From assembly GCF_036346295.1 (NCBI RefSeq), contig NZ_CP107821.1, positions 68,598-132,597 on the forward strand: a stretch of DNA of 64,000 nt, written 5' to 3'. Below are positions 1 to 64,000 of the stretch, one piece after another. This stretch comes from Streptomyces sp. NBC_00536 (lineage in GTDB: Bacteria > Actinomycetota > Actinomycetes > Streptomycetales > Streptomycetaceae). Below the pieces are notes generated by a model that saw nothing but the letters and a program-made list of their open reading frames with translations, did not search any database and was not told the DNA's origin. Every line of letters begins with the position of its first letter. Within the stretch, counting starts at the first letter, position 1. The position numbers and the translations under genes were made by a program.

Positions 1-101
1 CGGCTGGTGGTGCCGTACATCGGGAACGCGCGTGTGAACGCCTCGTACGCCTCAGCTGTCGTGTCCTCGTCCCAGCCGAGGACGGCGTCATGGGGTGCCA
101 T
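1..101 (-). CDS. N-terminal fragment of a probable SAM-dependent methyltransferase
   Basis: The ATG at 101 opens a frame that runs off the left edge of the window (33 codons visible). The visible peptide contains YEAFTRAFPMYGTTS, which resembles the start of small class I methyltransferases found in actinobacteria, but no SAM-binding motif is in view, so the assignment is tentative. A GAGG element lies about 9 nt before the ATG. It is the most downstream visible member of the leftward queD-to-DUF2797 operon, 55 nt after the DUF2797 gene. Confidence 0.5.
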   Translation of the reverse strand, partial: MAPHDAVLGWDEDTTAEAYEAFTRAFPMYGTTS

Positions 102-156
102 TTGGGTGCCTCGCTTCGCGGAAGGGAGACCCCGGTCCGGGCCGGAGCGGGGGTGG

Positions 157-1080
157 TCAGAACAGGGACGCCTGGACGGCGGTACCCGGGGACGTGAACG
201 GGCCGAGGACGATCCGCCGGCCTTTGAGGGCGCCGAGGTCAAGCAGGTAGCCCGTCTCGTCGTCGTTCTCCAGGACGGCGAGGACCTGGGTGCCGATGCA
301 TGAGCGGGGGGTGAAACCGTGTTCCCCTTCCCGGAGGTCGTGCGGGTACAGGACGCGTTCGGTGTCCGGAGTGCGCAGCTGGTTGCCCTCCTCGGGCGGC
401 GTCCACTCCTCCAGTACGGCGGGGACGTTCATGTCGGCCAGGTCCGCGGCAGCTCGGGCGACAGCGTGGTCGTGGCTGGTCCGGGCAGCGGTGAGGGTGC
501 GGAGGTCGGCCAAGGCCCGGAGTTTGGCCGCCGAGCGCACGGTCTGCGCCAGGTCCAATCGGCGGGTAAGGGCGTCTTCGAGGTGCCGTACGGCCTGGCC
601 GTCAGGGCTCTTGGCGAGGTAGGTGGCGAAGAGGGCCCCCTGCTCGTCGAGGCGGGAACGCCGGCGCGGCTCCGCCGCCGTGCCGACCTTGGTGGTGCCG
701 TCCGCGAAGGTGGCCAGGTACAGCCAGTGCGGCTGCGCCATGTACGCGATGAGGGTGTCGGGGGCGTGGCCGCCCTGGTGGAACTGGTGGGCGAAGCGGA
801 ACTCGTCCCTGCTCGCGCACGCGAAGCACTGGCTGTTGTGATCGGTGGTCGTACGCTCAGGGCAGGCGACGGCTTCGACGTTGACGGTGTCGGTGAAGGC
901 GTAGCGGCCGGTGCACCACCGGCCGCTACGGCCCAGCCGGTAGCCGAGACGCTGGTTCATGACCTCGGCGTAGACCAGTGGCCCGCCAGGAAGCGGGGCG
1001 AGCAGGAGCTGGGGCTTACCGCTCGCCCAGGTGACGCCGTGGCACACGTACTCGCCATCGGTCGGTCGGGTCACTGGCAT
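157..1080 (-). CDS. DUF2797 family protein
   Basis: A 307-residue protein matching the DUF2797 pattern: Cys residues spread over the first 90 residues (CTGRY near 57, QCFACAS near 83-89) that could bind zinc, then a central stretch with HWLYLATFADGTTKVG and DEQGA motifs typical of the family. Function of the family is unknown. GAGGAA precedes the ATG. It follows the dTMP-kinase-like gene by 26 nt in the 7-deazaguanine operon. Whether it takes part in that pathway or is a passenger cannot be told from sequence. Confidence 0.82.
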   Translation of the reverse strand: MPVTRPTDGEYVCHGVTWASGKPQLLLAPLPGGPLVYAEVMNQRLGYRLGRSGRWCTGRYAFTDTVNVEAVACPERTTTDHNSQCFACASRDEFRFAHQFHQGGHAPDTLIAYMAQPHWLYLATFADGTTKVGTAAEPRRRSRLDEQGALFATYLAKSPDGQAVRHLEDALTRRLDLAQTVRSAAKLRALADLRTLTAARTSHDHAVARAAADLADMNVPAVLEEWTPPEEGNQLRTPDTERVLYPHDLREGEHGFTPRSCIGTQVLAVLENDDETGYLLDLGALKGRRIVLGPFTSPGTAVQASLF

Positions 1081-1106
1081 GGTGCGTTCCTCGCGGTGGG
1101 GGGCGG

Positions 1107-1805
1107 TCAGACGGTCAGGTGGAGGAGGTCAGACAGGGCCCCGGCCGCGGTCTTGAAGACCGCTTCCTCGTCCATGTCGGTGACGTCGATCGGTAGCCAG
1201 CCGCCACGATGCTGTTGCTCGCGCAGCTGGGCCAGGACGGTGTCCTGGTAGCGGATGAAGTCCTTGTCGCCGCCGCCGGAGTGGCCGGCCTCCAGAGAGG
1301 TGAACGAGCCTCTGCGGGCAAGGGCTTCGCGGGCCCCGATCTTCAGGAAGAACACGACGTCGGGCTCGGTGAGGTGCCCGAAGACCTGTTCGGCCAACTG
1401 GCTGCTGACAGCCGGGTTGACGGCGTACCGGGCGAGGATCTTGTGGTGGCTGTTGTCGAGGACGACGTGCGTTCCCGTGGCGAGCGCGGGCTGGATCACC
1501 AGCTTGTCCTGGAGGGAGTACCAGGCAGCGAGCGCCAGCAGCCAGTAGTGGTCACCGCAGGCCTTGGCGACGCGGGCGTCCCGCCGGTACACCAGGGCGT
1601 TGAGACGGTCGACGTAGGCAGACAGTTCGTCGTCCATGGGAACGGTGGTGCTGTGCTTGCCGACGAGGATCGCCGGGTGTCCGGCATCGTTCAGGGCCTT
1701 GTGCAGGCGGGTGGCAAGGGTGGACTTGCCGGCGCCGTCGCCCCCGACGAAGGCGATCTCCCGACCCCGCACGGGATAGGCCCCGTGTTGTGCTGCGACC
1801 GTCAT
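1107..1805 (-). CDS. dTMP-kinase-like P-loop nucleotide kinase
   Basis: A 232-residue protein with the thymidylate kinase fold signature: Walker A GGDGAGKST near residues 18-26, a VLDNSHHKILARY segment in the position of the DRY motif, and a LID-like RRGSFTSLEAGHSGG region. A longer frame starts at 1913, but AGGAGG just before the ATG at 1805 fixes the start. It lies between the phosphorylase-like gene and DUF2797. Inference: it may phosphorylate a deoxynucleoside or nucleotide made or salvaged by this operon; the true substrate is unknown and need not be dTMP. Confidence 0.8.
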   Translation of the reverse strand: MTVAAQHGAYPVRGREIAFVGGDGAGKSTLATRLHKALNDAGHPAILVGKHSTTVPMDDELSAYVDRLNALVYRRDARVAKACGDHYWLLALAAWYSLQDKLVIQPALATGTHVVLDNSHHKILARYAVNPAVSSQLAEQVFGHLTEPDVVFFLKIGAREALARRGSFTSLEAGHSGGGDKDFIRYQDTVLAQLREQQHRGGWLPIDVTDMDEEAVFKTAAGALSDLLHLTV

Positions 1806-1818
1806 GGCCGGTTCCTCC

Positions 1819-2874
1819 TCAGTTCGGGTGTGCGGCCAGGCGGCCCGCGATGGTGTGGCGGATCTGGTCGACCAGGGCGGCCCGCCGCCGGAGCACGTCG
1901 CGGTGTCGTTCATTGGACAGGTCCGCGGGGTAGTGCCGGGCGAGATTGTTGGAAATGACGTGCAGGTAGCCGAAACCGATCCCTGCGTGGCGCGCAGCGG
2001 CCCCCATGGGGCCGATCTCCGGGTCCACGAAGGCGTAGTCGGCGTGCTTGGCCAGCCAGTCGCGGTTCTCCAGCAGGATCGACGGTGAGGTCACGTGGAC
2101 GCCGGTGTGCACGCCCGGCTGGCCGGAGGCGAACCCGCCGAAGAAGTCGTTCCAGGTGACCAGCCTGTCGCCGACGAGGCTCTCGTTTCCGGTGGCCAGC
2201 AGGGTGTTCGGTTCGATCTCGGGGGCCAGGGCGCCGACCTTGCCGACGTAGACGACGTCCATGGCGCCGAGATCGGCCAGGCGGCCGACGACCCGGCCGG
2301 CGACGTCGCCCCAGATGCTGTGGCGGAAGCCGAGGTAGACCACCCGGCGGCCGTGAAGCGTCGTTCGCTGCCAGGAGTAGCCCGAGCCGTGCGTCCACAC
2401 CCCGTCGGCCGGGGCCAGATGTTCCAGAGCCCAACCGACGACGACCAGGTCCCCGTCGAGGTCGAGTCGGAGCCGGTCGACGGCCGCGCTGCACAGAACC
2501 GGGTCGGGCGGCATGTAGGTGACGGTCTGGGCGGGACGCCCGGTCATCGCCAGGTAGGTGGCGATGATCAGGCCGTAGTGCTGAACGTAGTCGGCGCCGG
2601 GGTACACGTTGACCACCAGGTCGCGGCCGACGGCTTGCGCGGTGGGTCGCTCCCAGTTGAACAGCTTGCCCGTCTTCTCGTGGCGGGAGACCACGGCCTG
2701 GCGGTCGTAGTCGCCGACGACATGGATGCGGTCCCAGTCGTGTTCCTGGATCAGGTGATGGACCTTGATCTCCAGGTAGCGCAGCAGGCTGTCGGGGCCC
2801 ATGGTGTGGCGCGCGGTCTCGATGGGTGCCGCGGGGAGGGCGGCGCTGAGCGGGGGACCGGAGATCAGCGTCAT
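1819..2874 (-). CDS. nucleoside-phosphorylase-like protein of the deazaguanine operon
   Basis: A 351-residue protein. The C-terminal half carries PNP/UDP-phosphorylase superfamily features: LADLGAMDVVYVGKVGAL, a later TGNESLVGD strand, and FVDPEIGPMGAAARHAGI followed by GYLHVISNN, which corresponds to the family's Met-Glu and V-I-S-D regions. The N-terminal 150 residues are not recognised. Its ATG overlaps the DpdA-like stop by 4 nt (ATGA), so the two are translationally coupled. Expected chemistry is cleavage or transfer at a nucleoside N-glycosidic bond; the substrate is unknown. Confidence 0.72.
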   Translation of the reverse strand: MTLISGPPLSAALPAAPIETARHTMGPDSLLRYLEIKVHHLIQEHDWDRIHVVGDYDRQAVVSRHEKTGKLFNWERPTAQAVGRDLVVNVYPGADYVQHYGLIIATYLAMTGRPAQTVTYMPPDPVLCSAAVDRLRLDLDGDLVVVGWALEHLAPADGVWTHGSGYSWQRTTLHGRRVVYLGFRHSIWGDVAGRVVGRLADLGAMDVVYVGKVGALAPEIEPNTLLATGNESLVGDRLVTWNDFFGGFASGQPGVHTGVHVTSPSILLENRDWLAKHADYAFVDPEIGPMGAAARHAGIGFGYLHVISNNLARHYPADLSNERHRDVLRRRAALVDQIRHTIAGRLAAHPN

Positions 2875-3686
2875 GATCGGGCCTGCGCGATCTGCACGTC
2901 GCTGCCGGCCGCGTGCCGGACGACTGCGATGTTGCGTCGGATCAGGTCGAACCGGTCCTCGGGGATCGGGTCGAGGTGCTCGATGCGGGGTGTGCTGGGC
3001 TTCTCGTACGGGCCGTCGGGCAGCAGGGCGATGCCCATCGCGCCGAGGATGACCGGGGCGGCGCCGTCCACGGAGGCGATCCACTCGTGCTCGCGCTGTC
3101 CGACCAGCTCCAAGTGGCCGGTGCGCCCCAGCCCGAGCAGCCGGTAGACGATCCGGTCCTCGACCAGCCCGCGCTCCTCCAGGTAGCGGGTGGCCGCCCA
3201 CCGGGTTCGGCACAGCTGGTCTTCCGGCGCGGGCCGTCGGGAGGCCGGCAGGGCGATGGCGCCGATCTCGCTGTTGGAGACGAGGGCGTCGTACGTGCGC
3301 TTCCACTCCTCATCGTCCGCCGCATGCAAGACGGCGCACAGCCGGAAGTCGGCCCCTGCAAGGTCGCGGATCTCGCGGGCGGCACGCTCGCTCGCCTTGA
3401 GCGTTGCGGGGCCGTCCCGCATGACGTCCGGAAGGATGATCTCCCGCGCCTTGACCGCGTGCCCCGCCTTGACGAGGTCGGCCGCGGGCAGGGCGTGCCC
3501 GAGGTCGAAGACGCCGTTGTCGACGATGATCTCCGCGCCCCGTTCCGTCTCGCGGCGGAAGAAGTCCCGGTATGTCTCGTTCGACAGGACGTGCTGCGCG
3601 GCGACGTGGTGGACGCGGGCCGGGTCCTGCCCGACGAACGCCTCCAGGTAGGCGGGCGGCGCGATGGCGGAGAACTCGATGGCCAT
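2871..3686 (-). CDS. dpdA: DpdA-like (TGT-superfamily) 7-deazaguanine insertion enzyme
   Basis: A 271-residue TIM-barrel protein of the tRNA-guanine transglycosylase superfamily in the short DpdA form. VDNGVFD (55-61) corresponds to the DSGGYQ substrate Asp motif, ILPDVMRDG (84-92) to the second conserved Asp strand, IGAIALPAS (141-149) to the AIGG strand, and LLGLG then SVDGAAP (183-211) to the segment holding the nucleophilic Asp (D207). The TGT zinc site is not apparent, as expected for DpdA. DpdA proteins exchange guanine in DNA for a 7-deazaguanine base. Start overlaps the folE stop (TGATG). A tRNA- or nucleoside-directed role is not excluded. Confidence 0.8.
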   Translation of the reverse strand: MAIEFSAIAPPAYLEAFVGQDPARVHHVAAQHVLSNETYRDFFRRETERGAEIIVDNGVFDLGHALPAADLVKAGHAVKAREIILPDVMRDGPATLKASERAAREIRDLAGADFRLCAVLHAADDEEWKRTYDALVSNSEIGAIALPASRRPAPEDQLCRTRWAATRYLEERGLVEDRIVYRLLGLGRTGHLELVGQREHEWIASVDGAAPVILGAMGIALLPDGPYEKPSTPRIEHLDPIPEDRFDLIRRNIAVVRHAAGSDVQIAQARS

Positions 3687-4333
3687 CACTTCACCCCCCA
3701 CTGCGCGGACGCGGAGGCCATGAACTGGGCGGCAAGCACCGGGTCGGTCAGGAAACGGCCGCCGGACTCCACGGTGGTGGTCCGCGCCGTCTCCATCCGT
3801 ACCCCGCGCATACTCATGCACAGGTGGGCACCGCGGACCGCGACCGCCACGTCCTTGCTGCCGATCACGCTGGCCAGTTCCTCGGCGAGCTGCTGCGTGA
3901 AACGCTCCTGGACCTGGAGCCGTGCGGCGACTCCTTGCGCGATCCGCCCGAACTTGCTCAGGCCGACCACTTCGCCGTCCGGCAGGTAGCCGGCCGCCAC
4001 CTGGAGGTTCATAGGCAGCAGGTGGTGCTCGCACAGGGTCCACACGCTCATGTCGCCGACCACGACCAGCTGGCCGGACAGAGCGGGCTCGGGGAAGCAG
4101 GTGGCCGTGGCCTCGGAGTCCGGGAAGAGGAACGACTTCCACCAGGACGCCACGCGCAGCGGCGTGTCGGCCAGGCCCTCGCGGTCCGGGTTCTCGCCGA
4201 GAGCGATGAGCAGTTCGCGGGTCAGCGCGGTGACGCGCTCGACGTCAACGCTTCCCGGTTGGCCTGCCGGTCCGGGCTGCGCCGGGATGGGCGGGGTCTG
4301 GCTGTCGACCGTCGTGACCGTGGCGTTCGTCAT
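3686..4333 (-). CDS. folE: GTP cyclohydrolase I
   Basis: A 215-residue protein that converts GTP to 7,8-dihydroneopterin triphosphate, the first step of 7-deazaguanine synthesis. Zinc ligands are visible: C101 and H104 in SVWTLCEHHLLPM and C172 in GAHLCMSMRGV. SKFGRIAQ and QERFTQQLAEE complete the family signature. The first 30 residues are Pro/Gly-rich and non-conserved. Its position between queE and the DpdA-like gene shows that it is a pathway-dedicated copy, not the host folate enzyme. A convincing Shine-Dalgarno is not seen at this ATG. Confidence 0.95.
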   Translation of the reverse strand: MTNATVTTVDSQTPPIPAQPGPAGQPGSVDVERVTALTRELLIALGENPDREGLADTPLRVASWWKSFLFPDSEATATCFPEPALSGQLVVVGDMSVWTLCEHHLLPMNLQVAAGYLPDGEVVGLSKFGRIAQGVAARLQVQERFTQQLAEELASVIGSKDVAVAVRGAHLCMSMRGVRMETARTTTVESGGRFLTDPVLAAQFMASASAQWGVK

Positions 4334-4384
4334 GGGCTTGGGTCTCGCTTCCAGGAGTAGGAGACGGGGGAACCGGGCAGGCGG

Positions 4385-5128
4385 TCAGCGTCCGCGGGGA
4401 TCGGGGAACGCAAGGACGTGAAGCCGAGTGGTGAGGTGCCAGCGGTGGGCCGCGACGGCGTCCGCGAGGACGCGCGTGGTCGCGATGACCGCCTCGGGTG
4501 TGGCGCCCTCTGGCATGACCCACACCGGTACGAGGTCGTACGCGCTGACGAGCTCGGCGATCCGGTCGAGGTCCGACACCGAGCTGGCGACGAACTTGAA
4601 CACGGCTCGCCCGGAGGCGGCGAAAGCCTGGAGGGCGGCCGGCCTGATGCTCTTTTCTTCGGCTACGCCGAAGCTGTCGAGCTTGGGGGAGACGTTGAAC
4701 TGGACTCCGTAGACGACCAGTTCCGGGAGCGGTGCGAGAGTACCGTTCGTCTCGAACTCCACCCGTTTGCCGGCCGCGAGCAGGCCCTGGACGAGGGGAA
4801 TCAGCTTCCGCTGCTGGATCAGCGGCTCGCCGCCGGTGATCACGACGAGTTCGACCGGCGAGGAGGTGGCCCAGGCGAGCAGGTCCGCCACCGTGTGGCT
4901 CGTGGACTCCTTGCGGGGGTCGAACTGACTCCAGTCCCAGGTTTCCTTCGTGTCGCAGCGAGTGCACGTCAGGTTGCATCGGGACAGCCGGATGAACAGG
5001 GCCGGGTGCCCGCAGCTGGGCCCCTCGCCCTGAAACGTGGGCTGCTCGATGCCGAAGCGCTCGGCAACAATGAGCCGCACGTCTTCTTCGGCTGCGACGA
5101 GCGGCAGCGGTGCCGCTTCGGGAGGCAT
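4385..5128 (-). CDS. queE: 7-carboxy-7-deazaguanine synthase (radical SAM)
   Basis: A 247-residue radical SAM enzyme that makes 7-carboxy-7-deazaguanine (CDG) from 6-carboxytetrahydropterin. The cluster motif is CNLTCTRC (C51, C55, C58), with the CX3CX2C spacing. TFQGEGPSCGHPALFIRL upstream and VITGGEPLIQQ downstream are the expected substrate and SAM-binding segments. The ATG at 5128 overlaps the queD stop (TGATG), which fixes the start, although the frame stays open further upstream inside queD. No queC, which would convert CDG to preQ0, is found in the window. Confidence 0.95.
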   Translation of the reverse strand: MPPEAAPLPLVAAEEDVRLIVAERFGIEQPTFQGEGPSCGHPALFIRLSRCNLTCTRCDTKETWDWSQFDPRKESTSHTVADLLAWATSSPVELVVITGGEPLIQQRKLIPLVQGLLAAGKRVEFETNGTLAPLPELVVYGVQFNVSPKLDSFGVAEEKSIRPAALQAFAASGRAVFKFVASSVSDLDRIAELVSAYDLVPVWVMPEGATPEAVIATTRVLADAVAAHRWHLTTRLHVLAFPDPRGR

Positions 5129-5535
5129 CAGGCTTCCACCAGGTCGAAGCGGGCCCAGCTGCGCGCGGTCTCGCGGACGCGGACGGCCACGAGCTTGCCG
5201 GGGATGCCCGGCTGAACGTTCTGGACGAACCAGCCGGCCAGGAACCGGGCCAGGAGTTCGGAGGTCGGCTCGAAGGGGAGGACCTCGTGGAGGTTCTGGT
5301 GCTCCAGCTCGGTGTCCAAGAACCTCTTGAAGGGGGCGAGGTCTGCGAAGTCGGTCACGAAGCCCGGCCCGTTCAGGGAGGACCCGGTGAGGATGACCTC
5401 CACCTGGTAGCTGTGCCCGTGCTGCCGGTTGCACTTGTGGTCGGGCGGGAGACTGGGCAGCCGGTGGCCGGCCTCGAAGTCGAAGGTCTTGCCGATGGTG
5501 AACGTGCCGGCCGGAATAGGTACGGGGCTGATCAT
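5128..5535 (-). CDS. queD: 6-carboxytetrahydropterin synthase (QueD/PTPS family)
   Basis: A 135-residue protein of the PTPS fold that turns dihydroneopterin triphosphate into 6-carboxy-5,6,7,8-tetrahydropterin. Zinc ligands H24, H39 and H41 (the latter two in QHGHSY) and the catalytic Cys at 35 (KCNRQHGH) are present. The start at 5535 is chosen because AGGGGG lies 5-10 nt upstream; the frame continues to 5733 without family similarity. It is the first gene of the leftward operon, so the operon promoter should lie in 5536-5681. Confidence 0.94.
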   Translation of the reverse strand: MISPVPIPAGTFTIGKTFDFEAGHRLPSLPPDHKCNRQHGHSYQVEVILTGSSLNGPGFVTDFADLAPFKRFLDTELEHQNLHEVLPFEPTSELLARFLAGWFVQNVQPGIPGKLVAVRVRETARSWARFDLVEA

Positions 5536-5681
5536 TGGACCCCCTGGGAATCGACAATTAGAGCGATCGGAGAACACTGCCCATGGGCAGTGGAGGGAAG
5601 CGTTCGAATCTGGCCCGCTCTCGGCCGGGCTGTCGTGGAGCACCGGCCAAGAGCGGGGGCTCGGGACCACCGAGATCGTGG

Positions 5682-6341
5682 TCAGGCGGGTACCGTCTCG
5701 GCAGCGAGCTTGGAGAGATCGACCGTGGTGCAACCGTGGAGGGAGATCACGGTGCGCGCCGCGAGCGTCCAGCGCAGGCGGGCCTCCTCGGTGTACGAGA
5801 CGAAGGTGAGCTCGTCGCCCTCGATGGGGCGGATGGTCTTCGCGTCGTACTCAATCCCCGCAACACCCCACAGCGGGCAGTGCTCCACGAGCGCCGCGGT
5901 GTGGCCACGCTGGAGGTGGCGGCAGTGCTGGACGGACTCCAGGGCGCACGAGACGTGGATCGGAGGGCTGAGAGTGGTCTCGTTCTCCTGGATCGGTTCA
6001 CCGTCCTTCGCCGCGAGAAGGAACAGGTGCCGCTCGTCGGACCCTCGGCAGCCGATGGTCGACTCGCCGCACACCTGGCACAGCATGTGGGCGATGGCCT
6101 GCCGCTGCCGGAGGGCGTGTACCCCCGCGAGCTCGGGCCGGCCCCATCCGGGGGTGGCGGACGTCCGGACCCACAGCACCCCGTCCCTGCGGTCGATGGG
6201 GTGCTCGTCCTCGTACCCGATACCCTGGCCGCCGACCCCCTCCCGGCGAACGATCCGGCCGGGTCGGGACTTCTCCTCCGACCAGGGAGCCACGAACGGG
6301 ACACGGAAGCCCTTCCAGTACAGCTGCCTGCGCGGGCTCAC
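5682..6341 (-). CDS. hypothetical protein with Cys/His pairs
   Basis: A 219-residue protein with a GTG start overlapping the DUF5999 stop (GTGA). It contains two Cys pairs, MLCQVCGES and a later VSCALESVQHCRHLQRGH, suggesting a metal site. No recognised catalytic motif. It is the last gene of the 7476-to-5682 leftward cluster, 146 nt from queD. Similar proteins sit beside small DUF genes in other Streptomyces, but the function is unknown. Confidence 0.72.
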   Translation of the reverse strand: MSPRRQLYWKGFRVPFVAPWSEEKSRPGRIVRREGVGGQGIGYEDEHPIDRRDGVLWVRTSATPGWGRPELAGVHALRQRQAIAHMLCQVCGESTIGCRGSDERHLFLLAAKDGEPIQENETTLSPPIHVSCALESVQHCRHLQRGHTAALVEHCPLWGVAGIEYDAKTIRPIEGDELTFVSYTEEARLRWTLAARTVISLHGCTTVDLSKLAAETVPA

Positions 6342-6535
6342 GCTGCAACCTTCCTGGCGACCGGCCTGTGAGGCGCCACGATCTGGCCGTCCGGCAGGAG
6401 TTCACCGGTGTCCTCGAAGGACAGGACGCCGTTGCACAGCAGACTCCAGCCCTGCTCCGGGCGGTGCGCCACTAGGCGCGCGGCCTCCCGGTCGGATGCC
6501 TCTGCCGCGGGGCAGGGCGGTACGTGCTGGCACAT
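6338..6535 (-). CDS. DUF5999 family protein
   Basis: A 65-residue protein with the family hallmarks MCQHVPPCP at the start, then EQGWSLLCNGVLSFEDTGEL and LLPDGQIVAPHRP. DUF5999 is a small Streptomyces family of unknown function, often in plasmid-like or accessory clusters. The N-terminal Cys-His-Cys group may bind a metal. Coupled by a 4 nt overlap to the next gene. Confidence 0.85.
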   Translation of the reverse strand: MCQHVPPCPAAEASDREAARLVAHRPEQGWSLLCNGVLSFEDTGELLPDGQIVAPHRPVARKVAA

Positions 6536-6577
6536 GCTGGGCGTCCTCTCGAAGGGTGTTGTTGCGGTCCAGGAGGT

Positions 6578-7018
6578 TCAGAAGGCGGGTGAGGGCCGGC
6601 GGCCGGGGTCTCTCTTGGCGGCGATGACCATGGCGATGGCGCTGTGCCGGTAGCCGTAGAACTGGCCCAGCGTGGGATCGTCGGCCAGCGGCGCTTGGCC
6701 GCCCCACTCGACTACCTGGCAGGTGCTCGGGGTCAGGGCGTGGCGGATGCGCAGGTCCGGGAACCCCGGAACTTCCGCCAGAAGGTCACGCACGGCCAGC
6801 GCTACGCCGCGGTGATGCACGGCGTAGAACCCGCCACGCCGCGTCCTGCTGACGGGGACGGCGAGCATCGGAATGCGGAACAGGCAGATGGCGACGCCTT
6901 GATCGACAAGCTCGGGCTCGGCGAGCCGAAGCCGGTGCCATTCGTAGTCGACGGCTTCGACCGGCGGGAGGAGAGTGACGGACAGCGGCTGTCCAACGGT
7001 GTTCTCGGTCGTCGTCAT
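6578..7018 (-). CDS. DUF6302-like protein
   Basis: A 146-residue protein with the pattern of DUF6302: LVDQGVAICLFRIPMLAVPV, RRGGFYAV, AVRDLLAEVPGFPDLRI, then VVEWGGQAP and GQFYGYRHSAIA. The ATG overlaps the stop of the upstream gene by 4 nt. Function unknown; typically found in small Streptomyces accessory gene clusters. Confidence 0.78.
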   Translation of the reverse strand: MTTTENTVGQPLSVTLLPPVEAVDYEWHRLRLAEPELVDQGVAICLFRIPMLAVPVSRTRRGGFYAVHHRGVALAVRDLLAEVPGFPDLRIRHALTPSTCQVVEWGGQAPLADDPTLGQFYGYRHSAIAMVIAAKRDPGRRPSPAF

Positions 7019-7476
7019 GCGGCACCCGCCTGAGGCGAGCCATCGAGAAGGAGATCGAGCACGTCCTCGGTGACCAGGGCGAGACGACGTAAGTGCGCGA
7101 TGGGCGTCACGTTTGCAGGGGCGTCTTCCGCGCGGAGCTCCCGTGCTCGCTCGACCAGCGTCTCGGTCTTGCTGCCGGGCCGGTAGCGAATCCGGTCCAC
7201 CACCACCGCCACCAGCTGCATGAGGACGCCACGGAACCGTTCGGTCAACTCCTCGATCTCGACGTCACCCGGGCGGGCGTCGGCCCCCAGCACCTGGTCG
7301 AGCAGGTCGTACAGGGGCTCCACCGGCTGCCCCGCACGCAGGATCTCCGCCATGCGTGCCAGCTCGTCATCGGTCTGGCGAGGCACCCAGTCAATGCCCT
7401 TGACCTTCGGACTCGTGCGGTCAGGTGTGCGCCGCGGGAACTGCTGGACCGGGCTGGCTACCGTTTCGGGTTCCAT
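7015..7476 (-). CDS. DUF6415-like protein
   Basis: A 153-residue, mostly helical protein. LYDLLDQVLGADARP, EELTERFRGVLMQLV and a later MELVERARELRAED-like region agree with the DUF6415 family, which is annotated in many Streptomyces natural-product and plasmid clusters without known function. First gene of the leftward cluster ending at 5682, divergent from the XRE-TPR regulator at 7648. Confidence 0.72.
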   Translation of the reverse strand: MEPETVASPVQQFPRRTPDRTSPKVKGIDWVPRQTDDELARMAEILRAGQPVEPLYDLLDQVLGADARPGDVEIEELTERFRGVLMQLVAVVVDRIRYRPGSKTETLVERARELRAEDAPANVTPIAHLRRLALVTEDVLDLLLDGSPQAGAA

Positions 7477-7570
7477 GGGTCGGTCCTTCGCGAGAGGGGA
7501 CGTTGCGGAGGTCGACCTCCGGTCCCGGACCTCCAGTCGACGTGATCAGTGAACTCCCGTGTGCGGAGGG

Positions 7571-7641
7571 TGACCAGGTGTGGTCAAGGTTCAATGCGTA
7601 CAACGCGTACAACCGACAACCCGCGCACCAAGCAGTAGCGT
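7571..7641 (+). promoter_or_regulatory. promoter and operator candidates ahead of the XRE-TPR regulator
   Basis: An inverted repeat TGACCA/TGGTCA (7571-7586) is followed by a perfect tandem GCGTACAAC (7596-7604, 7605-7613). CCGACA (7613-7618), 17 nt and TAGCGT (7636-7641) form a plausible -35/-10 pair ending 6 nt before the ATG, so the regulator mRNA is probably leaderless. The tandem repeat abuts the -35 box and is a likely site for autoregulation. Confidence 0.5.
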
Positions 7642-7647
7642 TGGGCC

Positions 7648-9024
7648 ATGGACCGGGCGCGAAACGAGAAGTTGGCGCGAGTCATCGCACGCGCCGAGCT
7701 GAGCTATGAAGCAGTCGCCAAAGGGGTACAGGCCGTGGCAAATGCCTCTGGCAACAGCACCCTCCGTACCAGCAAGGGGACCGTCGGGTTCTGGGTCGGC
7801 GGCAAGCAGCCCAATCCGACGACGGCTCGGTACCTGTGCGAGTTCCTGTCGAGGAAGGTCGGCCAACCGCTAACCCTGCACGATCTCGGGTTCGATTCAG
7901 CTGATGCCCATTCCGGTGAAGCCAACTTGGGGCTTACCGTCGAAGACGACCCAGTGGAGACGCTGGGGCGGATTGGGAGAGCTGACATCGAGCGACGAGA
8001 TTTCTTGACGCGAGCCGCGTACTCCGTGGCCGCCGCCGCCTTGCCCCTCGGCGTAGCCAGCGAGGCGCAGGCGCGCACCGCCCGCGCGATTGCTGGGGGC
8101 GTGGCGGGAGCAGCTGAAGTTGCGGCCGTCCGTGACATGGTGGCCATGTTCACGGCCATCGATGAGCGCCATGGTGGACAGCACGGCCGCAGCACCGTTG
8201 TTCAGTACCTCACCGACGACGTGCGACGCCTGTGCCAATCGCGGTTCGAGAGCGACGAACTACGCAAGGAGATGTTCTCCGCCGCCGGATCGCTCGCCTA
8301 CCTCGCCGGATGGAAGGCGTACGACGCCAGCGAGCATGGGCTCGCCCAGCGCTACTACCTTCAGGCGCTCAGCCTCGCACGCCGTGCAGAGAACCAGGCA
8401 GACCAGGCATATGTCCTGCGGATCCTCGCCCACCACGGGATGGACAACGGGCGGCCAGAACACGTCCTCGGACTCGCCGACACTGCTCTGGAACTGAGCC
8501 GCGGGGTAGACCCGGCCACCGAGTCCCTGTTCGTCATCTGCCGGGCGCGTGCCCTTGCTGAGTCCGGCCGGCACGTCGAGGCGCGAAGAGAGGCCGAACG
8601 GGCCCGTGAACTCGCGCTGCGGGGAGAGACCGGCGAGATGGTGGGCTGGGCGACCATGTGGGGAATGCCCCTCGCAACCGTAGATTCCCACACGGCCAAG
8701 ATCTGTACCCGGCTGGGCGACCACGCCGCCGCCGAAGCCCACCACGCCGGTGCGCGTAAGCGCTACGCCTCCACCGAACACCAGCGCATCGCTGCCCTGT
8801 CAGCCGCTGCCGAGGGTGGTGCCCAGCTCAAGCAGGGACAGATCGAAGCGGCGTGCGCGACCTGGGACAGGGCACTCGACACCATGACCGGCATCCGATC
8901 ATCCCGAACCGTCAAGTCCGTACGCTCCATGCGCACCGACCTCGCACCGTTCCGGGCGCGTGGCGCCCGCTCGGCACTTGAGCTGGACGAGCGGGCTCGC
9001 ACGTGGCTACGCCAGGCGGTCTAA
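7648..9024 (+). CDS. XRE-like regulator with C-terminal TPR region
   Basis: A 458-residue protein of a type common in Streptomyces: an N-terminal helix-turn-helix-like domain (about 1-85, ARAELSYEAVAKGV) followed by a RRDFLTRAAYSVAAAALPLG stretch near 110-130 and a long helical C-terminal part with TPR-like repeats (YYLQALSLARRAENQADQAY, RARALAESGRHVEARREAE). Such proteins act as regulators of differentiation or accessory genes. No Shine-Dalgarno is present; the start is probably leaderless. Divergent from the DUF6415-like cluster. Confidence 0.82.
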   Translation: MDRARNEKLARVIARAELSYEAVAKGVQAVANASGNSTLRTSKGTVGFWVGGKQPNPTTARYLCEFLSRKVGQPLTLHDLGFDSADAHSGEANLGLTVEDDPVETLGRIGRADIERRDFLTRAAYSVAAAALPLGVASEAQARTARAIAGGVAGAAEVAAVRDMVAMFTAIDERHGGQHGRSTVVQYLTDDVRRLCQSRFESDELRKEMFSAAGSLAYLAGWKAYDASEHGLAQRYYLQALSLARRAENQADQAYVLRILAHHGMDNGRPEHVLGLADTALELSRGVDPATESLFVICRARALAESGRHVEARREAERARELALRGETGEMVGWATMWGMPLATVDSHTAKICTRLGDHAAAEAHHAGARKRYASTEHQRIAALSAAAEGGAQLKQGQIEAACATWDRALDTMTGIRSSRTVKSVRSMRTDLAPFRARGARSALELDERARTWLRQAV

Positions 9025-9067
9025 CCGTTCGGCAGCCGAGTGGTGCAAGGGCAGCCGCGGTTGATGG

Positions 9068-10318
9068 TTACTGTCCAGTGCTGTTACCGGCCTGCGGTTC
9101 CGTGGGAACGGCGGCATGCCGGGCCTCAGCGACGGCTGCGTGGGCCGGGCCGCCGTACAGCGGCACGTTGGCGAGCGGGTCCCGGGCACCGCGGCCGTGC
9201 CGGCGGTCGTACCGCGTATCGGCGGTGTGCGACTCCTCATGCCACCGGCCTGCGATGTTGCGGTCGAGCAGGGGGACACCAGCCTCGATCATGTCGGTGT
9301 TGGCGCCAGCCCGCCATCCGTGGGACGTGACCTTCTTCCCGTCGATGTACGGGACGCCGGCGCGCTCGGCGAGCTCCTGGAGCCGGGCGTCCAGGGACCC
9401 GGGCCGCATGCGGACTCCCCGTTCGCGGTCGGCCGGGTACTTCCGCAGCGCGCCCTTGACGGTGAGGGCGCGGAAAACCGGCAGGTGCGCTGCATCGGCA
9501 TCCAGTTCCCGAAGGACACCCAACCAGGCACGGGCCCGCCGCACCAACTGGAGGTCTTCCCGATCTTCGAGAAACCGGCCGGAGCCCTTGCCGGACTGGT
9601 CAGTCTTCGACGTGGCGGTGACGACGTGCAGGCCGGTGTCGTAGACCTTGATGCGCCCACGGAGCAGGTCGGTGAGTTCGGACTCCCGGTGGAGGTTGCA
9701 GTAGGCGAGCGCGGCCAGGAAGGCGTCCCGCTTGCCGATGTTCGTGGACTCGTCGATCGCGGCGATGATGCGCAGGTTGTACTCGATCGTGACGGCCGGG
9801 GCCCGCCTGACCTCGCCGCCGGCCTTGGCCCACTCCTTCCTCCAGACGCGCAGGCGACCCTTGAACCGGCTCGGATCGGGACGGAGGTCGACGGGTTGCC
9901 AGTTCCAGATCCGGGACATGAACTGCCCGACGCTGTCGGGCTTGTACTCGCCCGCCTTGCCCCTGCGGATCAGGTGCAGGCCGTAGGAGGTGTACGTCGC
10001 GGTCGTGCAGGGATGCGCGAGCCGGGGCGGCTCCTGGGCTGCGCACCACGCCTCGAAGGCCTTGGTGGTGGAGTCGCGATTGGTGATGGTGTTCTGGGCG
10101 AGGTCGGGCTCCTCCAGGTCGGCGATGTCCTCCTCGGACAGTCGGAAGTCCTCGTCCCTCCAGGCCGGCTGTTCGTCGGCCAGCGGAGGGAGCTGCCCGG
10201 GGCCGAGCATCGTGTGCTGCGTGACCACGTACCGCGGGCTCGGCCGGTCGGCCAGCGGTCGGACGACGATGTCGCCTTCGACCAGCTCGGCATTGATGAC
10301 CTCCACGTCCGTGCTCAT
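9068..10318 (-). CDS. tyrosine recombinase/integrase
   Basis: A 416-residue recombinase with a complete catalytic set: R211 (HRESEL), K238 (ATSKTDQSG), H333 and R336 (SHGWRAG), W359/H360 (GRWHEE) and nucleophile Y370 (TRYDRR). The N-terminal 180 residues include a core-binding-like domain. It catalyses site-specific strand exchange, so it could integrate or resolve this element. No att site could be identified without a comparison genome. It overlaps the DUF6221-like gene by 4 nt and ends the leftward block 11858-9068. Confidence 0.9.
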   Translation of the reverse strand: MSTDVEVINAELVEGDIVVRPLADRPSPRYVVTQHTMLGPGQLPPLADEQPAWRDEDFRLSEEDIADLEEPDLAQNTITNRDSTTKAFEAWCAAQEPPRLAHPCTTATYTSYGLHLIRRGKAGEYKPDSVGQFMSRIWNWQPVDLRPDPSRFKGRLRVWRKEWAKAGGEVRRAPAVTIEYNLRIIAAIDESTNIGKRDAFLAALAYCNLHRESELTDLLRGRIKVYDTGLHVVTATSKTDQSGKGSGRFLEDREDLQLVRRARAWLGVLRELDADAAHLPVFRALTVKGALRKYPADRERGVRMRPGSLDARLQELAERAGVPYIDGKKVTSHGWRAGANTDMIEAGVPLLDRNIAGRWHEESHTADTRYDRRHGRGARDPLANVPLYGGPAHAAVAEARHAAVPTEPQAGNSTGQ

Positions 10319-10713
10319 GGCGCCTCCGGGGTGCGTACAGGGTGGTCGGGGTGGTCGTGGAACGGCTCCGCAAACTGGCGGACGATGGCGAGGAGCTGAG
10401 GGGGGATCGCGGTGCCGAGGACCTCGCAGTAGTCGAGGAGCTGTTCCTTCGCGTCCAGGTCTTCGAGGACGCGGCCGGGCTGGTGGCTGAGGATGTGGCG
10501 GGTGAGCTCATGGTCGGCCTTGACGCCGCGGCCGGTCAGGACGGAGACGACGAGCCGGCCAGCCGCCTCGACGCCGAAGCGCCGGGCGCCGGGCTCGGTC
10601 GGGTCCCACCAACCGTCGGCGGCCGCCGCGTGGGCAAGACGCTTCTCCTCCTCAACTCGGGCACGGAGAAAGGCGATCCAGCCCACGGGCGACGTCACGG
10701 TTTCGCTCTCCAT
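10315..10713 (-). CDS. DUF6221-like protein
   Basis: A 132-residue protein with the DUF6221 pattern: WIAFLRARVEEEKRLAHAAA near the start, VLEDLDAKEQLLDYCE in the middle and a C-terminal FHDHPDHP. The family is abundant in Streptomyces phages and plasmids and has no known function. The start at 10713 is preferred because the longer frame to 10791 would run through the upstream gene; the ribosome site is weak. Confidence 0.75.
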   Translation of the reverse strand: MESETVTSPVGWIAFLRARVEEEKRLAHAAAADGWWDPTEPGARRFGVEAAGRLVVSVLTGRGVKADHELTRHILSHQPGRVLEDLDAKEQLLDYCEVLGTAIPPQLLAIVRQFAEPFHDHPDHPVRTPEAP

Positions 10714-10750
10714 CTTCCGAACTTCAGTCACTTCAGTCACTGTCTGGCCG

Positions 10751-11014
10751 TCACGGGCGGATGCCGCAGCTCTCCAGGAAGTCTTCGTCATACACGCGGC
10801 CCGCAGCCTCGTACAGCCAGCTGCTCCACTGCTCAGTGGTCCGGATGGTGCCCTCCAGGGCGGCCGCTACGAACACCCGCTCGGTGAGGTTCGCAGCCTT
10901 CTCCGGGTTGCCGGTGCGCCCGGTCAGGAGCCCCAGGATCGGCCCGTAGGCCATCTCGAACAGCTGCTCCAGGTGAGAGCGCAGCGCGTCGCGCTCAGGG
11001 GTGACGCCAGACAT
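10751..11014 (-). CDS. small hypothetical protein
   Basis: An 87-residue acidic helical protein (LRSHLEQLFEMAYGPILG, then WSSWLYEAAGRVYDEDFLE). GGGAGTC stands before the ATG, and the start overlaps the upstream stop (TGATG). Not recognised. Member of the leftward recombinase operon. Confidence 0.72.
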   Translation of the reverse strand: MSGVTPERDALRSHLEQLFEMAYGPILGLLTGRTGNPEKAANLTERVFVAAALEGTIRTTEQWSSWLYEAAGRVYDEDFLESCGIRP

Positions 11015-11379
11015 CAGTGACTCCCGTCCGACGCATCCGCCGGAGCGCCGCCGGGGAAGTCCGGGTGCCGCTCCCAGCGGTCCGCCTCGTTGCGCATCCA
11101 CTCCAGCTTGCGCACTGCGCCGACGATGTCCGCATGCTCCAGGAACGCCTCGGCGGCCCCCATTGCGTACCCCAGGGACTCGTGGAAGAGCGGATTCACG
11201 ACCGGTGTCTCTGCCGCCCGCGCTCTCAAGAAGCCGTGCCAGAGGCCCAGTTGGGCGATCATCTCGGCATGGGCGTCGATGCTCGGGCCCGTGGGCGGTG
11301 AGACCGGCGGGGGAGTGGCGGGAGCCGTCGTCGGCTCCGGCCGCTCGCCGCGGGGGCTGTATCCGCGCGTGTGCGTCAC
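11014..11379 (-). CDS. hypothetical helical protein
   Basis: A 121-residue protein with a GTG start overlapping the upstream stop (GTGA). A Pro-rich N-terminal third is followed by helices (AHAEMIAQLGLWHGFLRARA, GYAMGAAEAFLEHADIVGA). Not recognised. Its coupling on both sides shows it is a genuine gene of the leftward operon. Confidence 0.7.
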   Translation of the reverse strand: MTHTRGYSPRGERPEPTTAPATPPPVSPPTGPSIDAHAEMIAQLGLWHGFLRARAAETPVVNPLFHESLGYAMGAAEAFLEHADIVGAVRKLEWMRNEADRWERHPDFPGGAPADASDGSH

Positions 11380-11858
11380 GAGCGGTCCCCCGGCTTGACT
11401 GCGCCGTCGACCGAGGAGTCGGCGGCCGGGCCGGTGGGCTCCACGGCGATACCCTCGGTGCCGGCGGTGGAGGTCTTGCCGGTGCCGCCGCGGGTGACCC
11501 ACCCGTTGATGCTCGGCTGCGGGTCGAAGTCGATCGTCAGCGGCACGTGCCGCGCGGCGGCCGCGAACGACGCCGACCACTGCTCGGTGTCGGCCGGTTC
11601 CGGCAGGCTGTTCGGCACCGGCTTCATGATCGCGTACACCTGCTCGGGGCGCTCGACGTGCCCGAGGTGGCTCAGCCGGTCGCCCGGGGATACCGGTTGC
11701 TGCTGTCGCGCGATGCGCCCGTCGCGCTGCTCCGGCTCGGCCGGTCGCCAGGTCGCCAGCGGGTGCTCCCACTCGCTCGCCCGGTCGGCGCTCATGCCCC
11801 TGCCCCGCGACTGCTCTCCGCCGTCATGCTCACCCTGGCCGTGCTCGTTCTCGGTCAC
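11376..11858 (-). CDS. hypothetical protein
   Basis: A 160-residue protein, first gene of the leftward operon that ends with the tyrosine recombinase. GGGGA precedes the GTG start. It has a polar N-terminus and a central VPLTIDFDPQPSINGWVTRG. No recognised domain. An 11 bp inverted repeat 22 nt upstream probably controls it. Confidence 0.66.
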   Translation of the reverse strand: MTENEHGQGEHDGGEQSRGRGMSADRASEWEHPLATWRPAEPEQRDGRIARQQQPVSPGDRLSHLGHVERPEQVYAIMKPVPNSLPEPADTEQWSASFAAAARHVPLTIDFDPQPSINGWVTRGGTGKTSTAGTEGIAVEPTGPAADSSVDGAVKPGDRS

Positions 11859-11879
11859 GCGTTCCCCGCCCCAGTAGGT

Positions 11880-11907
11880 ACCGGTTATTCAAAATAGAAT
11901 AACCGGT
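11880..11907. promoter_or_regulatory. inverted-repeat operator candidate
   Basis: ACCGGTTATTC (11880-11890) and its exact complement GAATAACCGGT (11897-11907) are separated by 6 nt. The AT-rich centre contrasts with the surroundings. It lies between the leftward operon start (11858) and the rightward gene at 12062, so a repressor bound here could control one or both directions. Confidence 0.55.
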
Positions 11908-12061
11908 AAGGCGAACCTAACCAGTCGTCAGGGCCCCTTCGAGGGCGCGGGAGTTCACTCAGAGGGGTGTTCTCGGCCGCGCGAAGTGATTCACCCGCAG
12001 ACCCACCCTATGATCTAGGTCTCTCACAGTTCACAGGGTGAGCTCTGTCGGAAGGAACGAG

Positions 12062-12475
12062 ATGCCGATCACGATCAAAGGGTCACCGGAGTTCGAGGCG
12101 AAGCTGCTCGCCCTCGTCGCCGAACACCTGGACGGCCTGACCATCGAGCAGCACGCCGAGTGGACGGTGGAGCGCGCGGCCGCGTTCCACCGCCTGGCCA
12201 CCCCCACCGCCCGCACGCTCATCAACGACGTCCTCGCGGGCGGCGGGTACCGGGCGGCCGCCGACCTGCGCGACATGGGCCGCGACCTCGCTGGGCCCTC
12301 CATCGCCCTGACCAAGACCCTCACCGCAGGCGCCCGCGACGGCCTGTGGCCGGCGAACATGCCCGCCCCCATCACCCCGGAGTACGACCGCGAGAAGCCC
12401 TCACACAAGAAGGTTCAGGGCTACCGGATGGACCCCGCCCTGGTCCCGCTGTTCACCACGGCGACGGAGGCGTGA
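12062..12475 (+). CDS. hypothetical protein
   Basis: A 137-residue protein, not recognised. GGAAGG precedes the ATG; a TATGAT box at 12009-12014 is a good -10 element. A helical middle (EWTVERAAAFHRLATPTART) is followed by a basic C-terminus ending PLFTTATEA. First gene of the rightward set leading to rusA and the transfer gene. Confidence 0.7.
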   Translation: MPITIKGSPEFEAKLLALVAEHLDGLTIEQHAEWTVERAAAFHRLATPTARTLINDVLAGGGYRAAADLRDMGRDLAGPSIALTKTLTAGARDGLWPANMPAPITPEYDREKPSHKKVQGYRMDPALVPLFTTATEA

Positions 12476-12477
12476 GC

Positions 12478-12930
12478 ATGCACGACGACGTCCTGGCCGT
12501 CCACGAATACGAGACGCAGCAGTTCACCCCCGCCGAGCTGGAGGCCATCGCCCGATACCGCGAGGCCACCGCCGGGATCCCCGACACGTTCGACGGCTTC
12601 GACCTCGCGCATGTGCACTGGCACGTCAGCGAGTTCGGGCCCACTCAGACGTACCCGATGATCCGATCCCTCGCGACGACACTGGGGAACTGGTACCTCG
12701 CGCTCGACGCCGCGATCGGCGACCTGCTGACCTGCACGACGGAGTCCAGCACGTACAGCACGGCGGCCGCACGCTTCCTGAAGGCCGAAAGCGAGACCTA
12801 CCACCAGGTCCGGCAGGACTTCGAGCACACCGTCACCGTCTGGTCCCTCGGACTGGACACCAGCGCGACGGGGGACTACCCGCCGGCCACCCGCACCCTG
12901 AACCTGCCCGGCCAGAGCCTCGAACCGTAG
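12478..12930 (+). CDS. hypothetical protein
   Basis: A 150-residue protein starting 2 nt after the previous stop. It is acidic and helical (FTPAELEAIARYREATAGIP, YSTAAARFLKAESETYHQV). No recognised domain. Probably cotranscribed with the gene at 12062. Confidence 0.72.
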   Translation: MHDDVLAVHEYETQQFTPAELEAIARYREATAGIPDTFDGFDLAHVHWHVSEFGPTQTYPMIRSLATTLGNWYLALDAAIGDLLTCTTESSTYSTAAARFLKAESETYHQVRQDFEHTVTVWSLGLDTSATGDYPPATRTLNLPGQSLEP

Positions 12931-12960
12931 GCTCCTCACACTTTCACCAAGGCCAGGGGT

Positions 12961-12994
12961 CACGAGCACGCCCCGAGCCCGCAACGCTCCGAAA
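12961..12994 (+). promoter_or_regulatory. leader module, partial copy (CACGAGCA and CAACGCTCCGAA boxes)
   Basis: CACGAGCA (12961-12968) and CAACGCTCCGAAA (12982-12994) stand just before the Shine-Dalgarno of the gene at 13008. The same two boxes occur with similar spacing in the leaders at 15116, 42.0, 46.8, 47.9, 48.1 and 55.9 kb. GAGC and GCTC in the boxes can pair. A TAGGCT box overlapping the previous stop codon could be the -10. Confidence 0.55.
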
Positions 12995-13007
12995 GGACTG
13001 CACCACC

Positions 13008-13283
13008 ATGCAGCACTACACCGAGGATCCGCTGATGGACGGCCCTCGCCGCGAACACCGTCTCCTGCTGGAGCCGGTCGGCACGACGAGGTCCCTGTTC
13101 GGCGCGGAGGCGGCCCTGTTCGCCGCGGCCTGTTCCGCCGGGGACTGGATGGACCCGAGCCGGTACGACAGGGACGGCCACTTCGAGGGCTTTGACCTGC
13201 ACATGCAGGCCCTACAGCAGCAGCTCCGCGAGACCGAAGCCCCTGGAGAAGCACACCATGACCGCCCCGACCTGGAGGCATGA
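13008..13283 (+). CDS. small hypothetical protein
   Basis: A 91-residue protein with GAAAGGA before its ATG and the conserved leader boxes upstream. It contains REHRLLLEPVGTTRSLFGAE and a polar C-terminus that overlaps the start of rusA by 26 nt. Not recognised. Confidence 0.68.
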   Translation: MQHYTEDPLMDGPRREHRLLLEPVGTTRSLFGAEAALFAAACSAGDWMDPSRYDRDGHFEGFDLHMQALQQQLRETEAPGEAHHDRPDLEA

Positions 13284-13845
13284 CGTGGTGATCCGCATCA
13301 GCGCAAGGGAGGCCGCGCGCTACCCCGGCCTCCGAGCGCGGCTCGGTGCCGGGGCTACTGCCGTGACGCACCCGGCAATGGGGCGCCGTACCGCTGCCAG
13401 CCTGAGCAGCACCACGACCTACGTCGAGTGGGATATGGACGCCGAGGTCGGCGGGGCGCCCCACTGGGTGCTGAACCTGCCGGACATGGAGTTGATCAAC
13501 GCGAACGAGGTGCGACGCTGGCACTGGTCGAGGGAGCGGAAGGCCGCGGCCGCGATCCGGGAAGCCACAGCAGTGCTCGCGCGTACCGCCGCGATCCCGC
13601 AGCTGACCCAGGCCCGCGTGCTGTACGTCGTGCGCCCGAAGGCGCGCACCCGCGTCTTCGACCCGTCGAACTGGGCGCTGTCGGCGAAAGCCGCCGTGGA
13701 CGGTTTGGCCGACGCAGGGGTGTTCGAGGACGACAACGCGAGCATCGTCACCGGCGTCGACCCGAGAGCAGGCGAGCGCCAGAACGGCGCCCGCATCAGG
13801 ATGTCGCTGGTCATCGTGGACCAGGGGAGAGGGGAAGGCCTGTGA
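13258..13845 (+). CDS. rusA: RusA-family Holliday junction resolvase
   Basis: A 195-residue protein with the RusA pattern: LINANEVRRWHWSRERK, then RVFDPSNWALSAKAAVDGL near 130-150 and FEDDNASIVTGV near 155, carrying the acidic residues (Asp in DPSN and DDN) that bind Mg2+ in RusA. RusA cuts four-way DNA junctions and is mostly encoded by phages and mobile elements, where it helps recombination-dependent replication or packaging. It overlaps both neighbours, so it is in one operon with 13008 and 13842. Confidence 0.85.
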   Translation: MTAPTWRHDVVIRISAREAARYPGLRARLGAGATAVTHPAMGRRTAASLSSTTTYVEWDMDAEVGGAPHWVLNLPDMELINANEVRRWHWSRERKAAAAIREATAVLARTAAIPQLTQARVLYVVRPKARTRVFDPSNWALSAKAAVDGLADAGVFEDDNASIVTGVDPRAGERQNGARIRMSLVIVDQGRGEGL

Positions 13846-14438
13846 AGGCGATGGAACGGCGGCCGGCGCCGCAGAGCATCAGCGCGGACGGGGAGCCCGT
13901 CGCGCACGGAGCACCGGCGCTCTACAGGGGGCAGCTCGCCGCGAGCTCTCGGGACGCAACGTACCTGTCGTCTCCGAACGTGCACGGCGACAAGTCGAGC
14001 CACGTCGCGGTGTTCACCGAGCGGTACCTCGTGGGTGGCGGCATGCACGGGATCGGGGCCGCGTGCGACCCCGTCCACATCCTCATGGACACCGGCGCGG
14101 CCGTCGGAGCGCACGAGATCACCCCCGGCGCCCGCTGCCGACGCCCGGCTTGCAGAAGCCTGTACGCGACGGCGGACCGGCAGGACTCCGACCTGGACCA
14201 CATCCGGGCCTACTACGGGCTGGCCGCCCGCATCGGCATCACCGTCGCGCTGGGCCTCCGTGTTCGGCATCACGATCGGCCCGGCACCATCATCGACACC
14301 GCGGGCCAGTACCTCGTTGTGCGCCTGGACGACGAGACCGTACCGGTGACGGTCCACGCCACCTCGGGGATGGAGTACGAGGGTCCGGACGGCTGGGTGC
14401 GAGCGGTCCCGCTGCCGGATCCGTCCGCCGCGGTGTAA
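13842..14438 (+). CDS. hypothetical protein
   Basis: A 198-residue protein with GTG start overlapping the rusA stop (GTGA), behind GGGGAAGG. A CRRPACRSLYA pair may bind metal; the C-terminal GTIIDTAGQYLVVRLDDE suggests a small beta-barrel (SH3-like). Function unknown. The stop codon lies inside the -35 box of the ECF-like promoter at 14434. Confidence 0.72.
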   Translation: MKAMERRPAPQSISADGEPVAHGAPALYRGQLAASSRDATYLSSPNVHGDKSSHVAVFTERYLVGGGMHGIGAACDPVHILMDTGAAVGAHEITPGARCRRPACRSLYATADRQDSDLDHIRAYYGLAARIGITVALGLRVRHHDRPGTIIDTAGQYLVVRLDDETVPVTVHATSGMEYEGPDGWVRAVPLPDPSAAV

Positions 14439-14462
14439 CGAATCCGGGGCCCGCTCCGTCTA
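14434..14462 (+). promoter_or_regulatory. ECF-like promoter, copy 1
   Basis: TGTAACG (14434-14440), a 16 nt spacer ending in CTC, and CGTCTA (14457-14462). The same arrangement occurs on the minus strand at 24509, 31231 and 38105. The -35 GTAAC and -10 CGTC resemble promoters of ECF sigma factors such as BldN. It should drive the Cys-rich gene at 14539. Confidence 0.65.
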
Positions 14463-14468
14463 TCCCGT

Positions 14469-14524
14469 GCACAGCCCCCTGCGTCGGCGCCCGCCGACCT
14501 CGATCTTCAGGCAGGGGGCTGTGC
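14469..14524 (+). promoter_or_regulatory. folded 5' leader (nested inverted repeats)
   Basis: GCACAGCCCCCTGC (14469-14482) pairs exactly with 14511-14524, enclosing a second perfect stem GTCGGCG/CGCCGAC (14483-14489/14492-14498). It starts about 7 nt after the ECF-like -10 box and ends just before the GGGGGAG ribosome site of 14539. It could control translation or act as an attenuator. Confidence 0.6.
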
Positions 14525-14538
14525 CCTGGGGGAGAGAC

Positions 14539-14799
14539 ATGAGCACAATCACCATCCCGAGCCGCGTCGACCTGCTCCGCGAGGCATCCCTGACGATCTG
14601 TGGGCGCCGCGAAGGGAAGACGAAGGCCTGCAACTCGTGCCTGCGGAAGGCCGACGCGGCCGTACGCCTGGCCCGCGGTGCCGAACAGAACCGCGACCTG
14701 ACGTCGCGCCTCGCGGACATCATCTGCGGTTCCGCTGGCCAGCCCTGCGGAACCTGCTGGGACAAGGCCACCACCCTGCTGCTGGAGCTCCGCGGATGA
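14539..14799 (+). CDS. small CxxC protein
   Basis: An 86-residue protein with two Cys pairs (KACNSCLRKA and QPCGTCWDKA) plus single Cys at ITICGRREG and DIICGS, giving a probable zinc-binding fold of two similar halves. Behind a strong Shine-Dalgarno and the folded leader. The ATGA overlap couples it to 14796. Not recognised beyond the zinc-ribbon look. Confidence 0.75.
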   Translation: MSTITIPSRVDLLREASLTICGRREGKTKACNSCLRKADAAVRLARGAEQNRDLTSRLADIICGSAGQPCGTCWDKATTLLLELRG

Positions 14800-15065
14800 G
14801 CAGCAGCTCGTTTCCCACCCTGCTGATCGTGGCCGAGGTCATGCACAACGGCCGGATGTGGCGCAGCCAGGCGGGGATGGACCCGGTCCACTGGAACGCC
14901 TTCCCGGACCTTCGCAGCATGAAGGTCGGCTACGTGATGCACCATCTCCAGTCGCGTCTCGGCCCCGTGGAGGAGTCGGACGTCCGGGTGTTCCTGTGGG
15001 ACGGAAAGCGTGAGACACCCCTGCCCCAAGATCTTTTCTCGGTGTCTGCTGATCAGCGCCGGTAG
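14796..15065 (+). CDS. small hypothetical protein
   Basis: An 89-residue protein, start overlapping the previous stop by 4 nt. Features: FPTLLIVAEVMHNGRMWRSQ and VHWNAFPDLRSMKVGYVMHH. Not recognised. A TAGTCT box overlapping its stop codon may be the -10 of the next transcript. Confidence 0.7.
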   Translation: MSSSSFPTLLIVAEVMHNGRMWRSQAGMDPVHWNAFPDLRSMKVGYVMHHLQSRLGPVEESDVRVFLWDGKRETPLPQDLFSVSADQRR

Positions 15066-15115
15066 TCTGGCCCCATAACCGCATACCGGGTCTCGGCCCG
15101 GACCCCTGCTGTGGC

Positions 15116-15150
15116 GCACGAGCAAGCGCCCCGGCTTCAACGCTCCGAAC
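15116..15150 (+). promoter_or_regulatory. leader module, partial copy ahead of the transfer gene
   Basis: GCACGAGCAAGC (15116-15127) and CAACGCTCCGAAC (15138-15150) repeat the two leader boxes seen ahead of six other transcription units. Here they precede a strong AGGAGG and a 16-codon frame. GAGCAAGC and the downstream GGCTT/GCTC can form a short double stem. Confidence 0.6.
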
Positions 15151-15170
15151 CCCACCAGGAGGGCATATCC

Positions 15171-15221
15171 ATGCCTTGGCTCCTCGCCTTCTCCGGTACC
15201 AGCGTCTCCGTCCTGATGTGA
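15171..15221 (+). CDS. possible leader peptide of the transfer gene
   Basis: A 16-codon frame (MPWLLAFSGTSVSVLM) behind AGGAGG at 8 nt spacing. Its stop codon lies within the first arm of the stem at 15218. The arrangement of a short translated frame ending in an RNA stem ahead of a large gene is typical of translational or transcriptional attenuation. It may also be a small hydrophobic peptide in its own right. Confidence 0.45.
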   Translation: MPWLLAFSGTSVSVLM

Positions 15222-15271
15222 CGTGACGAACCCCTGACCTGGGGTTCCTTCCCGCACCCACGTCACGTCAC
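15218..15271 (+). promoter_or_regulatory. two-tier stem-loop ahead of the transfer gene
   Basis: GTGACGTGACG (15218-15228) is perfectly complementary to 15261-15271. An inner hairpin AACCCC/GGGGTT occupies 15229-15246. The structure ends 16 nt before the GTG of the FtsK gene, leaving the AGGAG site just outside. It could be an attenuator or hold the leader for coupling with the 16-codon frame. Confidence 0.6.
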
Positions 15272-15287
15272 TTCCCAGGAGACTGCT

Positions 15288-17270
15288 GTGCCCCCGCACC
15301 CCTCGCATGACTCGATACTCGCCCGCGCGGCGCTGGGTGCCGCGAGCGCGTTCGGCGCGGCCTGCCGTTGGTGTTCCCGCCGCCGCTACGAGCTCGCCCC
15401 CGGCGCCGCAACAGGCGGCCTGACCGGACTGTCCTGGCTCCACCACCTCGACGGCGTCAGCCTGCCCGAGCACGGCGTTTACGGGCTTGCCCTGGCCGCC
15501 ACGGGAGCCCTCGCCGCAGGGGGCCTCAAGCACAAGAACAAGACGATCGCGGCGGCCGGCACCGGCGGCCTGGTCATGATGGCCGACGCGTGGATCGGCG
15601 CCGGGCTCGGCCCGTCGGTACCCTCGCTGATCGCCGGCGCAGTCGCGACCGGCGGAGCGTACGCCGTCTACGTACCTTGGCTCGTGAAATCGCGTCAGGA
15701 CCGCCTTGCCCTTCAGGTGAAGGCGGCCAAGGCCGGGGTCACTGCGCGCGGGCTGGGTGACAACACCTTGGCGCCGGGCATCACCGGCTCGACAGCGGAA
15801 GAGACCGCGCTACTGCGGGCACTGGTCGCCATGCTCTCCGTCCCCGCAGTAGACGTGACCGCCCTCGACTACACCCCCTTCGGGTGGCGCGCGGTCGTCG
15901 TCCTGCCGCCCGGCCGAAACACCGCGCCGCAGAAGGTCATCGCCCGCAAGGAACAGCTCGCTGCGAACCTGGGACTTCCGGGAAAGCTGAGGCTCGCCAA
16001 GGGGATAACCGACAACGAGCTCGTCGTCACGCTGTACGAGTCCGACCCCCTCGCGGCCACGCTCCCCTGGCCGGGTCCGTCCACCACGACATGCCACGAG
16101 CCGGCCGCTCTCGGCCTCGACGCCTTCGGGCACCCCGTGCTGGTGCCCCTGCTGTACAACCACGTGCTGATCGGCGGGGCCAGCGACAACGGCAAGTCGA
16201 GCCTCCAGTCCGTCCTGATCGCCTACGCCGTGGCGTGCAAGGACGCCGAGGTGCTGCTGGTCGACCTGAAGCCGGGCGCGGTCGAGCTCGGCCCATGGCG
16301 CAGCTGCGCGCTCGGATTCGCCGACAGTCCGAGCCGCGCGATGCAGTTGCTCAAGTTCGTGTGGTCTGAGGTCGAACGCCGCGGAAAGTACCTGTCCGCC
16401 CTCGGAGACAAGCTGGGCAAGCCGGTAAAGAAGTGGGTGCCGGGGGAGCACGGGCCGGCATGGTTCGTGTTTATCGACGAGCTTGCCGAGCTGATGCGCC
16501 AGGTCCCGGCCACCGCCAAGCTGATCGAGTCGCTGCTCCAGGTGGCGCGGTTCGTCGGCATCACCCTGGTATGCGCCACGCAGTCGCCCTCAAACCGAGT
16601 ATTCGGTGGAAACACCGACGGCCGCCAGCAGTATCAGGTGCGCATCGGTCTCGGCGCGAAGGAGTCCACGACCGCCAACTTGATCTTTGGGCCCGGTGCG
16701 TATGGTGACGGCTGGTGCCTGGACGAGCTAGACGCCCCGGGCAAGTTCCTGCGGTGGGACCGTCAGCACGGTGTGCCAGTGGAGTCCCGCGCGTACTGGA
16801 TGACCGACGACGAGATCGGAGCGATGAACCATCGGTACGCGTGCGAGGAGGTCGGCAGCGAAGCCCGGCCACACCCGCAGGTGGAGCCCGAGCCCGAGGA
16901 CGACCCGACTCCTCCGCGGCCGCCCACGCCTCCCTCTGGGGGGCCCGGGGGCGGCCGTCCGCTGCTGCGCGCCGTACCGACTTTCCCCGACGGGACGGAG
17001 ATCGCTGACGAGCGACACCTGGCGCTGTGGCAGGCGGTCGAGAAAGCGGGCCCCAGCGGCATCACCGTGGACGACCTGGTGGCAATGGACCTGCCGCAGT
17101 TCGCCGCACGCTCCTCGGTGAACGGCCCGCTGGGGCAGTGGCGGCGGAAGGGCTGGGTGGAGGAGGCCGGCAAGCACGGCCGGGCGATGGCGTACCGGAC
17201 CGTGCCGCGCTCCCTCCCCGCGTCCGGACCGACGAAGGGTGCGGACGCGACCGCCGCGGCGACAGTGTGA
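15288..17270 (+). CDS. FtsK/SpoIIIE-type conjugative DNA translocase (TraB-like)
   Basis: A 660-residue protein that should pump double-stranded plasmid DNA between mycelial cells. The N-terminal 130 residues hold several hydrophobic segments (GVYGLALAATGALAAGG, AGAVATGGAYAVYVPW). The motor has Walker A GGASDNGKSS near 296-305 and Walker B WFVFIDELAEL near 391. A Pro-rich linker leads to a C-terminal winged-helix-like domain (560-640), the position where TraB binds its DNA repeats. GTG start behind AGGAG. The length and layout fit Streptomyces Tra proteins better than chromosomal FtsK. Confidence 0.88.
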   Translation: MPPHPSHDSILARAALGAASAFGAACRWCSRRRYELAPGAATGGLTGLSWLHHLDGVSLPEHGVYGLALAATGALAAGGLKHKNKTIAAAGTGGLVMMADAWIGAGLGPSVPSLIAGAVATGGAYAVYVPWLVKSRQDRLALQVKAAKAGVTARGLGDNTLAPGITGSTAEETALLRALVAMLSVPAVDVTALDYTPFGWRAVVVLPPGRNTAPQKVIARKEQLAANLGLPGKLRLAKGITDNELVVTLYESDPLAATLPWPGPSTTTCHEPAALGLDAFGHPVLVPLLYNHVLIGGASDNGKSSLQSVLIAYAVACKDAEVLLVDLKPGAVELGPWRSCALGFADSPSRAMQLLKFVWSEVERRGKYLSALGDKLGKPVKKWVPGEHGPAWFVFIDELAELMRQVPATAKLIESLLQVARFVGITLVCATQSPSNRVFGGNTDGRQQYQVRIGLGAKESTTANLIFGPGAYGDGWCLDELDAPGKFLRWDRQHGVPVESRAYWMTDDEIGAMNHRYACEEVGSEARPHPQVEPEPEDDPTPPRPPTPPSGGPGGGRPLLRAVPTFPDGTEIADERHLALWQAVEKAGPSGITVDDLVAMDLPQFAARSSVNGPLGQWRRKGWVEEAGKHGRAMAYRTVPRSLPASGPTKGADATAAATV

Positions 17271-17277
17271 GCAACTC

Positions 17278-17320
17278 GTGGGTCCGGCATGGCCGAAGGG
17301 CTCAGCCATGCCGGACCCAC
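17278..17320 (+). terminator. terminator stem-loop after the transfer gene
   Basis: Sixteen nucleotides (17278-17293) are perfectly complementary to 17305-17320, with an 11 nt loop. It starts 7 nt after the FtsK stop codon. There is no U-tract, as is usual for Streptomyces terminators. Confidence 0.75.
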
Positions 17321-17337
17321 GTGACATGATCTTCGGC

Positions 17338-17763
17338 ATGACAAAGGGGTGGGGGGCCGCCGCGAGCCTGCTGGTGCTCGGCGCGGTGACGTTCGGTATG
17401 ACGGGATGCGGCGGGGCCGAGGCGGCGGCGAAGGCGCCGGCCGCGAGCCCCAGCGAGAAGCCGCCGTCGGTGTCAGCAGCGGGTAAGGCCTACGCGGACG
17501 ACCTCAACAAGCTGGCGTGGGGCGGATGCCCGGACGACTGCGATCCTGATCTCAACGAGATCGTCGCGAACGCCCGAACCCTGCGGAAGGCGATGAACAC
17601 CGACCCGGCAGGGGCCACGTTCTGGTCCCCGGCGTACCGGCTGATCGACCGGATCGAGGAGGGGCGCGCCAAGGTCCAGGGCGACGCGCGTTGGAACCGG
17701 GCACTGATCCTCGGCCCGGCCCACGAGCTGAACGACTGGTTGTCGCAGCACCCCACGCAGTAG
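17338..17763 (+). CDS. small secreted lipoprotein
   Basis: A 141-residue protein with a signal peptide (LLVLGAVTFGMTGCGG) ending in the lipobox MTGC, so it is probably anchored on the outer face of the membrane. The mature part is helical with a CPDDCDPDL pair. Its place right after the transfer gene suggests a role in mating or entry exclusion, but that is inference. No clear ribosome site at this ATG; the frame is open upstream to 17239 through the terminator. Confidence 0.72.
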   Translation: MTKGWGAAASLLVLGAVTFGMTGCGGAEAAAKAPAASPSEKPPSVSAAGKAYADDLNKLAWGGCPDDCDPDLNEIVANARTLRKAMNTDPAGATFWSPAYRLIDRIEEGRAKVQGDARWNRALILGPAHELNDWLSQHPTQ

Positions 17764-17813
17764 CTCCCGCCCCGTCTCCTCGTTGAACACGAGGGGGCGC
17801 AAGACGGTCTCGT

Positions 17814-17848
17814 CTATCAACCTTGATAGATGAGTATCAAGGTTGATA
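17814..17848. promoter_or_regulatory. paired palindromic operators
   Basis: CTATCAACCTTGATAG (17814-17829) is a perfect palindrome. A second site TATCAAGGTTGATA (17835-17848) follows in the opposite central orientation. A third copy is at 18481-18496, at the end of the gene between them. The sites are the likely target of the protein encoded at 17868 or of a plasmid regulator. Confidence 0.7.
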
Positions 17849-17867
17849 GATGAGAAAGGGCCGACGG

Positions 17868-18503
17868 ATGAAATCCGAAAATTCGATTGAAAAGATCACG
17901 GCCGCTATTGATGTAGTCCACGCTGCGCGACTGAAAGCCATCAGTAGAAAACATCGACGGGAAATGGCCGATTATGCGAAAGAACTCCAGGACGAAGGGC
18001 TCTCCGGGAGTGCAGCACGGCTCACCGTCAGGCGGATGCGCAGCGCCGAGGTCTGGCCGACGCTGAACCTGATCGTCCAGAGTGCGATCGAGTGCCGGCT
18101 TGCAGAGGACGACCTCGCCGGACCCTGGGCGCCTCTCACCCAGGACGAGGAGGAGCTGGCCACTCTCTCGGGCCGAGGAGTCGGCCGGCACTACCCCGGC
18201 TCGCTCGTCAGCAGAACCTACGAACTCCCATATGAGCTGGTCAAGGCGCTGAAAACTGCCGCCGTCCGCGTGAGCGAGGCGCCCCTGGCCAAGCTGGAGG
18301 AGGTCGGGCTGACTTACCAGAGTCTCGACTACACGGCAGAGCAGCAAGAGCAGCGGGACGAGCTGCTCACCGCCGTGCACTCCGTGGCGCGCATCGTCCG
18401 GCAGGGGCTGGAGCGGTACGGGCCCTGGCCCAGGGAGGAGATCCCGCCGTCCGCTCCGCAGCCACCCGACGGGGAAATTTCTATCAACCTTGATAGAAGA
18501 TAA
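17868..18503 (+). CDS. hypothetical, possibly DNA-binding protein flanked by operators
   Basis: A 211-residue protein starting MKSENSIEKITAAIDVV; an in-frame ATG at 17850 is possible, but AAAGGG favours 17868. The first 110 bp are AT-rich compared with the rest of the window, suggesting separate origin. A basic region (LKAISRKHRREMADYAK, LTVRRMRSAE) could bind DNA. Its last codons lie in the third operator palindrome. No domain recognised; autoregulation through the flanking sites is a reasonable inference. Confidence 0.72.
   Translation: MKSENSIEKITAAIDVVHAARLKAISRKHRREMADYAKELQDEGLSGSAARLTVRRMRSAEVWPTLNLIVQSAIECRLAEDDLAGPWAPLTQDEEELATLSGRGVGRHYPGSLVSRTYELPYELVKALKTAAVRVSEAPLAKLEEVGLTYQSLDYTAEQQEQRDELLTAVHSVARIVRQGLERYGPWPREEIPPSAPQPPDGEISINLDRR
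18481..18496. promoter_or_regulatory. palindromic operator, third copy
   Basis: CTATCAACCTTGATAG again, identical to the site at 17814-17829 and overlapping the 3' end of the 17868 gene. It lies upstream of the gene at 18622 and may control it, or allow looping with the paired sites about 650 bp away. Confidence 0.65.
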
Positions 18504-18621
18504 ACGCTACCCCGCCAAGCCGGAATGGGCCGAACTGACGAATTCTTCATTTGCTTTGAATTTCCCTTCGCTTGTGCGCTATCAATGAGACGAAGGAAAT
18601 CGGCTACATGAGGAGGAAGCT

Positions 18622-19599
18622 GTGCCTGGGTCCGTACCAGCTATCGAGGGGCTCCCGCGGTACACCACGTGGGGCGCCGTACCCGCCGAACTGCTCACCA
18701 AGACGCAGCTCGCCCAGCAGGACCCGCCGCTCAAGCCCGGAGGCAACCCGGTCGGCCAGGTGCTCTACCACGGCAACTGCTACGCACCGCTGTACCCGCT
18801 CGGCGAGGCCGTGCCGAAGCGCGGGGCCACCCCGGCGCAGCGGGCCGCCCTGGACCGAGCCCGGGAGTTGCAGCACCAGTGCCGGCGGTGCGGCGCCCAC
18901 GAGCGGAACCCGCTCGGCAAGGGCCGGTTCTGCGACCCGTGCCGGTACGCGATGACGATGTGGGAGCAGCACGACCAGGCGCAGGCCCTGGCGCGCGAGC
19001 TGGTCGCGGACCCGGCCGCCGTGCTGCTGGTCGTGGACGTCGAGCCGGACTTGCTGCCGGAGACGCAGGGCGTCGCCGTGGTCGCCGTGCACGACCGCCA
19101 CCTCCTCTACGCCGCCCCTGCCGGGGAGCACGGCAGCCCCGAGCGCTGCGCCGTCCTCGACCGCCTCGACTCGCTCCTGGCGGACCGCCGCGTGGTCGAG
19201 GAGCCCGACCACATGGGCCCCAGCCGCCGCTACCCGCAGGCCCTGCTGCTCCTACCGAACTCGGGGCCGGTCGTCTCCGGCCGCGACCCGCTACACCCGT
19301 GGGCCGCGCACGCCTCATCGGCCAACGCGTCCGTCGCGCGGGTCTGGGCTTCCTGGTACGGGTTCACCGACCACCCGTCCAGCACGCACCCCTGCATCCC
19401 CGAGTACGGGGCGGCCATCCCGTGGACGCGGTCCCTGGATGTGGCGGCCGACGCGCAGTCGATGGTCGGCCTTCTGCACCGGATCGCGGACGGCACCGAG
19501 CCGGTGTGGGAGCGGGCGGCCTGGACGATGGACGGCTACGGGGTCGGAGAGCCGGGGCCGGCCCGGGGCCGCGCGGCGCTGTCCGGAGGGAGGAACTGA
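18622..19599 (+). CDS. zinc-binding protein, RRQRL-motif-like
   Basis: A 325-residue protein, GTG start behind GAGGAGGAAG. GLPRYTTWGAVPAELLTKTQL and LKPGGNPVGQVLYH resemble the Streptomyces family annotated as RRQRL motif-containing zinc-binding proteins, although the RRQRL itself is TKTQL here. HQCRRCGAHER and GRFCDPCRY near 90-115 form a zinc ribbon. The C-terminal half is not recognised. Function unknown; such genes are common on Streptomyces plasmids. Confidence 0.7.
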   Translation: MPGSVPAIEGLPRYTTWGAVPAELLTKTQLAQQDPPLKPGGNPVGQVLYHGNCYAPLYPLGEAVPKRGATPAQRAALDRARELQHQCRRCGAHERNPLGKGRFCDPCRYAMTMWEQHDQAQALARELVADPAAVLLVVDVEPDLLPETQGVAVVAVHDRHLLYAAPAGEHGSPERCAVLDRLDSLLADRRVVEEPDHMGPSRRYPQALLLLPNSGPVVSGRDPLHPWAAHASSANASVARVWASWYGFTDHPSSTHPCIPEYGAAIPWTRSLDVAADAQSMVGLLHRIADGTEPVWERAAWTMDGYGVGEPGPARGRAALSGGRN

Positions 19600-19883
19600 T
19601 GTCGCAGATCCGGCTCATGGACTCCGACCCGGACCGGGCCCGGCGGACCGCGGAAGCTCTCATGCGGGCGCTGGAGGCGTCGGGGGAGGTCGTGGCGACG
19701 AACATGTCCGAGCCGGTCCCGAACCGGCGTGGAGCGGGCGCCCGCGTGTACCTGGAGGTGCTGCTGCTGGAGCCCCGCAGCCGGCCGGTGGAGGAAGAGG
19801 TGACTCTCGAACGCACCGACGCCCCGCAGACCGGTCCCGTGCGCGGGGCACTGCCCAGAGGCCGGCGCGCGATCCAAAGGTGA
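19599..19883 (+). CDS. small hypothetical protein
   Basis: A 94-residue protein with the start overlapping the previous stop (TGATG). It has an alpha-beta pattern: DRARRTAEALMRALEAS, then ARVYLEVLLLEPRSRP. Not recognised. Coupled to the zinc-ribbon protein upstream. Confidence 0.7.
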   Translation: MSQIRLMDSDPDRARRTAEALMRALEASGEVVATNMSEPVPNRRGAGARVYLEVLLLEPRSRPVEEEVTLERTDAPQTGPVRGALPRGRRAIQR

Positions 19884-19910
19884 GGCGGGTACCCGCTACG
19901 CTCCCGCCTC

Positions 19911-20318
19911 ATGGATGCCTTACCCCCCGCCCCGCAGCACTTCATCACCGGCCACCTGGAGGCCGCCGGGTTTCGCTCGGGCAACTCCGTAGGTTGGGTT
20001 CCGCCCTCCGAACGCGGTAACACATGGCGGTTGTACCCCATCGAACCCGAAAGCTGGCCCGAAGGCGCCGTGGAGTGCACGCAGGTCCACTGGACGGTCC
20101 GCGACTCCTGGCAGCGTTTCCAGGCGGCCCGGCACGACTGGGACGCCTCCCACGCGCTGGGCGCCGACCTGCGCGAGGCCTACCGGCTGCTCACTATGGC
20201 GCTGGAGAAGCTCGGCTACACCGTCACCTACCGGGAGAAGCCCGACCGTTGGGGAACGTACGAGTGGATCGAGGTCTACGCCATGGCCGGACAGGTGACC
20301 GAGCCGTCGGCCACCTGA
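19911..20318 (+). CDS. hypothetical protein, leaderless start
   Basis: A 135-residue protein; a beta-rich first half (TWRLYPIEPESWP) and a helical second half (DLREAYRLLTMALEKLGYTV). TACGCT at 19897-19902 ends 8 nt before the ATG and no Shine-Dalgarno is present, so translation is probably leaderless. A 9 bp inverted repeat (19881-19889/19903-19911) covers the promoter. Not recognised. Confidence 0.72.
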   Translation: MDALPPAPQHFITGHLEAAGFRSGNSVGWVPPSERGNTWRLYPIEPESWPEGAVECTQVHWTVRDSWQRFQAARHDWDASHALGADLREAYRLLTMALEKLGYTVTYREKPDRWGTYEWIEVYAMAGQVTEPSAT

Positions 20319-20362
20319 ACGAAGCCGCCCGCAGACTGTCTCTCGCGGCATCCGCCGGCGGC

Positions 20363-21109
20363 TCAAGGCGCCGTCGGGACCTCGTGATGGGTAGCGCGGG
20401 CGCGAAGTCTGTCCGCCGCGGCGTCGAGCGCCGCATGCAGCTCGGGCAGGAGGGCGAGCGCCGCCTCTACAGCGGCCGCGGGTGGCTGCTCGTCCGCCTG
20501 CACGGCGCTGAACGCTTCCAACGGGGTCAGAGGGGCCATGCGGCGGCGCCACGCTCGTTCTGCATCGCCACTGGCGTAGCGCTGGGTCAGGGCCTCGACC
20601 TGCGTTAGCTCGACTCCGGTGAGGAACCCGGCGATCCCCTTCTTCTTGACGTGATCGCAGATCACCTGGGATTCACCGCCCCATCCCGGGCCGCCGGAGG
20701 CTTCGGACATCGCGACGATGTTGGCCACGATCGCTGCCTCGCGCCCGCGGGCCTTGGGGCTCTTCGTCTTCTCGAAGAGCTTTTCCACGTGGGAGGGCAG
20801 AATCCACGGGCTCTCGAAGTCCTTGTTGGCAGGGTCTGAGGCCACGGTGATGCGCAGCACCCCGAGCGCATACGTCTCGGCGGACAGTGTCCGCCGGTAC
20901 AGCAGCCCCTCGGTCGCCTCGGGATCGGCCGCGTTGGCGGCGCGCCGCACCTGCGCCACGGTGGGGCCGTCCGGCCACTCGAAGCTCCACTCACGACGGA
21001 CGTCGTCGTAGCGGGGATCGATCGCCTCGGGGCCCCAGGGCAGACCGAACTGGCTGGTGAGCTTACTGGCCAGCTTCCGGAGGCGGGCGGAGCGATTAGC
21101 GACCGCCAT
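20363..21109 (-). CDS. hypothetical protein
   Basis: A 248-residue protein starting MAVANRSARLRKLASK. It has a helical C-terminal half with VAMSEASGGPGWGGE and several acidic helices. The frame extends upstream to 21373, but the extension overlaps the neighbouring gene and is low in family-like character. It overlaps the upstream gene by 14 nt. Not recognised. Convergent with 19911. Confidence 0.68.
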   Translation of the reverse strand: MAVANRSARLRKLASKLTSQFGLPWGPEAIDPRYDDVRREWSFEWPDGPTVAQVRRAANAADPEATEGLLYRRTLSAETYALGVLRITVASDPANKDFESPWILPSHVEKLFEKTKSPKARGREAAIVANIVAMSEASGGPGWGGESQVICDHVKKKGIAGFLTGVELTQVEALTQRYASGDAERAWRRRMAPLTPLEAFSAVQADEQPPAAAVEAALALLPELHAALDAAADRLRARATHHEVPTAP

Positions 21110-21605
21110 CGGGGCCCTGCACGATGGTGACTTGGCGGCCGGTGAGCCGGGAGAGCGCTTCGGCGTCCCCGGCATCCATCGCGGCACGCAGGGCAGCTGT
21201 CCGCTCCAGGTCTGCGAGGAGCCGGGCCTTGACCTGGTCGTCCTCCAGGCCGTCGATCGGGAACAAGGCCCGTCCGGCCTCGTACGACTGCACGTACGCG
21301 GTGGTGGCCTGATGGACCCGCTTGCCGTCGGCGTTGGGCGGGGCAAAGCGGCGTACGGGCCGGCCGTCCTCATCGCGCTGGACGTCGCCGCGGCCGTCGG
21401 GGACTGTGTCCGTCAGCCGCCGCTGAAACTTCTCGATGCTCTCCCGAAGCTGGTCGGCCTTGTCGTTCGCGTAGCGCCAGTTCCCTTCCTCGGCGGCACC
21501 GAGGAAGCGGCTGAGGAAATCCATGACCCCGGCGAGGTCTTCGGCGAGGTTCTTCTCCTCGTCTGTGCCGTCCAGCAGGTCGTGCACCGAGGGTCCGTCA
21601 GTCAT
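21096..21605 (-). CDS. hypothetical acidic helical protein
   Basis: A 169-residue protein with AAGGACG before the ATG. Long charged helices (GTDEEKNLAEDLAGVMDFLS, ANDKADQLRESIEKFQRRL) suggest a coiled coil. Not recognised. First gene of a two-gene leftward operon with 20363. Confidence 0.72.
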   Translation of the reverse strand: MTDGPSVHDLLDGTDEEKNLAEDLAGVMDFLSRFLGAAEEGNWRYANDKADQLRESIEKFQRRLTDTVPDGRGDVQRDEDGRPVRRFAPPNADGKRVHQATTAYVQSYEAGRALFPIDGLEDDQVKARLLADLERTAALRAAMDAGDAEALSRLTGRQVTIVQGPDGGR

Positions 21606-21712
21606 GTCGCGTCCTTGGTCGGAGCCTGAAGTACATCCAGTCTTCCACGACTACGGTGCGCGTTGGCCCGGTATCGCATCCCCCGCCGATATCGGGCCGA
21701 AGACGCACGGCG

Positions 21713-21750
21713 GCCCGCCGGAGGCAACGTGCGAACGGTCTCCGGCGGGC
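21713..21750 (-). terminator. terminator stem-loop
   Basis: GCCCGCCGGAG (21713-21723) and its exact complement (21740-21750) with a 16 nt loop, 69 nt after the stop of the leftward gene at 21819. Confidence 0.6.
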
Positions 21751-21818
21751 TCCAGCGTCCACGATGCCAGCCGGGGCCCGGCCGAGCACTGAGGCGCGGC
21801 GGATGCCCCCGCGGCTGC

Positions 21819-22358
21819 TCAGTGCTTCTCGGCCTCGCCGTCGCTGAGCTCGCCCACCATCCCTGGGATGGCGTGCTGCACGGTGTCCACGACTGCCCCC
21901 ACGAGAGTCCATACGGCGTCGGAGAAGTCGGGGGACTTGGTGTCGTGAACAGTGACGACCTGGTGGGGGCCGAAGCGGACCGTGGCCGGGGTGCTGAGCA
22001 GGGCCCAGCCGCCCGGTACGTCGGGCGGCTCCGGGAAGTAGTTGGGGACGTTCCACTCTCCGAAGGCGACCACCCGGCGGCGGAGGGTGTTGTCGTCCTC
22101 CGTGCCCTCCAGGTAGTCGGGCGGGTCGACGCGTACGCGGATGAGGAGCTTGCCCCATCGGAACTCGGCCTCGCGCAGGTCGTGGGGGAGCAGCACGCGT
22201 TGGATCTTGCGCCGCATCCCGAAGGGCATGTTGGGCTCGGTCGCGGGGGATGTCTGCTTCAGCGCCGGGTAGCGGGCCTTGACGGCTGTGCCGGTACGGC
22301 GGGGCGGCACGGTGTCCCACTCGGGGTGTTCAGGCAAGTAGTCGTCATTGCTGGCCAC
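21819..22358 (-). CDS. hypothetical protein
   Basis: A 179-residue protein with GAGGAGA before a GTG start. The central part is beta-rich (KIQRVLLPHDLREAEFRWGK, ATVRFGPHQVVTVHDTKS). Not recognised. A terminator follows at 21713. Confidence 0.7.
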   Translation of the reverse strand: MASNDDYLPEHPEWDTVPPRRTGTAVKARYPALKQTSPATEPNMPFGMRRKIQRVLLPHDLREAEFRWGKLLIRVRVDPPDYLEGTEDDNTLRRRVVAFGEWNVPNYFPEPPDVPGGWALLSTPATVRFGPHQVVTVHDTKSPDFSDAVWTLVGAVVDTVQHAIPGMVGELSDGEAEKH

Positions 22359-22562
22359 TGGGGTCTCCTCTGCACACGGAAGGCGCCGCGGGGTGTCCGC
22401 GGCGGGGCCGAAGAGAACGGCCCGGCATCCCCGCGGGGCGGGGAGGGTGCATTCCCGCGTGTGCGGGCAGGGTGAGACGTGATCAGTATGGGGGAGCCGG
22501 AGGCACGCCCGCAGGCGATTGGGGCAGCTGCTCGCCTGGGCGAGGTGGTGGGGATGCGGTGG

Positions 22563-23393
22563 TCAGCTGGTGGTACGCAGGGCCCCGGGGCGTAGGGGGG
22601 TGCCGAGGACTCCGAGGACCAGGCGCCGGTGGGCGTCGTGGAGGGTGCGGACTCGGGCGGGGTTGAGGCCGGGCGGCGGAGGCTCCTGGCCGGCGTGGGG
22701 TCCGCCCGGCTTGGTCGCGATCCACAGGTGGCCGGGGTCGGTGCCGTCGAGGGCGGAGGTGATGCCGGCGCGCTGGCGGAGCCAGCGGCGGACGATGTCG
22801 ACGGTCTCGATGTCGAGTACGACCGGTCCGTCTTCGAGGAGGAGCCGCGGCGCGGGGCGGTGGTCGAGCTGGAGGTCGGCGAGGCGCAGACGGGCCAGGT
22901 TGCGGACGGTGCGGCCGGTGGCGGCCACGAGGGCGGCCAGTGCGGCGGTGCGGATGCTCGTGGCGGCGTTCGCGCCGTTGGGGCGCTTGACGGCCAGGGT
23001 GTGGATGACGGTCTGGGCCTCGTCGGGGTCGAGGTGCTCGCCCGTGGTGTTGGGCGGGACCTCCAGGCGCCAAGGGGTGCCGAGGTACTCGGCGAAGACG
23101 TTGTAGGTGATGACCCGGGACCGGCCGGTGGCCTCAGCGGAGGGAGCATCAGGACCGCGGAGGGTGTTGCGTGCCCGGGTGAGGCCGGCCGCAGCATCTT
23201 CGAGCCAGGCGTGGACGCGGGGGAGCTCCATCAACTCGGCGGCGGACAGGGTGGCCGGGGTGCCCTCGGCGTTGAGGGCGTGCTCCAGGTACTCGGTGAG
23301 GTACCGACCGCGCAGGCGCCGGGTGCCGGGGGCGAAGCGGCGCTCCTCCAGGTCGTTGAGGAACGCGGTGATGGCGTCGAGGGCGGTGGTCAC
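22563..23393 (-). CDS. tyrosine-recombinase-like protein lacking most catalytic residues
   Basis: A 276-residue protein. Residues 1-110 look like a SAM-like core-binding domain (AITAFLNDLEERRFAPGTRR), and 120-200 match the first part of a recombinase catalytic domain (TAALAALVAATGRTVRNLAR, then RLADLQLD). The HxxR box and the nucleophilic Tyr cannot be found, so it is probably inactive for strand exchange, or a DNA-binding relic. A GTG start follows the stop of the gene at 23423 by 29 nt. Confidence 0.65.
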   Translation of the reverse strand: MTTALDAITAFLNDLEERRFAPGTRRLRGRYLTEYLEHALNAEGTPATLSAAELMELPRVHAWLEDAAAGLTRARNTLRGPDAPSAEATGRSRVITYNVFAEYLGTPWRLEVPPNTTGEHLDPDEAQTVIHTLAVKRPNGANAATSIRTAALAALVAATGRTVRNLARLRLADLQLDHRPAPRLLLEDGPVVLDIETVDIVRRWLRQRAGITSALDGTDPGHLWIATKPGGPHAGQEPPPPGLNPARVRTLHDAHRRLVLGVLGTPLRPGALRTTS

Positions 23394-23422
23394 GCCCGTC
23401 AGGGTACTGGGGCGTCCCGTCC

Positions 23423-23935
23423 TCAGGGTGTGATGACGGAGGCCTTGGCCATCACGCCGAGCCCGTCCACCAGGGCTTCAAGAGTCGCCCGCTGGTCAGG
23501 GGCGTAGGCGGGAAGGAGCACCAGGCCCACCCAGCGGTATCTCCGAATCAGCTCTGCCCAGCGTGGATCACGGAGCGGGCCGGACTCGAAGAGGACCGCT
23601 CCCTGCTCCATGCCTTCCAGGTGTGGCCCGTAGTAGTGGGCCGTGATCTGCCCAGACTTGCTCTGTACCGCGCGCACCCTGTTGCACGCCGACGCAGCCG
23701 TCAGGCCTTCGATGAGCGGGGCAGAGCCCTGGCCGGGTAGGCGGGTGAAGCCCACCTGCTCGATGTGGAATTGTCGGATGGCCTTCCGGACGTGTGGTGA
23801 GGCGTCCGAGGGGACGGTGGCGGTCAGCAGAGGCACAGCGGTGTCCATGCTGCGCCCGAAGGGCATCTGGCCGAATCCCAGGCGCAGCTCGGAGATCGCC
23901 TTGATGTCGTTCGCGAACTGGTCGGCTGCATCCAC
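23423..23935 (-). CDS. hypothetical protein
   Basis: A 170-residue protein with AGGAGA before the GTG start. Mixed alpha-beta: QFANDIKAISELRLGFGQMP, and LIRRYRWVGLVLLPAYAP near the end. Not recognised. The ECF-like promoter at 24509-24537 points towards it across the folded region. Confidence 0.7.
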   Translation of the reverse strand: MDAADQFANDIKAISELRLGFGQMPFGRSMDTAVPLLTATVPSDASPHVRKAIRQFHIEQVGFTRLPGQGSAPLIEGLTAASACNRVRAVQSKSGQITAHYYGPHLEGMEQGAVLFESGPLRDPRWAELIRRYRWVGLVLLPAYAPDQRATLEALVDGLGVMAKASVITP

Positions 23936-24508
23936 GCGTTCTCTCCTGATGGGCTGCGGGGGACGCTGCCCATCATGCCCTTAGACCCTGAGTGCTCGCG
24001 GGCGATCTCGTGCTGTGGGTGCCGCGCGGAGCGCGTCTGTTCAGGATGTGGCACGGTCTGCGGCCTGCCGACGGCGGGTTGGGGGGTGCTCAGGGATGCA
24101 GCGCGGTCGGGCGGTACGGGGCCCCTGCGCGAGCCGAGGGCCGGCCCGCGGCCGCGAGGTGGCGGGAGCGCCCCCGGGGCCCCGTACCGGCTGGCCGCAC
24201 CCCTTTGCGCGCCGCAGGCGCGCTCTCTCCGAGGGCATGGTTACAGCGGAAAGCCTGCCTGAGCCAGGCCCCCGTTCGGCTGCTGCTGGTCTTGTGGTCC
24301 GTGTCGGAACGGTTCGATACGGCCCGGTCCGGTACGGTCCGACACGGACCCATGACGGGCCGCAGGGGCCCAGGGGGCTGCCCTAGTGGGGATGTGCTTT
24401 CCGCTGTAACCCATGATCCAGCTCCTCGGGCAACGGCGGGTGGGGGCGGCCCGCTGGGTCTGTGCCGCTTGACCAACGAACGCTCCCCCCAGCGGGCCGC
24501 TCACTCCA
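23936..24508. other. non-coding region of stacked inverted repeats
   Basis: No convincing gene. Perfect inverted repeats follow one another: 14 bp at 24112-24125/24176-24189; 7 bp at 24207-24213/24217-24223; 16 bp at 24239-24254/24396-24411; within that a 13 bp pair at 24296-24308/24338-24350; and 13 bp near 24446-24458/24490-24502. The inner segment repeats CGGTCCGG/CGGTACGG-like units. Candidates are a structured RNA read leftward from the promoter at 24537, a transfer or replication site, or a site for resolution. Confidence 0.6.
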
Positions 24509-24537
24509 TAGACGGAGTGGGACGCCTAGGCGTTACA
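24509..24537 (-). promoter_or_regulatory. ECF-like promoter, copy 2
   Basis: On the minus strand TGTAACG (24537-24531), 16 nt ending in CTC, and CGTCTA (24514-24509). CACTCC/GGAGTG forms a short dyad around the -10. It would transcribe the folded region 24502-24112 and then the gene at 23935. Confidence 0.62.
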
Positions 24538-24576
24538 CCCATCCGTCCGCCCGGTCAGTTCGAGTACGGTCGGAGG

Positions 24577-24930
24577 GTGAGCAGGGAATTGACGGAGCCG
24601 GTGGAGACCCCTCCGTGGAACGCGGAGACGGGGCCGGCGCCCGTCGTGTGGAGCTGGCCAGCCGGTGACCGGCCCGCGCTGAAGGTGTGGTCCATGGGCC
24701 GGTGGCGGTACGCGCCCGTGCGCGCCCGGCAGGACTGGCCCGACGGAACGGTGGTCTACCAGGTCTCCGTCGACCTCGACGGCTCCACGAGCGTGGTCCC
24801 CCGCTCCTACGCCTGGCCTCAGCCCGGCCTGCGCGTCGCCCATGGCTCGCAGTCCCAGCCCTCGGCTTCCGGGCCGCCGCTCCTGGCCCGCGCCAGCCGC
24901 GCCGTCGCAATCGAGTCAGGCGGGGCCTGA
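24577..24930 (+). CDS. hypothetical protein, leaderless start
   Basis: A 117-residue protein with Trp-rich beta pattern (VVWSWPAGDRPALKVWSMGR, WRYAPVRARQDWPDG) ending in a disordered Ala/Ser tail. TACGGT (24565-24570) lies 6 nt before the GTG, a leaderless layout. Not recognised. Confidence 0.7.
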   Translation: MSRELTEPVETPPWNAETGPAPVVWSWPAGDRPALKVWSMGRWRYAPVRARQDWPDGTVVYQVSVDLDGSTSVVPRSYAWPQPGLRVAHGSQSQPSASGPPLLARASRAVAIESGGA

Positions 24931-24967
24931 ACAGGCGCCAACCCGGCCTGCGGGGTCCACTGGAGCC

Positions 24968-25192
24968 ATGGGTCCTTCTGTACGGCTGGTTGTCTACCCG
25001 CCTGACGAGAATGGGTGGCGGCGTGTCCGCTGGGACGGCACCTCAATCGGCGTCGCGCACCGCCCGAGCGACATCGTCGTCTTCCTGACCGCCGCTGGTC
25101 TGGAGAACTCCGAAGAACTCGATCTAACCGACCCTGCGGTCGTGGAGTGGCGCGGCGGCGGCCCGGAAACCTGGGCCGAATCCCCGCCGTAG
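24968..25192 (+). CDS. small hypothetical protein
   Basis: A 74-residue protein (VRLVVYPPDENGWRRVRWDG, then AGLENSEELDLTDP). Small beta-rich fold. Not recognised. Convergent with 25197, 4 nt apart. Confidence 0.68.
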   Translation: MGPSVRLVVYPPDENGWRRVRWDGTSIGVAHRPSDIVVFLTAAGLENSEELDLTDPAVVEWRGGGPETWAESPP

Positions 25193-25196
25193 ATCG

Positions 25197-25469
25197 CTAC
25201 GCCTGGGGGATGATCGCCTGGTAGCCGCGCCACTGGTAGTGGTAACGCCCCTCGTCGTCCTTCGCCGGTTCTCCGTTCTTGCTCCAGTTCCAGTGCGTCC
25301 GCAGGTAGATCTCCGGATCAGGCGCCAGAGGCTTGAGGAACTCGGCGATCCCCTCGGTCGAGATGGGCTCCACCACCAGGTGGTCCGGGGGCCACCCAAA
25401 CCGGTTCAGCTCAACGTCGATTACCCGGCCAGCTGCCGGACCGCCCATCAGAATCGCCTGCTTGGTCAT
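25197..25469 (-). CDS. small hypothetical protein, leaderless start
   Basis: A 90-residue protein: ILMGGPAAGRVIDVELNRFG, then a charged stretch and YHYQWRGYQAIIPQ. Similar small proteins occur in actinobacterial phages. TAGGCT on the minus strand ends 7 nt before the ATG. Function unknown. Confidence 0.7.
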   Translation of the reverse strand: MTKQAILMGGPAAGRVIDVELNRFGWPPDHLVVEPISTEGIAEFLKPLAPDPEIYLRTHWNWSKNGEPAKDDEGRYHYQWRGYQAIIPQA

Positions 25470-25589
25470 GCCCGGGAGCCTACCGGGGCGCCGTGCCGCA
25501 GCGTCCGGCGTACCGGCTTGGTTCGAAGCCGTCCAGAGCCGGGCCAGCCCGGAGGCGGTCTCGGGGCGCGCCGTTGCGGCGGCGCCGCG

Positions 25590-25666
25590 CCATCCCCGCG
25601 GGGATGCGGGGAGCAGGAGTACGGAGTGCTCGTAACGAGGTCCATCCCCGCATGCGCGGGGAGCAA
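25590..25666. repeat. two type I-E CRISPR-like repeats
   Basis: CCATCCCCGCATGCGCGGGG plus AGCA at 25642-25665 matches the reverse orientation of Streptomyces type I-E CRISPR repeats. A degenerate copy with the same ends (CCATCCCC and CGGGGAGCA) lies at 25590-25615. The interval is about 50 bp, not the usual 61 bp, so this is a mini-array remnant or an unrelated hairpin pair. No cas genes are nearby. Confidence 0.45.
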
Positions 25667-25716
25667 GGGCCGGCTGGCCGGCCTGCCGGGATGCTATCGG
25701 GCGGCCACGCGGCGGG

Positions 25717-26325
25717 CTACCGGTTCCCGGAACTGGCGCGGGCCTGCTGCCGTACGGGCTCCATGTCGGCGACAGGGATCATGCCGCGCTCCGGCAGTCC
25801 GGCGTCCCTCCACAGCCGTACGGCAAGTGCTGCGTCGCCGCCCGCGTCCGCGGTGATGATCTCCTGGGCGACGGAGAACGCGAGGGCGCCTTCGCCAAGG
25901 TCCATGAGCCGGGCAACCATCCGCACGTTGCCGAACTCGCCCCGCTGCTTGCGGCTCGCGGCCGTGGGCTCGTTGTGCCGGTAGACCAGCACCCATCGGC
26001 CCTTGAGCTCGCGGGCTCGCGCGATCATCGCGGCGCCCCGGACGGTGTCCTCCTGCTCGGTGCGGATCGTCTCCTGGGCGCCGCCGGACGGGCGCAGCGT
26101 CAGCAGACCGCGGCGGCTGGTGGGCTCGATCTCCACGTTCTCCAGGTACGCCGAGAACGGGTGGGTGTCGTCCAGGGTCTTCATCGCCTGGTCGACCTCG
26201 CGGGCGGTGAACGCGAGGTCGACGGCGAGGTCGCGTACGCGGGCCTGCCAGGCTGCTTCCTGGCCTTCGGGGCAGGGGCCGGCGGCGTGGGCCGCGGCGG
26301 CCACGAGGTGGGTGTAGTCGCTCAC
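25717..26325 (-). CDS. hypothetical protein
   Basis: A 202-residue protein. FTAREVDQAMKTLDDTHPFS is followed by a beta segment (RRGLLTLRPSGG) and a conserved-looking KGRWVLVYRHNEP with later FGNVRMVARLMDLGEG. No recognised domain. GTG start; GATGAT 6 nt upstream suggests a leaderless mRNA. Confidence 0.72.
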   Translation of the reverse strand: MSDYTHLVAAAAHAAGPCPEGQEAAWQARVRDLAVDLAFTAREVDQAMKTLDDTHPFSAYLENVEIEPTSRRGLLTLRPSGGAQETIRTEQEDTVRGAAMIARARELKGRWVLVYRHNEPTAASRKQRGEFGNVRMVARLMDLGEGALAFSVAQEIITADAGGDAALAVRLWRDAGLPERGMIPVADMEPVRQQARASSGNR

Positions 26326-26420
26326 CGCTCCATCATCGCCCGGGGGGCAGTTGAGCTAAGAGGGCTTCGCTGGGGCGTTCGACACGGGACAATGTGTAGA
26401 CGGATTCCAGGAGGGCACGC

Positions 26421-26732
26421 ATGGGCTTCATTCGGATTTTTGAGACCAGCGAAACCCCGTCGGGTTGGCGGTCGGTGTGGGAATCCGGCGACCCGCAGGG
26501 GACCGGATGGGAAGCCGTGCGTCGTAACAGCACGCGTTGGGAGGTTCGCCAGGGCGGTGTCGTCCGCGGATGGATCTGCGCTCCGCGGAAGAACTGGGCC
26601 TTCCAGGGCTTGGTGCGCGTGGGCAGGGACACGGTGCCGGTCGGCGACCTGAGCATCTCCGGTTTCCCCTCGGCCGAGGCTGTGGCCGAGCACTGTGCCC
26701 GTATGGATTCGGCGGCCGCAGCAGGGGTGTAG
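26421..26732 (+). CDS. small hypothetical protein
   Basis: A 103-residue protein with AGGAGG 7 nt before the ATG. Several aromatic beta strands (GWRSVWESGDPQ, RWEVRQGGVVRGWICAP). Not recognised. Last gene before the palindrome-rich region preceding the RepL-like genes. Confidence 0.72.
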   Translation: MGFIRIFETSETPSGWRSVWESGDPQGTGWEAVRRNSTRWEVRQGGVVRGWICAPRKNWAFQGLVRVGRDTVPVGDLSISGFPSAEAVAEHCARMDSAAAAGV

Positions 26733-27334
26733 TCGGACATGGCCACCATCGTCTCGAAGTTCAGCGCGGGTCTTGCCAATCGGCGGTAGACCTCAGCCAC
26801 AGGGGGAATTGGGCACGGGCAGCAAGGTGCTGGTCACGGGCCTGCACCGACCACAGACGACGCGCTCCTCAGCCCCAACGAGACCTGCACCGACGCGGAG
26901 CGACCACACCGGCCTCAGCCACATCGCGGCAGCAGCCAGCTCCCCGCCAGCCACGGCATCAGCGTCCGTGCCCCTCACGCGCCTTTCGGGTCGACGGCGG
27001 GGGAACGGCGCCCAGCCCCAAGACCGGGGCGGTACACGGCCGCTCAGAGCCACCGACCCCCCTCCCTCCGCCGCTGGCCGTTTTTGCCTCGCCCGAAATA
27101 CCCGCAGTCGCCAGCGCGGGTGGCCACGGAGGCTTACGGACAGTGGGCGCACCCCGTTGGAGGGGAGGGTGCCCACTTGTCGTAGGGCAGAGGGTTGTGG
27201 CCTGGGTGGGAGTCAACGTGCAGGTAAGGGATTTAGATTGGGGGCGCGTCGCATCATCGCAGGTCAGATGGGGTGCAACGCCGAAATAACGTACGTCCAA
27301 AGCAACGTTCGAGCCGAGATATGTAGCCTTGGGC

Positions 27335-27427
27335 GTCACATTCGCGAGTCGGAATGTGACCAGTGGTCACAAAATTTGGGCCTTCATGAGGGGCTCGGGA
27401 GAGCCAATGTGACCTATGGTCACATTG
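27335..27427. repeat. TGTGACC/GGTCACA palindrome cluster
   Basis: Three dyads built from the same word: GTCACATTC/GAATGTGAC (27335-27343/27352-27360), TGTGACC-AGT-GGTCACA (27355-27371), and CAATGTGACC-TAT-GGTCACATTG (27405-27427). The last two centres are 53 bp apart, five helical turns. One more GGTCACA half-site lies at 27565-27571. Probable binding sites of the RepL-like protein encoded just downstream. Confidence 0.68.
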
Positions 27428-27552
27428 CGGGCGGAGTGGCGAGCGTCGCCGGGGGTTCACGTGGGCGGTGGGGGAGGAGACCCCTGGAGAAGGTACGTCC
27501 AGAGCTACAGTCGGGCCGCGAACGTACGTCAGGCGCTACCTTCGACACGCGA

Positions 27553-27594
27553 AAAGAGACCATGGGTCACATCTTTGGGACTCATGGTCTCTTT
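27553..27594 (+). promoter_or_regulatory. 12 bp inverted repeat ahead of the first RepL-like gene
   Basis: AAAGAGACCATG (27553-27564) pairs with CATGGTCTCTTT (27583-27594) around an 18 nt loop that begins with a GGTCACA half-site. It lies 45 nt before the start codon. It may be an attenuator in the leader or an operator that ties rep expression to the upstream palindromes. Confidence 0.55.
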
Positions 27595-27639
27595 CAGTAG
27601 GCTCAGCGCGTCTTGGATACGACGTGAGGAGTTCAACTC

Positions 27640-28287
27640 GTGGAAGTGCCTGTACAGGGCGACCGGCTCCAGCCTCAGGGTGAGCCGGCGCGGAAGAAGG
27701 CTCCCCCACCGCTCAGTCCGTACCGCAGGGGTGACCAGGCGACCGTCTTCGCGGTGCCGGCGGGACACACCCTCACGGTCAAGGCTGAGCCAACATCGAC
27801 CGGTTTCGTGGGGCGCAGCTTCGCCATGGACTCGCTGGAGTTCCTGCGGTGGGCCGCGGTGTACTTCCACGACGACGCTCTGAGCTTGCGGGTCGTGATC
27901 TTCCTGATGGGCTCGCAGGAGCCTGGTGGGCTGATCAAAGCGACCCAGGAACAGTTGGCCAAGACGCTCCAGGCGCACCGGGTCCACGTGAACCGGTCGA
28001 TGCGTCTCCTGGTCGGCCTCGGACTCGTACACATGGTCAAGCGCGGCGTGTACCAGCTCAACCCGCAGGCATCGCTGCGCGGTGGGGTGACCGAGGTCGA
28101 GGAGGCCGAGCCACGAAGGTCCCACGAGAAGCTGACTCGTAAGATTGATCAGCTAGCGATCATCGACGCCTTCCGACATGATCCGAAGGCGCTCGAAGAG
28201 TTCAAGTGGCTCGAACTTCCTAAGCCAGCACCCCGAAGGCCGCGCAACCGCAAGAAGCCCGCAGAACCGGACACATCGGAGGAATAG
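27640..28287 (+). CDS. RepL-like winged-helix replication/regulatory protein 1
   Basis: A 215-residue protein. The centre matches the RepL pattern: LSLRVVIFLMGSQEPGG, a helix-turn-helix TQEQLAKTLQAHRVHVNRSM, LVGLGLVHMVKRGVYQLNP. The N-terminal 70 residues and the basic C-terminal tail (PRRPRNRKKP) are extra. RepL proteins start plasmid and phage replication in Gram-positive bacteria; related winged-helix proteins can be regulators. GAGGAG before the GTG. Followed directly by a paralogue. Confidence 0.72.
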   Translation: MEVPVQGDRLQPQGEPARKKAPPPLSPYRRGDQATVFAVPAGHTLTVKAEPTSTGFVGRSFAMDSLEFLRWAAVYFHDDALSLRVVIFLMGSQEPGGLIKATQEQLAKTLQAHRVHVNRSMRLLVGLGLVHMVKRGVYQLNPQASLRGGVTEVEEAEPRRSHEKLTRKIDQLAIIDAFRHDPKALEEFKWLELPKPAPRRPRNRKKPAEPDTSEE

Positions 28288-28779
28288 ATGTCGGCTCAGC
28301 CTGCTGAGGTGAACGCCCCTGTGTTGCTGTGGGGTTCGTTCAACGTCTTCGCGTACCTCCCGAACGTTCCGGGGCCCGCTCTGAGGCTGCTCGTGCACCT
28401 CATGGGAACGCAGGAGGCCGGAGGCCGGATCGTGCAGACTCAGCAGGTGATCGCCGATTATCTGGGAGTCGACCGGGCGCTGGTCAGCCGGGGACTGAAG
28501 CACCTGGAGCTCGCACGGCTCGTGGTGAAAGAGGGGCAGGGCATCTACCGGCTCAACCCCATGGTGGCGGCATTCCACACGCCGGCGGAGGCGCAGACCG
28601 CGTTCAATGCGATGAAGCCTGAGGATTACCTCGACGTCCCGGACTTCGAGGAGCGGTATCAGGCCGCTGTCGCGGATGATGAGCTCGCCCGGAAGAGGAA
28701 GGCCGCGGAGCGGAAGAAGACGGCGCCCGTGGGTGACCTCACCGCGCACCGCCGACGCAGGAACCAGGCCGCATCCTGA
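28288..28779 (+). CDS. RepL-like winged-helix protein 2
   Basis: A 163-residue paralogue of the preceding gene: ALRLLVHLMGTQEAGGR, helix-turn-helix TQQVIADYLGVDRALVSRGL, then RLVVKEGQGIYRLNP, followed by a basic C-terminal tail. The ATG directly follows the previous TAG, with GGAGG upstream, so the pair is translated together. Two tandem winged-helix proteins could form a heterodimer at the upstream palindromes. Confidence 0.72.
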   Translation: MSAQPAEVNAPVLLWGSFNVFAYLPNVPGPALRLLVHLMGTQEAGGRIVQTQQVIADYLGVDRALVSRGLKHLELARLVVKEGQGIYRLNPMVAAFHTPAEAQTAFNAMKPEDYLDVPDFEERYQAAVADDELARKRKAAERKKTAPVGDLTAHRRRRNQAAS

Positions 28780-28794
28780 AGTACCGGTGAAGCA

Positions 28795-28827
28795 ATGTGG
28801 GCCCCCGCCACTGGCGGGGGCCCACAT
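28795..28827. terminator. bidirectional terminator between rep-like and terminase genes
   Basis: A 16 bp perfect stem (28795-28810/28812-28827) with a one-base centre, between the stop of the second RepL-like gene (28779) and the stop of the leftward terminase (28894). It can serve both convergent transcripts. Confidence 0.8.
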
Positions 28828-28893
28828 GCGTCTTGGATACCCCTCCACTCTAACCGCCCGGGGCGGAAGGCGAAAGCGCAGCTTCTCCGGCAG

Positions 28894-30672
28894 TCAGGCG
28901 ATTAGGCCGCGGCGCCGTACGTGGGGCTCGTAGACGGCGAGGAGGATGCCCTCAGCGCGGTCGGGGCTCTTCATTCCGCGGGCCTTCATCTGCTTCTTGG
29001 ACTCCACCACGGCGTGGCCGCCGGCGTTGTTGCCGAGGTTGGGGGTGGTGAGCTGGATACCTGCCTCGCGGTCGACGCGCAGCCGGAGCCGGCCGGTGCC
29101 GGTGGAGGGGTCGGGCTGGAGCAGGGAACGGGTGGCGAGCCACATCTCGTCCCTCTTGCGGTAGGGGCGCATGACGGCGCCGGGATCGTCGCGGTCGGGT
29201 GACTCGGAGACCATGACGCCGACGATCTCGCTGTTGTGCTGGCCGTTGTCGCCCCAGACCTCCAGCATGCCGACGGCGCCGTGGCCCAGGCCGTTCTTGT
29301 CGATCTTCACGTGGATCTTCGCGGTGGAGCCGAGGGCTTTGGCCAGGCGTTCGGCGGCTTGGACCTCTTCGAGGATCTTCTTCGCGACCTTGACCTGGTT
29401 GTCGTTCACGGCCCCCGAGGAGTGGTGGCGGTGCTCGATCGCGTCGCCGACGATTCGGTAGATCGTGAACTCATCGCCCCCGTCCGCGGCCACGTCGATG
29501 CCGAGGCGGATCCAGGACCCGCGTTTGACCGTGTGGGTGGCGCGTTCCCCTTCGAGGCCGAGGTCACACAGCCGGACCCAGCCGGGGCCGGTGGGGTCGT
29601 CGTTGCGCTGGGCGTCTTCGACCCAGGTGACGGGGATGACCTTGCCGCCGCCGCCCTTCGGGAAGCGCGCGTACACCTTCGCCTGGACGTACGGGTGGTC
29701 CTCGCCGTACTCGCGGATCGTGCGGTTGACCCAGTCCATGTCCGGGAGGTGGAGGGCGAGGGAGTGCTTGGGGACGCCCGGGGGGCAGTCGTTGCAGAAG
29801 GGGACGCGTTCCTTCGTGATCGCGGGGGAGTCGAAGGTCGCGATCGGCACGGTGACCGATGAGGCTTCTTCCGGGTCGTCGCCTTCCTCGCACAGGCCCT
29901 CGAACCAGCTCCTCGGGTCGTCGGCCGGCGGGTTGCCGATGGCGAGCATCCTCGCATCGCCGGTCAAGAGGTTGTTGGTGCCGTTGCCGATGCCTCTCGC
30001 GATACCGCCGGCCTCGTCCACGATGATCAGGAGCTTGGGCGTGCCGTGGATGCCCTGCATGGCCGCTTCGTCGCCCTCGGGGGCGGTGAAGCCGTACGCC
30101 ACGACCACGTCGTTGCCCCACTGATCCGGCATCTTCCACTGGGTCGTGTCACACCAGCCGGGCAGGCCAGAGCGGGCGACGGTCTTCCTGATGTGGGGCC
30201 ACAGCTGGTTGCGGACCTGCCGGAAGCGGGTCGCGGTGGTGACGATGACCATGGTCCCCGGTGGGTTCACGGCCCCGGCCCACGCGACGAGCCTCCCCGC
30301 GATCCAGGTCTTGCCCACGCCGAACCCGGCGGGACAGGCGACGCGCTTGTGGAAGGGGACGGCGTCCACGATGTCGCGCTGCTTCGACCAGATCGACTCT
30401 CCGAGCACGTCCTCGATGAACCCGCTGGGGGTGTCGTGCCAGAGTCCGTACATCGTGCCGGTCTCCCGCTCGACCTCGGTCAGCACGTGGGCCAGGTCGG
30501 TGGGATCGAGGGACTTGATCGCGGCACGGCGTACGGGAACCGAGGCCCGCAGCAGCATGTCGGCGATGCTGCTGGCGTCGGAGGAGCGGACGCCCTGGCG
30601 CTGCTCCTTGGAAGCGTGGGCGGCCGCCACGACGGGCGTGAAGGTGGTGGTCGGGGCGTCCATGGGGCGCAC
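28894..30672 (-). CDS. terL: phage terminase large subunit
   Basis: A 592-residue packaging motor/nuclease. ATPase domain: Walker A GFGVGKT (116-122) and Walker B LLIIVDEAGG (214-223) with a coupling TGDARMLAIGNP segment. The nuclease domain has the RNase H-like acidic motifs RLGIDVAADGGDE (about 390), KIDKNGLGHGAVG (about 460) and PDRAEGILLA near the end. It cuts concatemers and fills proheads, so this element must have or have had a virion stage. The GTG at 30672 gives the longest protein; an ATG at 30663 is possible. Behind the ECF-like promoter at 31231. Confidence 0.92.
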   Translation of the reverse strand: MRPMDAPTTTFTPVVAAAHASKEQRQGVRSSDASSIADMLLRASVPVRRAAIKSLDPTDLAHVLTEVERETGTMYGLWHDTPSGFIEDVLGESIWSKQRDIVDAVPFHKRVACPAGFGVGKTWIAGRLVAWAGAVNPPGTMVIVTTATRFRQVRNQLWPHIRKTVARSGLPGWCDTTQWKMPDQWGNDVVVAYGFTAPEGDEAAMQGIHGTPKLLIIVDEAGGIARGIGNGTNNLLTGDARMLAIGNPPADDPRSWFEGLCEEGDDPEEASSVTVPIATFDSPAITKERVPFCNDCPPGVPKHSLALHLPDMDWVNRTIREYGEDHPYVQAKVYARFPKGGGGKVIPVTWVEDAQRNDDPTGPGWVRLCDLGLEGERATHTVKRGSWIRLGIDVAADGGDEFTIYRIVGDAIEHRHHSSGAVNDNQVKVAKKILEEVQAAERLAKALGSTAKIHVKIDKNGLGHGAVGMLEVWGDNGQHNSEIVGVMVSESPDRDDPGAVMRPYRKRDEMWLATRSLLQPDPSTGTGRLRLRVDREAGIQLTTPNLGNNAGGHAVVESKKQMKARGMKSPDRAEGILLAVYEPHVRRRGLIA

Positions 30673-30712
30673 CGTGCGCGACCTGCCCCTTTACCGTCCC
30701 GGGCAGCGTCGG

Positions 30713-31036
30713 TCAGCAGTAGCCGCGGTGGATGCCGCGGCACTCCTCGATCAGGTGGAAGTCGCCCCGGCATCCGCAGTCGCAGCCACCCAGGATGCCT
30801 TTGGCGAACAGCCTTCTGATCTTCGCAAGGAACAGCTTGTCGGGGATGGGTCCGGTCACCGTCTCCAGCTCTGCATGCACGTCCCACGACATCCGCGTGG
30901 GCACCGTTCCCGGACGGAGGGGCCAGCGCTGGGGGGTGCGGCGTACGGCGTCGCGCAGCGTGTCGTCGGGAATGTCCTTGCACTGCATGCGGCGGCCGGC
31001 GATGAGTCGGATCGTGGGGCGCTCTGCGGTGTCCAT
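30713..31036 (-). CDS. small Cys-rich protein upstream of terL
   Basis: A 107-residue protein with AAGGACG before the ATG. The C-terminus has the tight cluster GGCDCGCRGDFHLIEECRGI, a probable metal site. The N-terminal part (RLIAGRRMQCKDIPDDTLRD) is basic. First gene after the ECF-like promoter and 40 nt from terL, so it is likely cotranscribed and may serve packaging. Not recognised. The frame is open to 31231 without similarity. Confidence 0.72.
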   Translation of the reverse strand: MDTAERPTIRLIAGRRMQCKDIPDDTLRDAVRRTPQRWPLRPGTVPTRMSWDVHAELETVTGPIPDKLFLAKIRRLFAKGILGGCDCGCRGDFHLIEECRGIHRGYC

Positions 31037-31141
31037 GGGGCGTCCTTGAGACGTCAGCGGCCCCCGTCCGTCTCGCGTTCCTCGGCCGCCGGGGGGTGGT
31101 GGCCGAGAAGCGAGTGGGGAGGACGGGGGCCGCTGGGGGGC

Positions 31142-31171
31142 GGGGCGGCCCCGGGGGGATGGGGCCGCCCC
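31142..31171 (-). promoter_or_regulatory. 11 bp hairpin in the terL transcript leader
   Basis: GGGGCGGCCCC (31142-31152) and GGGGCCGCCCC (31161-31171) with an 8 nt loop. It lies between the ECF-like promoter and the first gene at 31036, so it would be in the 5' leader; it may also be the end of transcripts from 31278. Confidence 0.5.
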
Positions 31172-31230
31172 TTGCGGGATGGGTGCTGACCTACCTCGTT
31201 GAAGGGATGGAGTGGACCCCTTCATGGCCA

Positions 31231-31259
31231 TAGACGGAGTGAGTCGTCCAGGCGTTACA
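31231..31259 (-). promoter_or_regulatory. ECF-like promoter, copy 3, ahead of the terminase operon
   Basis: Minus strand TGTAACG (31259-31253), 16 nt ending in CTC, CGTCTA (31236-31231). The position just after the stop of 31278 and ahead of 31036/terL makes a promoter role very likely. Confidence 0.66.
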
Positions 31260-31277
31260 GGTCGGCGGGAAGAAACT

Positions 31278-32348
31278 TCAGGGCTTCGGCCGCTTGGTGC
31301 CCCAGCGGCGGTCCGCGTTGACCTCGGGATCCACGACTCGGCGGACGACCTTCGCGTCGCGGTCGATCGCTTCGGCGATCTGGTCGGGGGTCCAGCTGTA
31401 CGGCTCGGCTGCGAGGACGAGCATGGCGGCGTCGCGGATCTCGACGGCTGCGGCGTGCCTGGCCCTGGCCGCCTCCATCGAGCGGGCGATGTCCGGCAGC
31501 TCCTCCGCGGCCTCCTTGAGGTACTTCACCCCGGCGGCGCGGGCGGCGGCCGGCTGTTCTGCCCGGGTGGGGACCTTGGCGTCCCGGGGCAGCCCGAGAG
31601 CGCGCTGCTGGACACGGACCATGCCCTGGCGGGTGATGCCTGCGGAGTCATAGACGCCGCGGGCGGTGGTGTAGAACGCGAGGCTGTTGAGGGCGGCGTC
31701 CCGCTCGGGGAGCAGCGCGGCAGTTTCTTCCTCAGCCTGGTCGGCGGCCTGGGCTGCGCGGCGCAGGCGCTCGTCGGGGGCGACGGCGAGGGTCGCGAAC
31801 TCCTTGCGGAGCTCGGTGACGGCCTGCTCGCGGACCTTGTCGAAGTCGGGGCGCTCCAGCGCGCCCACCTTCATGCGGCCGCCGGCGGTGCGCACCGCTT
31901 CCTGTGCGGCCTCCAGGTGAGCGAGGGCGGCATCGCGACGTGCCTCGGCTGCCTCGTACCGAACGGCCACGGTGACGGCTTCATCGTGGACGTCGGGCCG
32001 CTGCCACAGGGTGTTGTGCGACCGGGCGGCTTCCAGGTTTGCCCCGGCCCACCATCGGGCGTGGGGAGCCAGGGTGGCGCCGTTGTGCGCTGCGGCGATC
32101 TTCATCGCGTAGCTGTAGGCGACGCCGAGGTTGGCGGCGAGCGCGGGGGTGACCTTGCCGTCCGCTAGGGCGGCGGAGGCGAGGAGCTGATCCCGCTCGG
32201 GCCTGAGGACGGACAGCTCCATGTTGGCCTGGTCGCGCAGCTCCTCGGCCTTGATGCGCCGCTGGAAGGGGTCGCTGATGCCCTGGAGTTCGGTCTCCAC
32301 CTCGGTGGAGGCGTCGGTGCGGATCTTGTCGTAGTCGATGCTGCTCAT
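31278..32348 (-). CDS. coiled-coil protein with three repeated helix-turn-helix units
   Basis: A 356-residue helical protein. The unit coiled coil, PERD-like motif, short HTH-like segment appears three times: VLRPERDQLLASAALADG then TPALAANLGV (about 45-80), LLPERDAALNSLAFYTTA then DSAGITRQGM (about 210-245), and AVEIRDAAMLVLAAEPYS then TPDQIAEAIDRDAKV (about 310-345). Not a known family. Its place beside the terminase genes suggests a DNA-binding, packaging or scaffold role; this is inference. A GGACGTGGTGTACAG box is 74-93 nt upstream of its ATG. Confidence 0.72.
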   Translation of the reverse strand: MSSIDYDKIRTDASTEVETELQGISDPFQRRIKAEELRDQANMELSVLRPERDQLLASAALADGKVTPALAANLGVAYSYAMKIAAAHNGATLAPHARWWAGANLEAARSHNTLWQRPDVHDEAVTVAVRYEAAEARRDAALAHLEAAQEAVRTAGGRMKVGALERPDFDKVREQAVTELRKEFATLAVAPDERLRRAAQAADQAEEETAALLPERDAALNSLAFYTTARGVYDSAGITRQGMVRVQQRALGLPRDAKVPTRAEQPAAARAAGVKYLKEAAEELPDIARSMEAARARHAAAVEIRDAAMLVLAAEPYSWTPDQIAEAIDRDAKVVRRVVDPEVNADRRWGTKRPKP

Positions 32349-32401
32349 GGTGTTCCCGTTTCCGGGCGCGCGCCCTGGGGCGCTGGTGGCAGGGGCCTCC
32401 C

Positions 32402-32572
32402 CTAGCCATTCATCCTTGGTCGGAAACTGTACACCACGTCCACCTGGTGGTTGTCGTGCGCGAGGTCGCGCATGGCAAGGAACAGCAGCTCGTCGCCGGT
32501 CGGCTGCTCGCGGGAATCGAAGTGGACCCGCGGCGGGATCGTGGGGGCCGGGGCCTGCTCGGGGGCGTTCAT
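32402..32572 (-). CDS. 56-residue hypothetical protein
   Basis: Start overlaps the previous stop by 4 nt (ATGA). A Pro-rich N-terminus is followed by GDELLFLAMRDLAHDNHQVD and VVYSF. The 3' end of the gene coincides with the conserved promoter box at 32422-32441, which is unusual. Not recognised. Last gene of the HNH-containing operon. Confidence 0.65.
   Translation of the reverse strand: MNAPEQAPAPTIPPRVHFDSREQPTGDELLFLAMRDLAHDNHQVDVVYSFRPRMNG
32422..32441 (-). promoter_or_regulatory. GGACGTGGTGTACAG promoter box within a gene end
   Basis: Minus strand GGACGTGGTGTACAGTTTCC, differing from the boxes at 42.06, 46.87 and 55.91 kb in only one position. It is inside the last codons of the 56-residue gene and 74-93 nt upstream of the ATG at 32348, the same distance as in the other copies. 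The downstream leader boxes are absent. Confidence 0.55.
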
Positions 32573-33021
32573 CCGCGCCGCTTCTTCCGCCCGCGCCCCG
32601 TGTGCGGCCAGAAGAGATCGCCGTGGAGCGCGCGCTTGCGCTGGTACTCCTGGTACTCGGCGAGACCGAAGAGGCGGACCAGGTAGACGGACCGCGAGGC
32701 GAGGGTGAGGGACACCCCGATGCGTTTGTCTCCGCCGTCGAGCATCCACCCGGTGCTGACCGGGACGCTCCGGCCGCTCGTGCTCCAGCCGCCGATGCTG
32801 AACCGGCCGAAGTCGCGGTACCAGTTCTCTCCTGTGGTGAGCGCGTCCCCGAGTCCCAGGCGCGCGAGGCCGACGGTGAGGCGGAAAATGCTGAGGGTGG
32901 CGCCGATGGTGCGGGGACGGCCGTCCTCGTGGGTGCGCACCGGTCCGGCTGCGAGGCGGGATCCGCCGCGCCAGGCCATCAGGTGCCAGCGCAGGGTGAG
33001 GGGGATGGTGCGAACGTTCAT
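32569..33021 (-). CDS. hypothetical protein
   Basis: A 150-residue beta-rich protein (GENWYRDFGRFSIGGWSTSG, IGVSLTLASRSVYLVRLFGL) with a basic C-terminal tail GRGRKKRRG. Overlaps the HNH gene and the 56-residue gene by 4 nt each. Not recognised; its position between an HNH nuclease and terminase genes suggests a phage function. Confidence 0.72.
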   Translation of the reverse strand: MNVRTIPLTLRWHLMAWRGGSRLAAGPVRTHEDGRPRTIGATLSIFRLTVGLARLGLGDALTTGENWYRDFGRFSIGGWSTSGRSVPVSTGWMLDGGDKRIGVSLTLASRSVYLVRLFGLAEYQEYQRKRALHGDLFWPHTGRGRKKRRG

Positions 33022-33485
33022 CGGGCGCCACCCTCCGTACGCAGGACGGCGGCGCGCCGGGGCGGCACGACCCGGGCCCGGGTGCCGTCGGCGTACAGGA
33101 CGTACTCGGAGCCACCCGGGTAGAGGACGGTCATCTCGCCCGGCAGCATGGGCCGACGGACCTTCCAGCCCGAGCTGTACGACTCGCGGGGGTGGTCCTC
33201 GAACCAGGAGTTGCAGGTGGTGCACACGAGGAGCAGGTTCTGCGGCTGGTTAATCCACTCCTCCCGGGAAGAGCCCATCCCCCTGTTGACGCGGTGGTGG
33301 ATGGTCAGGTCCCGCAGGCTGTCGCAGCGCACGCACCGGCCGCCGTCACGCTGATGGACGACCATCCGGACCGACTCCGAGGGGCCTGTGCGGCGTCGAG
33401 AGGCCACGGCGCAGTTCTCCGTCCTGCTCCCGGCGCCGGACCGGTGACGGCCGCGGGGGAGCGCCGGGAGCGAGGACGAGAACAT
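33018..33485 (-). CDS. HNH endonuclease
   Basis: A 155-residue protein with a zinc-stabilised HNH core: CVRCDSLRDLTIHHRVNRG near 51-69 and NLLLVCTTCNSWFEDHP near 83-99. Small HNH nucleases next to terminase genes cooperate with TerL in cos-type packaging in many phages. The first 40 residues are non-conserved, and the true start may be the internal ATG at the MVVHQRDGGRC segment. Overlaps 32569 by 4 nt. Confidence 0.85.
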   Translation of the reverse strand: MFSSSLPALPRGRHRSGAGSRTENCAVASRRRTGPSESVRMVVHQRDGGRCVRCDSLRDLTIHHRVNRGMGSSREEWINQPQNLLLVCTTCNSWFEDHPRESYSSGWKVRRPMLPGEMTVLYPGGSEYVLYADGTRARVVPPRRAAVLRTEGGAR

Positions 33486-33520
33486 GCACGTCGGGAAGGG
33501 CTAGCGTCCCGGGCCGGCCG

Positions 33521-34027
33521 TCAGCCGGTCGCCACGGCTTCCTCCTCCTGCCGCTCGCGGGCCGAGCTCAGGGCGTCGAGGAGCTCGGCGGCGAACCCGA
33601 TCGGCAGGCAGTCGACGCCGACGGAGCCGATGTCGTCCTCGCCGAGCTGGACGACGTACTCAGCGCGCGGCTGCTCGCTGTCGTAGTAGTAGGTCCCCGG
33701 GTCGGCCTCATCAAGGGGGCCCTCGGCTCCGTCGAACCAGCCGACTCCGAAGAGGCTGTCGATCGCTTCGGCGATGACGGCGTTCGGCAGGGCGCTGAGC
33801 TCGATGGTGGCCAGCCCGTCTTCGTCAATGCAGACCTTGCCCTCGCCGAGGACGTTCGGCTGGTCGATGACGAGCGTGGTCGGGCAGCAGTAGGTAGGGG
33901 TCTTCGTCGGCTGGAGGCCGGGCAGGGCGATGCTCAGCGTGTTGACGGCCCGCGAGCGGGCCAGGTCCCAGGCTTCCTTCCACTCTTCGAGGGCCTTGAG
34001 GACGGCGGGCTTCATGGTGGGCTGCAT
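33521..34027 (-). CDS. hypothetical protein
   Basis: A 168-residue acidic protein: ALEEWKEAWDLARSRAVNTL, then a beta-rich middle (CIDEDGLATIELSALPNAVI) and an acidic C-terminus. GGAGAG lies about 12 nt before the ATG at 34027. The longer frame to 34264 would run through the iterons and is not supported. Not recognised. Confidence 0.7.
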   Translation of the reverse strand: MQPTMKPAVLKALEEWKEAWDLARSRAVNTLSIALPGLQPTKTPTYCCPTTLVIDQPNVLGEGKVCIDEDGLATIELSALPNAVIAEAIDSLFGVGWFDGAEGPLDEADPGTYYYDSEQPRAEYVVQLGEDDIGSVGVDCLPIGFAAELLDALSSARERQEEEAVATG

Positions 34028-34256
34028 GGTAGGAGTTCTCTCCGTTCGTGCGTACCGGGCGGACCGCAGGGGCCGCCCGGCCTGGAGCGGGTACGAACGG
34101 ATGAAGGTGTCGCGGCTCGACTCCTTGCGTCTCGGCGAGGCCGCGTCAGCGGCCGAGGAACCCCGAGCACAACGGCGCCCGCAGCAGCCCCAAGAGGCTG
34201 GCCACGGGCAAACTTCGTCTTCTTCTTTCGGTTGTGTTGGGTTGTTCTTGTTTACG

Positions 34257-34376
34257 TGCGCCACAGCGCATCAGGCCACATACGCCACAGCGCATGAGGT
34301 CACATACGCCACAGCGCATGAGGATTTCACCACGTGCGCTGTGGCGCATGAGGAAACCCTCATACGCCACAGCGCA
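34257..34376. repeat. five TACGCCACAGCGCA iterons
   Basis: Cores at 34257-34270, 34281-34294, 34305-34318, 34335-34348 (inverted) and 34363-34376, with centres 24, 24, 30 and 28 bp apart. The core is a dyad (TGCGC-CACA-GCGCA). They fill the gap between the small-terminase-like gene and 34027. Candidates: packaging (pac) recognition site, partition site or operator array. The rest of the 34028-34396 gap holds nothing else I recognise. Confidence 0.78.
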
Positions 34377-34396
34377 CCTGGATATGACATTGCAGG

Positions 34397-35485
34397 TCAG
34401 ACCCTTGCGAGGCGGCGGAAGCCGAGCCGGTCAGCGAACCGGCGGCCCAGCAGCGCCCACCGCTTCGGCGACCGGGCCCCGGTACGGGTGACGGCAACGG
34501 GGCTCGGGCTGGGCAGGACGTGGCCAGGCTTCTCCCCGAGCTTCCGGGCGAGGCCCTCCGTGTCGACGGTACCGCCGACGGCGAAGAGGCCGGGTGAAGC
34601 GTCCGGGCCGGCTGCCCGCGCGTGGTCTGCCTCGGCCACCTTGTTCTTCAAGACGCCGCACAGCCGCTCGTGCTCGCTCGCGTGGGCCCCGGCCGCGTTG
34701 ACCCGGGCACCGAGGGCCAGCCACCGGGCGAAGGTGCGGTAGGACACTCCGGCGCGGCTGGCCGCCTCCAGCCGGTTCGCACCGTCCGCGACCGCGCCAA
34801 CGAGCTGCTCCACCCGGTCCTCGGTGAGGACGATGAACGTGCTCCCCGTACCGGCGGGGACCTTCGCGGCGGGGGCTTCCTCGGCAGGCTCCGGCTCGGC
34901 CTCCCCGCTGGCCGCCTCCACCCGGGCGTACAGGACCCCGCACAGCCGCTCGTACTCCGTAGTGGCGCCGCCGGACAGGTGGACGTTCCGGCCCCGCGTG
35001 AGCCACCGCTGAACACTGCGCCGATCCACCCCAGCCGCCGCGGCCGCCTTGTCGAGCCTGTTGGCCGCGCACGGTCCGGCCACGGCGTCTACGAGCGACT
35101 GCGTCAGGATCGCCGGGCGCCCGATCGGCTTGACGCCCTTGGGCACTCCCCGCTCCAGCTCCTCGCCGGACAGGATCGCGTTGATCCCCCGGCGCTTGCG
35201 GTCGGCGACGTCGAGCGCGACGGCCAGGTGCAGCGCGAGCTGGTCGACGGTCTGCTCCTGGCGCTGCGCCCCGGCCGGCCCGGTGGCTCGCCCGCCTTGC
35301 GCCAGCACCTGCTCGCGGGCCTTCCTCCCCTGAGCGATCCACGTCTGCAAGGTCCGCACCGCAACGCCGGCGTGCGCGGCCATCTCCTCGCGGGTCTTGC
35401 CCGACTGCGCGGCGTGCGCGAGCTGGTTGATGATCCGGCGGTTGAGGAGGGTCGGGCGGCCGCGCTTCTTCGAGGTGTTCGTCAT
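34397..35485 (-). CDS. three-unit helix-turn-helix protein, candidate small terminase
   Basis: A 362-residue protein. A helix-turn-helix of the type found in phage small terminases occurs three times: KTREEMAAHAGVAVRTLQTW (30-52), LDKAAAAAGVDRRSVQRWL (about 143-163) and LEAASRAGVSYRTFARWL (about 242-262). Units 2 and 3 also share the following segment EYERLCGVLYARVEA / EHERLCGVLKNKVAE, like the TerS oligomerisation region. Normal TerS proteins have one unit. TACCTT 7 nt before the ATG suggests a leaderless start. The iterons just downstream are its obvious candidate target. Confidence 0.7.
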   Translation of the reverse strand: MTNTSKKRGRPTLLNRRIINQLAHAAQSGKTREEMAAHAGVAVRTLQTWIAQGRKAREQVLAQGGRATGPAGAQRQEQTVDQLALHLAVALDVADRKRRGINAILSGEELERGVPKGVKPIGRPAILTQSLVDAVAGPCAANRLDKAAAAAGVDRRSVQRWLTRGRNVHLSGGATTEYERLCGVLYARVEAASGEAEPEPAEEAPAAKVPAGTGSTFIVLTEDRVEQLVGAVADGANRLEAASRAGVSYRTFARWLALGARVNAAGAHASEHERLCGVLKNKVAEADHARAAGPDASPGLFAVGGTVDTEGLARKLGEKPGHVLPSPSPVAVTRTGARSPKRWALLGRRFADRLGFRRLARV

Positions 35486-35625
35486 GGCGCGGAAGGTAGG
35501 CACCCGTCGGGCTTTGTGTCCTGGGGTGCCGATCGGGGTCCCACCGCCAGATCACGACGGGGACGGTAACCGCCCCGCACCCCCATGGTGCCCGCCTCCG
35601 GGGCGCAGCGGAGCGCCCCCGCCGC

Positions 35626-36132
35626 ATGGAGCATCCCTTGCCCCGCACACACCTCGGCGCCGATCCGGGCTCCCCGAGACTGCACGTCGTACCTGTACGG
35701 CAGAAGGACGCCAAGGAGTTCGTCGCCGCCTGGCACCGCCACCACCGGCCGCCGCCCGGGGCCGTGTTCTGCCTGGGCGCAGCCGACGAGGAAGGTGTCC
35801 TACGGGCGGTCGCCATGGTGGGCCGCCCCGTGGCCCGGCTCTTCGACAACGGCCAGACCCTGGAGGTCACCCGGACCGCCACCGACGGCACGGGCAACGC
35901 GAACAGCCTGCTGTACGGGGCGGCGTGGCGGGCGGCGAAGGCCCTCGGCTACACCCGGCTCATCACCTACACGCAGAGCGGGGAGACCGGCGCGAGCCTG
36001 CGCGGCGCCGGGTGGCGCGTCCTCGCGCAGCGCTCCCCCCGGCGCGGCTGGAACAGCCCCAGCAGGCTCCGTACGTCCCGGGGCGTCGATCACATCGCGC
36101 GAACCCTGTGGGAAGCCCCCACGACGCCGTAA
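35626..36132 (+). CDS. XF1762 family (acetyltransferase-like) protein
   Basis: A 168-residue protein with the XF1762 pattern LHVVPVRQKDAKEFVAAWHR, HHRPPPGAVFCLGAADE, then RTATDGTGNANSLLYGAAWR and LITYTQSGETGASLRGAGWR. The family has a GNAT-like fold and is frequent in phages and mobile elements; the substrate is unknown. GGAGCG precedes the ATG. Confidence 0.83.
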   Translation: MEHPLPRTHLGADPGSPRLHVVPVRQKDAKEFVAAWHRHHRPPPGAVFCLGAADEEGVLRAVAMVGRPVARLFDNGQTLEVTRTATDGTGNANSLLYGAAWRAAKALGYTRLITYTQSGETGASLRGAGWRVLAQRSPRRGWNSPSRLRTSRGVDHIARTLWEAPTTP

Positions 36133-36302
36133 CAGCGCCCCACGCGCCCCACCAGCCTCAACTTGACGACCGAGGACAACGGAGACCGACGTCACATCGG
36201 CAGCGCGCTTTGGGAGCAGAGCGGACAGCCCGTCCGCACCAAGGTGGAGGCGCCCGGCACTGGCGCCTTCCACATCCCTTCCGAACCGGAGGTCAACCCG
36301 CC

Positions 36303-36695
36303 ATGTTCGCAACCCTGTTCATCCTGCTGTACGTCGCACATCTGGTGTCCGACTACGTACTCCAGACCGATAGGCAATCGGAGCTCAAGGCCCTGAGGAG
36401 CGCAGCCGGCTGGCTGGCCAACCTCTCCCACGCGGGGACGCACGTGGCCGTGTCGGCGGTCGCCCTCGGCGCGGGCGTGATCCTGCTCGACGTTCCGCTC
36501 CAGGCGCCGGTGGCCGCCGGTGTGCTCGCCTGGGTGGGCATCTCCCACGGCTTCATTGACCGGCGCTGGCCCATCCAGTGGTGGATGGACAACACCGGCA
36601 GCGCAGACTTCGCGCAGCGCGGCGGCGCCGCCTTCGTGGACCAGACCGCCCACGTCACCGCCCTGCTGATCGCCGCCCTGGCGGCGGCTGCATGA
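36303..36695 (+). CDS. DUF3307 family membrane protein
   Basis: A 130-residue protein. LFILLYVAHLVSDYVLQTD at the N-terminus is the family signature (His and Asp in the first membrane helix), followed by LANLSHAGTHVAVSAVALG and further hydrophobic helices. About four membrane segments are predicted by eye. GGAGGT precedes the ATG. Function unknown; found in phages and plasmids. Its 3' end overlaps the convergent gene 36655 by 41 nt. Confidence 0.82.
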   Translation: MFATLFILLYVAHLVSDYVLQTDRQSELKALRSAAGWLANLSHAGTHVAVSAVALGAGVILLDVPLQAPVAAGVLAWVGISHGFIDRRWPIQWWMDNTGSADFAQRGGAAFVDQTAHVTALLIAALAAAA

Positions 36696-37062
36696 CCCCC
36701 TGGCCGCGCAGGCGCCGGTACTCGGCAACGAGCTCGGCCGTCTCAGCCCCGAGGAATCCGTCGACCTCTTCGAGTGCCGCGTTCGGCAGCGGGTCGTCCT
36801 CGGCGCACCCGAGGACCGGCCGCCCCGCCAGGTGTCCACACAGCGCGTCGAGCCGGTCCAGGAGAGCCGCGTCCCGGGCCTGCCCCTCGCTCAGGGACCG
36901 CCACCACTCGAACCGCCCCTGGACATCGTTGGGACGCGGGGGAAGAGCGCGGCGCAGCGCGTCGGCGCGGTCGGCGAGGGCGTTCCACACGGGCAAGCGC
37001 AGCTCGGCGGCGAGGCCGGCTGTCGGACCGGCCGCGCGGACCGTTGCAGTGTCCAGAGCCAT
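36655..37062 (-). CDS. hypothetical protein
   Basis: A 135-residue helical protein (VWNALADRADALRRALPPRP, AALLDRLDALCGHLAGRPVL). Not recognised. The start at 37062 is chosen over a longer open frame because CACAGT 6 nt upstream gives a leaderless layout. Confidence 0.65.
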   Translation of the reverse strand: MALDTATVRAAGPTAGLAAELRLPVWNALADRADALRRALPPRPNDVQGRFEWWRSLSEGQARDAALLDRLDALCGHLAGRPVLGCAEDDPLPNAALEEVDGFLGAETAELVAEYRRLRGQGVMQPPPGRRSAGR

Positions 37063-37150
37063 GCCGCAACTGTGGCACCGGGCTCTGACAACGCAGGAGC
37101 GCCCCGGGCGGCCAGGTAGGCCGTCCGGGGCGCCGGGTCGCTCGGATGGG

Positions 37151-37528
37151 TCAGCGGCTCTTCGGGGCCGGAGCGGGGGGCCGGGGCGCAGCCGGGGCGG
37201 GGGGCGCCTTCGGCGGGGAGAGTTCCTTCCGGGGCGGCGCCTTCGGCCCCGTCGGCTGCTTCCCGCCGCCGGATCCCTGGACCCCGCTGTTCTTCTGCCC
37301 GGCCGGGGCCGTCTCGGTGGCGCCCCCACGGGGCACCGTCAGGCCGTGGAGGACGCACGGCCGGGGTCCGGCCGCCACGATGTCCAGGCCGCTGGTGCGG
37401 GACGCCCGGCAGGCCGGGAGGTCATCGTCATCGGCGAGGAGAACCACCACCAGGAGCACGATGAACACCACCAGTGTGGCGGCTATACCGGCCGCCAGAC
37501 GGCCGGGCACGGGACGGGAGGTGTACAC
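37151..37528 (-). CDS. membrane-anchored Pro-rich protein
   Basis: A 125-residue protein with one hydrophobic helix (AAGIAATLVVFIVLLVVVLL, about 12-32), a short Cys-containing segment (LPACRASRTS, PRPCVLHGL) and a C-terminal half of Pro, Lys and Ala. GAAAGG precedes the GTG. Likely a cell-surface protein. Not recognised. Confidence 0.7.
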   Translation of the reverse strand: MYTSRPVPGRLAAGIAATLVVFIVLLVVVLLADDDDLPACRASRTSGLDIVAAGPRPCVLHGLTVPRGGATETAPAGQKNSGVQGSGGGKQPTGPKAPPRKELSPPKAPPAPAAPRPPAPAPKSR

Positions 37529-37574
37529 GGGGGCCTTTCACGGGGCGGGCGAGAACGGGCGGGGAGAGGCGCGC

Positions 37575-37991
37575 CTACATGAGCGGCTGCGCATCGGGGT
37601 CATCGCTGTACCGGCTGTCCCCGGGGTAGAACCCCCACTTGTCCGGGATGAGGATCTGCCACATCGGGACGTCGGCCCCCCCGAGCACACGGGCGTAGGG
37701 GCAGTCCGAGGTGTCCTCGGCCCGGCGCAGGCGGACGAGGTAGCCGCCTTGCAGCACCTCATCCAGCTCCAGGCCCTCAGCCGGGTCGAGTGCATCGTTG
37801 ACGAGCTGCTTGGCGGCGCCGTTGATGACGGCCTGCGCCAGTCGGCCCGGCAGCCCGGTGACGGAGAGCTCGTACGCGCGGCCGGGGCGCAGGGCCAGGC
37901 CCGCGCTGTACGCGAAGGGCGGCTTCGGCCCGGTGGCGTCGAAGACGTGGTGGACGGTGTGCTGCGGGGTGATGGCGCTGGTCACGCTCAC
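37575..37991 (-). CDS. DUF4262 domain protein
   Basis: A 138-residue protein with the DUF4262 pattern KPPFAYSAGLALRPGRAYEL, SVTGLPGRLAQAVINGAAKQ, then LDEVLQGGYLVRLRR and WGFYPGDSRYSDDP. The family has no proven function. GTG start with AAGGA upstream. First gene after the ECF-like promoter at 38105-38133. Confidence 0.85.
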   Translation of the reverse strand: MSVTSAITPQHTVHHVFDATGPKPPFAYSAGLALRPGRAYELSVTGLPGRLAQAVINGAAKQLVNDALDPAEGLELDEVLQGGYLVRLRRAEDTSDCPYARVLGGADVPMWQILIPDKWGFYPGDSRYSDDPDAQPLM

Positions 37992-38104
37992 GGTGAGGGT
38001 CCTTCTCGGGATGGGGGAGCGGTCAGGGGGTAAGACAGCCGGCCCGCTGGCTTACCGTCCACGACTGCGCGGCGCCATGACGCGCGCTTGGGGGTGTTGC
38101 CGCG

Positions 38105-38133
38105 TAGACGGAGTGGCGGGCCGATGCGTTACA
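38105..38133 (-). promoter_or_regulatory. ECF-like promoter, copy 4, ahead of the DUF4262 gene
   Basis: Minus strand TGTAACG (38133-38127), 16 nt ending in CTC, CGTCTA (38110-38105). It lies 114 nt before the DUF4262 start and right after the terminator of the preceding gene. Confidence 0.65.
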
Positions 38134-38158
38134 CCCCGCCGCGCGCTGCGGCGGGGTG
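38132..38158 (-). terminator. terminator hairpin
   Basis: CACCCCGCCGC (38132-38142) pairs exactly with 38148-38158 around a 5 nt loop, 10 nt after the stop of the leftward gene at 38168. It abuts the next promoter. Confidence 0.7.
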
Positions 38159-38167
38159 CGGCCCGGA

Positions 38168-39004
38168 TCAGGTCCGGGAGTACCGGCTGGACTGCTCGAA
38201 CTCGCCCGTGGCCAGGTCAACGATGAGGTGGTCGCCCTGGTTGGGTGGATTGGCTCGGGCGTAGTCGGCGAGCAGGTCTTCGTACCGACTCACCTTCTCC
38301 TCCCACTCGGCGTAGAACGGGTCGTCGTCGCTCACCCCCTCCGGCGGGCCGACTTCGGTCTCCGACACGTGTCCGTTGGCGTGGTGCAGGTAGACCTCTT
38401 CGTTCGCCCAGAACACGCCGTCCTCGTAGGGGGAGTCGGTGACGAACTCGACCTTGACCACGGGCGCGTCCTGCGGCTCCTTCGGCACGTCGCGCAGGTC
38501 CGGGCCGGTGGCGCCGGGGGCGGGCAGGAACAGCCACCGCAGGATCTCCATCAGCTCCACCGCACCGAGCCGTTCACCCTCGCCCATCAGCAGGTTCCCG
38601 ACGGTGTACAGCTCGTCCATGCTCCAGTGGCCGACCAGCGCGCGGAGGGTGTCGGAGTCCGTGAGGGCGGCGGCGTCCAGCCTCGGGGCGGAGGTCTCAA
38701 CCCGGGCGGGCTCGCTGGACGGCGGCCGGTTGTGGCAGTAGTGGCACTCGTCGCTGTCGACTTCCTCGCCCCGGTTGTCGTCCATGATCGCCATCTGGCA
38801 CGTGACGCAGCGCTGGAGGCCGCCGCACGTGCCGCAGTTCTGGTTCCCGTCGCAGTCCGGGCAGTCCGAGCAGGGCCAGCAGCCCCTCTTCCCGTCGCAG
38901 TCGCAGGGTGCAGCGGTGGCCGGGGAGGGGTTCGGGCCGGCTGCGGGCCCGGCGACGTGGGGGAGACGGGTGACGCCGACTTCGATGGTGCTGGTGTGGT
39001 TCAC
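38168..39004 (-). CDS. Cys-rich zinc-ribbon protein of unknown function
   Basis: A 278-residue protein. Residues about 30-70 hold at least ten Cys (CDCDGKRGCWPCSDCPDC, CGTCGGLQRCVTCQ), a DnaJ-like zinc-finger look, then another CHYCH. The rest is acidic and not recognised (MDELYTVGNLLMGEGERLG, KVEFVTDSPYEDGVFWANEE). GAGAGGAA before the GTG at 39004; the ATG at 39046 has no ribosome site. Confidence 0.74.
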   Translation of the reverse strand: MNHTSTIEVGVTRLPHVAGPAAGPNPSPATAAPCDCDGKRGCWPCSDCPDCDGNQNCGTCGGLQRCVTCQMAIMDDNRGEEVDSDECHYCHNRPPSSEPARVETSAPRLDAAALTDSDTLRALVGHWSMDELYTVGNLLMGEGERLGAVELMEILRWLFLPAPGATGPDLRDVPKEPQDAPVVKVEFVTDSPYEDGVFWANEEVYLHHANGHVSETEVGPPEGVSDDDPFYAEWEEKVSRYEDLLADYARANPPNQGDHLIVDLATGEFEQSSRYSRT

Positions 39005-39065
39005 GGGGTTCCTCTCGGGGGTGGGCGGGGGCCGCGCGACGTGCACGGCCCCGGGGCGGGGATGG

Positions 39066-39407
39066 TCAGTTCACGAACCGGTTGACGATGAGCAGCGCGA
39101 GCCGCTTACCGACCTTGCGGAGGTCGTCCTTGTCGCCGGGCGCGCCGTCGGGGAGCTCCACGAGGTGCCTGGTCGCGAAGGGGTCGTCCTTGCGGTAGAT
39201 CACGAGGTCCTCCTCGTCATCCAGGGCCAGGCGCAGCGTGGGCACGTTCGGGCCCCAGATCAGGCCGGATCCGCCGAGGTACCCGTAGTCCCCTCCCCAT
39301 CCGGCGCCCAGTACCTCGACGGCGGCGAGGGCGTAGTCACCGATCACGTACCGTCCCTCGGAACCGGGGGCAGGGGTCGACGGATCGGGCAGGGTGCGCG
39401 TGCTCAT
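39066..39407 (-). CDS. hypothetical protein
   Basis: A 113-residue protein with AAGGA before the ATG. A Gly/Tyr-rich centre (GAGWGGDYGYLGGSGLIWGP) is followed by a beta segment and a C-terminal helix (DDLRKVGKRLALLIVNRFV). Not recognised. Part of the leftward block that starts at 47920. Confidence 0.7.
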   Translation of the reverse strand: MSTRTLPDPSTPAPGSEGRYVIGDYALAAVEVLGAGWGGDYGYLGGSGLIWGPNVPTLRLALDDEEDLVIYRKDDPFATRHLVELPDGAPGDKDDLRKVGKRLALLIVNRFVN

Positions 39408-39477
39408 GTGGAGTCCTTCTCTCGGAGGCCGCCCGGCGCGGCGGCCGGGCGGCGGGGGTCGAACGTGGTGGGTGCGG

Positions 39478-39768
39478 CTAGCTCTTGCGGATGCGGCGGC
39501 TGGGCGTCGTGGTCTCGTCGATGAGCGCGCCGCCTACGGTCTTGCCGTCGTTGTCCTCCTCGTGGACGTACTCCTCGTAGGCGGCCTGAATGGCTTCGAG
39601 GTGGGTGGTGGGGTAGGCGTCGGCCCACGCCATGCCGTCCTCGTCGTCCTGGCCGTCGACCAGCGCCTGCATGGCGGCGGCATCAGCGGCGGCGTCTTCG
39701 AACAGGTGCGACTCCTCGATCACGAGGTTCCCGCCGTGGTCCCAGCGGCCGAGCAACAGCGTTTCCAT
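39478..39768 (-). CDS. small acidic hypothetical protein
   Basis: A 96-residue protein (NLVIEESHLFEDAAADAAAM, LEAIQAAYEEYVHEEDND). GGAGAA before the ATG. Strongly acidic; small acidic proteins on mobile elements may mimic DNA, but there is no direct evidence here. Confidence 0.7.
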   Translation of the reverse strand: METLLLGRWDHGGNLVIEESHLFEDAAADAAAMQALVDGQDDEDGMAWADAYPTTHLEAIQAAYEEYVHEEDNDGKTVGGALIDETTTPSRRIRKS

Positions 39769-39820
39769 GTGGTGTTCTCCAGGTGCGGGGCCCGGCGTGT
39801 ACCGGGCTTGGGTGGCGGGG

Positions 39821-40516
39821 TCAGGCGTCGATCGGCTGACGGGCGTCGGTGAGAGCGGCGAGCAGGGGCGCGACGAACGTGCGGGCAAGCGGCATGTCCG
39901 CGTCGCGCCACGTGGGCGTGGACTGGATGACCTGCCAGTGGGCTTCGGTCATCGCGAGCGCGGGAGCGTCCTCGCAGTCCGGCACCGTGCCGGGGACGTG
40001 GGCGCCGTTGATGTCGACGTGGGCGCCGTCGGGCCGCGTCACCACGACGTGGCCGATCCGGCACGGGCACTCGTCGTCGCTCTCGTCGTCGGCGCACAGG
40101 GAGTCAATGCCGTAGCAGTCGGACGTGAGCAGCGCGGTGGTGGGCCAGCCGGTGACCTCGTTCAGCGCGAGCGCCAGGGCGTGGCACTGGCCCCGGGTGA
40201 ACGCTTCCCGAGCGGCGTCATCCAGCCGGCCCGGGGTCACCTCGAACGTGCGATGCCACTGGCCGAGCACGGTGACCGGCTGGTCGGTGGGCAGGCCGAA
40301 CGCTCCGGTGAGTTCGGCCATCACCGCGTCGAGCTGTTCGTCGGCTTCCAGGGCGTAGGTGAAGCGGTCTTCGTCGTAGGCAGGCAAGGCGTACTCCGGT
40401 ACGTCCCCGTCCTCGTCGGCGTGCTTGTTCAGGGCCACGCGGTGGCGGGCGTCCAGCGCGCGGTACGCGGCGATGGCGCTGTGCACGACGGCGACGGGGG
40501 TCAGGTTGCTGGTCAT
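39821..40516 (-). CDS. protein with papain-like Cys-His-Asp arrangement
   Basis: A 231-residue protein. The second half shows FTRGQCHALALALNEVTGWP, then IGHVVVTRPDGAHVDINGAH: a Cys at a helix start followed by His and Asp in beta strands, as in NlpC/P60 or transglutaminase-like folds. The first half is helical. Similar proteins occur in actinobacterial phages and plasmids with no proven activity. The ATG is preceded by a weak site. Confidence 0.7.
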   Translation of the reverse strand: MTSNLTPVAVVHSAIAAYRALDARHRVALNKHADEDGDVPEYALPAYDEDRFTYALEADEQLDAVMAELTGAFGLPTDQPVTVLGQWHRTFEVTPGRLDDAAREAFTRGQCHALALALNEVTGWPTTALLTSDCYGIDSLCADDESDDECPCRIGHVVVTRPDGAHVDINGAHVPGTVPDCEDAPALAMTEAHWQVIQSTPTWRDADMPLARTFVAPLLAALTDARQPIDA

Positions 40517-40589
40517 GGGGGTGGTGGCTATCCGGGCCCGGGGTCTTGCGTCCGGGGCGCTGTTGGCCCCGGGCCCGGCGGGGAGAGGG

Positions 40590-41033
40590 TCAGCCGCCGT
40601 CGGCCGCGAGGCGGTCGGCGAGCTTCCCGGCGGACTCCGCGTACCGGGTGAGGGCGCAGCGCGGGGACCCGTACTTCCAGAAGTCCTTGACGGCCTGGCG
40701 GGCTTCGAGCTCGGCGGCCCACGCCTCCGACGCCTCGTCGGGGAGCGCGGCGATCAGGATGGCGTTGATCTCGGCGAGCAGCGTGTTCAGACGCCGCAGC
40801 ACGGCATGTGCGACGGTCCCGAGGAACCGGCCGTGCTGTCCGGTCTGCCGGAAGAACTCGGCGCTGGCCGCCTCGCTGAACACGGAGGTCGGGCCGCCGT
40901 CGGCGTTGGTCAGGTCGGCGAGCACGTCCGAGGGGGCGGCCAGGAGCTCGGCGGCCATGGTGTTGATGACGGGGTGGTCGGCGAGGTCGCGGATGGACTG
41001 GTCGAACGAGGGGGCGTAGGTGGTGGTGGCCAT
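40590..41033 (-). CDS. hypothetical helical protein
   Basis: A 147-residue helical protein (HAVLRRLNTLLAEINAILIA, WAAELEARQAVKDFWKYGS). GGAGAT before the ATG. Not recognised. Leftward block. Confidence 0.7.
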   Translation of the reverse strand: MATTTYAPSFDQSIRDLADHPVINTMAAELLAAPSDVLADLTNADGGPTSVFSEAASAEFFRQTGQHGRFLGTVAHAVLRRLNTLLAEINAILIAALPDEASEAWAAELEARQAVKDFWKYGSPRCALTRYAESAGKLADRLAADGG

Positions 41034-41153
41034 CGGGGATCTCCGATTCGGGCAGGGCGCAGCACGGCGCGGGCGCGCGGCGCCGGAAGTGGGGTGGGGA
41101 GGATGGGGGGCGGGAGCGGCTACGGTCGCGCGCTCCCGCCCGGGGGAAGGCCG

Positions 41154-41987
41154 TCAGGCGAGGGGGTGCTGACCGTTCGCGATGGCGTGCAGGTCGGCGG
41201 GGGTCAGGCCCAGCGGCGGGTTGGCGACGGCGGCCACGGCGTACTCGTACGCGGCGCGCTCCTGCTCCGGCGTCGGCTCGTACGTGGCCCGCATGTTCTC
41301 GATGTGCGGTGCGTCGTCCTCCAGGAACGCCCACCAGCCCGAGAACGGCCCGTCCTGCTCCCAGCGGGCCCGAGCCTGCACGAGGGCGTCTCCGGCGCTC
41401 ACCGCGCGGATGCCGTACCGCTTGAGACCGCGAGCGTCGAGCCGCCCGTCCACGACGTTCCAGTCCTGGCCCGCACGCAGCTGCGCGGTGCGCACGATGG
41501 AGTGCACGGGCAAGTCAGCCCACCTCTCGCCGCTGAGCGGGGACTCGGCGTACCAGAGCACCTGCCACGACGCCGGCTGTTTGGCCAGCGTGACCGGCGC
41601 GACGCGGGTCGACGCGGCGGCGAGGATGTCGCGCGCCTCGGTGACCAGCTCGTCCCACCGGGCCACGTCCACGGGTCCGGCGGCGGCGAGGCGGTTGATG
41701 TGTGTCCACGCCGTCGTGAAGCCCTCGGCGGTCGCCCACTCCTCCGGGTTGTCGTCGGCGTCCCAGGCGAGCCGCTGGCCAGGCTCCTGGCCGATCTGGC
41801 CCCAGACCTCGGCGGCCGTGAAGTGCGAGCCGCCCTCCCGGACGGTGTCCCGGGCGTTGTCCTGGAGTCCCCGGGTGAGCTGTTCGGCGGCCGGGTGGAG
41901 CGCGGCGAAGAGCTCGGCGGCGTCCTCGTACCGGCGCTCGGTGTCCGCCGGAGCGGCCGGGCGGGTCTCGTTCAGGTTGTCGGACAC
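41154..41987 (-). CDS. hypothetical protein under the conserved leader module
   Basis: A 277-residue acidic protein: RRYEDAAELFAALHPAAEQL, EGFTTAWTHINRLAAAG, and a C-terminal PTPEQERAAYEYAVAAVANP. AGGGGA precedes the GTG. It has the most complete copy of the promoter/leader module. Not recognised. Confidence 0.75.
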   Translation of the reverse strand: MSDNLNETRPAAPADTERRYEDAAELFAALHPAAEQLTRGLQDNARDTVREGGSHFTAAEVWGQIGQEPGQRLAWDADDNPEEWATAEGFTTAWTHINRLAAAGPVDVARWDELVTEARDILAAASTRVAPVTLAKQPASWQVLWYAESPLSGERWADLPVHSIVRTAQLRAGQDWNVVDGRLDARGLKRYGIRAVSAGDALVQARARWEQDGPFSGWWAFLEDDAPHIENMRATYEPTPEQERAAYEYAVAAVANPPLGLTPADLHAIANGQHPLA

Positions 41988-42085
41988 AGGTGTCCCCTTT
42001 GGTTGTGTTTCGGAGCGTTGCGCTGGTGCGGCTTGCTCGTGCCGTCCAACAAGGAAAACTGTACACCACGTCCGTGATTGCTCAA
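41988..42085 (-). promoter_or_regulatory. promoter/leader module, copy A
   Basis: Minus strand: TTGAGC (42085-42080), 16 nt, TACAGT (42063-42058), both overlapping the box GGACGTGGTGTACAGTTTTC, then GGCACGAGCAAGCC and CAACGCTCCGAA, then AGGGGA and the GTG of 41987. The best -35/-10 pair among the copies, so the box is probably a promoter core. Confidence 0.7.
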
Positions 42086-42783
42086 CAGGGGGCTACGGCC
42101 ACGGCTTTCCGTACGTGCTCGGCCGCCGCACCGCGCGCCCCCAGCCGCGACGCAGCCATCACGCGCCATCCACACGAACACACCGCCTCGGACGCCCCGT
42201 CGAACGAGCGCCCCGCCCACAGAGACGACCACGCCCACCCCGACGGCTCCGACGTACGGGTCATGTGCCGTGCCTCGGGAGCGCACAGCAGCCGCAGACC
42301 CGCGTCCGCGACGGCCGCCACCCGGGCCGAGTCCCACCCCGACCCCTCCAGCCGTACGGCCAGGACCACGCAGCCGGCCCGCTGCACCTCCACCCGCCCG
42401 TCCGGCCACACCCGCGCGGACGCACCCGGCACGCTCCAGCTCACCGACCCGTCCGAGTGCCGGGGCACCCCATTTGCGTGTGTGCGCGTCATCTCGGCCA
42501 GCAGCCGCACCGACGCGGGCGCAGCCTCCGGGTTCCGGTGGTCGGCGGCGGCCGGGGCGTGCTCGGCGACGGCGGCCAGCCACGCCCCCGCGTACGGGTA
42601 GGCGTCCGGGCGCAGCGTGGCCAGGGCCACCCGCGACTCGCCATCGACGGACGGCTCTTCGACGTGCACGGCGGCACGAATGAACTCCCGTCCGTCACGC
42701 CCGTACTTCCGGAAGCGAATTCGGCCGTGGCCGGTGGGGAACTCGGTGGTCTCGCCGGGGGCGAGCAGGATCAGGCCGGGCAT
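42082..42783 (-). CDS. hypothetical protein
   Basis: A 233-residue protein. A beta-rich N-terminus (MPGLILLAPGETTEFPTGHG) is followed by segments such as GWDSARVAAVADAGLRLLCA and a C-terminal CSCGWRVMAASRLGARGAAA, a possible zinc site. Not recognised. Its 3' end lies over the promoter of 41987. Confidence 0.72.
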   Translation of the reverse strand: MPGLILLAPGETTEFPTGHGRIRFRKYGRDGREFIRAAVHVEEPSVDGESRVALATLRPDAYPYAGAWLAAVAEHAPAAADHRNPEAAPASVRLLAEMTRTHANGVPRHSDGSVSWSVPGASARVWPDGRVEVQRAGCVVLAVRLEGSGWDSARVAAVADAGLRLLCAPEARHMTRTSEPSGWAWSSLWAGRSFDGASEAVCSCGWRVMAASRLGARGAAAEHVRKAVAVAPC

Positions 42784-42810
42784 CGGGAACGTCCTCCAGG
42801 GCGGGGCGGG

Positions 42811-43452
42811 TCAGTTGCAGGGCTGCGGGTGAACACGGGCGTGGGCCCGCTTCAGCACAGCGGCGCGACGCTCCTCCGGGATCGGCGCGAAGTGGGCGCT
42901 GTAGGCGTACGGGCCGTCCCCCTGGGCGGGGAACCGGTGCACGGACAGCACTCCGCCGGGGAACCGGTCCGTGGGCTCGCTGATCTCGAAGCGGACGCGG
43001 GTACGGCCGAGGCGGCGCGTCCACGCGTACGTCACGCCACTGTGCTCGGGGAGCGCGTACCGGGCGGGGCCGATGTTCAGCCGGTACCGGGTGCATGCGG
43101 TCGGCACGGCCGGGTGGTCATGTTCGCTCCGCCAGTGGCCGCACCGGGCGCAGCACGGGGTCAGCGGCGGCCGCTCGCAGGGCACCGCCCGGAAGACGGG
43201 GCCGAGCAATCCGGGCACGGTGCCCGCGCTCTGCCCGTACGTCAGGAACATGGATCCGTCGGCCGGGTCGAGGGCGGCGGCCCCGCCGGAGCGCAGCGCG
43301 GCGCCGAGCACAGAGCGCACCAGGGAGCCGGATACGGGCACCGCGGCTTCGGGGCGGTCCGCGTTGGCCAGGAGGTAGGCGGCACCGGCGGCGTCGAGCG
43401 GGCGGGAGACGGCGCTGGGGGCGTCGAGCTGCGGAAGGGTGGCGGGGTTCAT
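42811..43452 (-). CDS. zinc-ribbon plus WTRR-domain protein (paralogue family)
   Basis: A 213-residue protein in three parts: an N-terminal AAYLLANADRPE/LVRSVLGAALRSGG region, a ribbon CCARCGHWRSEH, and a C-terminal domain YAWTRRLGRTRVRFEISEP. The first two parts are shared with 49206, the last with 49982, 51187 and 52065. Start at 43452 because GAAAGG abuts the ATG at 43464 and is better spaced for 43452. Unknown function. Confidence 0.75.
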   Translation of the reverse strand: MNPATLPQLDAPSAVSRPLDAAGAAYLLANADRPEAAVPVSGSLVRSVLGAALRSGGAAALDPADGSMFLTYGQSAGTVPGLLGPVFRAVPCERPPLTPCCARCGHWRSEHDHPAVPTACTRYRLNIGPARYALPEHSGVTYAWTRRLGRTRVRFEISEPTDRFPGGVLSVHRFPAQGDGPYAYSAHFAPIPEERRAAVLKRAHARVHPQPCN

Positions 43453-43522
43453 GTCGGGATGCATCCTTTCGGGGCGGGGTGCCCCCGGGCCGGCTGCGAG
43501 GCCCGGGGGCAAGGGGGCAGGG

Positions 43523-44404
43523 TCAGACCCTCAAGGAGCGGAGGGGGAGCAGCTTCGCGCCGTTGTCGTGGTCGATGACCTGCTCGGGGGTGAAGTCCAC
43601 GAAGCGCGCCACGCACCAGTGGGTGAAGCCGTTGCTCTGGTAGTAGTCCGTGGCCCCGGGGCGGGCGATGGCCACGGCGACCTTGCCGTTGCCCGCGCGG
43701 GCGAACACCGGCTCGTCGGTCGCCGCGAGCGTCGCGGCGAGCACCTGGTTCGCCAGGTGGGCCTTCGCGGCCGCCAGGTCCGGGCCGAGACCCGACAGGC
43801 GGCCGAACGTCACCCTCCACACGCCGCCGGGTTCAAGGGCGGGGTGGATCTCCACGCCAGGCAGCGCCACGTCCACCAGTGCGGAAGCCGCGTCCCGGCC
43901 GCCGTCCTCCGTGCGCAGGGTGACCGCGAGCGCTTCCTCACGGCCCCGGGCGTACAGGGCGTCCAGCCCTTCCGGGAGCGCGGCCGAATCGTCGGCCTGC
44001 CGGTACTCCAACGCCCCAGCGGCGAACACGGCCTGCCCGGCGGTGAACGGCATCTCGCTCGCGCACTCTCCCCACGGGCACCACATCCACAGTCCGCCGA
44101 TGGCGTACCGGCCGTGCGCGTCCGGGCGTATCCGCTCGGTCCCGGAACCGAACCGGCCGCCGTACTCGGCCGTCCACGTGAAGGTGAGCGTGCCGTCGAC
44201 GGAGAACTCCCCGGTCATGCCGCAACCGGCGTCGCGGGTAAGGAGGTCGCGGAGGATCTGCCCGGCGGTCGCGCGGGTGAAGAGCAGCGGGTCACTGGGG
44301 GAGGCCAGCGGCGAGAGGGGCAGCCCGACGTACGGGCCGTACGTCGACCCTTCGACGGTGACGACCTGGATGTCCACGACGGAGATGGGGGCAGCGCTGG
44401 TCAT
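43523..44404 (-). CDS. hypothetical protein sharing a domain with 45092
   Basis: A 293-residue protein. The C-terminal segment VWRVTFGRLSGLGPDLAAAK, then FARAGNGKVAVAIARPGATD is clearly related to the N-terminal part of the protein at 45092. The N-terminal half is beta-rich (SVDGTLTFTWTAEYGGRFGS). GAACC before the start is a weak site. Not recognised. Confidence 0.74.
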   Translation of the reverse strand: MTSAAPISVVDIQVVTVEGSTYGPYVGLPLSPLASPSDPLLFTRATAGQILRDLLTRDAGCGMTGEFSVDGTLTFTWTAEYGGRFGSGTERIRPDAHGRYAIGGLWMWCPWGECASEMPFTAGQAVFAAGALEYRQADDSAALPEGLDALYARGREEALAVTLRTEDGGRDAASALVDVALPGVEIHPALEPGGVWRVTFGRLSGLGPDLAAAKAHLANQVLAATLAATDEPVFARAGNGKVAVAIARPGATDYYQSNGFTHWCVARFVDFTPEQVIDHDNGAKLLPLRSLRV

Positions 44405-44500
44405 GAGCAGGGTTCCTTCCTGGGGGCGGTGAGGGTGCCAGAGGGGTGGGGCTTACGGCCGGGGCGCAGCGCGGCGGCTGCGCCCCGAGCCGGCGTGCGG

Positions 44501-45019
44501 TCAACGCCGGGACAGCGCTCCGCGCGGCGTGCGGGGGACGCGGGCCACGGGAGCGGCGGTCGGGACGGCAGGCGGCGCGGCCGGGGCGGCGACCGCCGGT
44601 TCCTCCCGGGCGTCCGGCAGGACGGGCGGGGCGTACCGGGCCCGGATGCGCATGAGCGCGGCGGCGGCGTTCGCGTCGGCGGAGTGCGTATCCCGCTCCC
44701 AGTACTCCCAGGGGGCGCCCCGCTTCTTCTCGAACTCCCCGAGGTATCCGACGTCCCCCCACTCGGCGCCGTCCGGGTAGCCGGAAAGGCAGGTCCAGCC
44801 GTAGCCGGACAGCGTCTCGGGGGCAATCTCCGTCACGACGACGTGGCCCCACGGGGAGTGGTAGACGACGCACGGCGCCTTGGCGGCGGGGAGCCGGGGC
44901 GTACGGGGCACGAGGCGGCGGAGCACCGCCGCGCCCGGGTAGAAGGCGTGGCCGCGCAGCTTGCGCTGCGACTCGAACAGCGGCATGTCGGAGAGGGGGT
45001 GAAACCGGGGGATGCGCAT
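44501..45019 (-). CDS. hypothetical protein
   Basis: A 172-residue protein: MRIPRFHPLSDMPLFESQRK, then APCVVYHSPWGHVVVTEIAP and an Ala/Pro-rich tail. AAGGA before the ATG. Not recognised. Leftward block. Confidence 0.7.
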   Translation of the reverse strand: MRIPRFHPLSDMPLFESQRKLRGHAFYPGAAVLRRLVPRTPRLPAAKAPCVVYHSPWGHVVVTEIAPETLSGYGWTCLSGYPDGAEWGDVGYLGEFEKKRGAPWEYWERDTHSADANAAAALMRIRARYAPPVLPDAREEPAVAAPAAPPAVPTAAPVARVPRTPRGALSRR

Positions 45020-45091
45020 GAGCAGAGGTCCTTTGTGGCGGGTGGTTGGGGCGCGGCAGGCGTGCCGCGCCCCGGGCCGGCTGCGTGCCGG

Positions 45092-45871
45092 TCAGTGCTT
45101 GGTGTTGGTGGTGGCCGCTCCGTGGACGGCGGCGTCCATCACCAGGTCCCGCGCCGCCGAGCGTTCGAGGAGCGCGGACACGGTGAGGTCGCGGATCATC
45201 TCGGTCATGTCCCAGGGGCCGAAGGTGCGCCCGGGAAGCTGGGAGAACTCGGAGACGTAGCGCTTGCCCGCCGAACGCACGGTGACCGTGTGGCCGTTCT
45301 CCTCGGTCACCGTGGGGTCTGCGGGCGGGTACTGGGCGAGCGGGTTGGCCAGCGTGGCCAGAGCGGCGTTGGTGAACATGTCGAGCGCGTTCGCGTCGTC
45401 GGTGAACCCCTCGGCGACTTCGCGCCCTTTGGCGATGGCGGCGGCGGCTTCATCGTGGGTGTACAGGTGGGGACGGGGCGCTCCGGCCGTTCGGTCGCCG
45501 GTGTGGGCGGGCAGCGGCGTGTAGTGGTGGACACGGGCCAGGTCTGCGGCCGGTCCCTCGGGGTGGCGCTGGCCGGTGCAGATGAGTCGGGCGGTCGTGT
45601 CGGTGGTCCGGTACCAGTCGATGCCCCACGGGCGGTCGATGGCGACGACCAGGGCGCCGTCGTCGTCGCGGGCGAACGCGGGCTGCACGTGGATGGTTTC
45701 CACGGTGAGGGTGAGCTGCGAGGCCAGGTCCGCCTTTGCGGCGGCCAGGGTGTTGCCGCGTCCCTCCAGCGATCCGAGGACGACGCGCCATCGGTCGCCA
45801 CGGCGGGCGGGGCGGTGGACCGTGATGCCGGGGACGGGGATGTTCAGCGTCTCGGGGGCAGGGGTGGGCAT
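45092..45871 (-). CDS. hypothetical protein sharing a domain with 43523
   Basis: A 259-residue protein. Residues about 25-90 (RWRVVLGSLEGRGNTLAAAK, FARDDDGALVVAIDRPWGID) repeat the C-terminal domain of 43523. The C-terminal half has ALDMFTNAALATLANPLAQY and a helical end. GAAAGG before the ATG. Not recognised. Confidence 0.74.
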   Translation of the reverse strand: MPTPAPETLNIPVPGITVHRPARRGDRWRVVLGSLEGRGNTLAAAKADLASQLTLTVETIHVQPAFARDDDGALVVAIDRPWGIDWYRTTDTTARLICTGQRHPEGPAADLARVHHYTPLPAHTGDRTAGAPRPHLYTHDEAAAAIAKGREVAEGFTDDANALDMFTNAALATLANPLAQYPPADPTVTEENGHTVTVRSAGKRYVSEFSQLPGRTFGPWDMTEMIRDLTVSALLERSAARDLVMDAAVHGAATTNTKH

Positions 45872-45961
45872 GGGGGCGCCTTTCTCGGCGTGAGGGCGGG
45901 AAGAGTGCGGGGCCGGGGCCCGGGGCGCGGGAGGGCGCGCCCCGGGCCGGCTGCGGGGCCG

Positions 45962-46789
45962 TCAGGCCGTGGGCGCGTACTGCTGCCGGGACGTGACGTC
46001 GTACCGGTTCGCCGGAACGGCGTGGCTCAGGAGGTGCGTTGCCACGAAGTCGTAGTGGCAATAGTTGTCCCAGGCGCTCCCCGGCCAGAACACGCGCGCC
46101 ATGGGCTGCTGGCCGTAAGGGCTGTAGTAGAGCTCCAGCACCACGCCCGTGGCGTAGGGGCCGCACAAGCCGTTCTTCTCCTGGTGGACGGTGTCACCGA
46201 CGGCGAACCCGTACGCGGCGCGCTCACGGGCGACGGCTGCGGGGTCGGTCAGCCGCATCGCCGTCTCGGTGATCCGGCCGTTGGCCCAGTAACCCGCCCA
46301 CTCGACGGTGAACGCGTCGTCTTCCACGGCCGTGATGATGCCGCGCTGGATCAGCGGGCGGGCCGTGCCGACCGAGTCCCGCAGGTCCGCGTGCATGGGG
46401 TCGTAGATGAAGGCGCGTTCCACGTGGTCCCCGAGGCGGTACCCGTCGAGCCGGTTGGCGTAGGTCTCGGCTGGGATGTACTCGCGGGGGATGACCAGCG
46501 CGGTTTCCGTGTCGTCCCAGACGTCGGACTGGCCGTCGAGGGCCACGGCGCCGTTCACCGTGGCGGGGAGGGCCGGGAAGCACGCGGCGCTCTGCATGAG
46601 GGTGTCGAGCCGGTTCGGGTTGAGGGCCCGCTCGTGCGATCCGAGCACCCAGTCTCCGGGGCGTACCTCGGTGATGGGGCAGAGACGGGCCGCGCCCATG
46701 CTGGTACCGGCCGGGGGCATGCGGTACAGGGAGTTGTCGGGGCGCTCGGTGACGATCAGCGGGTAGAACGTCGCGTCGATGACGGGCAC
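45962..46789 (-). CDS. hypothetical protein under the conserved leader module
   Basis: A 275-residue beta-rich protein: ATFYPLIVTERPDNSLYRMP, a central ITAVEDDAFTVEWAGYW and ARERAAYGFAVGDTVHQEKN, which looks like a small barrel such as KOW or SH3. AAAGG before the GTG. Not recognised. Confidence 0.74.
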   Translation of the reverse strand: MPVIDATFYPLIVTERPDNSLYRMPPAGTSMGAARLCPITEVRPGDWVLGSHERALNPNRLDTLMQSAACFPALPATVNGAVALDGQSDVWDDTETALVIPREYIPAETYANRLDGYRLGDHVERAFIYDPMHADLRDSVGTARPLIQRGIITAVEDDAFTVEWAGYWANGRITETAMRLTDPAAVARERAAYGFAVGDTVHQEKNGLCGPYATGVVLELYYSPYGQQPMARVFWPGSAWDNYCHYDFVATHLLSHAVPANRYDVTSRQQYAPTA

Positions 46790-46791
46790 AG

Positions 46792-46876
46792 GGGTGCCTT
46801 TCGGTTGGGTTCGGAGCGTTGGCGTTGGTGCGGCTTGCTCGTGCCGTCCAACAAGGAAAACTGTACACCACGTCCG
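46792..46876 (-). promoter_or_regulatory. promoter/leader module, copy B
   Basis: Minus strand GGACGTGGTGTACAGTTTTC, then GGCACGAGCAAGCC, CAACGCTCCGAA and AAAGG before the GTG of 46789. The first 40 nt are identical to copy A. The region upstream of the box is not conserved and lacks a clear -35. Confidence 0.68.
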
Positions 46877-46928
46877 GGGGAGTGGGTAGGGGCGCCCGGA
46901 TGGGGAACGCCCCTACCTCCGGGCCGGC

Positions 46929-47372
46929 TCAGGGATGCACCCGGCGCCAATCCGCGTCGTACGCGGCCACGAACTCGGCGAACTCCGGGTCGCCGGGCCC
47001 GACCCACAGGTCCCGCAGCAGCGTGCGCCCGTCGGGCAAGTCGCCCTCGATCTGCCCGTCCGGGCCAAGCCACTGGAACGGCGGCCGGCTGGCCACCCGG
47101 ACGCACAGAGCAAGCACATCCCCGGCACCCTGGCACTCCGGGGGCACGTCGGCCCCACAGACCCGGTTGCCCATCGTGTGGCAGTCCCAGCACGGTTCGT
47201 CCTCCTCGCAGCTGTCGCTACCGGCGACCGCGACCGTGGCGGCGGGGCGCGGCGGCTGCGAACCGGCGGAGCGGGCGGCGCCGACGGACGCGGCGAGGAT
47301 GAGGGCCACCAGGGCCAACAGGCCAGCCAGGATGGCGGCGGCGTACACGCGGTCAAGGGTGCGGCGGAACAT
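46929..47372 (-). CDS. membrane-anchored Cys-containing protein
   Basis: A 147-residue protein with one hydrophobic segment (AAAILAGLLALVALILAAS, about 11-30). The exported or cytosolic part holds DSCEEDEPCWDCHTMGNRVC, a CxxCH haem-like or zinc motif, and WLGPDGQIEGDLPDGRTLLR. GGAGA before the ATG. Not recognised. Confidence 0.72.
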   Translation of the reverse strand: MFRRTLDRVYAAAILAGLLALVALILAASVGAARSAGSQPPRPAATVAVAGSDSCEEDEPCWDCHTMGNRVCGADVPPECQGAGDVLALCVRVASRPPFQWLGPDGQIEGDLPDGRTLLRDLWVGPGDPEFAEFVAAYDADWRRVHP

Positions 47373-47530
47373 GGAGGAGTCTCCGTTCGAAGGGGGCGCA
47401 ACCGTGCGCTGCGCCCCGGGGGCGGGTCGGGGTGGATGAGCTACAGGTGGCGGTGAGGGGATGGCCGGGCGGCGGTGGGGGAGGGATCGGCCGCCCGGCC
47501 GGATCGTGGGGCGCAGCGGGCGGGAAGCGG

Positions 47531-47920
47531 CTACGCGGCGACCGCGTACGCGGCGGTGACGAACGGGGCGGTGCGCTTGTACTGGAGCGCCCCGGCAATC
47601 AGCGCGGGGTCCGTCGCCCAGTAGACGTTCACCTTGATCCAGCGGCCCTTGGGGGCGTTCTTGCACGGCTTCGTGCGCTTCCAGGCCCGGAGCGGGGTGT
47701 CGTAGCCGTGGTTCGCCGCCCGGTGCGCCGCCGCGATGTGACGGCCGGCCCAGGACCCGAAGCGGTCGATGAACTCCTCGTCAGCCCCCACGGAGGTGAG
47801 GAAGTCGCTGACCTTGACGCGGGTGGCGGCGAGGTGCTGCGCCCGGTTGTCGGCGCGGCGGGTGCGGAGCACGGCGGCGGCGGCGCGGCGGCGGGTACGG
47901 CGGGTGGCGGCAGCAGACAC
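47531..47920 (-). CDS. basic protein, first gene of the leftward block
   Basis: A 129-residue protein with a very basic N-terminus (RRTRRRAAAAVLRTRRADNR), likely nucleic-acid binding, then VSDFLTSVGADEEFIDRFGS and KAPKGRW-like basic strand. AGGGGA before the GTG. It lies closest to the divergent control region and could be a regulator; there is no recognised HTH. Confidence 0.7.
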   Translation of the reverse strand: MSAAATRRTRRRAAAAVLRTRRADNRAQHLAATRVKVSDFLTSVGADEEFIDRFGSWAGRHIAAAHRAANHGYDTPLRAWKRTKPCKNAPKGRWIKVNVYWATDPALIAGALQYKRTAPFVTAAYAVAA

Positions 47921-47922
47921 AG

Positions 47923-48043
47923 GGGTCCCCTTTGGTTCCGGAGCGTTGGCCGAAGAACGGGGTTGCTCGTCCCCCGTCCGGCCGTCTCGGTCGGTGTGAT
48001 CACCACTGTACAGGCGGATCCCTCAAACTGACAACCACGTCCG
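47923..48043 (-). promoter_or_regulatory. promoter/leader module, divergent copy C (degenerate)
   Basis: Minus strand ACGGACGTGGTTGTCAGTTT, then a separate CTGTACAGTG, GACGAGCAA and CCAACGCTCCGGAA before AGGGGA and the GTG of 47920. Two TACAGT-like words give two possible -10 boxes. Confidence 0.55.
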
Positions 48044-48059
48044 TAAATGCAGCGAGTCT

Positions 48060-48083
48060 CTCTATAAGGGCCCAGCTATAGAG
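48060..48083. promoter_or_regulatory. dyad between the divergent modules C and D
   Basis: CTCTATA (48060-48066) and TATAGAG (48077-48083) with a 10 nt centre that contains GGGCCC. It lies between the two divergent promoter copies, so it is a candidate operator for both gene blocks. Confidence 0.5.
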
Positions 48084-48115
48084 GGGTGAAAGTTGGGGGT
48101 TGACGCCCCATCCCC

Positions 48116-48201
48116 GGACGTGGTGTACAGTTCAACTCGTTGGACGGCATGAGCAGCCGAACCAACGCCAACGCTCCGAACACCAACCCGAGGGGACACC
48201 C
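48116..48201 (+). promoter_or_regulatory. promoter/leader module, divergent copy D
   Basis: GGACGTGGTGTACAGTT (48116-48132), ATGAGCAGCC in place of the CACGAGCA box, CCAACGCTCCGAAC, then AGGGGA before the ATG of 48202. TTGACG at 48100-48105 is 20 nt from TACAGT (48126-48131), a long spacer. Confidence 0.66.
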
Positions 48202-48927
48202 ATGTCCGCGATGCTGGCCAAGGCCACCGACCACCAGCTGTACGTCACCATCACGCAGCGCCCCGACGGCCGCGTGTCCGACGTCGAACTCAGCGACGAG
48301 GCCCCCGACCGCTTCGACGTGTGGACCAACCAGCCGGCCTCCACCGTGTGGGCCACCCCGGCCCCCGCCCACTGGGACGGTGACAACGCCACCGCGGCCA
48401 AAGTCCTCGACCTCGCCGTGAGCAGCGACTACCGCTTCGGCGACGGCCACGGGTGGAGCGAAGGGGAGCGCGACGAATTCGAGTTCCGCACCGACAAGAG
48501 CGAAGAGCGGGCGTTCCTGCGGGCCGTCGAAGCCCACCTCATCCGCGCCGGTCACCTCGACGTCCACACCGGCGTAGTCGGATGCCGCGAGTACGGCCTC
48601 CTCCTCCGGGGAATCGGCGAGGACTGCGCCTTCCTGAGGCCCGACGGCTGGGCCTACGGCTTTGCCGACTGCTTCGAGCCCGACGGCCGGTTCGTCTACC
48701 CCGACCCCATCGCCCCCTGCGACTCCTCCCCGCGCTACGTCGCCGCCGCGATCCTGGCCGTCCTCGTGGACCGGGGCCCGTTCGACCTCAAGACCGCCCC
48801 CATGCTCCAGCGGGCCCACATCCGCTACGCCCTGTGGCGCCAGACCCCCAACTGGGCCAACTTCAAGTACCGCACCCGCCAGCGCGCCCACAGCCTCCGC
48901 TACCGGCTCACCCACCGCGCCCGCTAA
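48202..48927 (+). CDS. hypothetical protein, first gene of the rightward block
   Basis: A 241-residue protein: QLYVTITQRPDGRVSDVELS, ERAFLRAVEAHLIRAGHLDV, LRPDGWAYGFADCFEPDGRF. The C-terminus is basic (YRTRQRAHSLRYRLTHRAR). Not recognised. Followed by a strong hairpin, so it may also be expressed alone. Confidence 0.75.
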   Translation: MSAMLAKATDHQLYVTITQRPDGRVSDVELSDEAPDRFDVWTNQPASTVWATPAPAHWDGDNATAAKVLDLAVSSDYRFGDGHGWSEGERDEFEFRTDKSEERAFLRAVEAHLIRAGHLDVHTGVVGCREYGLLLRGIGEDCAFLRPDGWAYGFADCFEPDGRFVYPDPIAPCDSSPRYVAAAILAVLVDRGPFDLKTAPMLQRAHIRYALWRQTPNWANFKYRTRQRAHSLRYRLTHRAR

Positions 48928-48936
48928 CCCCGTCGC

Positions 48937-48963
48937 GGGGCGCGCCCCAACCTGGCGCGCCCC
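48937..48963 (+). terminator. hairpin after 48202 gene
   Basis: GGGGCGCGCC (48937-48946) and GGCGCGCCCC (48954-48963) with a 7 nt loop, 10 nt past the stop. Similar GC-rich spacers follow several genes in the 40-57 kb block. Confidence 0.55.
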
Positions 48964-49205
48964 GGCCGGCCCGGTGCCTCGCGCCCCGTGCTGCGCCCGC
49001 ACCCCTCCAACGGACGCAGCACGGCGCACGGAACACCGGCCGTGAGACCCCACGCCCGCCCGCGCGCGTAGAACGGTCTCATCAGTTCCACCGATGTTCC
49101 TTTTCGCAGGTCAGAGCGTTGCCCTCCGGTCTCATCGCAGACCGCGCACGTCGCCTGCTCCAGCCGTTCCCGGCTCCCTTTCGCGCTCTCCTCCTTGGAG
49201 TCCCC

Positions 49206-49955
49206 ATGCCCTTCCCCGTAACCGACTTCCGCCTGTGTGAGCCCCGCGAATCCACGTTCGCGGCGTACCTCGTGACCAGCTCCCGCCCCGGACAGCTCGA
49301 CCCCCAGACGCCGAACCCCCGCTCGATGTCCGGTGCGCTTCTCCGGGCCCTGCTCATCAACGCTCGGGAGTGCGGCGGCTCGGTCGCCATGGACGAACTG
49401 ACGGGTGAGATCGCCTTCACGTACGCCGAGGGCACGTTCCACGACATGGTGCAGACGGCCGTACCGCTCACCAACCGCCACTCCTTGTGCGGGACATGCG
49501 GTCAGTGGAAGAGCGAGCACGGCAACCCCAACGTCACCGCGTGCGACCAGTTCGGCATCTACCCCCGGGCGGGGACGGACTTCAATCCGCTCTGCCTCGC
49601 GGAGGACTGCGGCGGATACCCGCGTACGCACCACGGGCGCCGGTACACGGTCGCCTGCCCCGCCTTCGAGGGCCCGCTCTTCCCCGAGTACGAGGATCCC
49701 TCCGTTGCCCGCGACATGGGTGACCTGGCGGACCTGCTGTACCGCGTCGGCGTGGCCTACGAGCGGCACCCGGACCCCAAGGGAGCGTTCCGCACCACGG
49801 AAGGCCCGGAGTGGATCATCCGCCGGGTGCTGGACATGCCGCACGTCCCCGACAAGCCCGCCGCGCGGTTCTTCGTCGGTCGCACGGACGCCGACGGCAC
49901 CCACCACGGCGCGGGCCCCATGGACGCCTTGGCCGTCGCGCAGTTCTTCGTCTAA
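49206..49955 (+). CDS. zinc-ribbon protein (paralogue family)
   Basis: A 249-residue protein. The N-terminal region (FAAYLVTSSRP, MSGALLRALLINARECGG) and the ribbon LCGTCGQWKSEH parallel the protein at 42811. A second Cys/His group CLAEDCGGYPRTHHGRRYTV follows. The C-terminal 100 residues are not recognised. GGAG before the ATG. Unknown function; no WTRR domain here. Confidence 0.75.
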   Translation: MPFPVTDFRLCEPRESTFAAYLVTSSRPGQLDPQTPNPRSMSGALLRALLINARECGGSVAMDELTGEIAFTYAEGTFHDMVQTAVPLTNRHSLCGTCGQWKSEHGNPNVTACDQFGIYPRAGTDFNPLCLAEDCGGYPRTHHGRRYTVACPAFEGPLFPEYEDPSVARDMGDLADLLYRVGVAYERHPDPKGAFRTTEGPEWIIRRVLDMPHVPDKPAARFFVGRTDADGTHHGAGPMDALAVAQFFV

Positions 49956-49981
49956 CCCCCCTTGCCACACGAGAGGAACCC

Positions 49982-50326
49982 ATGCCCATGCCTTCGATCC
50001 ACCACCCCGACGACGAGATCCGTTGCCAGCGCTGCAAGGTCCCGAAGCGCGACCACGACAGTGACGCCCCGGGCGCTCACCGGTTCGTCATGTACGTCAG
50101 CCCCCGGAGGAACTGGGTCGTGTCCGTCTCGTGGGAGCGGCGCATCGGATCCGCGAAGTACACGTTCCAGCTCGTCCCGGCCCGCAACAAGCCCAACAGG
50201 AACGGCGGCGAGCTGATCGTCACCCGGACGGGAGCGCACTCGGCGCCCGAGGTGATCCACCAGTTCCGGGTGCGTTCCACCCCCGCCTACCGCGCCTTGC
50301 TCGCCCAAACGGAACGGGTGCGCTGA
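49982..50326 (+). CDS. small zinc-ribbon plus WTRR-domain protein
   Basis: A 114-residue protein: a ribbon-like IRCQRCKVPKRDH at the N-terminus, then SWERRIGSAKYTFQLVPARN, the same C-terminal domain as 42811, 51187 and 52065. GAGAGGAA before the ATG. The shortest member, so it shows the minimum extent of the shared domain (about 70 residues). Confidence 0.75.
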   Translation: MPMPSIHHPDDEIRCQRCKVPKRDHDSDAPGAHRFVMYVSPRRNWVVSVSWERRIGSAKYTFQLVPARNKPNRNGGELIVTRTGAHSAPEVIHQFRVRSTPAYRALLAQTERVR

Positions 50327-50504
50327 CGGGCAACCGTCCAGCCGGCCCGGGGCCGCGTTCCGACCCCGGGCCCTGCCCGTCCTTGTTCCGCCGTCCCCCG
50401 CACCCGGCCGTGCCGACCGTCCCGTCACGGCCCTGTGCAGGGCGCGCCGTAACCGTGCCCGGCGAGTCATCCTTCGCCCCGTCGCTCAACTACCTGGAGT
50501 GCCC

Positions 50505-51101
50505 ATGTCCGTGATCCACCCCTCCGTGCTGCCCCTCATCCCCTCCTCGTTCGCCACGGGGGACCGCATCCAGTACGGGCCCTGCTGGGCGGAGCGTCTG
50601 CCGTCCGGCCTGTGGACCTGCATCGAGTGCCCGAACGCCTTCCGCTACACCGACGCCGACATCCGGCAGCTGTTCGTGAACCCGGAGAGCCTGGAACTGG
50701 TGGGCGTGCCGCTGTTCTCCCCGGCCAACGCGCCCGAGGGCATACCGCTGCCCGGACGCCCGATCGCCGAGGGCGAGCGTCCGTACGAGCTGGACCGCCC
50801 GTACCTGATGTGCGCCGCGTCCGGCCGCACCCCGTACATGGGGCCGGTGAAGTCGGAGAAGGAAGGGCCCTGGGGCGCCGCCCAGCTTGCGCTCACGTCC
50901 CAGAGCCGCGCGGGCGGCGAGGACTTCGAGCTGTCGCTGACCGAGACCGGGACGGTGTACCTCCGCCTGATCGGCACGCCCGTGACCTACGCCTACGTGC
51001 CCGCGGAGTACCCGACCGACGAAGAGGGCGCCGACATCCTCTCCTTCGCCGTGGTCCGCGCCGCGTTCCCGTCCGACCTGCTCGTCATCGACCTGGCCTA
51101 A
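50505..51101 (+). CDS. hypothetical protein
   Basis: A 198-residue protein: CWAERLPSGLWTCIECPNAF suggests a metal site, followed by FELSLTETGTVYLRLIGTPV. GGAG before the ATG at 50505; a GTG six nt upstream is possible. Not recognised. Confidence 0.72.
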   Translation: MSVIHPSVLPLIPSSFATGDRIQYGPCWAERLPSGLWTCIECPNAFRYTDADIRQLFVNPESLELVGVPLFSPANAPEGIPLPGRPIAEGERPYELDRPYLMCAASGRTPYMGPVKSEKEGPWGAAQLALTSQSRAGGEDFELSLTETGTVYLRLIGTPVTYAYVPAEYPTDEEGADILSFAVVRAAFPSDLLVIDLA

Positions 51102-51186
51102 CCGGTGTCCGGCCGGGGCGTACCGCGCTTGTGCGCCCCGCCGACCGCCGCCCACCTCTACCACCCTGCCTTTGGAGTGCCTCACC

Positions 51187-51981
51187 ATGACGATCACGAC
51201 CGCCGTCGACCACGCAGCACTGCTGCGGGCCCTCAGGGCTGCTGTGCGGGCCGTACGAACTGCCCCCGGACTGGACACCCTTGCCGCCCTGTCGTCGGCG
51301 CTCCTGGCGTTCCCCACGGAGTCCTTCCGCTGGAACCTTGAAGACGGGCACCTACGGGTACTCAAGGCCGTGCAGTTCGCCGAGGAGAGCCAGCACTTCG
51401 CGGTCATCGACCACATGGACGATGCGGTGACGGACCTGACCCGGATGCAGCCGAGTTGGACGCCCGCGTACGCGACGGTGGCGATGGCGGACGCGGTGCA
51501 GCTCCTGGCGCGGTGCCACGACCGCCGGGCCGACATGGAAGAGCAGCCGTTCGATCCGTGGTCCCGAGCGGCCGAGGCCGGTACGCGACTGGTCGCCATC
51601 CTGCTGCGGCGGACCGACGCCCGTCCTGCCGACACCGTGATGGTGCGCACGTCCGCAGAGTTCGCCGCGCGCATGCGGGCCGCCGTGGCCTCGAATGCCG
51701 TCTTGGGTGCTTCCCAGTTCGCCGAGGAAATGGCACGCGTCTGGGGCCTGTTCCGGATCGGCCCCCGCAGGCCGTACAGGAACGGCGGGGCCGTCGAGTG
51801 GACGCGCCGCCTGGGTGGCGTCAGCTACAGGTTCGAGCTGGTCGAGCCCGGATGGCACCCGGATCACCCGCACGGCCGCGTACGGGTGTTCCGCGGCGAC
51901 CTGCGTGAGCCGGAGCGGTCGGTGTCGCTGACCGCCCGCACCAGCCGCAAGGTGATCGACCGCTTCGTCAGTTCCCTCTGA
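51187..51981 (+). CDS. WTRR-domain protein with helical N-terminus
   Basis: A 264-residue protein. About 180 residues of helices (AALLRALRAAVRAVRTAPGL, VTDLTRMQPSWTPAYATVAM) are followed by the shared domain EWTRRLGGVSYRFELVEPGW with RVRVFRGDLREPERS. The helical part resembles that of 52065 in size and composition, and the two genes are adjacent. GGAG before the ATG. Unknown function. Confidence 0.75.
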   Translation: MTITTAVDHAALLRALRAAVRAVRTAPGLDTLAALSSALLAFPTESFRWNLEDGHLRVLKAVQFAEESQHFAVIDHMDDAVTDLTRMQPSWTPAYATVAMADAVQLLARCHDRRADMEEQPFDPWSRAAEAGTRLVAILLRRTDARPADTVMVRTSAEFAARMRAAVASNAVLGASQFAEEMARVWGLFRIGPRRPYRNGGAVEWTRRLGGVSYRFELVEPGWHPDHPHGRVRVFRGDLREPERSVSLTARTSRKVIDRFVSSL

Positions 51982-52064
51982 TCCGCCCGGCGGGGCGTGC
52001 CCGTCGTCCGCCCCGCCGGCCCCGCTCTTCATTCCCAACCCGTAATCCCCTGGAGGAATCGATC

Positions 52065-52874
52065 ATGAACACCGTGAGCAGCAGCACCCTGTACCCGCTC
52101 ATCCTTGCCGGGCAGTCCGCCGTGCGCGCCGTCGAGATCCACGCGACCCCCGCAACGCTGGCCGCCGTCGACAGGGCCCTGTGTGACCTGCCGGTGAACT
52201 TCCTGGACGCCCCCGCCGACAAGGCCCTTCACGAGGCGCTGCGGGCGGTATCCCTCGCCGAGGACGCCGAGGAGTGGAAGCTCCTGGCCGCCGTTGAGCG
52301 CACCGTGTCCGTGCTCCTGCACCAGGGGCCGACCTTGCCCGTGGGCGAGGAGCCCGCCGTCAAGGCCGTGGTGGAGCTCGCCGGGGTGTGCCTCGCCAAC
52401 TCGGACGGCGACGAGCCGTTGTCCGCCAGGGCGTGGGAGCGCGCTTACTGGGCGGCCGCCGAAGCGCTGGCCCTGGTGGTGCGCGCCGTCCGAGGGGAAG
52501 ACGTCGGCGGCGCAGCTCGGTTCAACCGGACGATGACGGACGCCCTGACCGCCGTCCGCCGCGCGATCCCGTACCGGGCGCTGCACGAGACACGCCGTGC
52601 CCTGTACGACGCCGCCGCTTCCTACGGGCTGTTCGCCATAGAGATGCGTCAGCCCGTGCGCACCGGCCGGTGGGACTGGGCGCGCCGCATCAAGAACGCG
52701 GTCTACCGCTTCGAGCTCGTACCGCCACTGGTCCAGGACGCCCCGTACCCGTACGGCTCGGTCGCGGTCCAGCGCATCAACGAGGACGGGACGGCCGGCC
52801 CGGTGCGGTACTTCCCGCTCGGACCCGACGAGGAGCGTCGTCGCGCCGTGACCGAGGCCCAGCACCGAATCTGA
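52065..52874 (+). CDS. WTRR-domain protein, adjacent paralogue of 51187
   Basis: A 269-residue protein with the same layout as 51187: helices (VRAVEIHATPATLAAVDRAL, FNRTMTDALTAVRRAIPYRA), then DWARRIKNAVYRFELVPPLV with GSVAVQRINEDGTAGPVRYF. GGAGG before the ATG. The pair 51187/52065 is probably a tandem duplication. Unknown function. Confidence 0.75.
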   Translation: MNTVSSSTLYPLILAGQSAVRAVEIHATPATLAAVDRALCDLPVNFLDAPADKALHEALRAVSLAEDAEEWKLLAAVERTVSVLLHQGPTLPVGEEPAVKAVVELAGVCLANSDGDEPLSARAWERAYWAAAEALALVVRAVRGEDVGGAARFNRTMTDALTAVRRAIPYRALHETRRALYDAAASYGLFAIEMRQPVRTGRWDWARRIKNAVYRFELVPPLVQDAPYPYGSVAVQRINEDGTAGPVRYFPLGPDEERRRAVTEAQHRI

Positions 52875-52941
52875 CCCCTTCCGGCTCCGGGGCGCGTTCC
52901 TGCGCCGCGCCCCGGCCGACCGACTGCCTCAGGAGCTTCCC

Positions 52942-53349
52942 ATGTACTCCATCCCCCGCGTGTTCGCCTTCTACGTCCCTCGCAGCAGTAGCGACGCCCA
53001 CCGTCGCCTGATCGACGCTCCGCCCCCGTACGGCGTCGACTGGGAACCACCCGCCGGTACGGATCTCCAGTGGGGCGACCGGATCGTGTTCGGTAGCACG
53101 AGCATGAACAGCCGCGTCCGGCCCGGTGGCTGGTCAACCGCCGTCATCCGCTTCCGTGTGTTCTCCGTGTCCGCCTTCCGCACCGAGCAGTCCCGGGCCG
53201 GCGCACTGGCCATCGTCGGCGGCCACGACGACTTCGAGGCGCCGGGAACTGAGCTGGGGGAGCTGGCCGAAGAACTCCGGCTCTCCGCCAATCAGCGGTC
53301 CGTTCGCCCGCTGCACGTGCCCGCTTGGCTCCCGTTCGCCCTGCGCTGA
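52942..53349 (+). CDS. hypothetical protein
   Basis: A 135-residue protein: VFAFYVPRSSSDAHRRLIDA, GDRIVFGSTSMNSRVRPGGW, AGALAIVGGHDDFEAPGTEL. AGGAG before the ATG. Not recognised. Rightward block. Confidence 0.7.
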   Translation: MYSIPRVFAFYVPRSSSDAHRRLIDAPPPYGVDWEPPAGTDLQWGDRIVFGSTSMNSRVRPGGWSTAVIRFRVFSVSAFRTEQSRAGALAIVGGHDDFEAPGTELGELAEELRLSANQRSVRPLHVPAWLPFALR

Positions 53350-53479
53350 CCCGACGGCCCGGGGCGCCACCGCCCCGGGCCCGGCCCGCTGCTTCCTCCC
53401 CTCGGCCGCATCCCCTGCGGCCGTGAGCAGGGCGCATCGTGCCCCCGCCGGACCCGTACTCACCGCTTGGAGATCCACC

Positions 53480-54094
53480 GTGTCCACCATGACCTTGACC
53501 GCCCTGGCCGTGCAGCCGGCCATGTTCCCCCCGCCCTCCGTCCCACTGCTCTTCACTGATGGCGACCGCTACGTGTGGCCGCACACGGGGGACGTGTGGA
53601 CCCGCACCAGCGGATCGTGGGTGCCGTCCCGGTACGACGGCCAGGACGACGGCACAGGCTGGTGGACTGACGCCGAGGTGAGCGCGGCTCTGCACCGGGC
53701 CGTCGAGAACTGGGACGCGCGGCAGCGGTTCGTGCCCGCAGACCCGGGCGCCGTCCTGCCGGGGCGGACGCTGCTCGCACTCCCGCCCATGCATGACTCC
53801 GCGCAGTACGTGACCGAGCACCAGGGCTCGGGGCTGCTCGTGCCGCTGCGGGACCTGGTGGCGCAGCACGACGAGGATGCGGCGTACGACGTCCCCGGCG
53901 TCATCTCCGGCAGCAGGATGCGGGACGTTGTGATGGAAGTCGTCAGGCAGCAGCGACGGCCGCGCGCCACGTACGACGAAGCCGCGGGGCGGGTGTACGT
54001 CCGGTATGACCTGCCCTTGGACCCGTACGGCCGTCCGGCGGTCGTGGAGTGCCTGCACGTGTTCGTGTTCACCGCGTCCCCTGCGGAGGCATAG
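53480..54094 (+). CDS. hypothetical protein
   Basis: A 204-residue protein with WPHTGDVWTRTSGSWVPSRY near the N-terminus and VRYDLPLDPYGRPAVVECLH at the end. GGAG before the GTG. Not recognised. Two nucleotides separate its stop from the GTG of 54097. Confidence 0.72.
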   Translation: MSTMTLTALAVQPAMFPPPSVPLLFTDGDRYVWPHTGDVWTRTSGSWVPSRYDGQDDGTGWWTDAEVSAALHRAVENWDARQRFVPADPGAVLPGRTLLALPPMHDSAQYVTEHQGSGLLVPLRDLVAQHDEDAAYDVPGVISGSRMRDVVMEVVRQQRRPRATYDEAAGRVYVRYDLPLDPYGRPAVVECLHVFVFTASPAEA

Positions 54095-54096
54095 CC

Positions 54097-54390
54097 GTGT
54101 CGAACGTGAAGGAGCGCGGCCGGCTCGGAGACATCCTCATGCGGGAGTTCGGCGAGTACGCCGCGGCGCTCACTGAGGCCGGAGAGGACTGGGCCGCCGT
54201 CTGGTGGCACGAGCGGTGGGCGCCGGAGACCCGGCTTCGTTGGCTGCACGGCCGGTTTCTGCTGGCCCGGGAGATGGCCGCGGCGGTCGGTGTCTGGATA
54301 GACGACGAGGAGATCACCGCCGAGCACACCGCACGGCTGGAATACCTCCAGATGTTCCCCGATGGAACGCCGAGCCTCACCAGTGGCTGA
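54097..54390 (+). CDS. small hypothetical protein
   Basis: A 97-residue helical protein (ILMREFGEYAAALTEAGEDW, LHGRFLLAREMAAAVGVWID). CGGAGG before the GTG. Its end overlaps the next gene. Not recognised. Confidence 0.72.
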   Translation: MSNVKERGRLGDILMREFGEYAAALTEAGEDWAAVWWHERWAPETRLRWLHGRFLLAREMAAAVGVWIDDEEITAEHTARLEYLQMFPDGTPSLTSG

Positions 54391-54742
54391 CCGGTGGTGG
54401 ATTCGGCCGGCGGCGGACCGCGCGCGGTGGGCGCTGCGCGCGGATCGCGCACGGCAGGAGCTCGCGCACCAGCTGCACGGCACCGTTGAACCCGGCGGCG
54501 CGGTCGAGACCCGCCGGGCCCGGGTGATTGTGGTCGCCCCCGTTGCCCGGCCGCATCTGCTGCGGGTGACCGTCCAGCGCTACGACCGAGTCGGGCCGAC
54601 CGTAACCGCCGAGGTGGACATGGACCGGATCGACATCCGCGCCCTGGCCGCCGTCGTCCGCGCCGCTTCCCGTACGCCCTGGTGGGCCCGGATCCGCGCC
54701 CGCCTTCCCTTCCTCCCTACGCGAAAGCAGAAGACCCAATGA
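54362..54742 (+). CDS. small basic hypothetical protein
   Basis: Up to 126 residues from the ATG at 54362; a GTG at 54383, overlapping the preceding stop, is an alternative start and neither has a good ribosome site. Arg-rich helices (ADRARWALRADRARQELAHQ), then RARVIVVAPVARPHLLRVTV. The stop overlaps the next ATG (ATGA). Not recognised. Confidence 0.62.
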   Translation: MERRASPVADRWWIRPAADRARWALRADRARQELAHQLHGTVEPGGAVETRRARVIVVAPVARPHLLRVTVQRYDRVGPTVTAEVDMDRIDIRALAAVVRAASRTPWWARIRARLPFLPTRKQKTQ

Positions 54743-55842
54743 CCAGCATCATCCCGATGTCCGTTACCCGGTCCGTCGCCCTCGCGGCGCGGGTGACAAC
54801 GCTGCTCGCCGACCGCTTCCCGGAGCACGTCCCCGGTGGACAGGACGGGTTCCGCGTCGAGTCCCTGGACCACCAGGAGCCGCGCCGGATGTTCGTCCGA
54901 TGGTACGGCGGCGAGCCGACCCGCCCGGCCGCCTCCTCTGGACAGAGCTTCGGCGTCGAGGGCGAGTACGCCGACGTCGCCGCAGTGCTCACGAAGGAGG
55001 GCTACGCGGTGGCGCGGACCCCTGGCCGGCTGGAGATGTTCGTGGACGACAGGCCGGTGGACAGCGGCGGCGCCCGCTACGAGGTGGCCGCCAACGACGT
55101 GCCGTTCATGGCGCCGTGGCTGGTGGTGGACCGGTGGACCCGGGTGCCCGTGGCCTCGGCACAGACCGAGAGCGAGGCGGCGGGCGAGGCGTACAAGCTG
55201 GAGCGTGCCCACGTGCTCACCGACGCCCGGCTGGCCACTCTCCCCGCCCTGTGGCCGTTCCTGACGCGGGCTGATGCTCTGCTCGGCGACGGGGTGACGT
55301 GGCTGCGCCAGGAGCTGCACGATTCCCGTTCGTCCGGCGAACTCGTGGAGCGCGAGCGGCTGGACGCCCTGGTGGACGTGGCCAACGTGCTGCGCCGAGG
55401 TGAGGGCGTCGTGCAGGACGGGCGCAGCACGGCGTACGACAGCACGTATCCGGGGCGGGCGCACTGGCCGCTCACCTACCGGGTGCGGTGGGTACCCAAG
55501 TCCGCGGCGCCGGCCGTCGGGTACTTCCCTGGCCGGGACTGGCAGCGCGGTCCCGCCGAGGACACGGTGATCACGCTCCTGGTCGACGGTGGACTGCGCC
55601 CCGTGGTCTACGGCGAGTCGCTGGGGCGCAACGGGTTCATGTGCGAGCAGGACGGCTTCATGGTCTCCGCCGTCGACCCGCGCGACCTCTCGGTTCCGGG
55701 GATCAGCATCAGCTCCATCGGGCCGTCGGCACAGGTCGATCGTGTTCCTGACGTGCTGAGGACCGCCGGGTGGCGGGTCGAGGGCGGTGGCGAGAAGGAC
55801 TGGCCGGACGACTGGACGGTGTTCCCGCCGGCCGCCGGGTAG
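54739..55842 (+). CDS. hypothetical protein with repeated halves
   Basis: A 367-residue protein. GGQDGFRVESLDHQEPRRMF near residue 32 and NGFMCEQDGFMVSAVDPRDL near 296 look like two copies of one unit, as do VAAVLTKEGYAVARTPGRL (about 78) and VPDVLRTAGWRVEGGGEKDW (about 336). The centre is helical (WLRQELHDSRSSGELVERER). Start coupled to the previous stop. Not recognised. Confidence 0.74.
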   Translation: MTSIIPMSVTRSVALAARVTTLLADRFPEHVPGGQDGFRVESLDHQEPRRMFVRWYGGEPTRPAASSGQSFGVEGEYADVAAVLTKEGYAVARTPGRLEMFVDDRPVDSGGARYEVAANDVPFMAPWLVVDRWTRVPVASAQTESEAAGEAYKLERAHVLTDARLATLPALWPFLTRADALLGDGVTWLRQELHDSRSSGELVERERLDALVDVANVLRRGEGVVQDGRSTAYDSTYPGRAHWPLTYRVRWVPKSAAPAVGYFPGRDWQRGPAEDTVITLLVDGGLRPVVYGESLGRNGFMCEQDGFMVSAVDPRDLSVPGISISSIGPSAQVDRVPDVLRTAGWRVEGGGEKDWPDDWTVFPPAAG

Positions 55843-55911
55843 CCGCTGTTCCCACTGGGAACACCGCATCGTCGTGGGGCCCGGGTCGAACGGGCTCCTC
55901 CTCAACTCCAC

Positions 55912-55996
55912 GGACGTGGTGTACAGTTTTCCTTGTTGGACGGTACGAGCAAGCCGGGCCAACGCAACGCTCCGAACCCAATCGAAGGGGACAGCT
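55912..55996 (+). promoter_or_regulatory. promoter/leader module, copy E
   Basis: GGACGTGGTGTACAGTTTTC from 55912, then GGTACGAGCAAGCC and CAACGCTCCGAACC, then AAGGGGA before the ATG of 55997. TACAGT (55922-55927) is the likely -10. The sequence up to the second box is nearly identical to copies A and B on the other strand. Confidence 0.7.
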
Positions 55997-56971
55997 ATGT
56001 CCACCCCCAGCATTCTCGCTCAACTCGACACCGCACCCCGCCGCCGGGCGCAGCGGACGCAGCTCATCGATGCGGCGGAGACCGCCGAGCGCCAGCACGC
56101 CGAAGCCCGCAAGGCCCTTCATTCGCTGAACCAGGAACTCGACCGTGTCAGGACCCGCGCGCAGAGGGCGGACCGTTACATCGCGCTGTACCCCTACTCG
56201 CCGGAGCGGCAGCAGGAACGCGCGGACATCGGTCAGGAACTCGCCGCCCTCGAACCGGCCCAGCGGCACGCAGCGGCCCTCACCGCCGCGACCAACGTGG
56301 TCCGCGAGTCCGCGCGCCTGGAACTGGCCTGGTTCGACCGGCCCCGCTCCTCCGCCCCCGGTGTCAGCCGCGCCGAGGTCATCCAGTACCACGACGCTGC
56401 GGTACCGGCCTCCAGCTACTCGGTGACCCGTCTGTGGGCCGGCATCCGCAAGCCGGGCGAGCCCTGGCAGAGCTACGACCCGGACATCGTCCGCCGCTCG
56501 CGCGCCCGGTCCATCCTCGCGGCCTGGTCCAGCAACCCGGACAACCACCTTCTGCGGGACGCCGAGGGACGGCTGTACATCGCCGGGGCCGGAAGCCGAC
56601 TGGAGTTCGTACCCAACGACATCGCGCCGCCCGCCACCGAGGGAGAAGCCCTCAGGGCCGCCCTCGCCGTCTACGGCTATCCCACCTACGACTTCGAAGA
56701 CTGCGGCATGACGTCGGTCATCGTGCCCGGCGACCCCAGGGCCTCCGAGTACCACTCCTGCGACGGCCTGTACTTCCAAATCTCCTCTGGGGAGTACGCC
56801 TGTCGGCCGGCCTCCGCCCACGACGAACCGTGGGGCGCCTCCGTGTTCAACCACGGGGAGTACGTCGACACCTTGGACGCCTCCCCCGACGGATCCACCC
56901 TCGCCGAGGACTGCGCCCACATCGCCCGCGCCATCGCGAACTACTCCCTTCCGGTCCCGGCCGCGCGGTAG
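55997..56971 (+). CDS. hypothetical protein under the conserved leader module
   Basis: A 324-residue protein. Residues 15-110 form a likely coiled coil (ETAERQHAEARKALHSLNQE, LDRVRTRAQRAD). The rest is mixed, with LWAGIRKPGEPWQSYDPDIV and a C-terminal TLAEDCAHIARAIANYSLP. Not recognised. Confidence 0.75.
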   Translation: MSTPSILAQLDTAPRRRAQRTQLIDAAETAERQHAEARKALHSLNQELDRVRTRAQRADRYIALYPYSPERQQERADIGQELAALEPAQRHAAALTAATNVVRESARLELAWFDRPRSSAPGVSRAEVIQYHDAAVPASSYSVTRLWAGIRKPGEPWQSYDPDIVRRSRARSILAAWSSNPDNHLLRDAEGRLYIAGAGSRLEFVPNDIAPPATEGEALRAALAVYGYPTYDFEDCGMTSVIVPGDPRASEYHSCDGLYFQISSGEYACRPASAHDEPWGASVFNHGEYVDTLDASPDGSTLAEDCAHIARAIANYSLPVPAAR

Positions 56972-57068
56972 CCCCGGGGCGCCGCACTGCCCGCCCGCGC
57001 TCCGGCACGGGCGGGGAGGTGCGGAACCCCGGTTCCCCACCCGCGATCCGCCCGAAGAAGGGACACCC

Positions 57069-57866
57069 ATGTCCACCACCGCCCCCGTGACGCTGCTCCC
57101 CGACGTCGCAGCCGTCATCTCGACGCTCAAAGCCGTAGGGCTCGGTGCCTTCTACGACGCCGACGACCGTGCGGTCATCGCCCATCCGATCCAGATCCCC
57201 CAGGAGCACGCGCTCAACGGAACGCACGTGATGGTCCAGTGGGGGCCCTACAACAGCGGGCTGATCTACGGACGCCCGGCGTCGTTCCGGGCCACCGAGT
57301 GGGTTGGCGACGGTCCCGACCTGCGCGAGATGGGGACCATCTACGCCACACCCATCCGACGGCCGTTCACGAGAGAGGCTCAGCGGTGCGCGAACGCCAT
57401 CCGTGAGTGGATGCTGCGGCCGGGGTACACCGCCGGCGCGGTCCTCCTCGCCGCGCTCGCCGAGTACGGCCTGACGCCGGGCAACGGGATCTCCGTCGCG
57501 TACAACGTGCACAGCGACAGCTACGACATACCCGTCACGTTCTCCCGGGGCGAGCAGGGCCGGCTGAGCGTCGCCGACCGCGACGGCAGCATCCGGCACC
57601 TCCCCGGCAGGCACACCGGCTGGAGCATCCTGCTGCACGACGAACGCGGCGACGCCGTCGGCGACCCGGTCCACATCTCCGGAGACGGCCGCACGTCCGT
57701 CGACTGCGCCGCCGACTCTGAGTCCGCGGCCGCCGTCATCGCCGACTGGGTGACCGCGCCGCTCTCCCGGCACTGCGACTGCTACGCCCAGGAGGGCCAC
57801 TACCCGCGGCACGACCGGGAGTGCAACCGGTACGCGGCCCCGAGCATCGCGCGGAGCCAGGCGTGA
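57069..57866 (+). CDS. hypothetical protein
   Basis: A 265-residue protein: VAAVISTLKAVGLGAFYDAD, AVLLAALAEYGLTPGNGISV, and a C-terminal Cys/His group HCDCYAQEGHYPRHDRECNR likely to bind a metal. AAGAAGGGA before the ATG. Not recognised. Its stop overlaps the GTG of 57863. Confidence 0.74.
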   Translation: MSTTAPVTLLPDVAAVISTLKAVGLGAFYDADDRAVIAHPIQIPQEHALNGTHVMVQWGPYNSGLIYGRPASFRATEWVGDGPDLREMGTIYATPIRRPFTREAQRCANAIREWMLRPGYTAGAVLLAALAEYGLTPGNGISVAYNVHSDSYDIPVTFSRGEQGRLSVADRDGSIRHLPGRHTGWSILLHDERGDAVGDPVHISGDGRTSVDCAADSESAAAVIADWVTAPLSRHCDCYAQEGHYPRHDRECNRYAAPSIARSQA

Positions 57867-58156
57867 GCACCCCCCTGTGCCCCGTTCACCGCGTACGGGA
57901 CCTTCGGGGTGCGCACGCGACGGCCCTGCCCCTCCCGCGCTGCGAGGGGGCCACGCAGTTCGGCGTCTGGGACGAGAACGACGCCGGGTTCGTGTACGCC
58001 GGCGACTGCGCGACAGAGGCCGGGAACTGGGCCGCCGAGATCCTGGTGGAGGCCCTCGACGCAGAGATGCGCGTCACGGCGCTCTGCTCCGAGCACCCGG
58101 AGCAGCTGGCGGACGGCTGCGAGGACTGCTACCGCGACGACGACGAGCCCTCGTGA
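57863..58156 (+). CDS. small Cys/His protein
   Basis: A 97-residue protein. CPVHRVRD at the start and CSEHPEQLADGCEDCYRDDD at the end form Cys-His pairs, a probable zinc site. Coupled to both neighbours by overlaps. Not recognised. Confidence 0.7.
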   Translation: MSTPLCPVHRVRDLRGAHATALPLPRCEGATQFGVWDENDAGFVYAGDCATEAGNWAAEILVEALDAEMRVTALCSEHPEQLADGCEDCYRDDDEPS

Positions 58157-58593
58157 TCGCGCGCCTTGAGACCTGGTGGCACGTCGGCGTTGACTCGTTC
58201 GCCGAGGACGGCGGGTACGACCCGGCCGAAGTGCCCCGAGAACTCTGCTGGTACATCACCGCGTCGGTCACTGACATCGCCGCCCTGGTCGACGCAGACG
58301 GATGGGCGCACGGCTACGGCAATACCGGGCTGCGGGTGGTCGACGGCCGGGTCCATATGGCGCTCGCCTGGTGCCTGGACGTCGACCGCGCCGCCTGGGC
58401 CGCGGTCCGTGGCCTAGATCCCCGCGGCAGCGTCCGCGCCGACCTGCTCGCGCACATGGCCTCCGAGCTGTTCCACCTCCCCTCGGTCTGCGAGACCGAC
58501 GCCGTCATGACGGCCCGCTACTCCACCGGCGACGGCCCCGTACGCCGCCTCTGGACTCCCGCGGATCGCCGCCGGACCGAACCCGCCCACTGA
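58153..58593 (+). CDS. hypothetical protein
   Basis: A 146-residue protein with GTG start overlapping the previous stop (GTGA). WHVGVDSFAEDGGYDPAEVP, then DIAALVDADGWAHGYGNTGL. Not recognised. Part of the rightward block. Confidence 0.7.
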   Translation: MIARLETWWHVGVDSFAEDGGYDPAEVPRELCWYITASVTDIAALVDADGWAHGYGNTGLRVVDGRVHMALAWCLDVDRAAWAAVRGLDPRGSVRADLLAHMASELFHLPSVCETDAVMTARYSTGDGPVRRLWTPADRRRTEPAH

Positions 58594-58642
58594 ACCCCTG
58601 CCCGGCCGGAACTCCCGGCCGGGTCCCGGAAAGGACAACCTC

Positions 58643-59623
58643 ATGCCCTCGCTCAGCGACGCCGGCGCCGCGATCCTCGCCGCTCACAAGGACGGACGCG
58701 TTCGCGGGGCCGCCGCCGCAATCACCAGATTGGCCATCGACGGATTCGTTCTCCGCGACGTCGGCAACAGCTACATCCTGGAAGACGGTTACAAGGCGCT
58801 GGAGGAGTGGCGCCGCAACCGCGCCGGCCTCGCCGCCTTCGGCAAGCTGCCCAAGCTGCCCGGCCAGCAGCACGAAGCACTCCTGACCGCCGCTGGCCGC
58901 GCGGACCAGCGCGTACCGGGCCGCGACGACCGAGACGTGTACGTGTCCGGCGAGACCTGGTACCGGACGTCCACCCTGCGCGCCGTCCACGCTGCTGGAC
59001 ACGCCGACTTCCGCCGCGCCCCCGGCGAGGAGCAGCTCACGTACGCGCAGACGGGGCGGTCTCTCTATCTGACCCCGCAGGGCCGCGAGTACGTACGCCA
59101 GCGCGGCCATGCCGCCTTGGATCGGCGGCGGGTCGTCGTCATCGCGTGCGGTTCCGAGAAGAAGCCGGACCCCGGGGTGAATCAGTACGGCAACCGGCTG
59201 CCGGGTTACCCGGCCGGCGAGCTGTACACCGGCCGGTACCACCGATCCCTGCGGCTGGCCGCCGATTCCCTGACCGACCCGGCGCTGATCCGCATCTTCT
59301 CCGCCCGCCACGGGCTCGTGGAGCTCACCCGCTTCCTGGACCCGTACGACGTGACGATCAGGGACGAGAGGGCCATCACTCCCGAGCGGCTGGCCCGCCA
59401 GGCGGCCGAGCTCGGCGCCGATGACGCGGACGTGATCTTTCTGGGCGGCCGGGAGTACGCCGAGCTCCTCGCCGCCTCTATACCGCACCTCCTGTCTCCG
59501 CTGTGGGGCGGGATGGGTGGGCACCGAGGGCTGTGCAAGACGGCACGAGAGGACGCCGACCTCCGGAAGACTTGGTGGCTACGGGCCGCCGAAGCCCACG
59601 CCCGCTTCCACCCGACCCTCTGA
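58643..59623 (+). CDS. DUF6884-like C-terminal domain protein
   Basis: A 326-residue protein. The N-terminal 150 residues look like two small winged-helix units (ITRLAIDGFVLRDVGNSYIL, GRSLYLTPQGREYVRQRG). The C-terminal part RRRVVVIACGSEKKPDPGVN, PAGELYTGRYHRSLRLAADS, FSARHGLVELTRFLDPYDVT matches DUF6884-type domains, distantly like YaaA. These are frequent in phages and are of unknown activity. GGAAAGGA before the ATG. Last gene of the rightward block. Confidence 0.76.
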   Translation: MPSLSDAGAAILAAHKDGRVRGAAAAITRLAIDGFVLRDVGNSYILEDGYKALEEWRRNRAGLAAFGKLPKLPGQQHEALLTAAGRADQRVPGRDDRDVYVSGETWYRTSTLRAVHAAGHADFRRAPGEEQLTYAQTGRSLYLTPQGREYVRQRGHAALDRRRVVVIACGSEKKPDPGVNQYGNRLPGYPAGELYTGRYHRSLRLAADSLTDPALIRIFSARHGLVELTRFLDPYDVTIRDERAITPERLARQAAELGADDADVIFLGGREYAELLAASIPHLLSPLWGGMGGHRGLCKTAREDADLRKTWWLRAAEAHARFHPTL

Positions 59624-59679
59624 CTTGCCGGGCCGCCGGCCGGGAGTGTCGGAACCGACCGGCATCCTGGGCGCAAAGA

Positions 59680-59713
59680 GGCGGGGCCCCAGGTGATCAC
59701 CTGGGGCCCCGCC
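59680..59713. terminator. 34-nt perfect palindrome, bidirectional terminator
   Basis: 17 bp arms with no loop other than the central GATC, between the rightward block (stop 59623) and the leftward amidase (stop 59774). Confidence 0.8.
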
Positions 59714-59773
59714 GGGCGTTCCGGCGGCTACGGCCCCACCCCCGTGGAGGCCGACTGCCGGTTCAGCGGCCGG

Positions 59774-61348
59774 CTACGCGGTGAGGGCCGGAGCCTTCGG
59801 CGCGGCGGGAAGTACCTGCGCGAGGAGCTTCGCGACCGCGATGAGGGTCCGGTCCGACAGGTAGGGGCCGATGATCTGGATGGACATGGGCAGGCCCTCG
59901 GCGCTCTGGCCGACCGGGACGACGATGGACGGCAGGCCCACAGGGCTGGCCAGCGTGATCCAGGCGGTCTGCTCGAAGTAGCCGCGCTTCGCTCCGTCGA
60001 CGGTAATGAAGCGCTGCGGGACGGGCACGGACGTCTGGTCGAGGACGGCCGCGGTCGGCGCTGCGGGGGTGATCAGGATGTCGTGCTGGGTGAAGTAGTC
60101 GGCCCACGCCGCTCGGAGCTTCTGGCGGGTCTCGTCGGCGACGAGCCAGTCGCGGTGTCGCATGGTCCGCGAGTGCAGGAACAGGCCGGACGGGTCGCCC
60201 GCGGGGATCTTGTCCGCTGCCTCGATGTCGGCGGCGAACGCCGCGTCCGGGGCGGTGGCGCTGGCCGTGGCGTACATCAGGCGCTGGAACAGCTTGTCGC
60301 TGTCGCCGAAGTTCACGGGCCGGGTGGAGGCGTCGACCTGCGCGCCGGCCTGGCGGACAGCGTTGAGCACCTGGTCCAGGAGCGCGCGGGTCGCGCCATC
60401 GACGCGGCAGAACGCGTCATCGGCCCAGATGCCCACCCGGTACTGGGAGAGGCAGGTCTTGGTGGGGGCCGGAAGCTCGATCTTCCAGGCGGCGCCGTCG
60501 GCCGGCGCCGGGGCAGCGAGCACGCCCAGGAGGAGGTCGAGGTCTGCGGGGGTGCGGGCGATCGGGCCGAGGGTCAGCATGTCGCTGCTGGTGGCCCAGC
60601 CGGGCAGGCGGGGGATGTGGCCGCGGGTCGACACGATCGGGCTGGCTCCACGGGAGGTGCGCAGGGCGTAGACACCGCAGTACGCGGCGGGGAGGCGGAG
60701 TGATCCGCCGAGGTCGGAACCGACCTCTATCGAGCTGAGGCCGGTGGCGACGGCGGCGGCCGGGCCGCCCGAGGAGCCCCCGGCGGTGCGGTCGTCGGCG
60801 AAGGGGTTCTTCGTCTTGCCGAAGATGGGGTTGCTGGTCTGGATGTCCTGGCACATGGTCGGGACGTTGGTCTTGCCGATGATGACCGCGCCGGCGGCAC
60901 GCAGGAGCGCCACGGCGTCGGCGTCGGTGGCGGGTACGTGGTTGGAGAAGTCGGGGGAGCCGCTGGTGGTGCGCATCCCCTTGACCTCAAGGGCGTCCTT
61001 GACGGTGATGGGCAGGCCGTGGAGCGGGCCGAGGGTGCGGCCGGTCTGCGCGAGGTACTGGTCCGCGCGGTCCGCGGCTGCGCGGGCGGCGTCCGCGTCC
61101 AGGGTGACGACGGCGTTGAGGGCGGGGTTGACCTTCGCGTGATGGGCCAGGAGTCGCTCCAGCAGAGTGCGGGCCGATATCTGGCGGGCACGCAGAGCGG
61201 CAACCTGCTGGTACGCAGGGGCGAGGTGCAGGGCGCTGGTGGATGCAGCGGTGGTGAGACTCTCTCCCTCGGCGGCCGCGGCCGGGCGGGCAAGGCCGAG
61301 TGCGCCGGTGACGGCCGCGGAGGCGGCGAGAAGGGTGCGGCGGGACAT
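59774..61348 (-). CDS. secreted amidase-signature hydrolase
   Basis: A 524-residue protein with a Tat signal (SRRTLLAASAAVTGALG, cleavage after an AAA run). Amidase-signature triad: Lys near 117 (ITVKDALEVKG), cis-Ser in GGSSGGPAAA near 192, nucleophile Ser near 216 (GSDLGGSLRLP). It hydrolyses amide bonds outside the membrane; substrate unknown. The ATG at 61348 overlaps the upstream stop. It looks like a normal Streptomyces chromosomal or linear-plasmid gene, not a phage gene. Confidence 0.9.
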   Translation of the reverse strand: MSRRTLLAASAAVTGALGLARPAAAAEGESLTTAASTSALHLAPAYQQVAALRARQISARTLLERLLAHHAKVNPALNAVVTLDADAARAAADRADQYLAQTGRTLGPLHGLPITVKDALEVKGMRTTSGSPDFSNHVPATDADAVALLRAAGAVIIGKTNVPTMCQDIQTSNPIFGKTKNPFADDRTAGGSSGGPAAAVATGLSSIEVGSDLGGSLRLPAAYCGVYALRTSRGASPIVSTRGHIPRLPGWATSSDMLTLGPIARTPADLDLLLGVLAAPAPADGAAWKIELPAPTKTCLSQYRVGIWADDAFCRVDGATRALLDQVLNAVRQAGAQVDASTRPVNFGDSDKLFQRLMYATASATAPDAAFAADIEAADKIPAGDPSGLFLHSRTMRHRDWLVADETRQKLRAAWADYFTQHDILITPAAPTAAVLDQTSVPVPQRFITVDGAKRGYFEQTAWITLASPVGLPSIVVPVGQSAEGLPMSIQIIGPYLSDRTLIAVAKLLAQVLPAAPKAPALTA

Positions 61349-62571
61349 CACGAACGGACTCCTGAGGTGGTGCTGGTGGCGGGTACTTCGGAAGGAGTCT
61401 CCGGCGGCGGCGGAGAGAAAAACGAAGCGACACGCAGCAGGTGCTTGACTTCGTCCGTCACGTCGTCCAGGGCAAGGTGTGCATCGGCGTACTCGGCCGG
61501 AGCGGCGACCGGCTTGTCCTGCTGGCGTAGAACGATGGCGTGGCGGATCTGGTCGGCCGTGACGGCGGCCGCCAGGTCGAGACCAGTCAGTCCCTCGCCG
61601 CGCCGGCGAACCTCAGCCTCCGTGCGGGCTCCGGGAGCTAGGTAGTTGCGCAGGAAGAGCTGACCGTCGCGGATTTCGGTGCGCCGGCGGATGAGCGGGT
61701 AGTCCGCGCTGCGGAGCCGGGCGACGTCGCGAAGCTGGGGCTCGGGCTGTTCGAGGACGATGCTCGGATCGGCGTTGTCCATGGCCTCCCACAGCTTGCG
61801 GAGTCGGGCATGCCGGTAGTGGCCGCAGCTCCACGTCCGCACGGCGGCCACGCGGGAGACGATGACGGGCAGGAAGAAGCCGACCTGGGTGAGGGTGGCG
61901 CCGATGTCGCCGCAGACCCAAGCAGTCTCTTCGAGGGAGGTCACGTCGATCCCGACGAGGGAACCGTAGATGCCGCCAACGCGGATGCTGCTGTACCCGA
62001 GCGTGATGATCGCTCCTGCGGCCGTGGTGCGCAGGCCGGCGGCGATCCACCTGTTCGTCGAGGTCTTCGCGTGCTTGAGGCACAGGCGCGCGAGGTAGAC
62101 CTCGGCGGCGGTGTACGTGCCGATGTAGATGGTCAGGTACGTCTTGTAGATCGGGTCATGGGCGTAATACAGGGAGAACCCAACAGGGCGCTGCACGGCC
62201 GGCGTGAGCAGTGCGAAGAGCGCGGCCAGCGTGGCGATGACGGCGGCGGCGGCGAGCAGCAGGATCAGCGTGCGTCGGCGGGCCTTGTCGGGAGGGTGTG
62301 CCCAGTGTGCGAGCACGATGGCCTGGCAGGCCAGGACGATGATGACGCAGGACTGCGCCAGGGGGACCGCGATGTTGGTGACCCCGAGAAAGCCGTCGAT
62401 GCGTATCCACACAGCGGTGAGCGAGATGGCGAAGCTGAGCGCTGAGGCGAGGAAGGCGCATGCGAGGGCTATGAGGGCCCGGTCGCGCCGGTCCTTCCTC
62501 AGGTCACGGAGCAGGAAGAGGAACCCCGTGGCCGCGATGATCAGGCACAGGGGGTGGAGGATGTCTTTCAC
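61348..62571 (-). CDS. DUF6545/MAB_1171c-like membrane protein
   Basis: A 407-residue protein with about seven membrane helices in residues 1-250 (LCLIIAATGFLFLLRDLRKD, LILLLAAAAVIATLAALFAL, GDIGATLTQVGFFLPVIVSR) and a cytosolic C-terminal domain (LRKLWEAMDNADPSIVLEQP, RRRTEIRDGQLFLRNYLAPG) typical of the MAB_1171c family. In Streptomyces it is often encoded next to an XRE regulator and an ImmA/IrrE-like protein, as here. Function unknown. Confidence 0.82.
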   Translation of the reverse strand: MKDILHPLCLIIAATGFLFLLRDLRKDRRDRALIALACAFLASALSFAISLTAVWIRIDGFLGVTNIAVPLAQSCVIIVLACQAIVLAHWAHPPDKARRRTLILLLAAAAVIATLAALFALLTPAVQRPVGFSLYYAHDPIYKTYLTIYIGTYTAAEVYLARLCLKHAKTSTNRWIAAGLRTTAAGAIITLGYSSIRVGGIYGSLVGIDVTSLEETAWVCGDIGATLTQVGFFLPVIVSRVAAVRTWSCGHYRHARLRKLWEAMDNADPSIVLEQPEPQLRDVARLRSADYPLIRRRTEIRDGQLFLRNYLAPGARTEAEVRRRGEGLTGLDLAAAVTADQIRHAIVLRQQDKPVAAPAEYADAHLALDDVTDEVKHLLRVASFFSPPPPETPSEVPATSTTSGVRS

Positions 62572-62587
62572 AGGGGGTCCTACGTGT

Positions 62588-63136
62588 TCAGCGCAGCAGC
62601 GTGCGTGCGACGGGGTCGTCGCCGTCGGGGGTGACGGGACGAGCGGATGTGACGTGCTCCAGGAGCAGTGAGCCGAGGGTTTCCGCCTCGCGCTCTTCGG
62701 GCTCTGCGTAGCGCGTGCGCGCCAGGAGCATCGCGATGACGGCCGGGTTCAGGTCGGGAACCAGTCCGCCGAGGGTGCCCACGAGTCCTCCAGCGCCCTC
62801 ATGGCCGCGGAGGCGGTGGCCCAGCTCGTGCCCGATGATGCCGTCAGCGTGCGCCCGGCTCGTCGTCTCGTCAAAGAAGATGTAGTCGGTCGTCTCGGTG
62901 GCCAGCCACAGCCCGCACGGCACCGAGGCGTCCAGGTGCGGGATCTCGTCGCCGGTGACCGGCATGAGGACGATCGGCCGCCCTGTGTAGTTCTCCACGA
63001 ACGGGATGAGCTGACGGACATTGCTGACCCGAGGCAACTTGAGGCCGCTGATGAAGTCGCGGCTGCGCTGGTGCATCTCCGCGTAGGAACGCCGCAGGTC
63101 CGCGTCAGCGCCCCTTCTGCGCTTGCGGCGCCACAT
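62588..63136 (-). CDS. ImmA/IrrE-like metallopeptidase
   Basis: A 182-residue protein with the zinc peptidase motif HELGH in ADGIIGHELGHRLRGHEG near residue 105. Members of this family cleave or bind partner XRE repressors. The upstream gene encodes an XRE-type protein, a classic pairing. The C-terminal part is not conserved. Confidence 0.83.
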   Translation of the reverse strand: MWRRKRRRGADADLRRSYAEMHQRSRDFISGLKLPRVSNVRQLIPFVENYTGRPIVLMPVTGDEIPHLDASVPCGLWLATETTDYIFFDETTSRAHADGIIGHELGHRLRGHEGAGGLVGTLGGLVPDLNPAVIAMLLARTRYAEPEEREAETLGSLLLEHVTSARPVTPDGDDPVARTLLR

Positions 63137-63184
63137 GCGGTGTCCCTTCTGAATGAGCGAGCAAAGGTCGGCCAGGACCCAGTA

Positions 63185-63682
63185 TCAGGACAGGGTCTCG
63201 GTCTCGGAGGGCAGGCCCTCCATCTGCCTGGCGGCCTCGGTCATCTTCAGAAGTGCTTCCTTGCTTGCCGGGGACAGGCCGGCCGCACGCATGGCGAGCT
63301 TCGTGACGCCCTTGTCTTTGAGTGCCAGGACGAGTTGGAACTGCTCCACGATCGCCACCGTGCCGTCATCCTCCACGAAGAAGCCAGCCGGCACGTTGAA
63401 AAATTTCGCGAGGAGACGCGCTACCCGGATGCTGGGGTTGTCGCCCTTCTCCCGGAGTTGCCCGATGTAGGCTCCGCTGAGCGTGCCGTCCCCGTACGCA
63501 GAGATCGTCCGTGCCACGTAGCTGTGGCTGAACTCTCCGGTCTTCGGGTTCGTCTTCTCCGTGTCATCCGGAGGCGGGCGAAGGACGTCGAAGAGGTAGT
63601 TCAGCCGGTCGGCAAACGATGATCCTGGACCCGGCGCGGGGACTGATCCCCTGTCACCGTCTCGGGAATTTCCTTGAGGCAC
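63185..63682 (-). CDS. XRE-like transcriptional regulator
   Basis: A 165-residue protein. SFADRLNYLFDVLRP, a helix-turn-helix region SHSYVARTISAYGDGTLSGA then YIGQLREKGDNPSIRVARLL and AKFFNVPAGFFVEDD are the usual features of XRE regulators paired with DUF6545 and ImmA/IrrE proteins. GTG start at 63682 behind AAGGAGA; the open frame to 63856 would cover the operator region and is rejected. Probably autoregulated. Confidence 0.84.
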   Translation of the reverse strand: MPQGNSRDGDRGSVPAPGPGSSFADRLNYLFDVLRPPPDDTEKTNPKTGEFSHSYVARTISAYGDGTLSGAYIGQLREKGDNPSIRVARLLAKFFNVPAGFFVEDDGTVAIVEQFQLVLALKDKGVTKLAMRAAGLSPASKEALLKMTEAARQMEGLPSETETLS

Positions 63683-63706
63683 TGTGCGATGTCTCCTTGG
63701 TGGTCT

Positions 63707-63770
63707 AAACAATAGTTGACTATGCCACAGGCATCTGCCTACTTTCGGCGCCGAAGACGAACTATTGTTT
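63707..63770. promoter_or_regulatory. inverted operator pair in a divergent promoter region
   Basis: AAACAATAGTT (63707-63717) and AACTATTGTTT (63760-63770) are exact complements, 53 bp apart, in an AT-rich stretch. TATTGT in each copy can serve as the -10 of one of the two divergent transcripts (XRE gene leftward, 63860 rightward). Confidence 0.62.
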
Positions 63771-63859
63771 ACGCATCGTGTGCGGGGGCCACGTGCGCCC
63801 AGGTCGGGCTGCTCCCTTCGCCGCGGACGGCATCCTGTCGACGGACGGAACAGCACAGA

Positions 63860-64000
63860 GTGACCAGTTCATCGGAGCCATCGGTTCCGGATAGCGCAGC
63901 AAACGACCAGGAGAGCACCTCAACTTCCCTGGCCCTTCCGGAGCGGCCGATGCTGCTCCCGGATCGGCCTGCGCTGCTTCCTGAGAAGCCCGCCCTCCCG
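63860..64000 (+). CDS. N-terminal fragment of an unidentified protein
   Basis: GTG at 63860 opens a frame to the end of the window (47 codons). The visible part is Ser-rich, then a Pro/Leu-rich repeat (ERPMLLPDRPALLPEKPALP). No domain is in view. It is divergent from the XRE gene and probably shares its operators. The ribosome site is weak. Confidence 0.45.
   Translation, partial: MTSSSEPSVPDSAANDQESTSTSLALPERPMLLPDRPALLPEKPALP

Follow-up and report, generated by a model that had tools for sequence, protein, structure and literature searches.

A putatively mobile 7-deazaguanine cassette with a short DpdA-like protein in scattered actinomycetes

Streptomyces sp. NBC_00536 carries a compact gene cassette in which queD, queE and folE are tightly linked to a short protein with the fold of tRNA-guanine transglycosylase (TGT) and to a set of nucleos(t)ide-type enzymes, without a queC gene. 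It is a candidate 7-deazaguanine pathway in scattered actinomycetes. The reading that we tentatively prefer is that the cassette makes 7-carboxy-7-deazaguanine (CDG), that a TGT-type exchange introduces this base, most likely not in DNA but in a guanine (deoxy)nucleotide or nucleoside in free form, and that the whole unit moves horizontally among actinomycetes with sporadic carriage. A literature search of incomplete coverage found no published description of the cassette, and an earlier account may exist.

Results

The analysed window covers the right-hand 64 kb of its contig, which is 132,597 bp long; the genome comprises 9.15 Mb in four contigs. Its first genes, all on the reverse strand and listed here in the order of transcription, are the following.

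5128..5535, reverse: queD, 6-carboxytetrahydropterin synthase (P0001, 135 aa; PF01242, 3.9e-27; CxxxHxH at 35)
4385..5128, reverse: queE, 7-carboxy-7-deazaguanine synthase-type radical SAM protein (P0002, 247 aa; PHROG 2076, 3.5e-52; CxxxCxxC at 51)
3686..4333, reverse: folE, GTP cyclohydrolase I (P0003, 215 aa; PF01227, 5.5e-49; CEHH and HLC motifs)
2871..3686, reverse: short DpdA-like TGT-fold protein (P0004, 271 aa)
1819..2874, reverse: nucleoside-phosphorylase-like (PNP-like) protein (P0005, 351 aa; Asn at 309; PF01048, 5.1e-6)
1107..1805, reverse: thymidylate-kinase-type P-loop kinase (P0006, 232 aa; Thymidylate_kin PF02223, 9.5e-9; Walker A at 21)
157..1080, reverse: DUF2797 protein (P0007, 307 aa; PF10977, 1.7e-6; four invariant Cys)
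1..101, reverse: SAM-dependent methyltransferase, first 101 bases of the gene (P0008; PF13649, 1.8e-13)
L001 15101-14259, left of the window: remainder of the methyltransferase gene
within L001 15101-11881, beyond the window: forward NUDIX, reverse NUDIX and a 403-aa protein (NUDIX matches 7.7e-14 and 1.1e-16)

Open reading frame positions and family scans agree with the coordinates, strand and gene order of the operon proposed in the first-pass annotation. The genes are packed closely, with 1-base overlaps between queD and queE and between folE and the TGT-like gene, a 4-base overlap between the TGT-like and PNP-like genes, and gaps of 13-55 bases elsewhere. P0001 and P0002 fall short of the equivalog cut-offs that NCBIfam sets for QueD and QueE, and the PF01048 match of P0005 covers only the C-terminal part of the protein at 26.5 bits (cut-off 25.1). 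In a separate profile comparison, the Cys region of the DUF2797 profile (protein at 157-1080) resembled the zinc region of QueC, though below threshold (2pg3; E 0.076).

P0004 has the TGT fold and shows 25% identity (E 3e-10) to an immuto phage protein annotated as DNA guanine transglycosylase (DpdA). A best score with an unrelated TIM-barrel family, which would have spoken against the first-pass assignment, did not occur. The Asp motifs of DpdA, which that annotation had reported, are indeed present: D56, D87 and D207 are kept in all 49 aligned sequences, and from their position at strand ends we take them to be equivalent to the TGT active-site residues. P0004 has no Pfam or NCBIfam match, and the Pfam TGT profile PF01702 reaches only 3 of the 49 aligned relatives (best E 0.054). 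A search of the PDB by sequence with the TGT-like profile returned no relatives. H121-A122 and ASRR distinguish the actinobacterial proteins from most viral rows, in which QG and SFD-type residues stand at these places. Net charge was discarded as a sign of DNA binding, both groups being acidic (means -10.8 for 15 actinobacterial and -10.4 for 34 viral sequences).

The fold raises the question of an RNA substrate. A TGT-like enzyme could put CDG into tRNA or another RNA and so replace a missing queuosine pathway; the own genome gives 0 PF01702 matches (14 of 14 control genomes are positive), and the queuosine pathway itself was rejected on this ground. However, tRNA TGT enzymes have a zinc-binding Cys/His site, and P0004, with only two Cys (117 and 159), would be without a zinc site of this type. 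Its relatives occur in phages with DNA modification, and an RNA product leaves no role for the kinase, PNP-like and NUDIX proteins. We therefore regard RNA modification as very improbable.

Two phage QueC queries detected the control but no QueC in 44 cassette stretches. Among 39 carrier entries, some of them draft genomes and two (G003 and G164) seemingly one genome, 36 pass the cut-off of PF06508 (QueC), with full matches of at least 125 bits in only 12; the other 24 give partial matches of 21-30 bits within far longer frames, and these we take for other proteins; 3 entries give none. The full QueC of the own genome sits on the chromosome, outside the cassette. Since no QueC was found in the cassette stretches and only a minority of carriers have a full one, CDG is the likely base made by the cassette, in line with tubercidin synthesis (PMC6112128) and with what the phiST stretch described below suggests. 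A second 7-deazaguanine locus with queC, queE and queD matches was seen on the own chromosome (L134 6614-9470; G000:C1, about 8430110-8432970); beside it lies a 122-aa protein that by eye reads like an NHLP/Nif11-type leader, and the locus may be a modified-peptide cluster.

Residue 309 of the PNP-like protein differs between loci. In studied PNPs an Asp in this motif donates a proton to N7, which a 7-deaza base lacks. The residue is Asn in all 121 homologs among the matches listed, each with 66% identity or more. It is also Asn in 39 of 40 cassette loci (that of L035 being unread) and in the divergent cassette L137. It is Asp in L047, L048, L049, L050, L136 and L138 (the last aligned by eye, with the G459 match left out of the survey), loci in which neither que nor TGT genes turned up. 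PDB relatives of the PNP profile are poor (uridine phosphorylase, E 0.026 or worse); a recA match at E 0.0019 was taken as chance. No PNP was found in viral contigs.

Short DpdA proteins of P0004-like length (256-285 aa) occur in Flavobacterium immuto, Cellulophaga phiST, Campylobacter CP220, Vibrio D479 and Bacillus BSP7 phages. They share the Asp motifs at about 20-30% identity to P0004, most stand with que/folE genes and several near a kinase-like gene, but their phages have neither PNP nor DUF2797. The kinase-like gene is the next gene in CP220 and Vibrio D479, the gene before in phiST and the third gene on in immuto, with Pfam support from AAA_28 (1.7e-12 and 3.3e-13), AAA_18 (9.4e-7) and DNMK (5.7e-9). 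In BSP7 and Youna2 the gene before the short DpdA gives only weak P-loop matches below the cut-off, and no kinase is annotated in the RHph_I1_18 stretch. Over 80 viral stretches, out of at least 539 relatives, kinase-like genes lie within two genes in 48 and directly beside in 8. Small Walker-A ORFs account for 19 of 119 genes within two places of the short DpdA against 12 of 439 elsewhere (Fisher P 7e-7), counted over 31 groups formed at 70% identity, among which related phages are not independent. Protein searches were read from 120 of 218, 120 of 209 and 120 of 450 matches. The phage kinases have no detectable homology to P0006; descent of P0006 and the immuto kinase from one ancestor was rejected for lack of a match, and thus the parallel is one of position only. 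In Vibrio phage D479 (L139 4986-6388) a deoxynucleoside monophosphate kinase is the direct neighbour of the short DpdA relative, and a GTP cyclohydrolase and a phosphoesterase lie upstream.

The PNP alignment, searched against genome contigs, returned 41 loci, 37 of them actinobacterial with the cassette and four distant, L050 among the latter. The recurrence in 37 other loci makes the gene grouping more than chance. Several of the 37 are near-identical (L014-L016) or come from the same strain (L019 and L036). The order queD-queE-folE-TGT-PNP-kinase-DUF2797-methyltransferase is kept in 33 of the 37; queE precedes queD in L011, L012 and L051, and L038 ends before the PNP gene. In 14 of 37 loci, and also in the plasmid locus L007, the cassette is preceded by two queD-like matches and a divergent queE. 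L137 begins with folE-queD-queE. Counting contig ends as absence, the reverse NUDIX gene is present in 41 of 42 loci, the forward NUDIX in 31 and the 403-aa gene in 22. When pairwise distances are compared between genes, folE, TGT, PNP, kinase, DUF2797, methyltransferase and reverse NUDIX show correlations of 0.86-0.96 with one another, whereas queD and queE reach 0.61-0.87 with these seven.

Carriage is sporadic. With the own genome counted each time, the TGT-like gene is found in 3 of 150 relatives and in 4 of 394 genomes of the class, where 7 have a PNP match. The four TGT genomes lie among these seven, with TGT and PNP genes adjoining in each, and the remaining three have distant or partial PNP matches. 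In the phylum, 3 of 396 genomes match the PNP profile. Three other carriers are large Streptomyces plasmids, and outside neighbour genes common to Streptomyces cassette loci were observed.

The contig has features of a mobile element. It carries a portal protein left of the window (Pfam, 3.3e-46) and a terminase-like protein (PHROG, 1e-18), in line with the phage packaging genes noted in the first pass; of the conjugation genes noted there, the one looked for, an FtsK-type translocase, is present (Pfam, 6.3e-11). An integrase match lies just under its cut-off. The proposal that the operon serves self-protection of packaged or transferred DNA found no support and was rejected: in 46 other loci, searched with flanks of at most 10 kb and in some cases far less, nothing matched the portal, terminase-like, translocase or giant-methylase genes. 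The integrase has one match within the same flanks (L005). A giant open frame of at least 2583 aa (L001 3-7751) by eye resembles a phage-type methylase-helicase.

Discussion

Gene content, TGT fold, conserved motifs, tight linkage and the lack of QueC in the cassette are observed, while the steps after CDG, above all the substrate of P0004, we infer. FolE, QueD and QueE would convert GTP to CDG, and P0004 would then swap guanine for CDG, its probable substrate being a guanine (deoxy)nucleotide or nucleoside in free form. The thymidylate-kinase-type P0006 would phosphorylate the CDG nucleotide and the NUDIX enzymes trim phosphates, the PNP-like P0005, altered at the residue that would face N7, would make or break the base-sugar bond, and the methyltransferase and DUF2797 protein might complete or process what results, a soluble CDG nucleos(t)ide in this scheme. 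In favour of this scheme we count the partners of nucleos(t)ide type, that is a phosphorylase, an NMP-kinase-type kinase and two NUDIX enzymes, and further the TGT fold with its Asp motifs, the absence of QueC, Asn309, the proximity of kinases in phages and the tubercidin precedent. Against it stand the nearest characterised P0004 relatives, which come from phages with 7-deazaguanine in DNA, and the adjacent phage kinases, which are few and not homologous to P0006. The scheme leaves the role of DUF2797 unaccounted for, and no transporter, export or resistance gene and no tubercidin-type phosphoribosyltransferase was recognised in the cassette.

A DNA product stays a close, slightly less likely alternative. 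CDG or a derivative would enter host or plasmid DNA, either by classical DpdA-type exchange or as a CDG-dNTP used by a polymerase. The P0004 relatives are annotated as DNA guanine transglycosylases, and queC, queD, queE or folE accompany a relative in 65 of 80 viral stretches (80 of at least 539 relatives). According to PMC8713573, deazaguanosine replaces guanosine in the DNA of Firehammervirus, and CP220, a Firehammervirus, holds a P0004 relative. In phiST, a 14.6-kb stretch combines queD-queE-folE with a relative and has no QueC annotated. However, the ten cassette proteins include no Pfam match to a DNA polymerase or a DndB-like protein, the PNP, DUF2797, methyltransferase and 403-aa genes occur in none of the 80 viral stretches (again of at least 539 relatives), and exchange in DNA needs neither a phosphorylase nor NUDIX enzymes. 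The bacterial dpd islands (dpdA-dpdK) resemble the cassette in joining 7-deazaguanine genes to a TGT-fold protein, but their precursor is preQ0 and not CDG. In PMC11888242 they are described as requiring both dpdA and dpdB, and for the DndB-like dpdB the ten cassette proteins gave no Pfam match at E up to 1. In phages, nucleotide exchange and a modified genome would be compatible.

Small-molecule pathways offer a precedent for the preferred free-nucleotide scheme. According to PMC6112128, CDG is the branch point of the tubercidin pathway towards a small-molecule product, reached with queD-queE-folE type genes and including a NUDIX step; the tubercidin (tub) and toyocamycin (toy) clusters share the queD-queE-folE order and the NUDIX gene with the cassette, and tubercidin resembles it in using CDG without QueC among the genes seen. 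Unlike the cassette, tub and toy have a phosphoribosyltransferase (TubE/ToyH), a UbiD decarboxylase and a transporter, none of which Pfam recognised in the ten cassette proteins; the cassette has a TGT-fold protein instead. Cadeguomycin is 7-carboxy-7-deazaguanosine. Its base is CDG, just what the cassette would provide together with an enzyme for the base-sugar bond, but the cassette's kinase, DUF2797 protein and methyltransferase are not obviously needed for such a product. The cadeguomycin producer is a S. hygroscopicus (PMC6112128), and one of the carriers, L025, likewise belongs to S. hygroscopicus, an agreement at species level. The portion available of a 2025 review (PMC12648386) lists no gene cluster for cadeguomycin.

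A broader idea, which we consider rather unlikely as it stands, is that short DpdA-type TGT enzymes of phages and cassette alike use free guanine (deoxy)nucleotides and that a nearby kinase lifts the product towards the triphosphate. Phages would thereby replace guanine wholesale at replication, and actinomycetes would obtain CDG nucleotides, possibly of cadeguomycin type. If true, this would account for the kinase-like neighbours of short DpdA in phages and suggest a route to guanine replacement throughout phage DNA. To our knowledge, no member of the TGT fold works on free nucleotides.

The history of the cassette bears on a last alternative. L136 (7057-11251) holds kinase-PNP-DUF2797 with two further genes ahead of the module, and DUF2797-PNP stands in the near-identical L047, L048 and L050; no que or TGT genes were found in any of these. 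Because L136 holds the module alone, it looks as if the que and TGT genes joined an older module later. The older module could then be a defence system that attacks nucleotides or DNA, with the deazaguanine genes supplying a self-mark or a warhead. Sporadic carriage would suit such a role, and so would the DUF2797 core, which weakly resembles GIY-YIG nucleases and may be GIY-YIG-like, in a structural model of low confidence. Matches in PADLOC are partial or weak (methyltransferase to mad2, 2.1e-13; kinase to VakA, 6.8e-6; QueE to pVip, 9.6e-5), and we consider defence improbable. The L050 contig, labelled Actinomycetes, has 27% G+C and carries DUF2797 and PNP fused in one frame that nearly equals those of the rumen Bacilli loci L047 and L048; it is perhaps misbinned.
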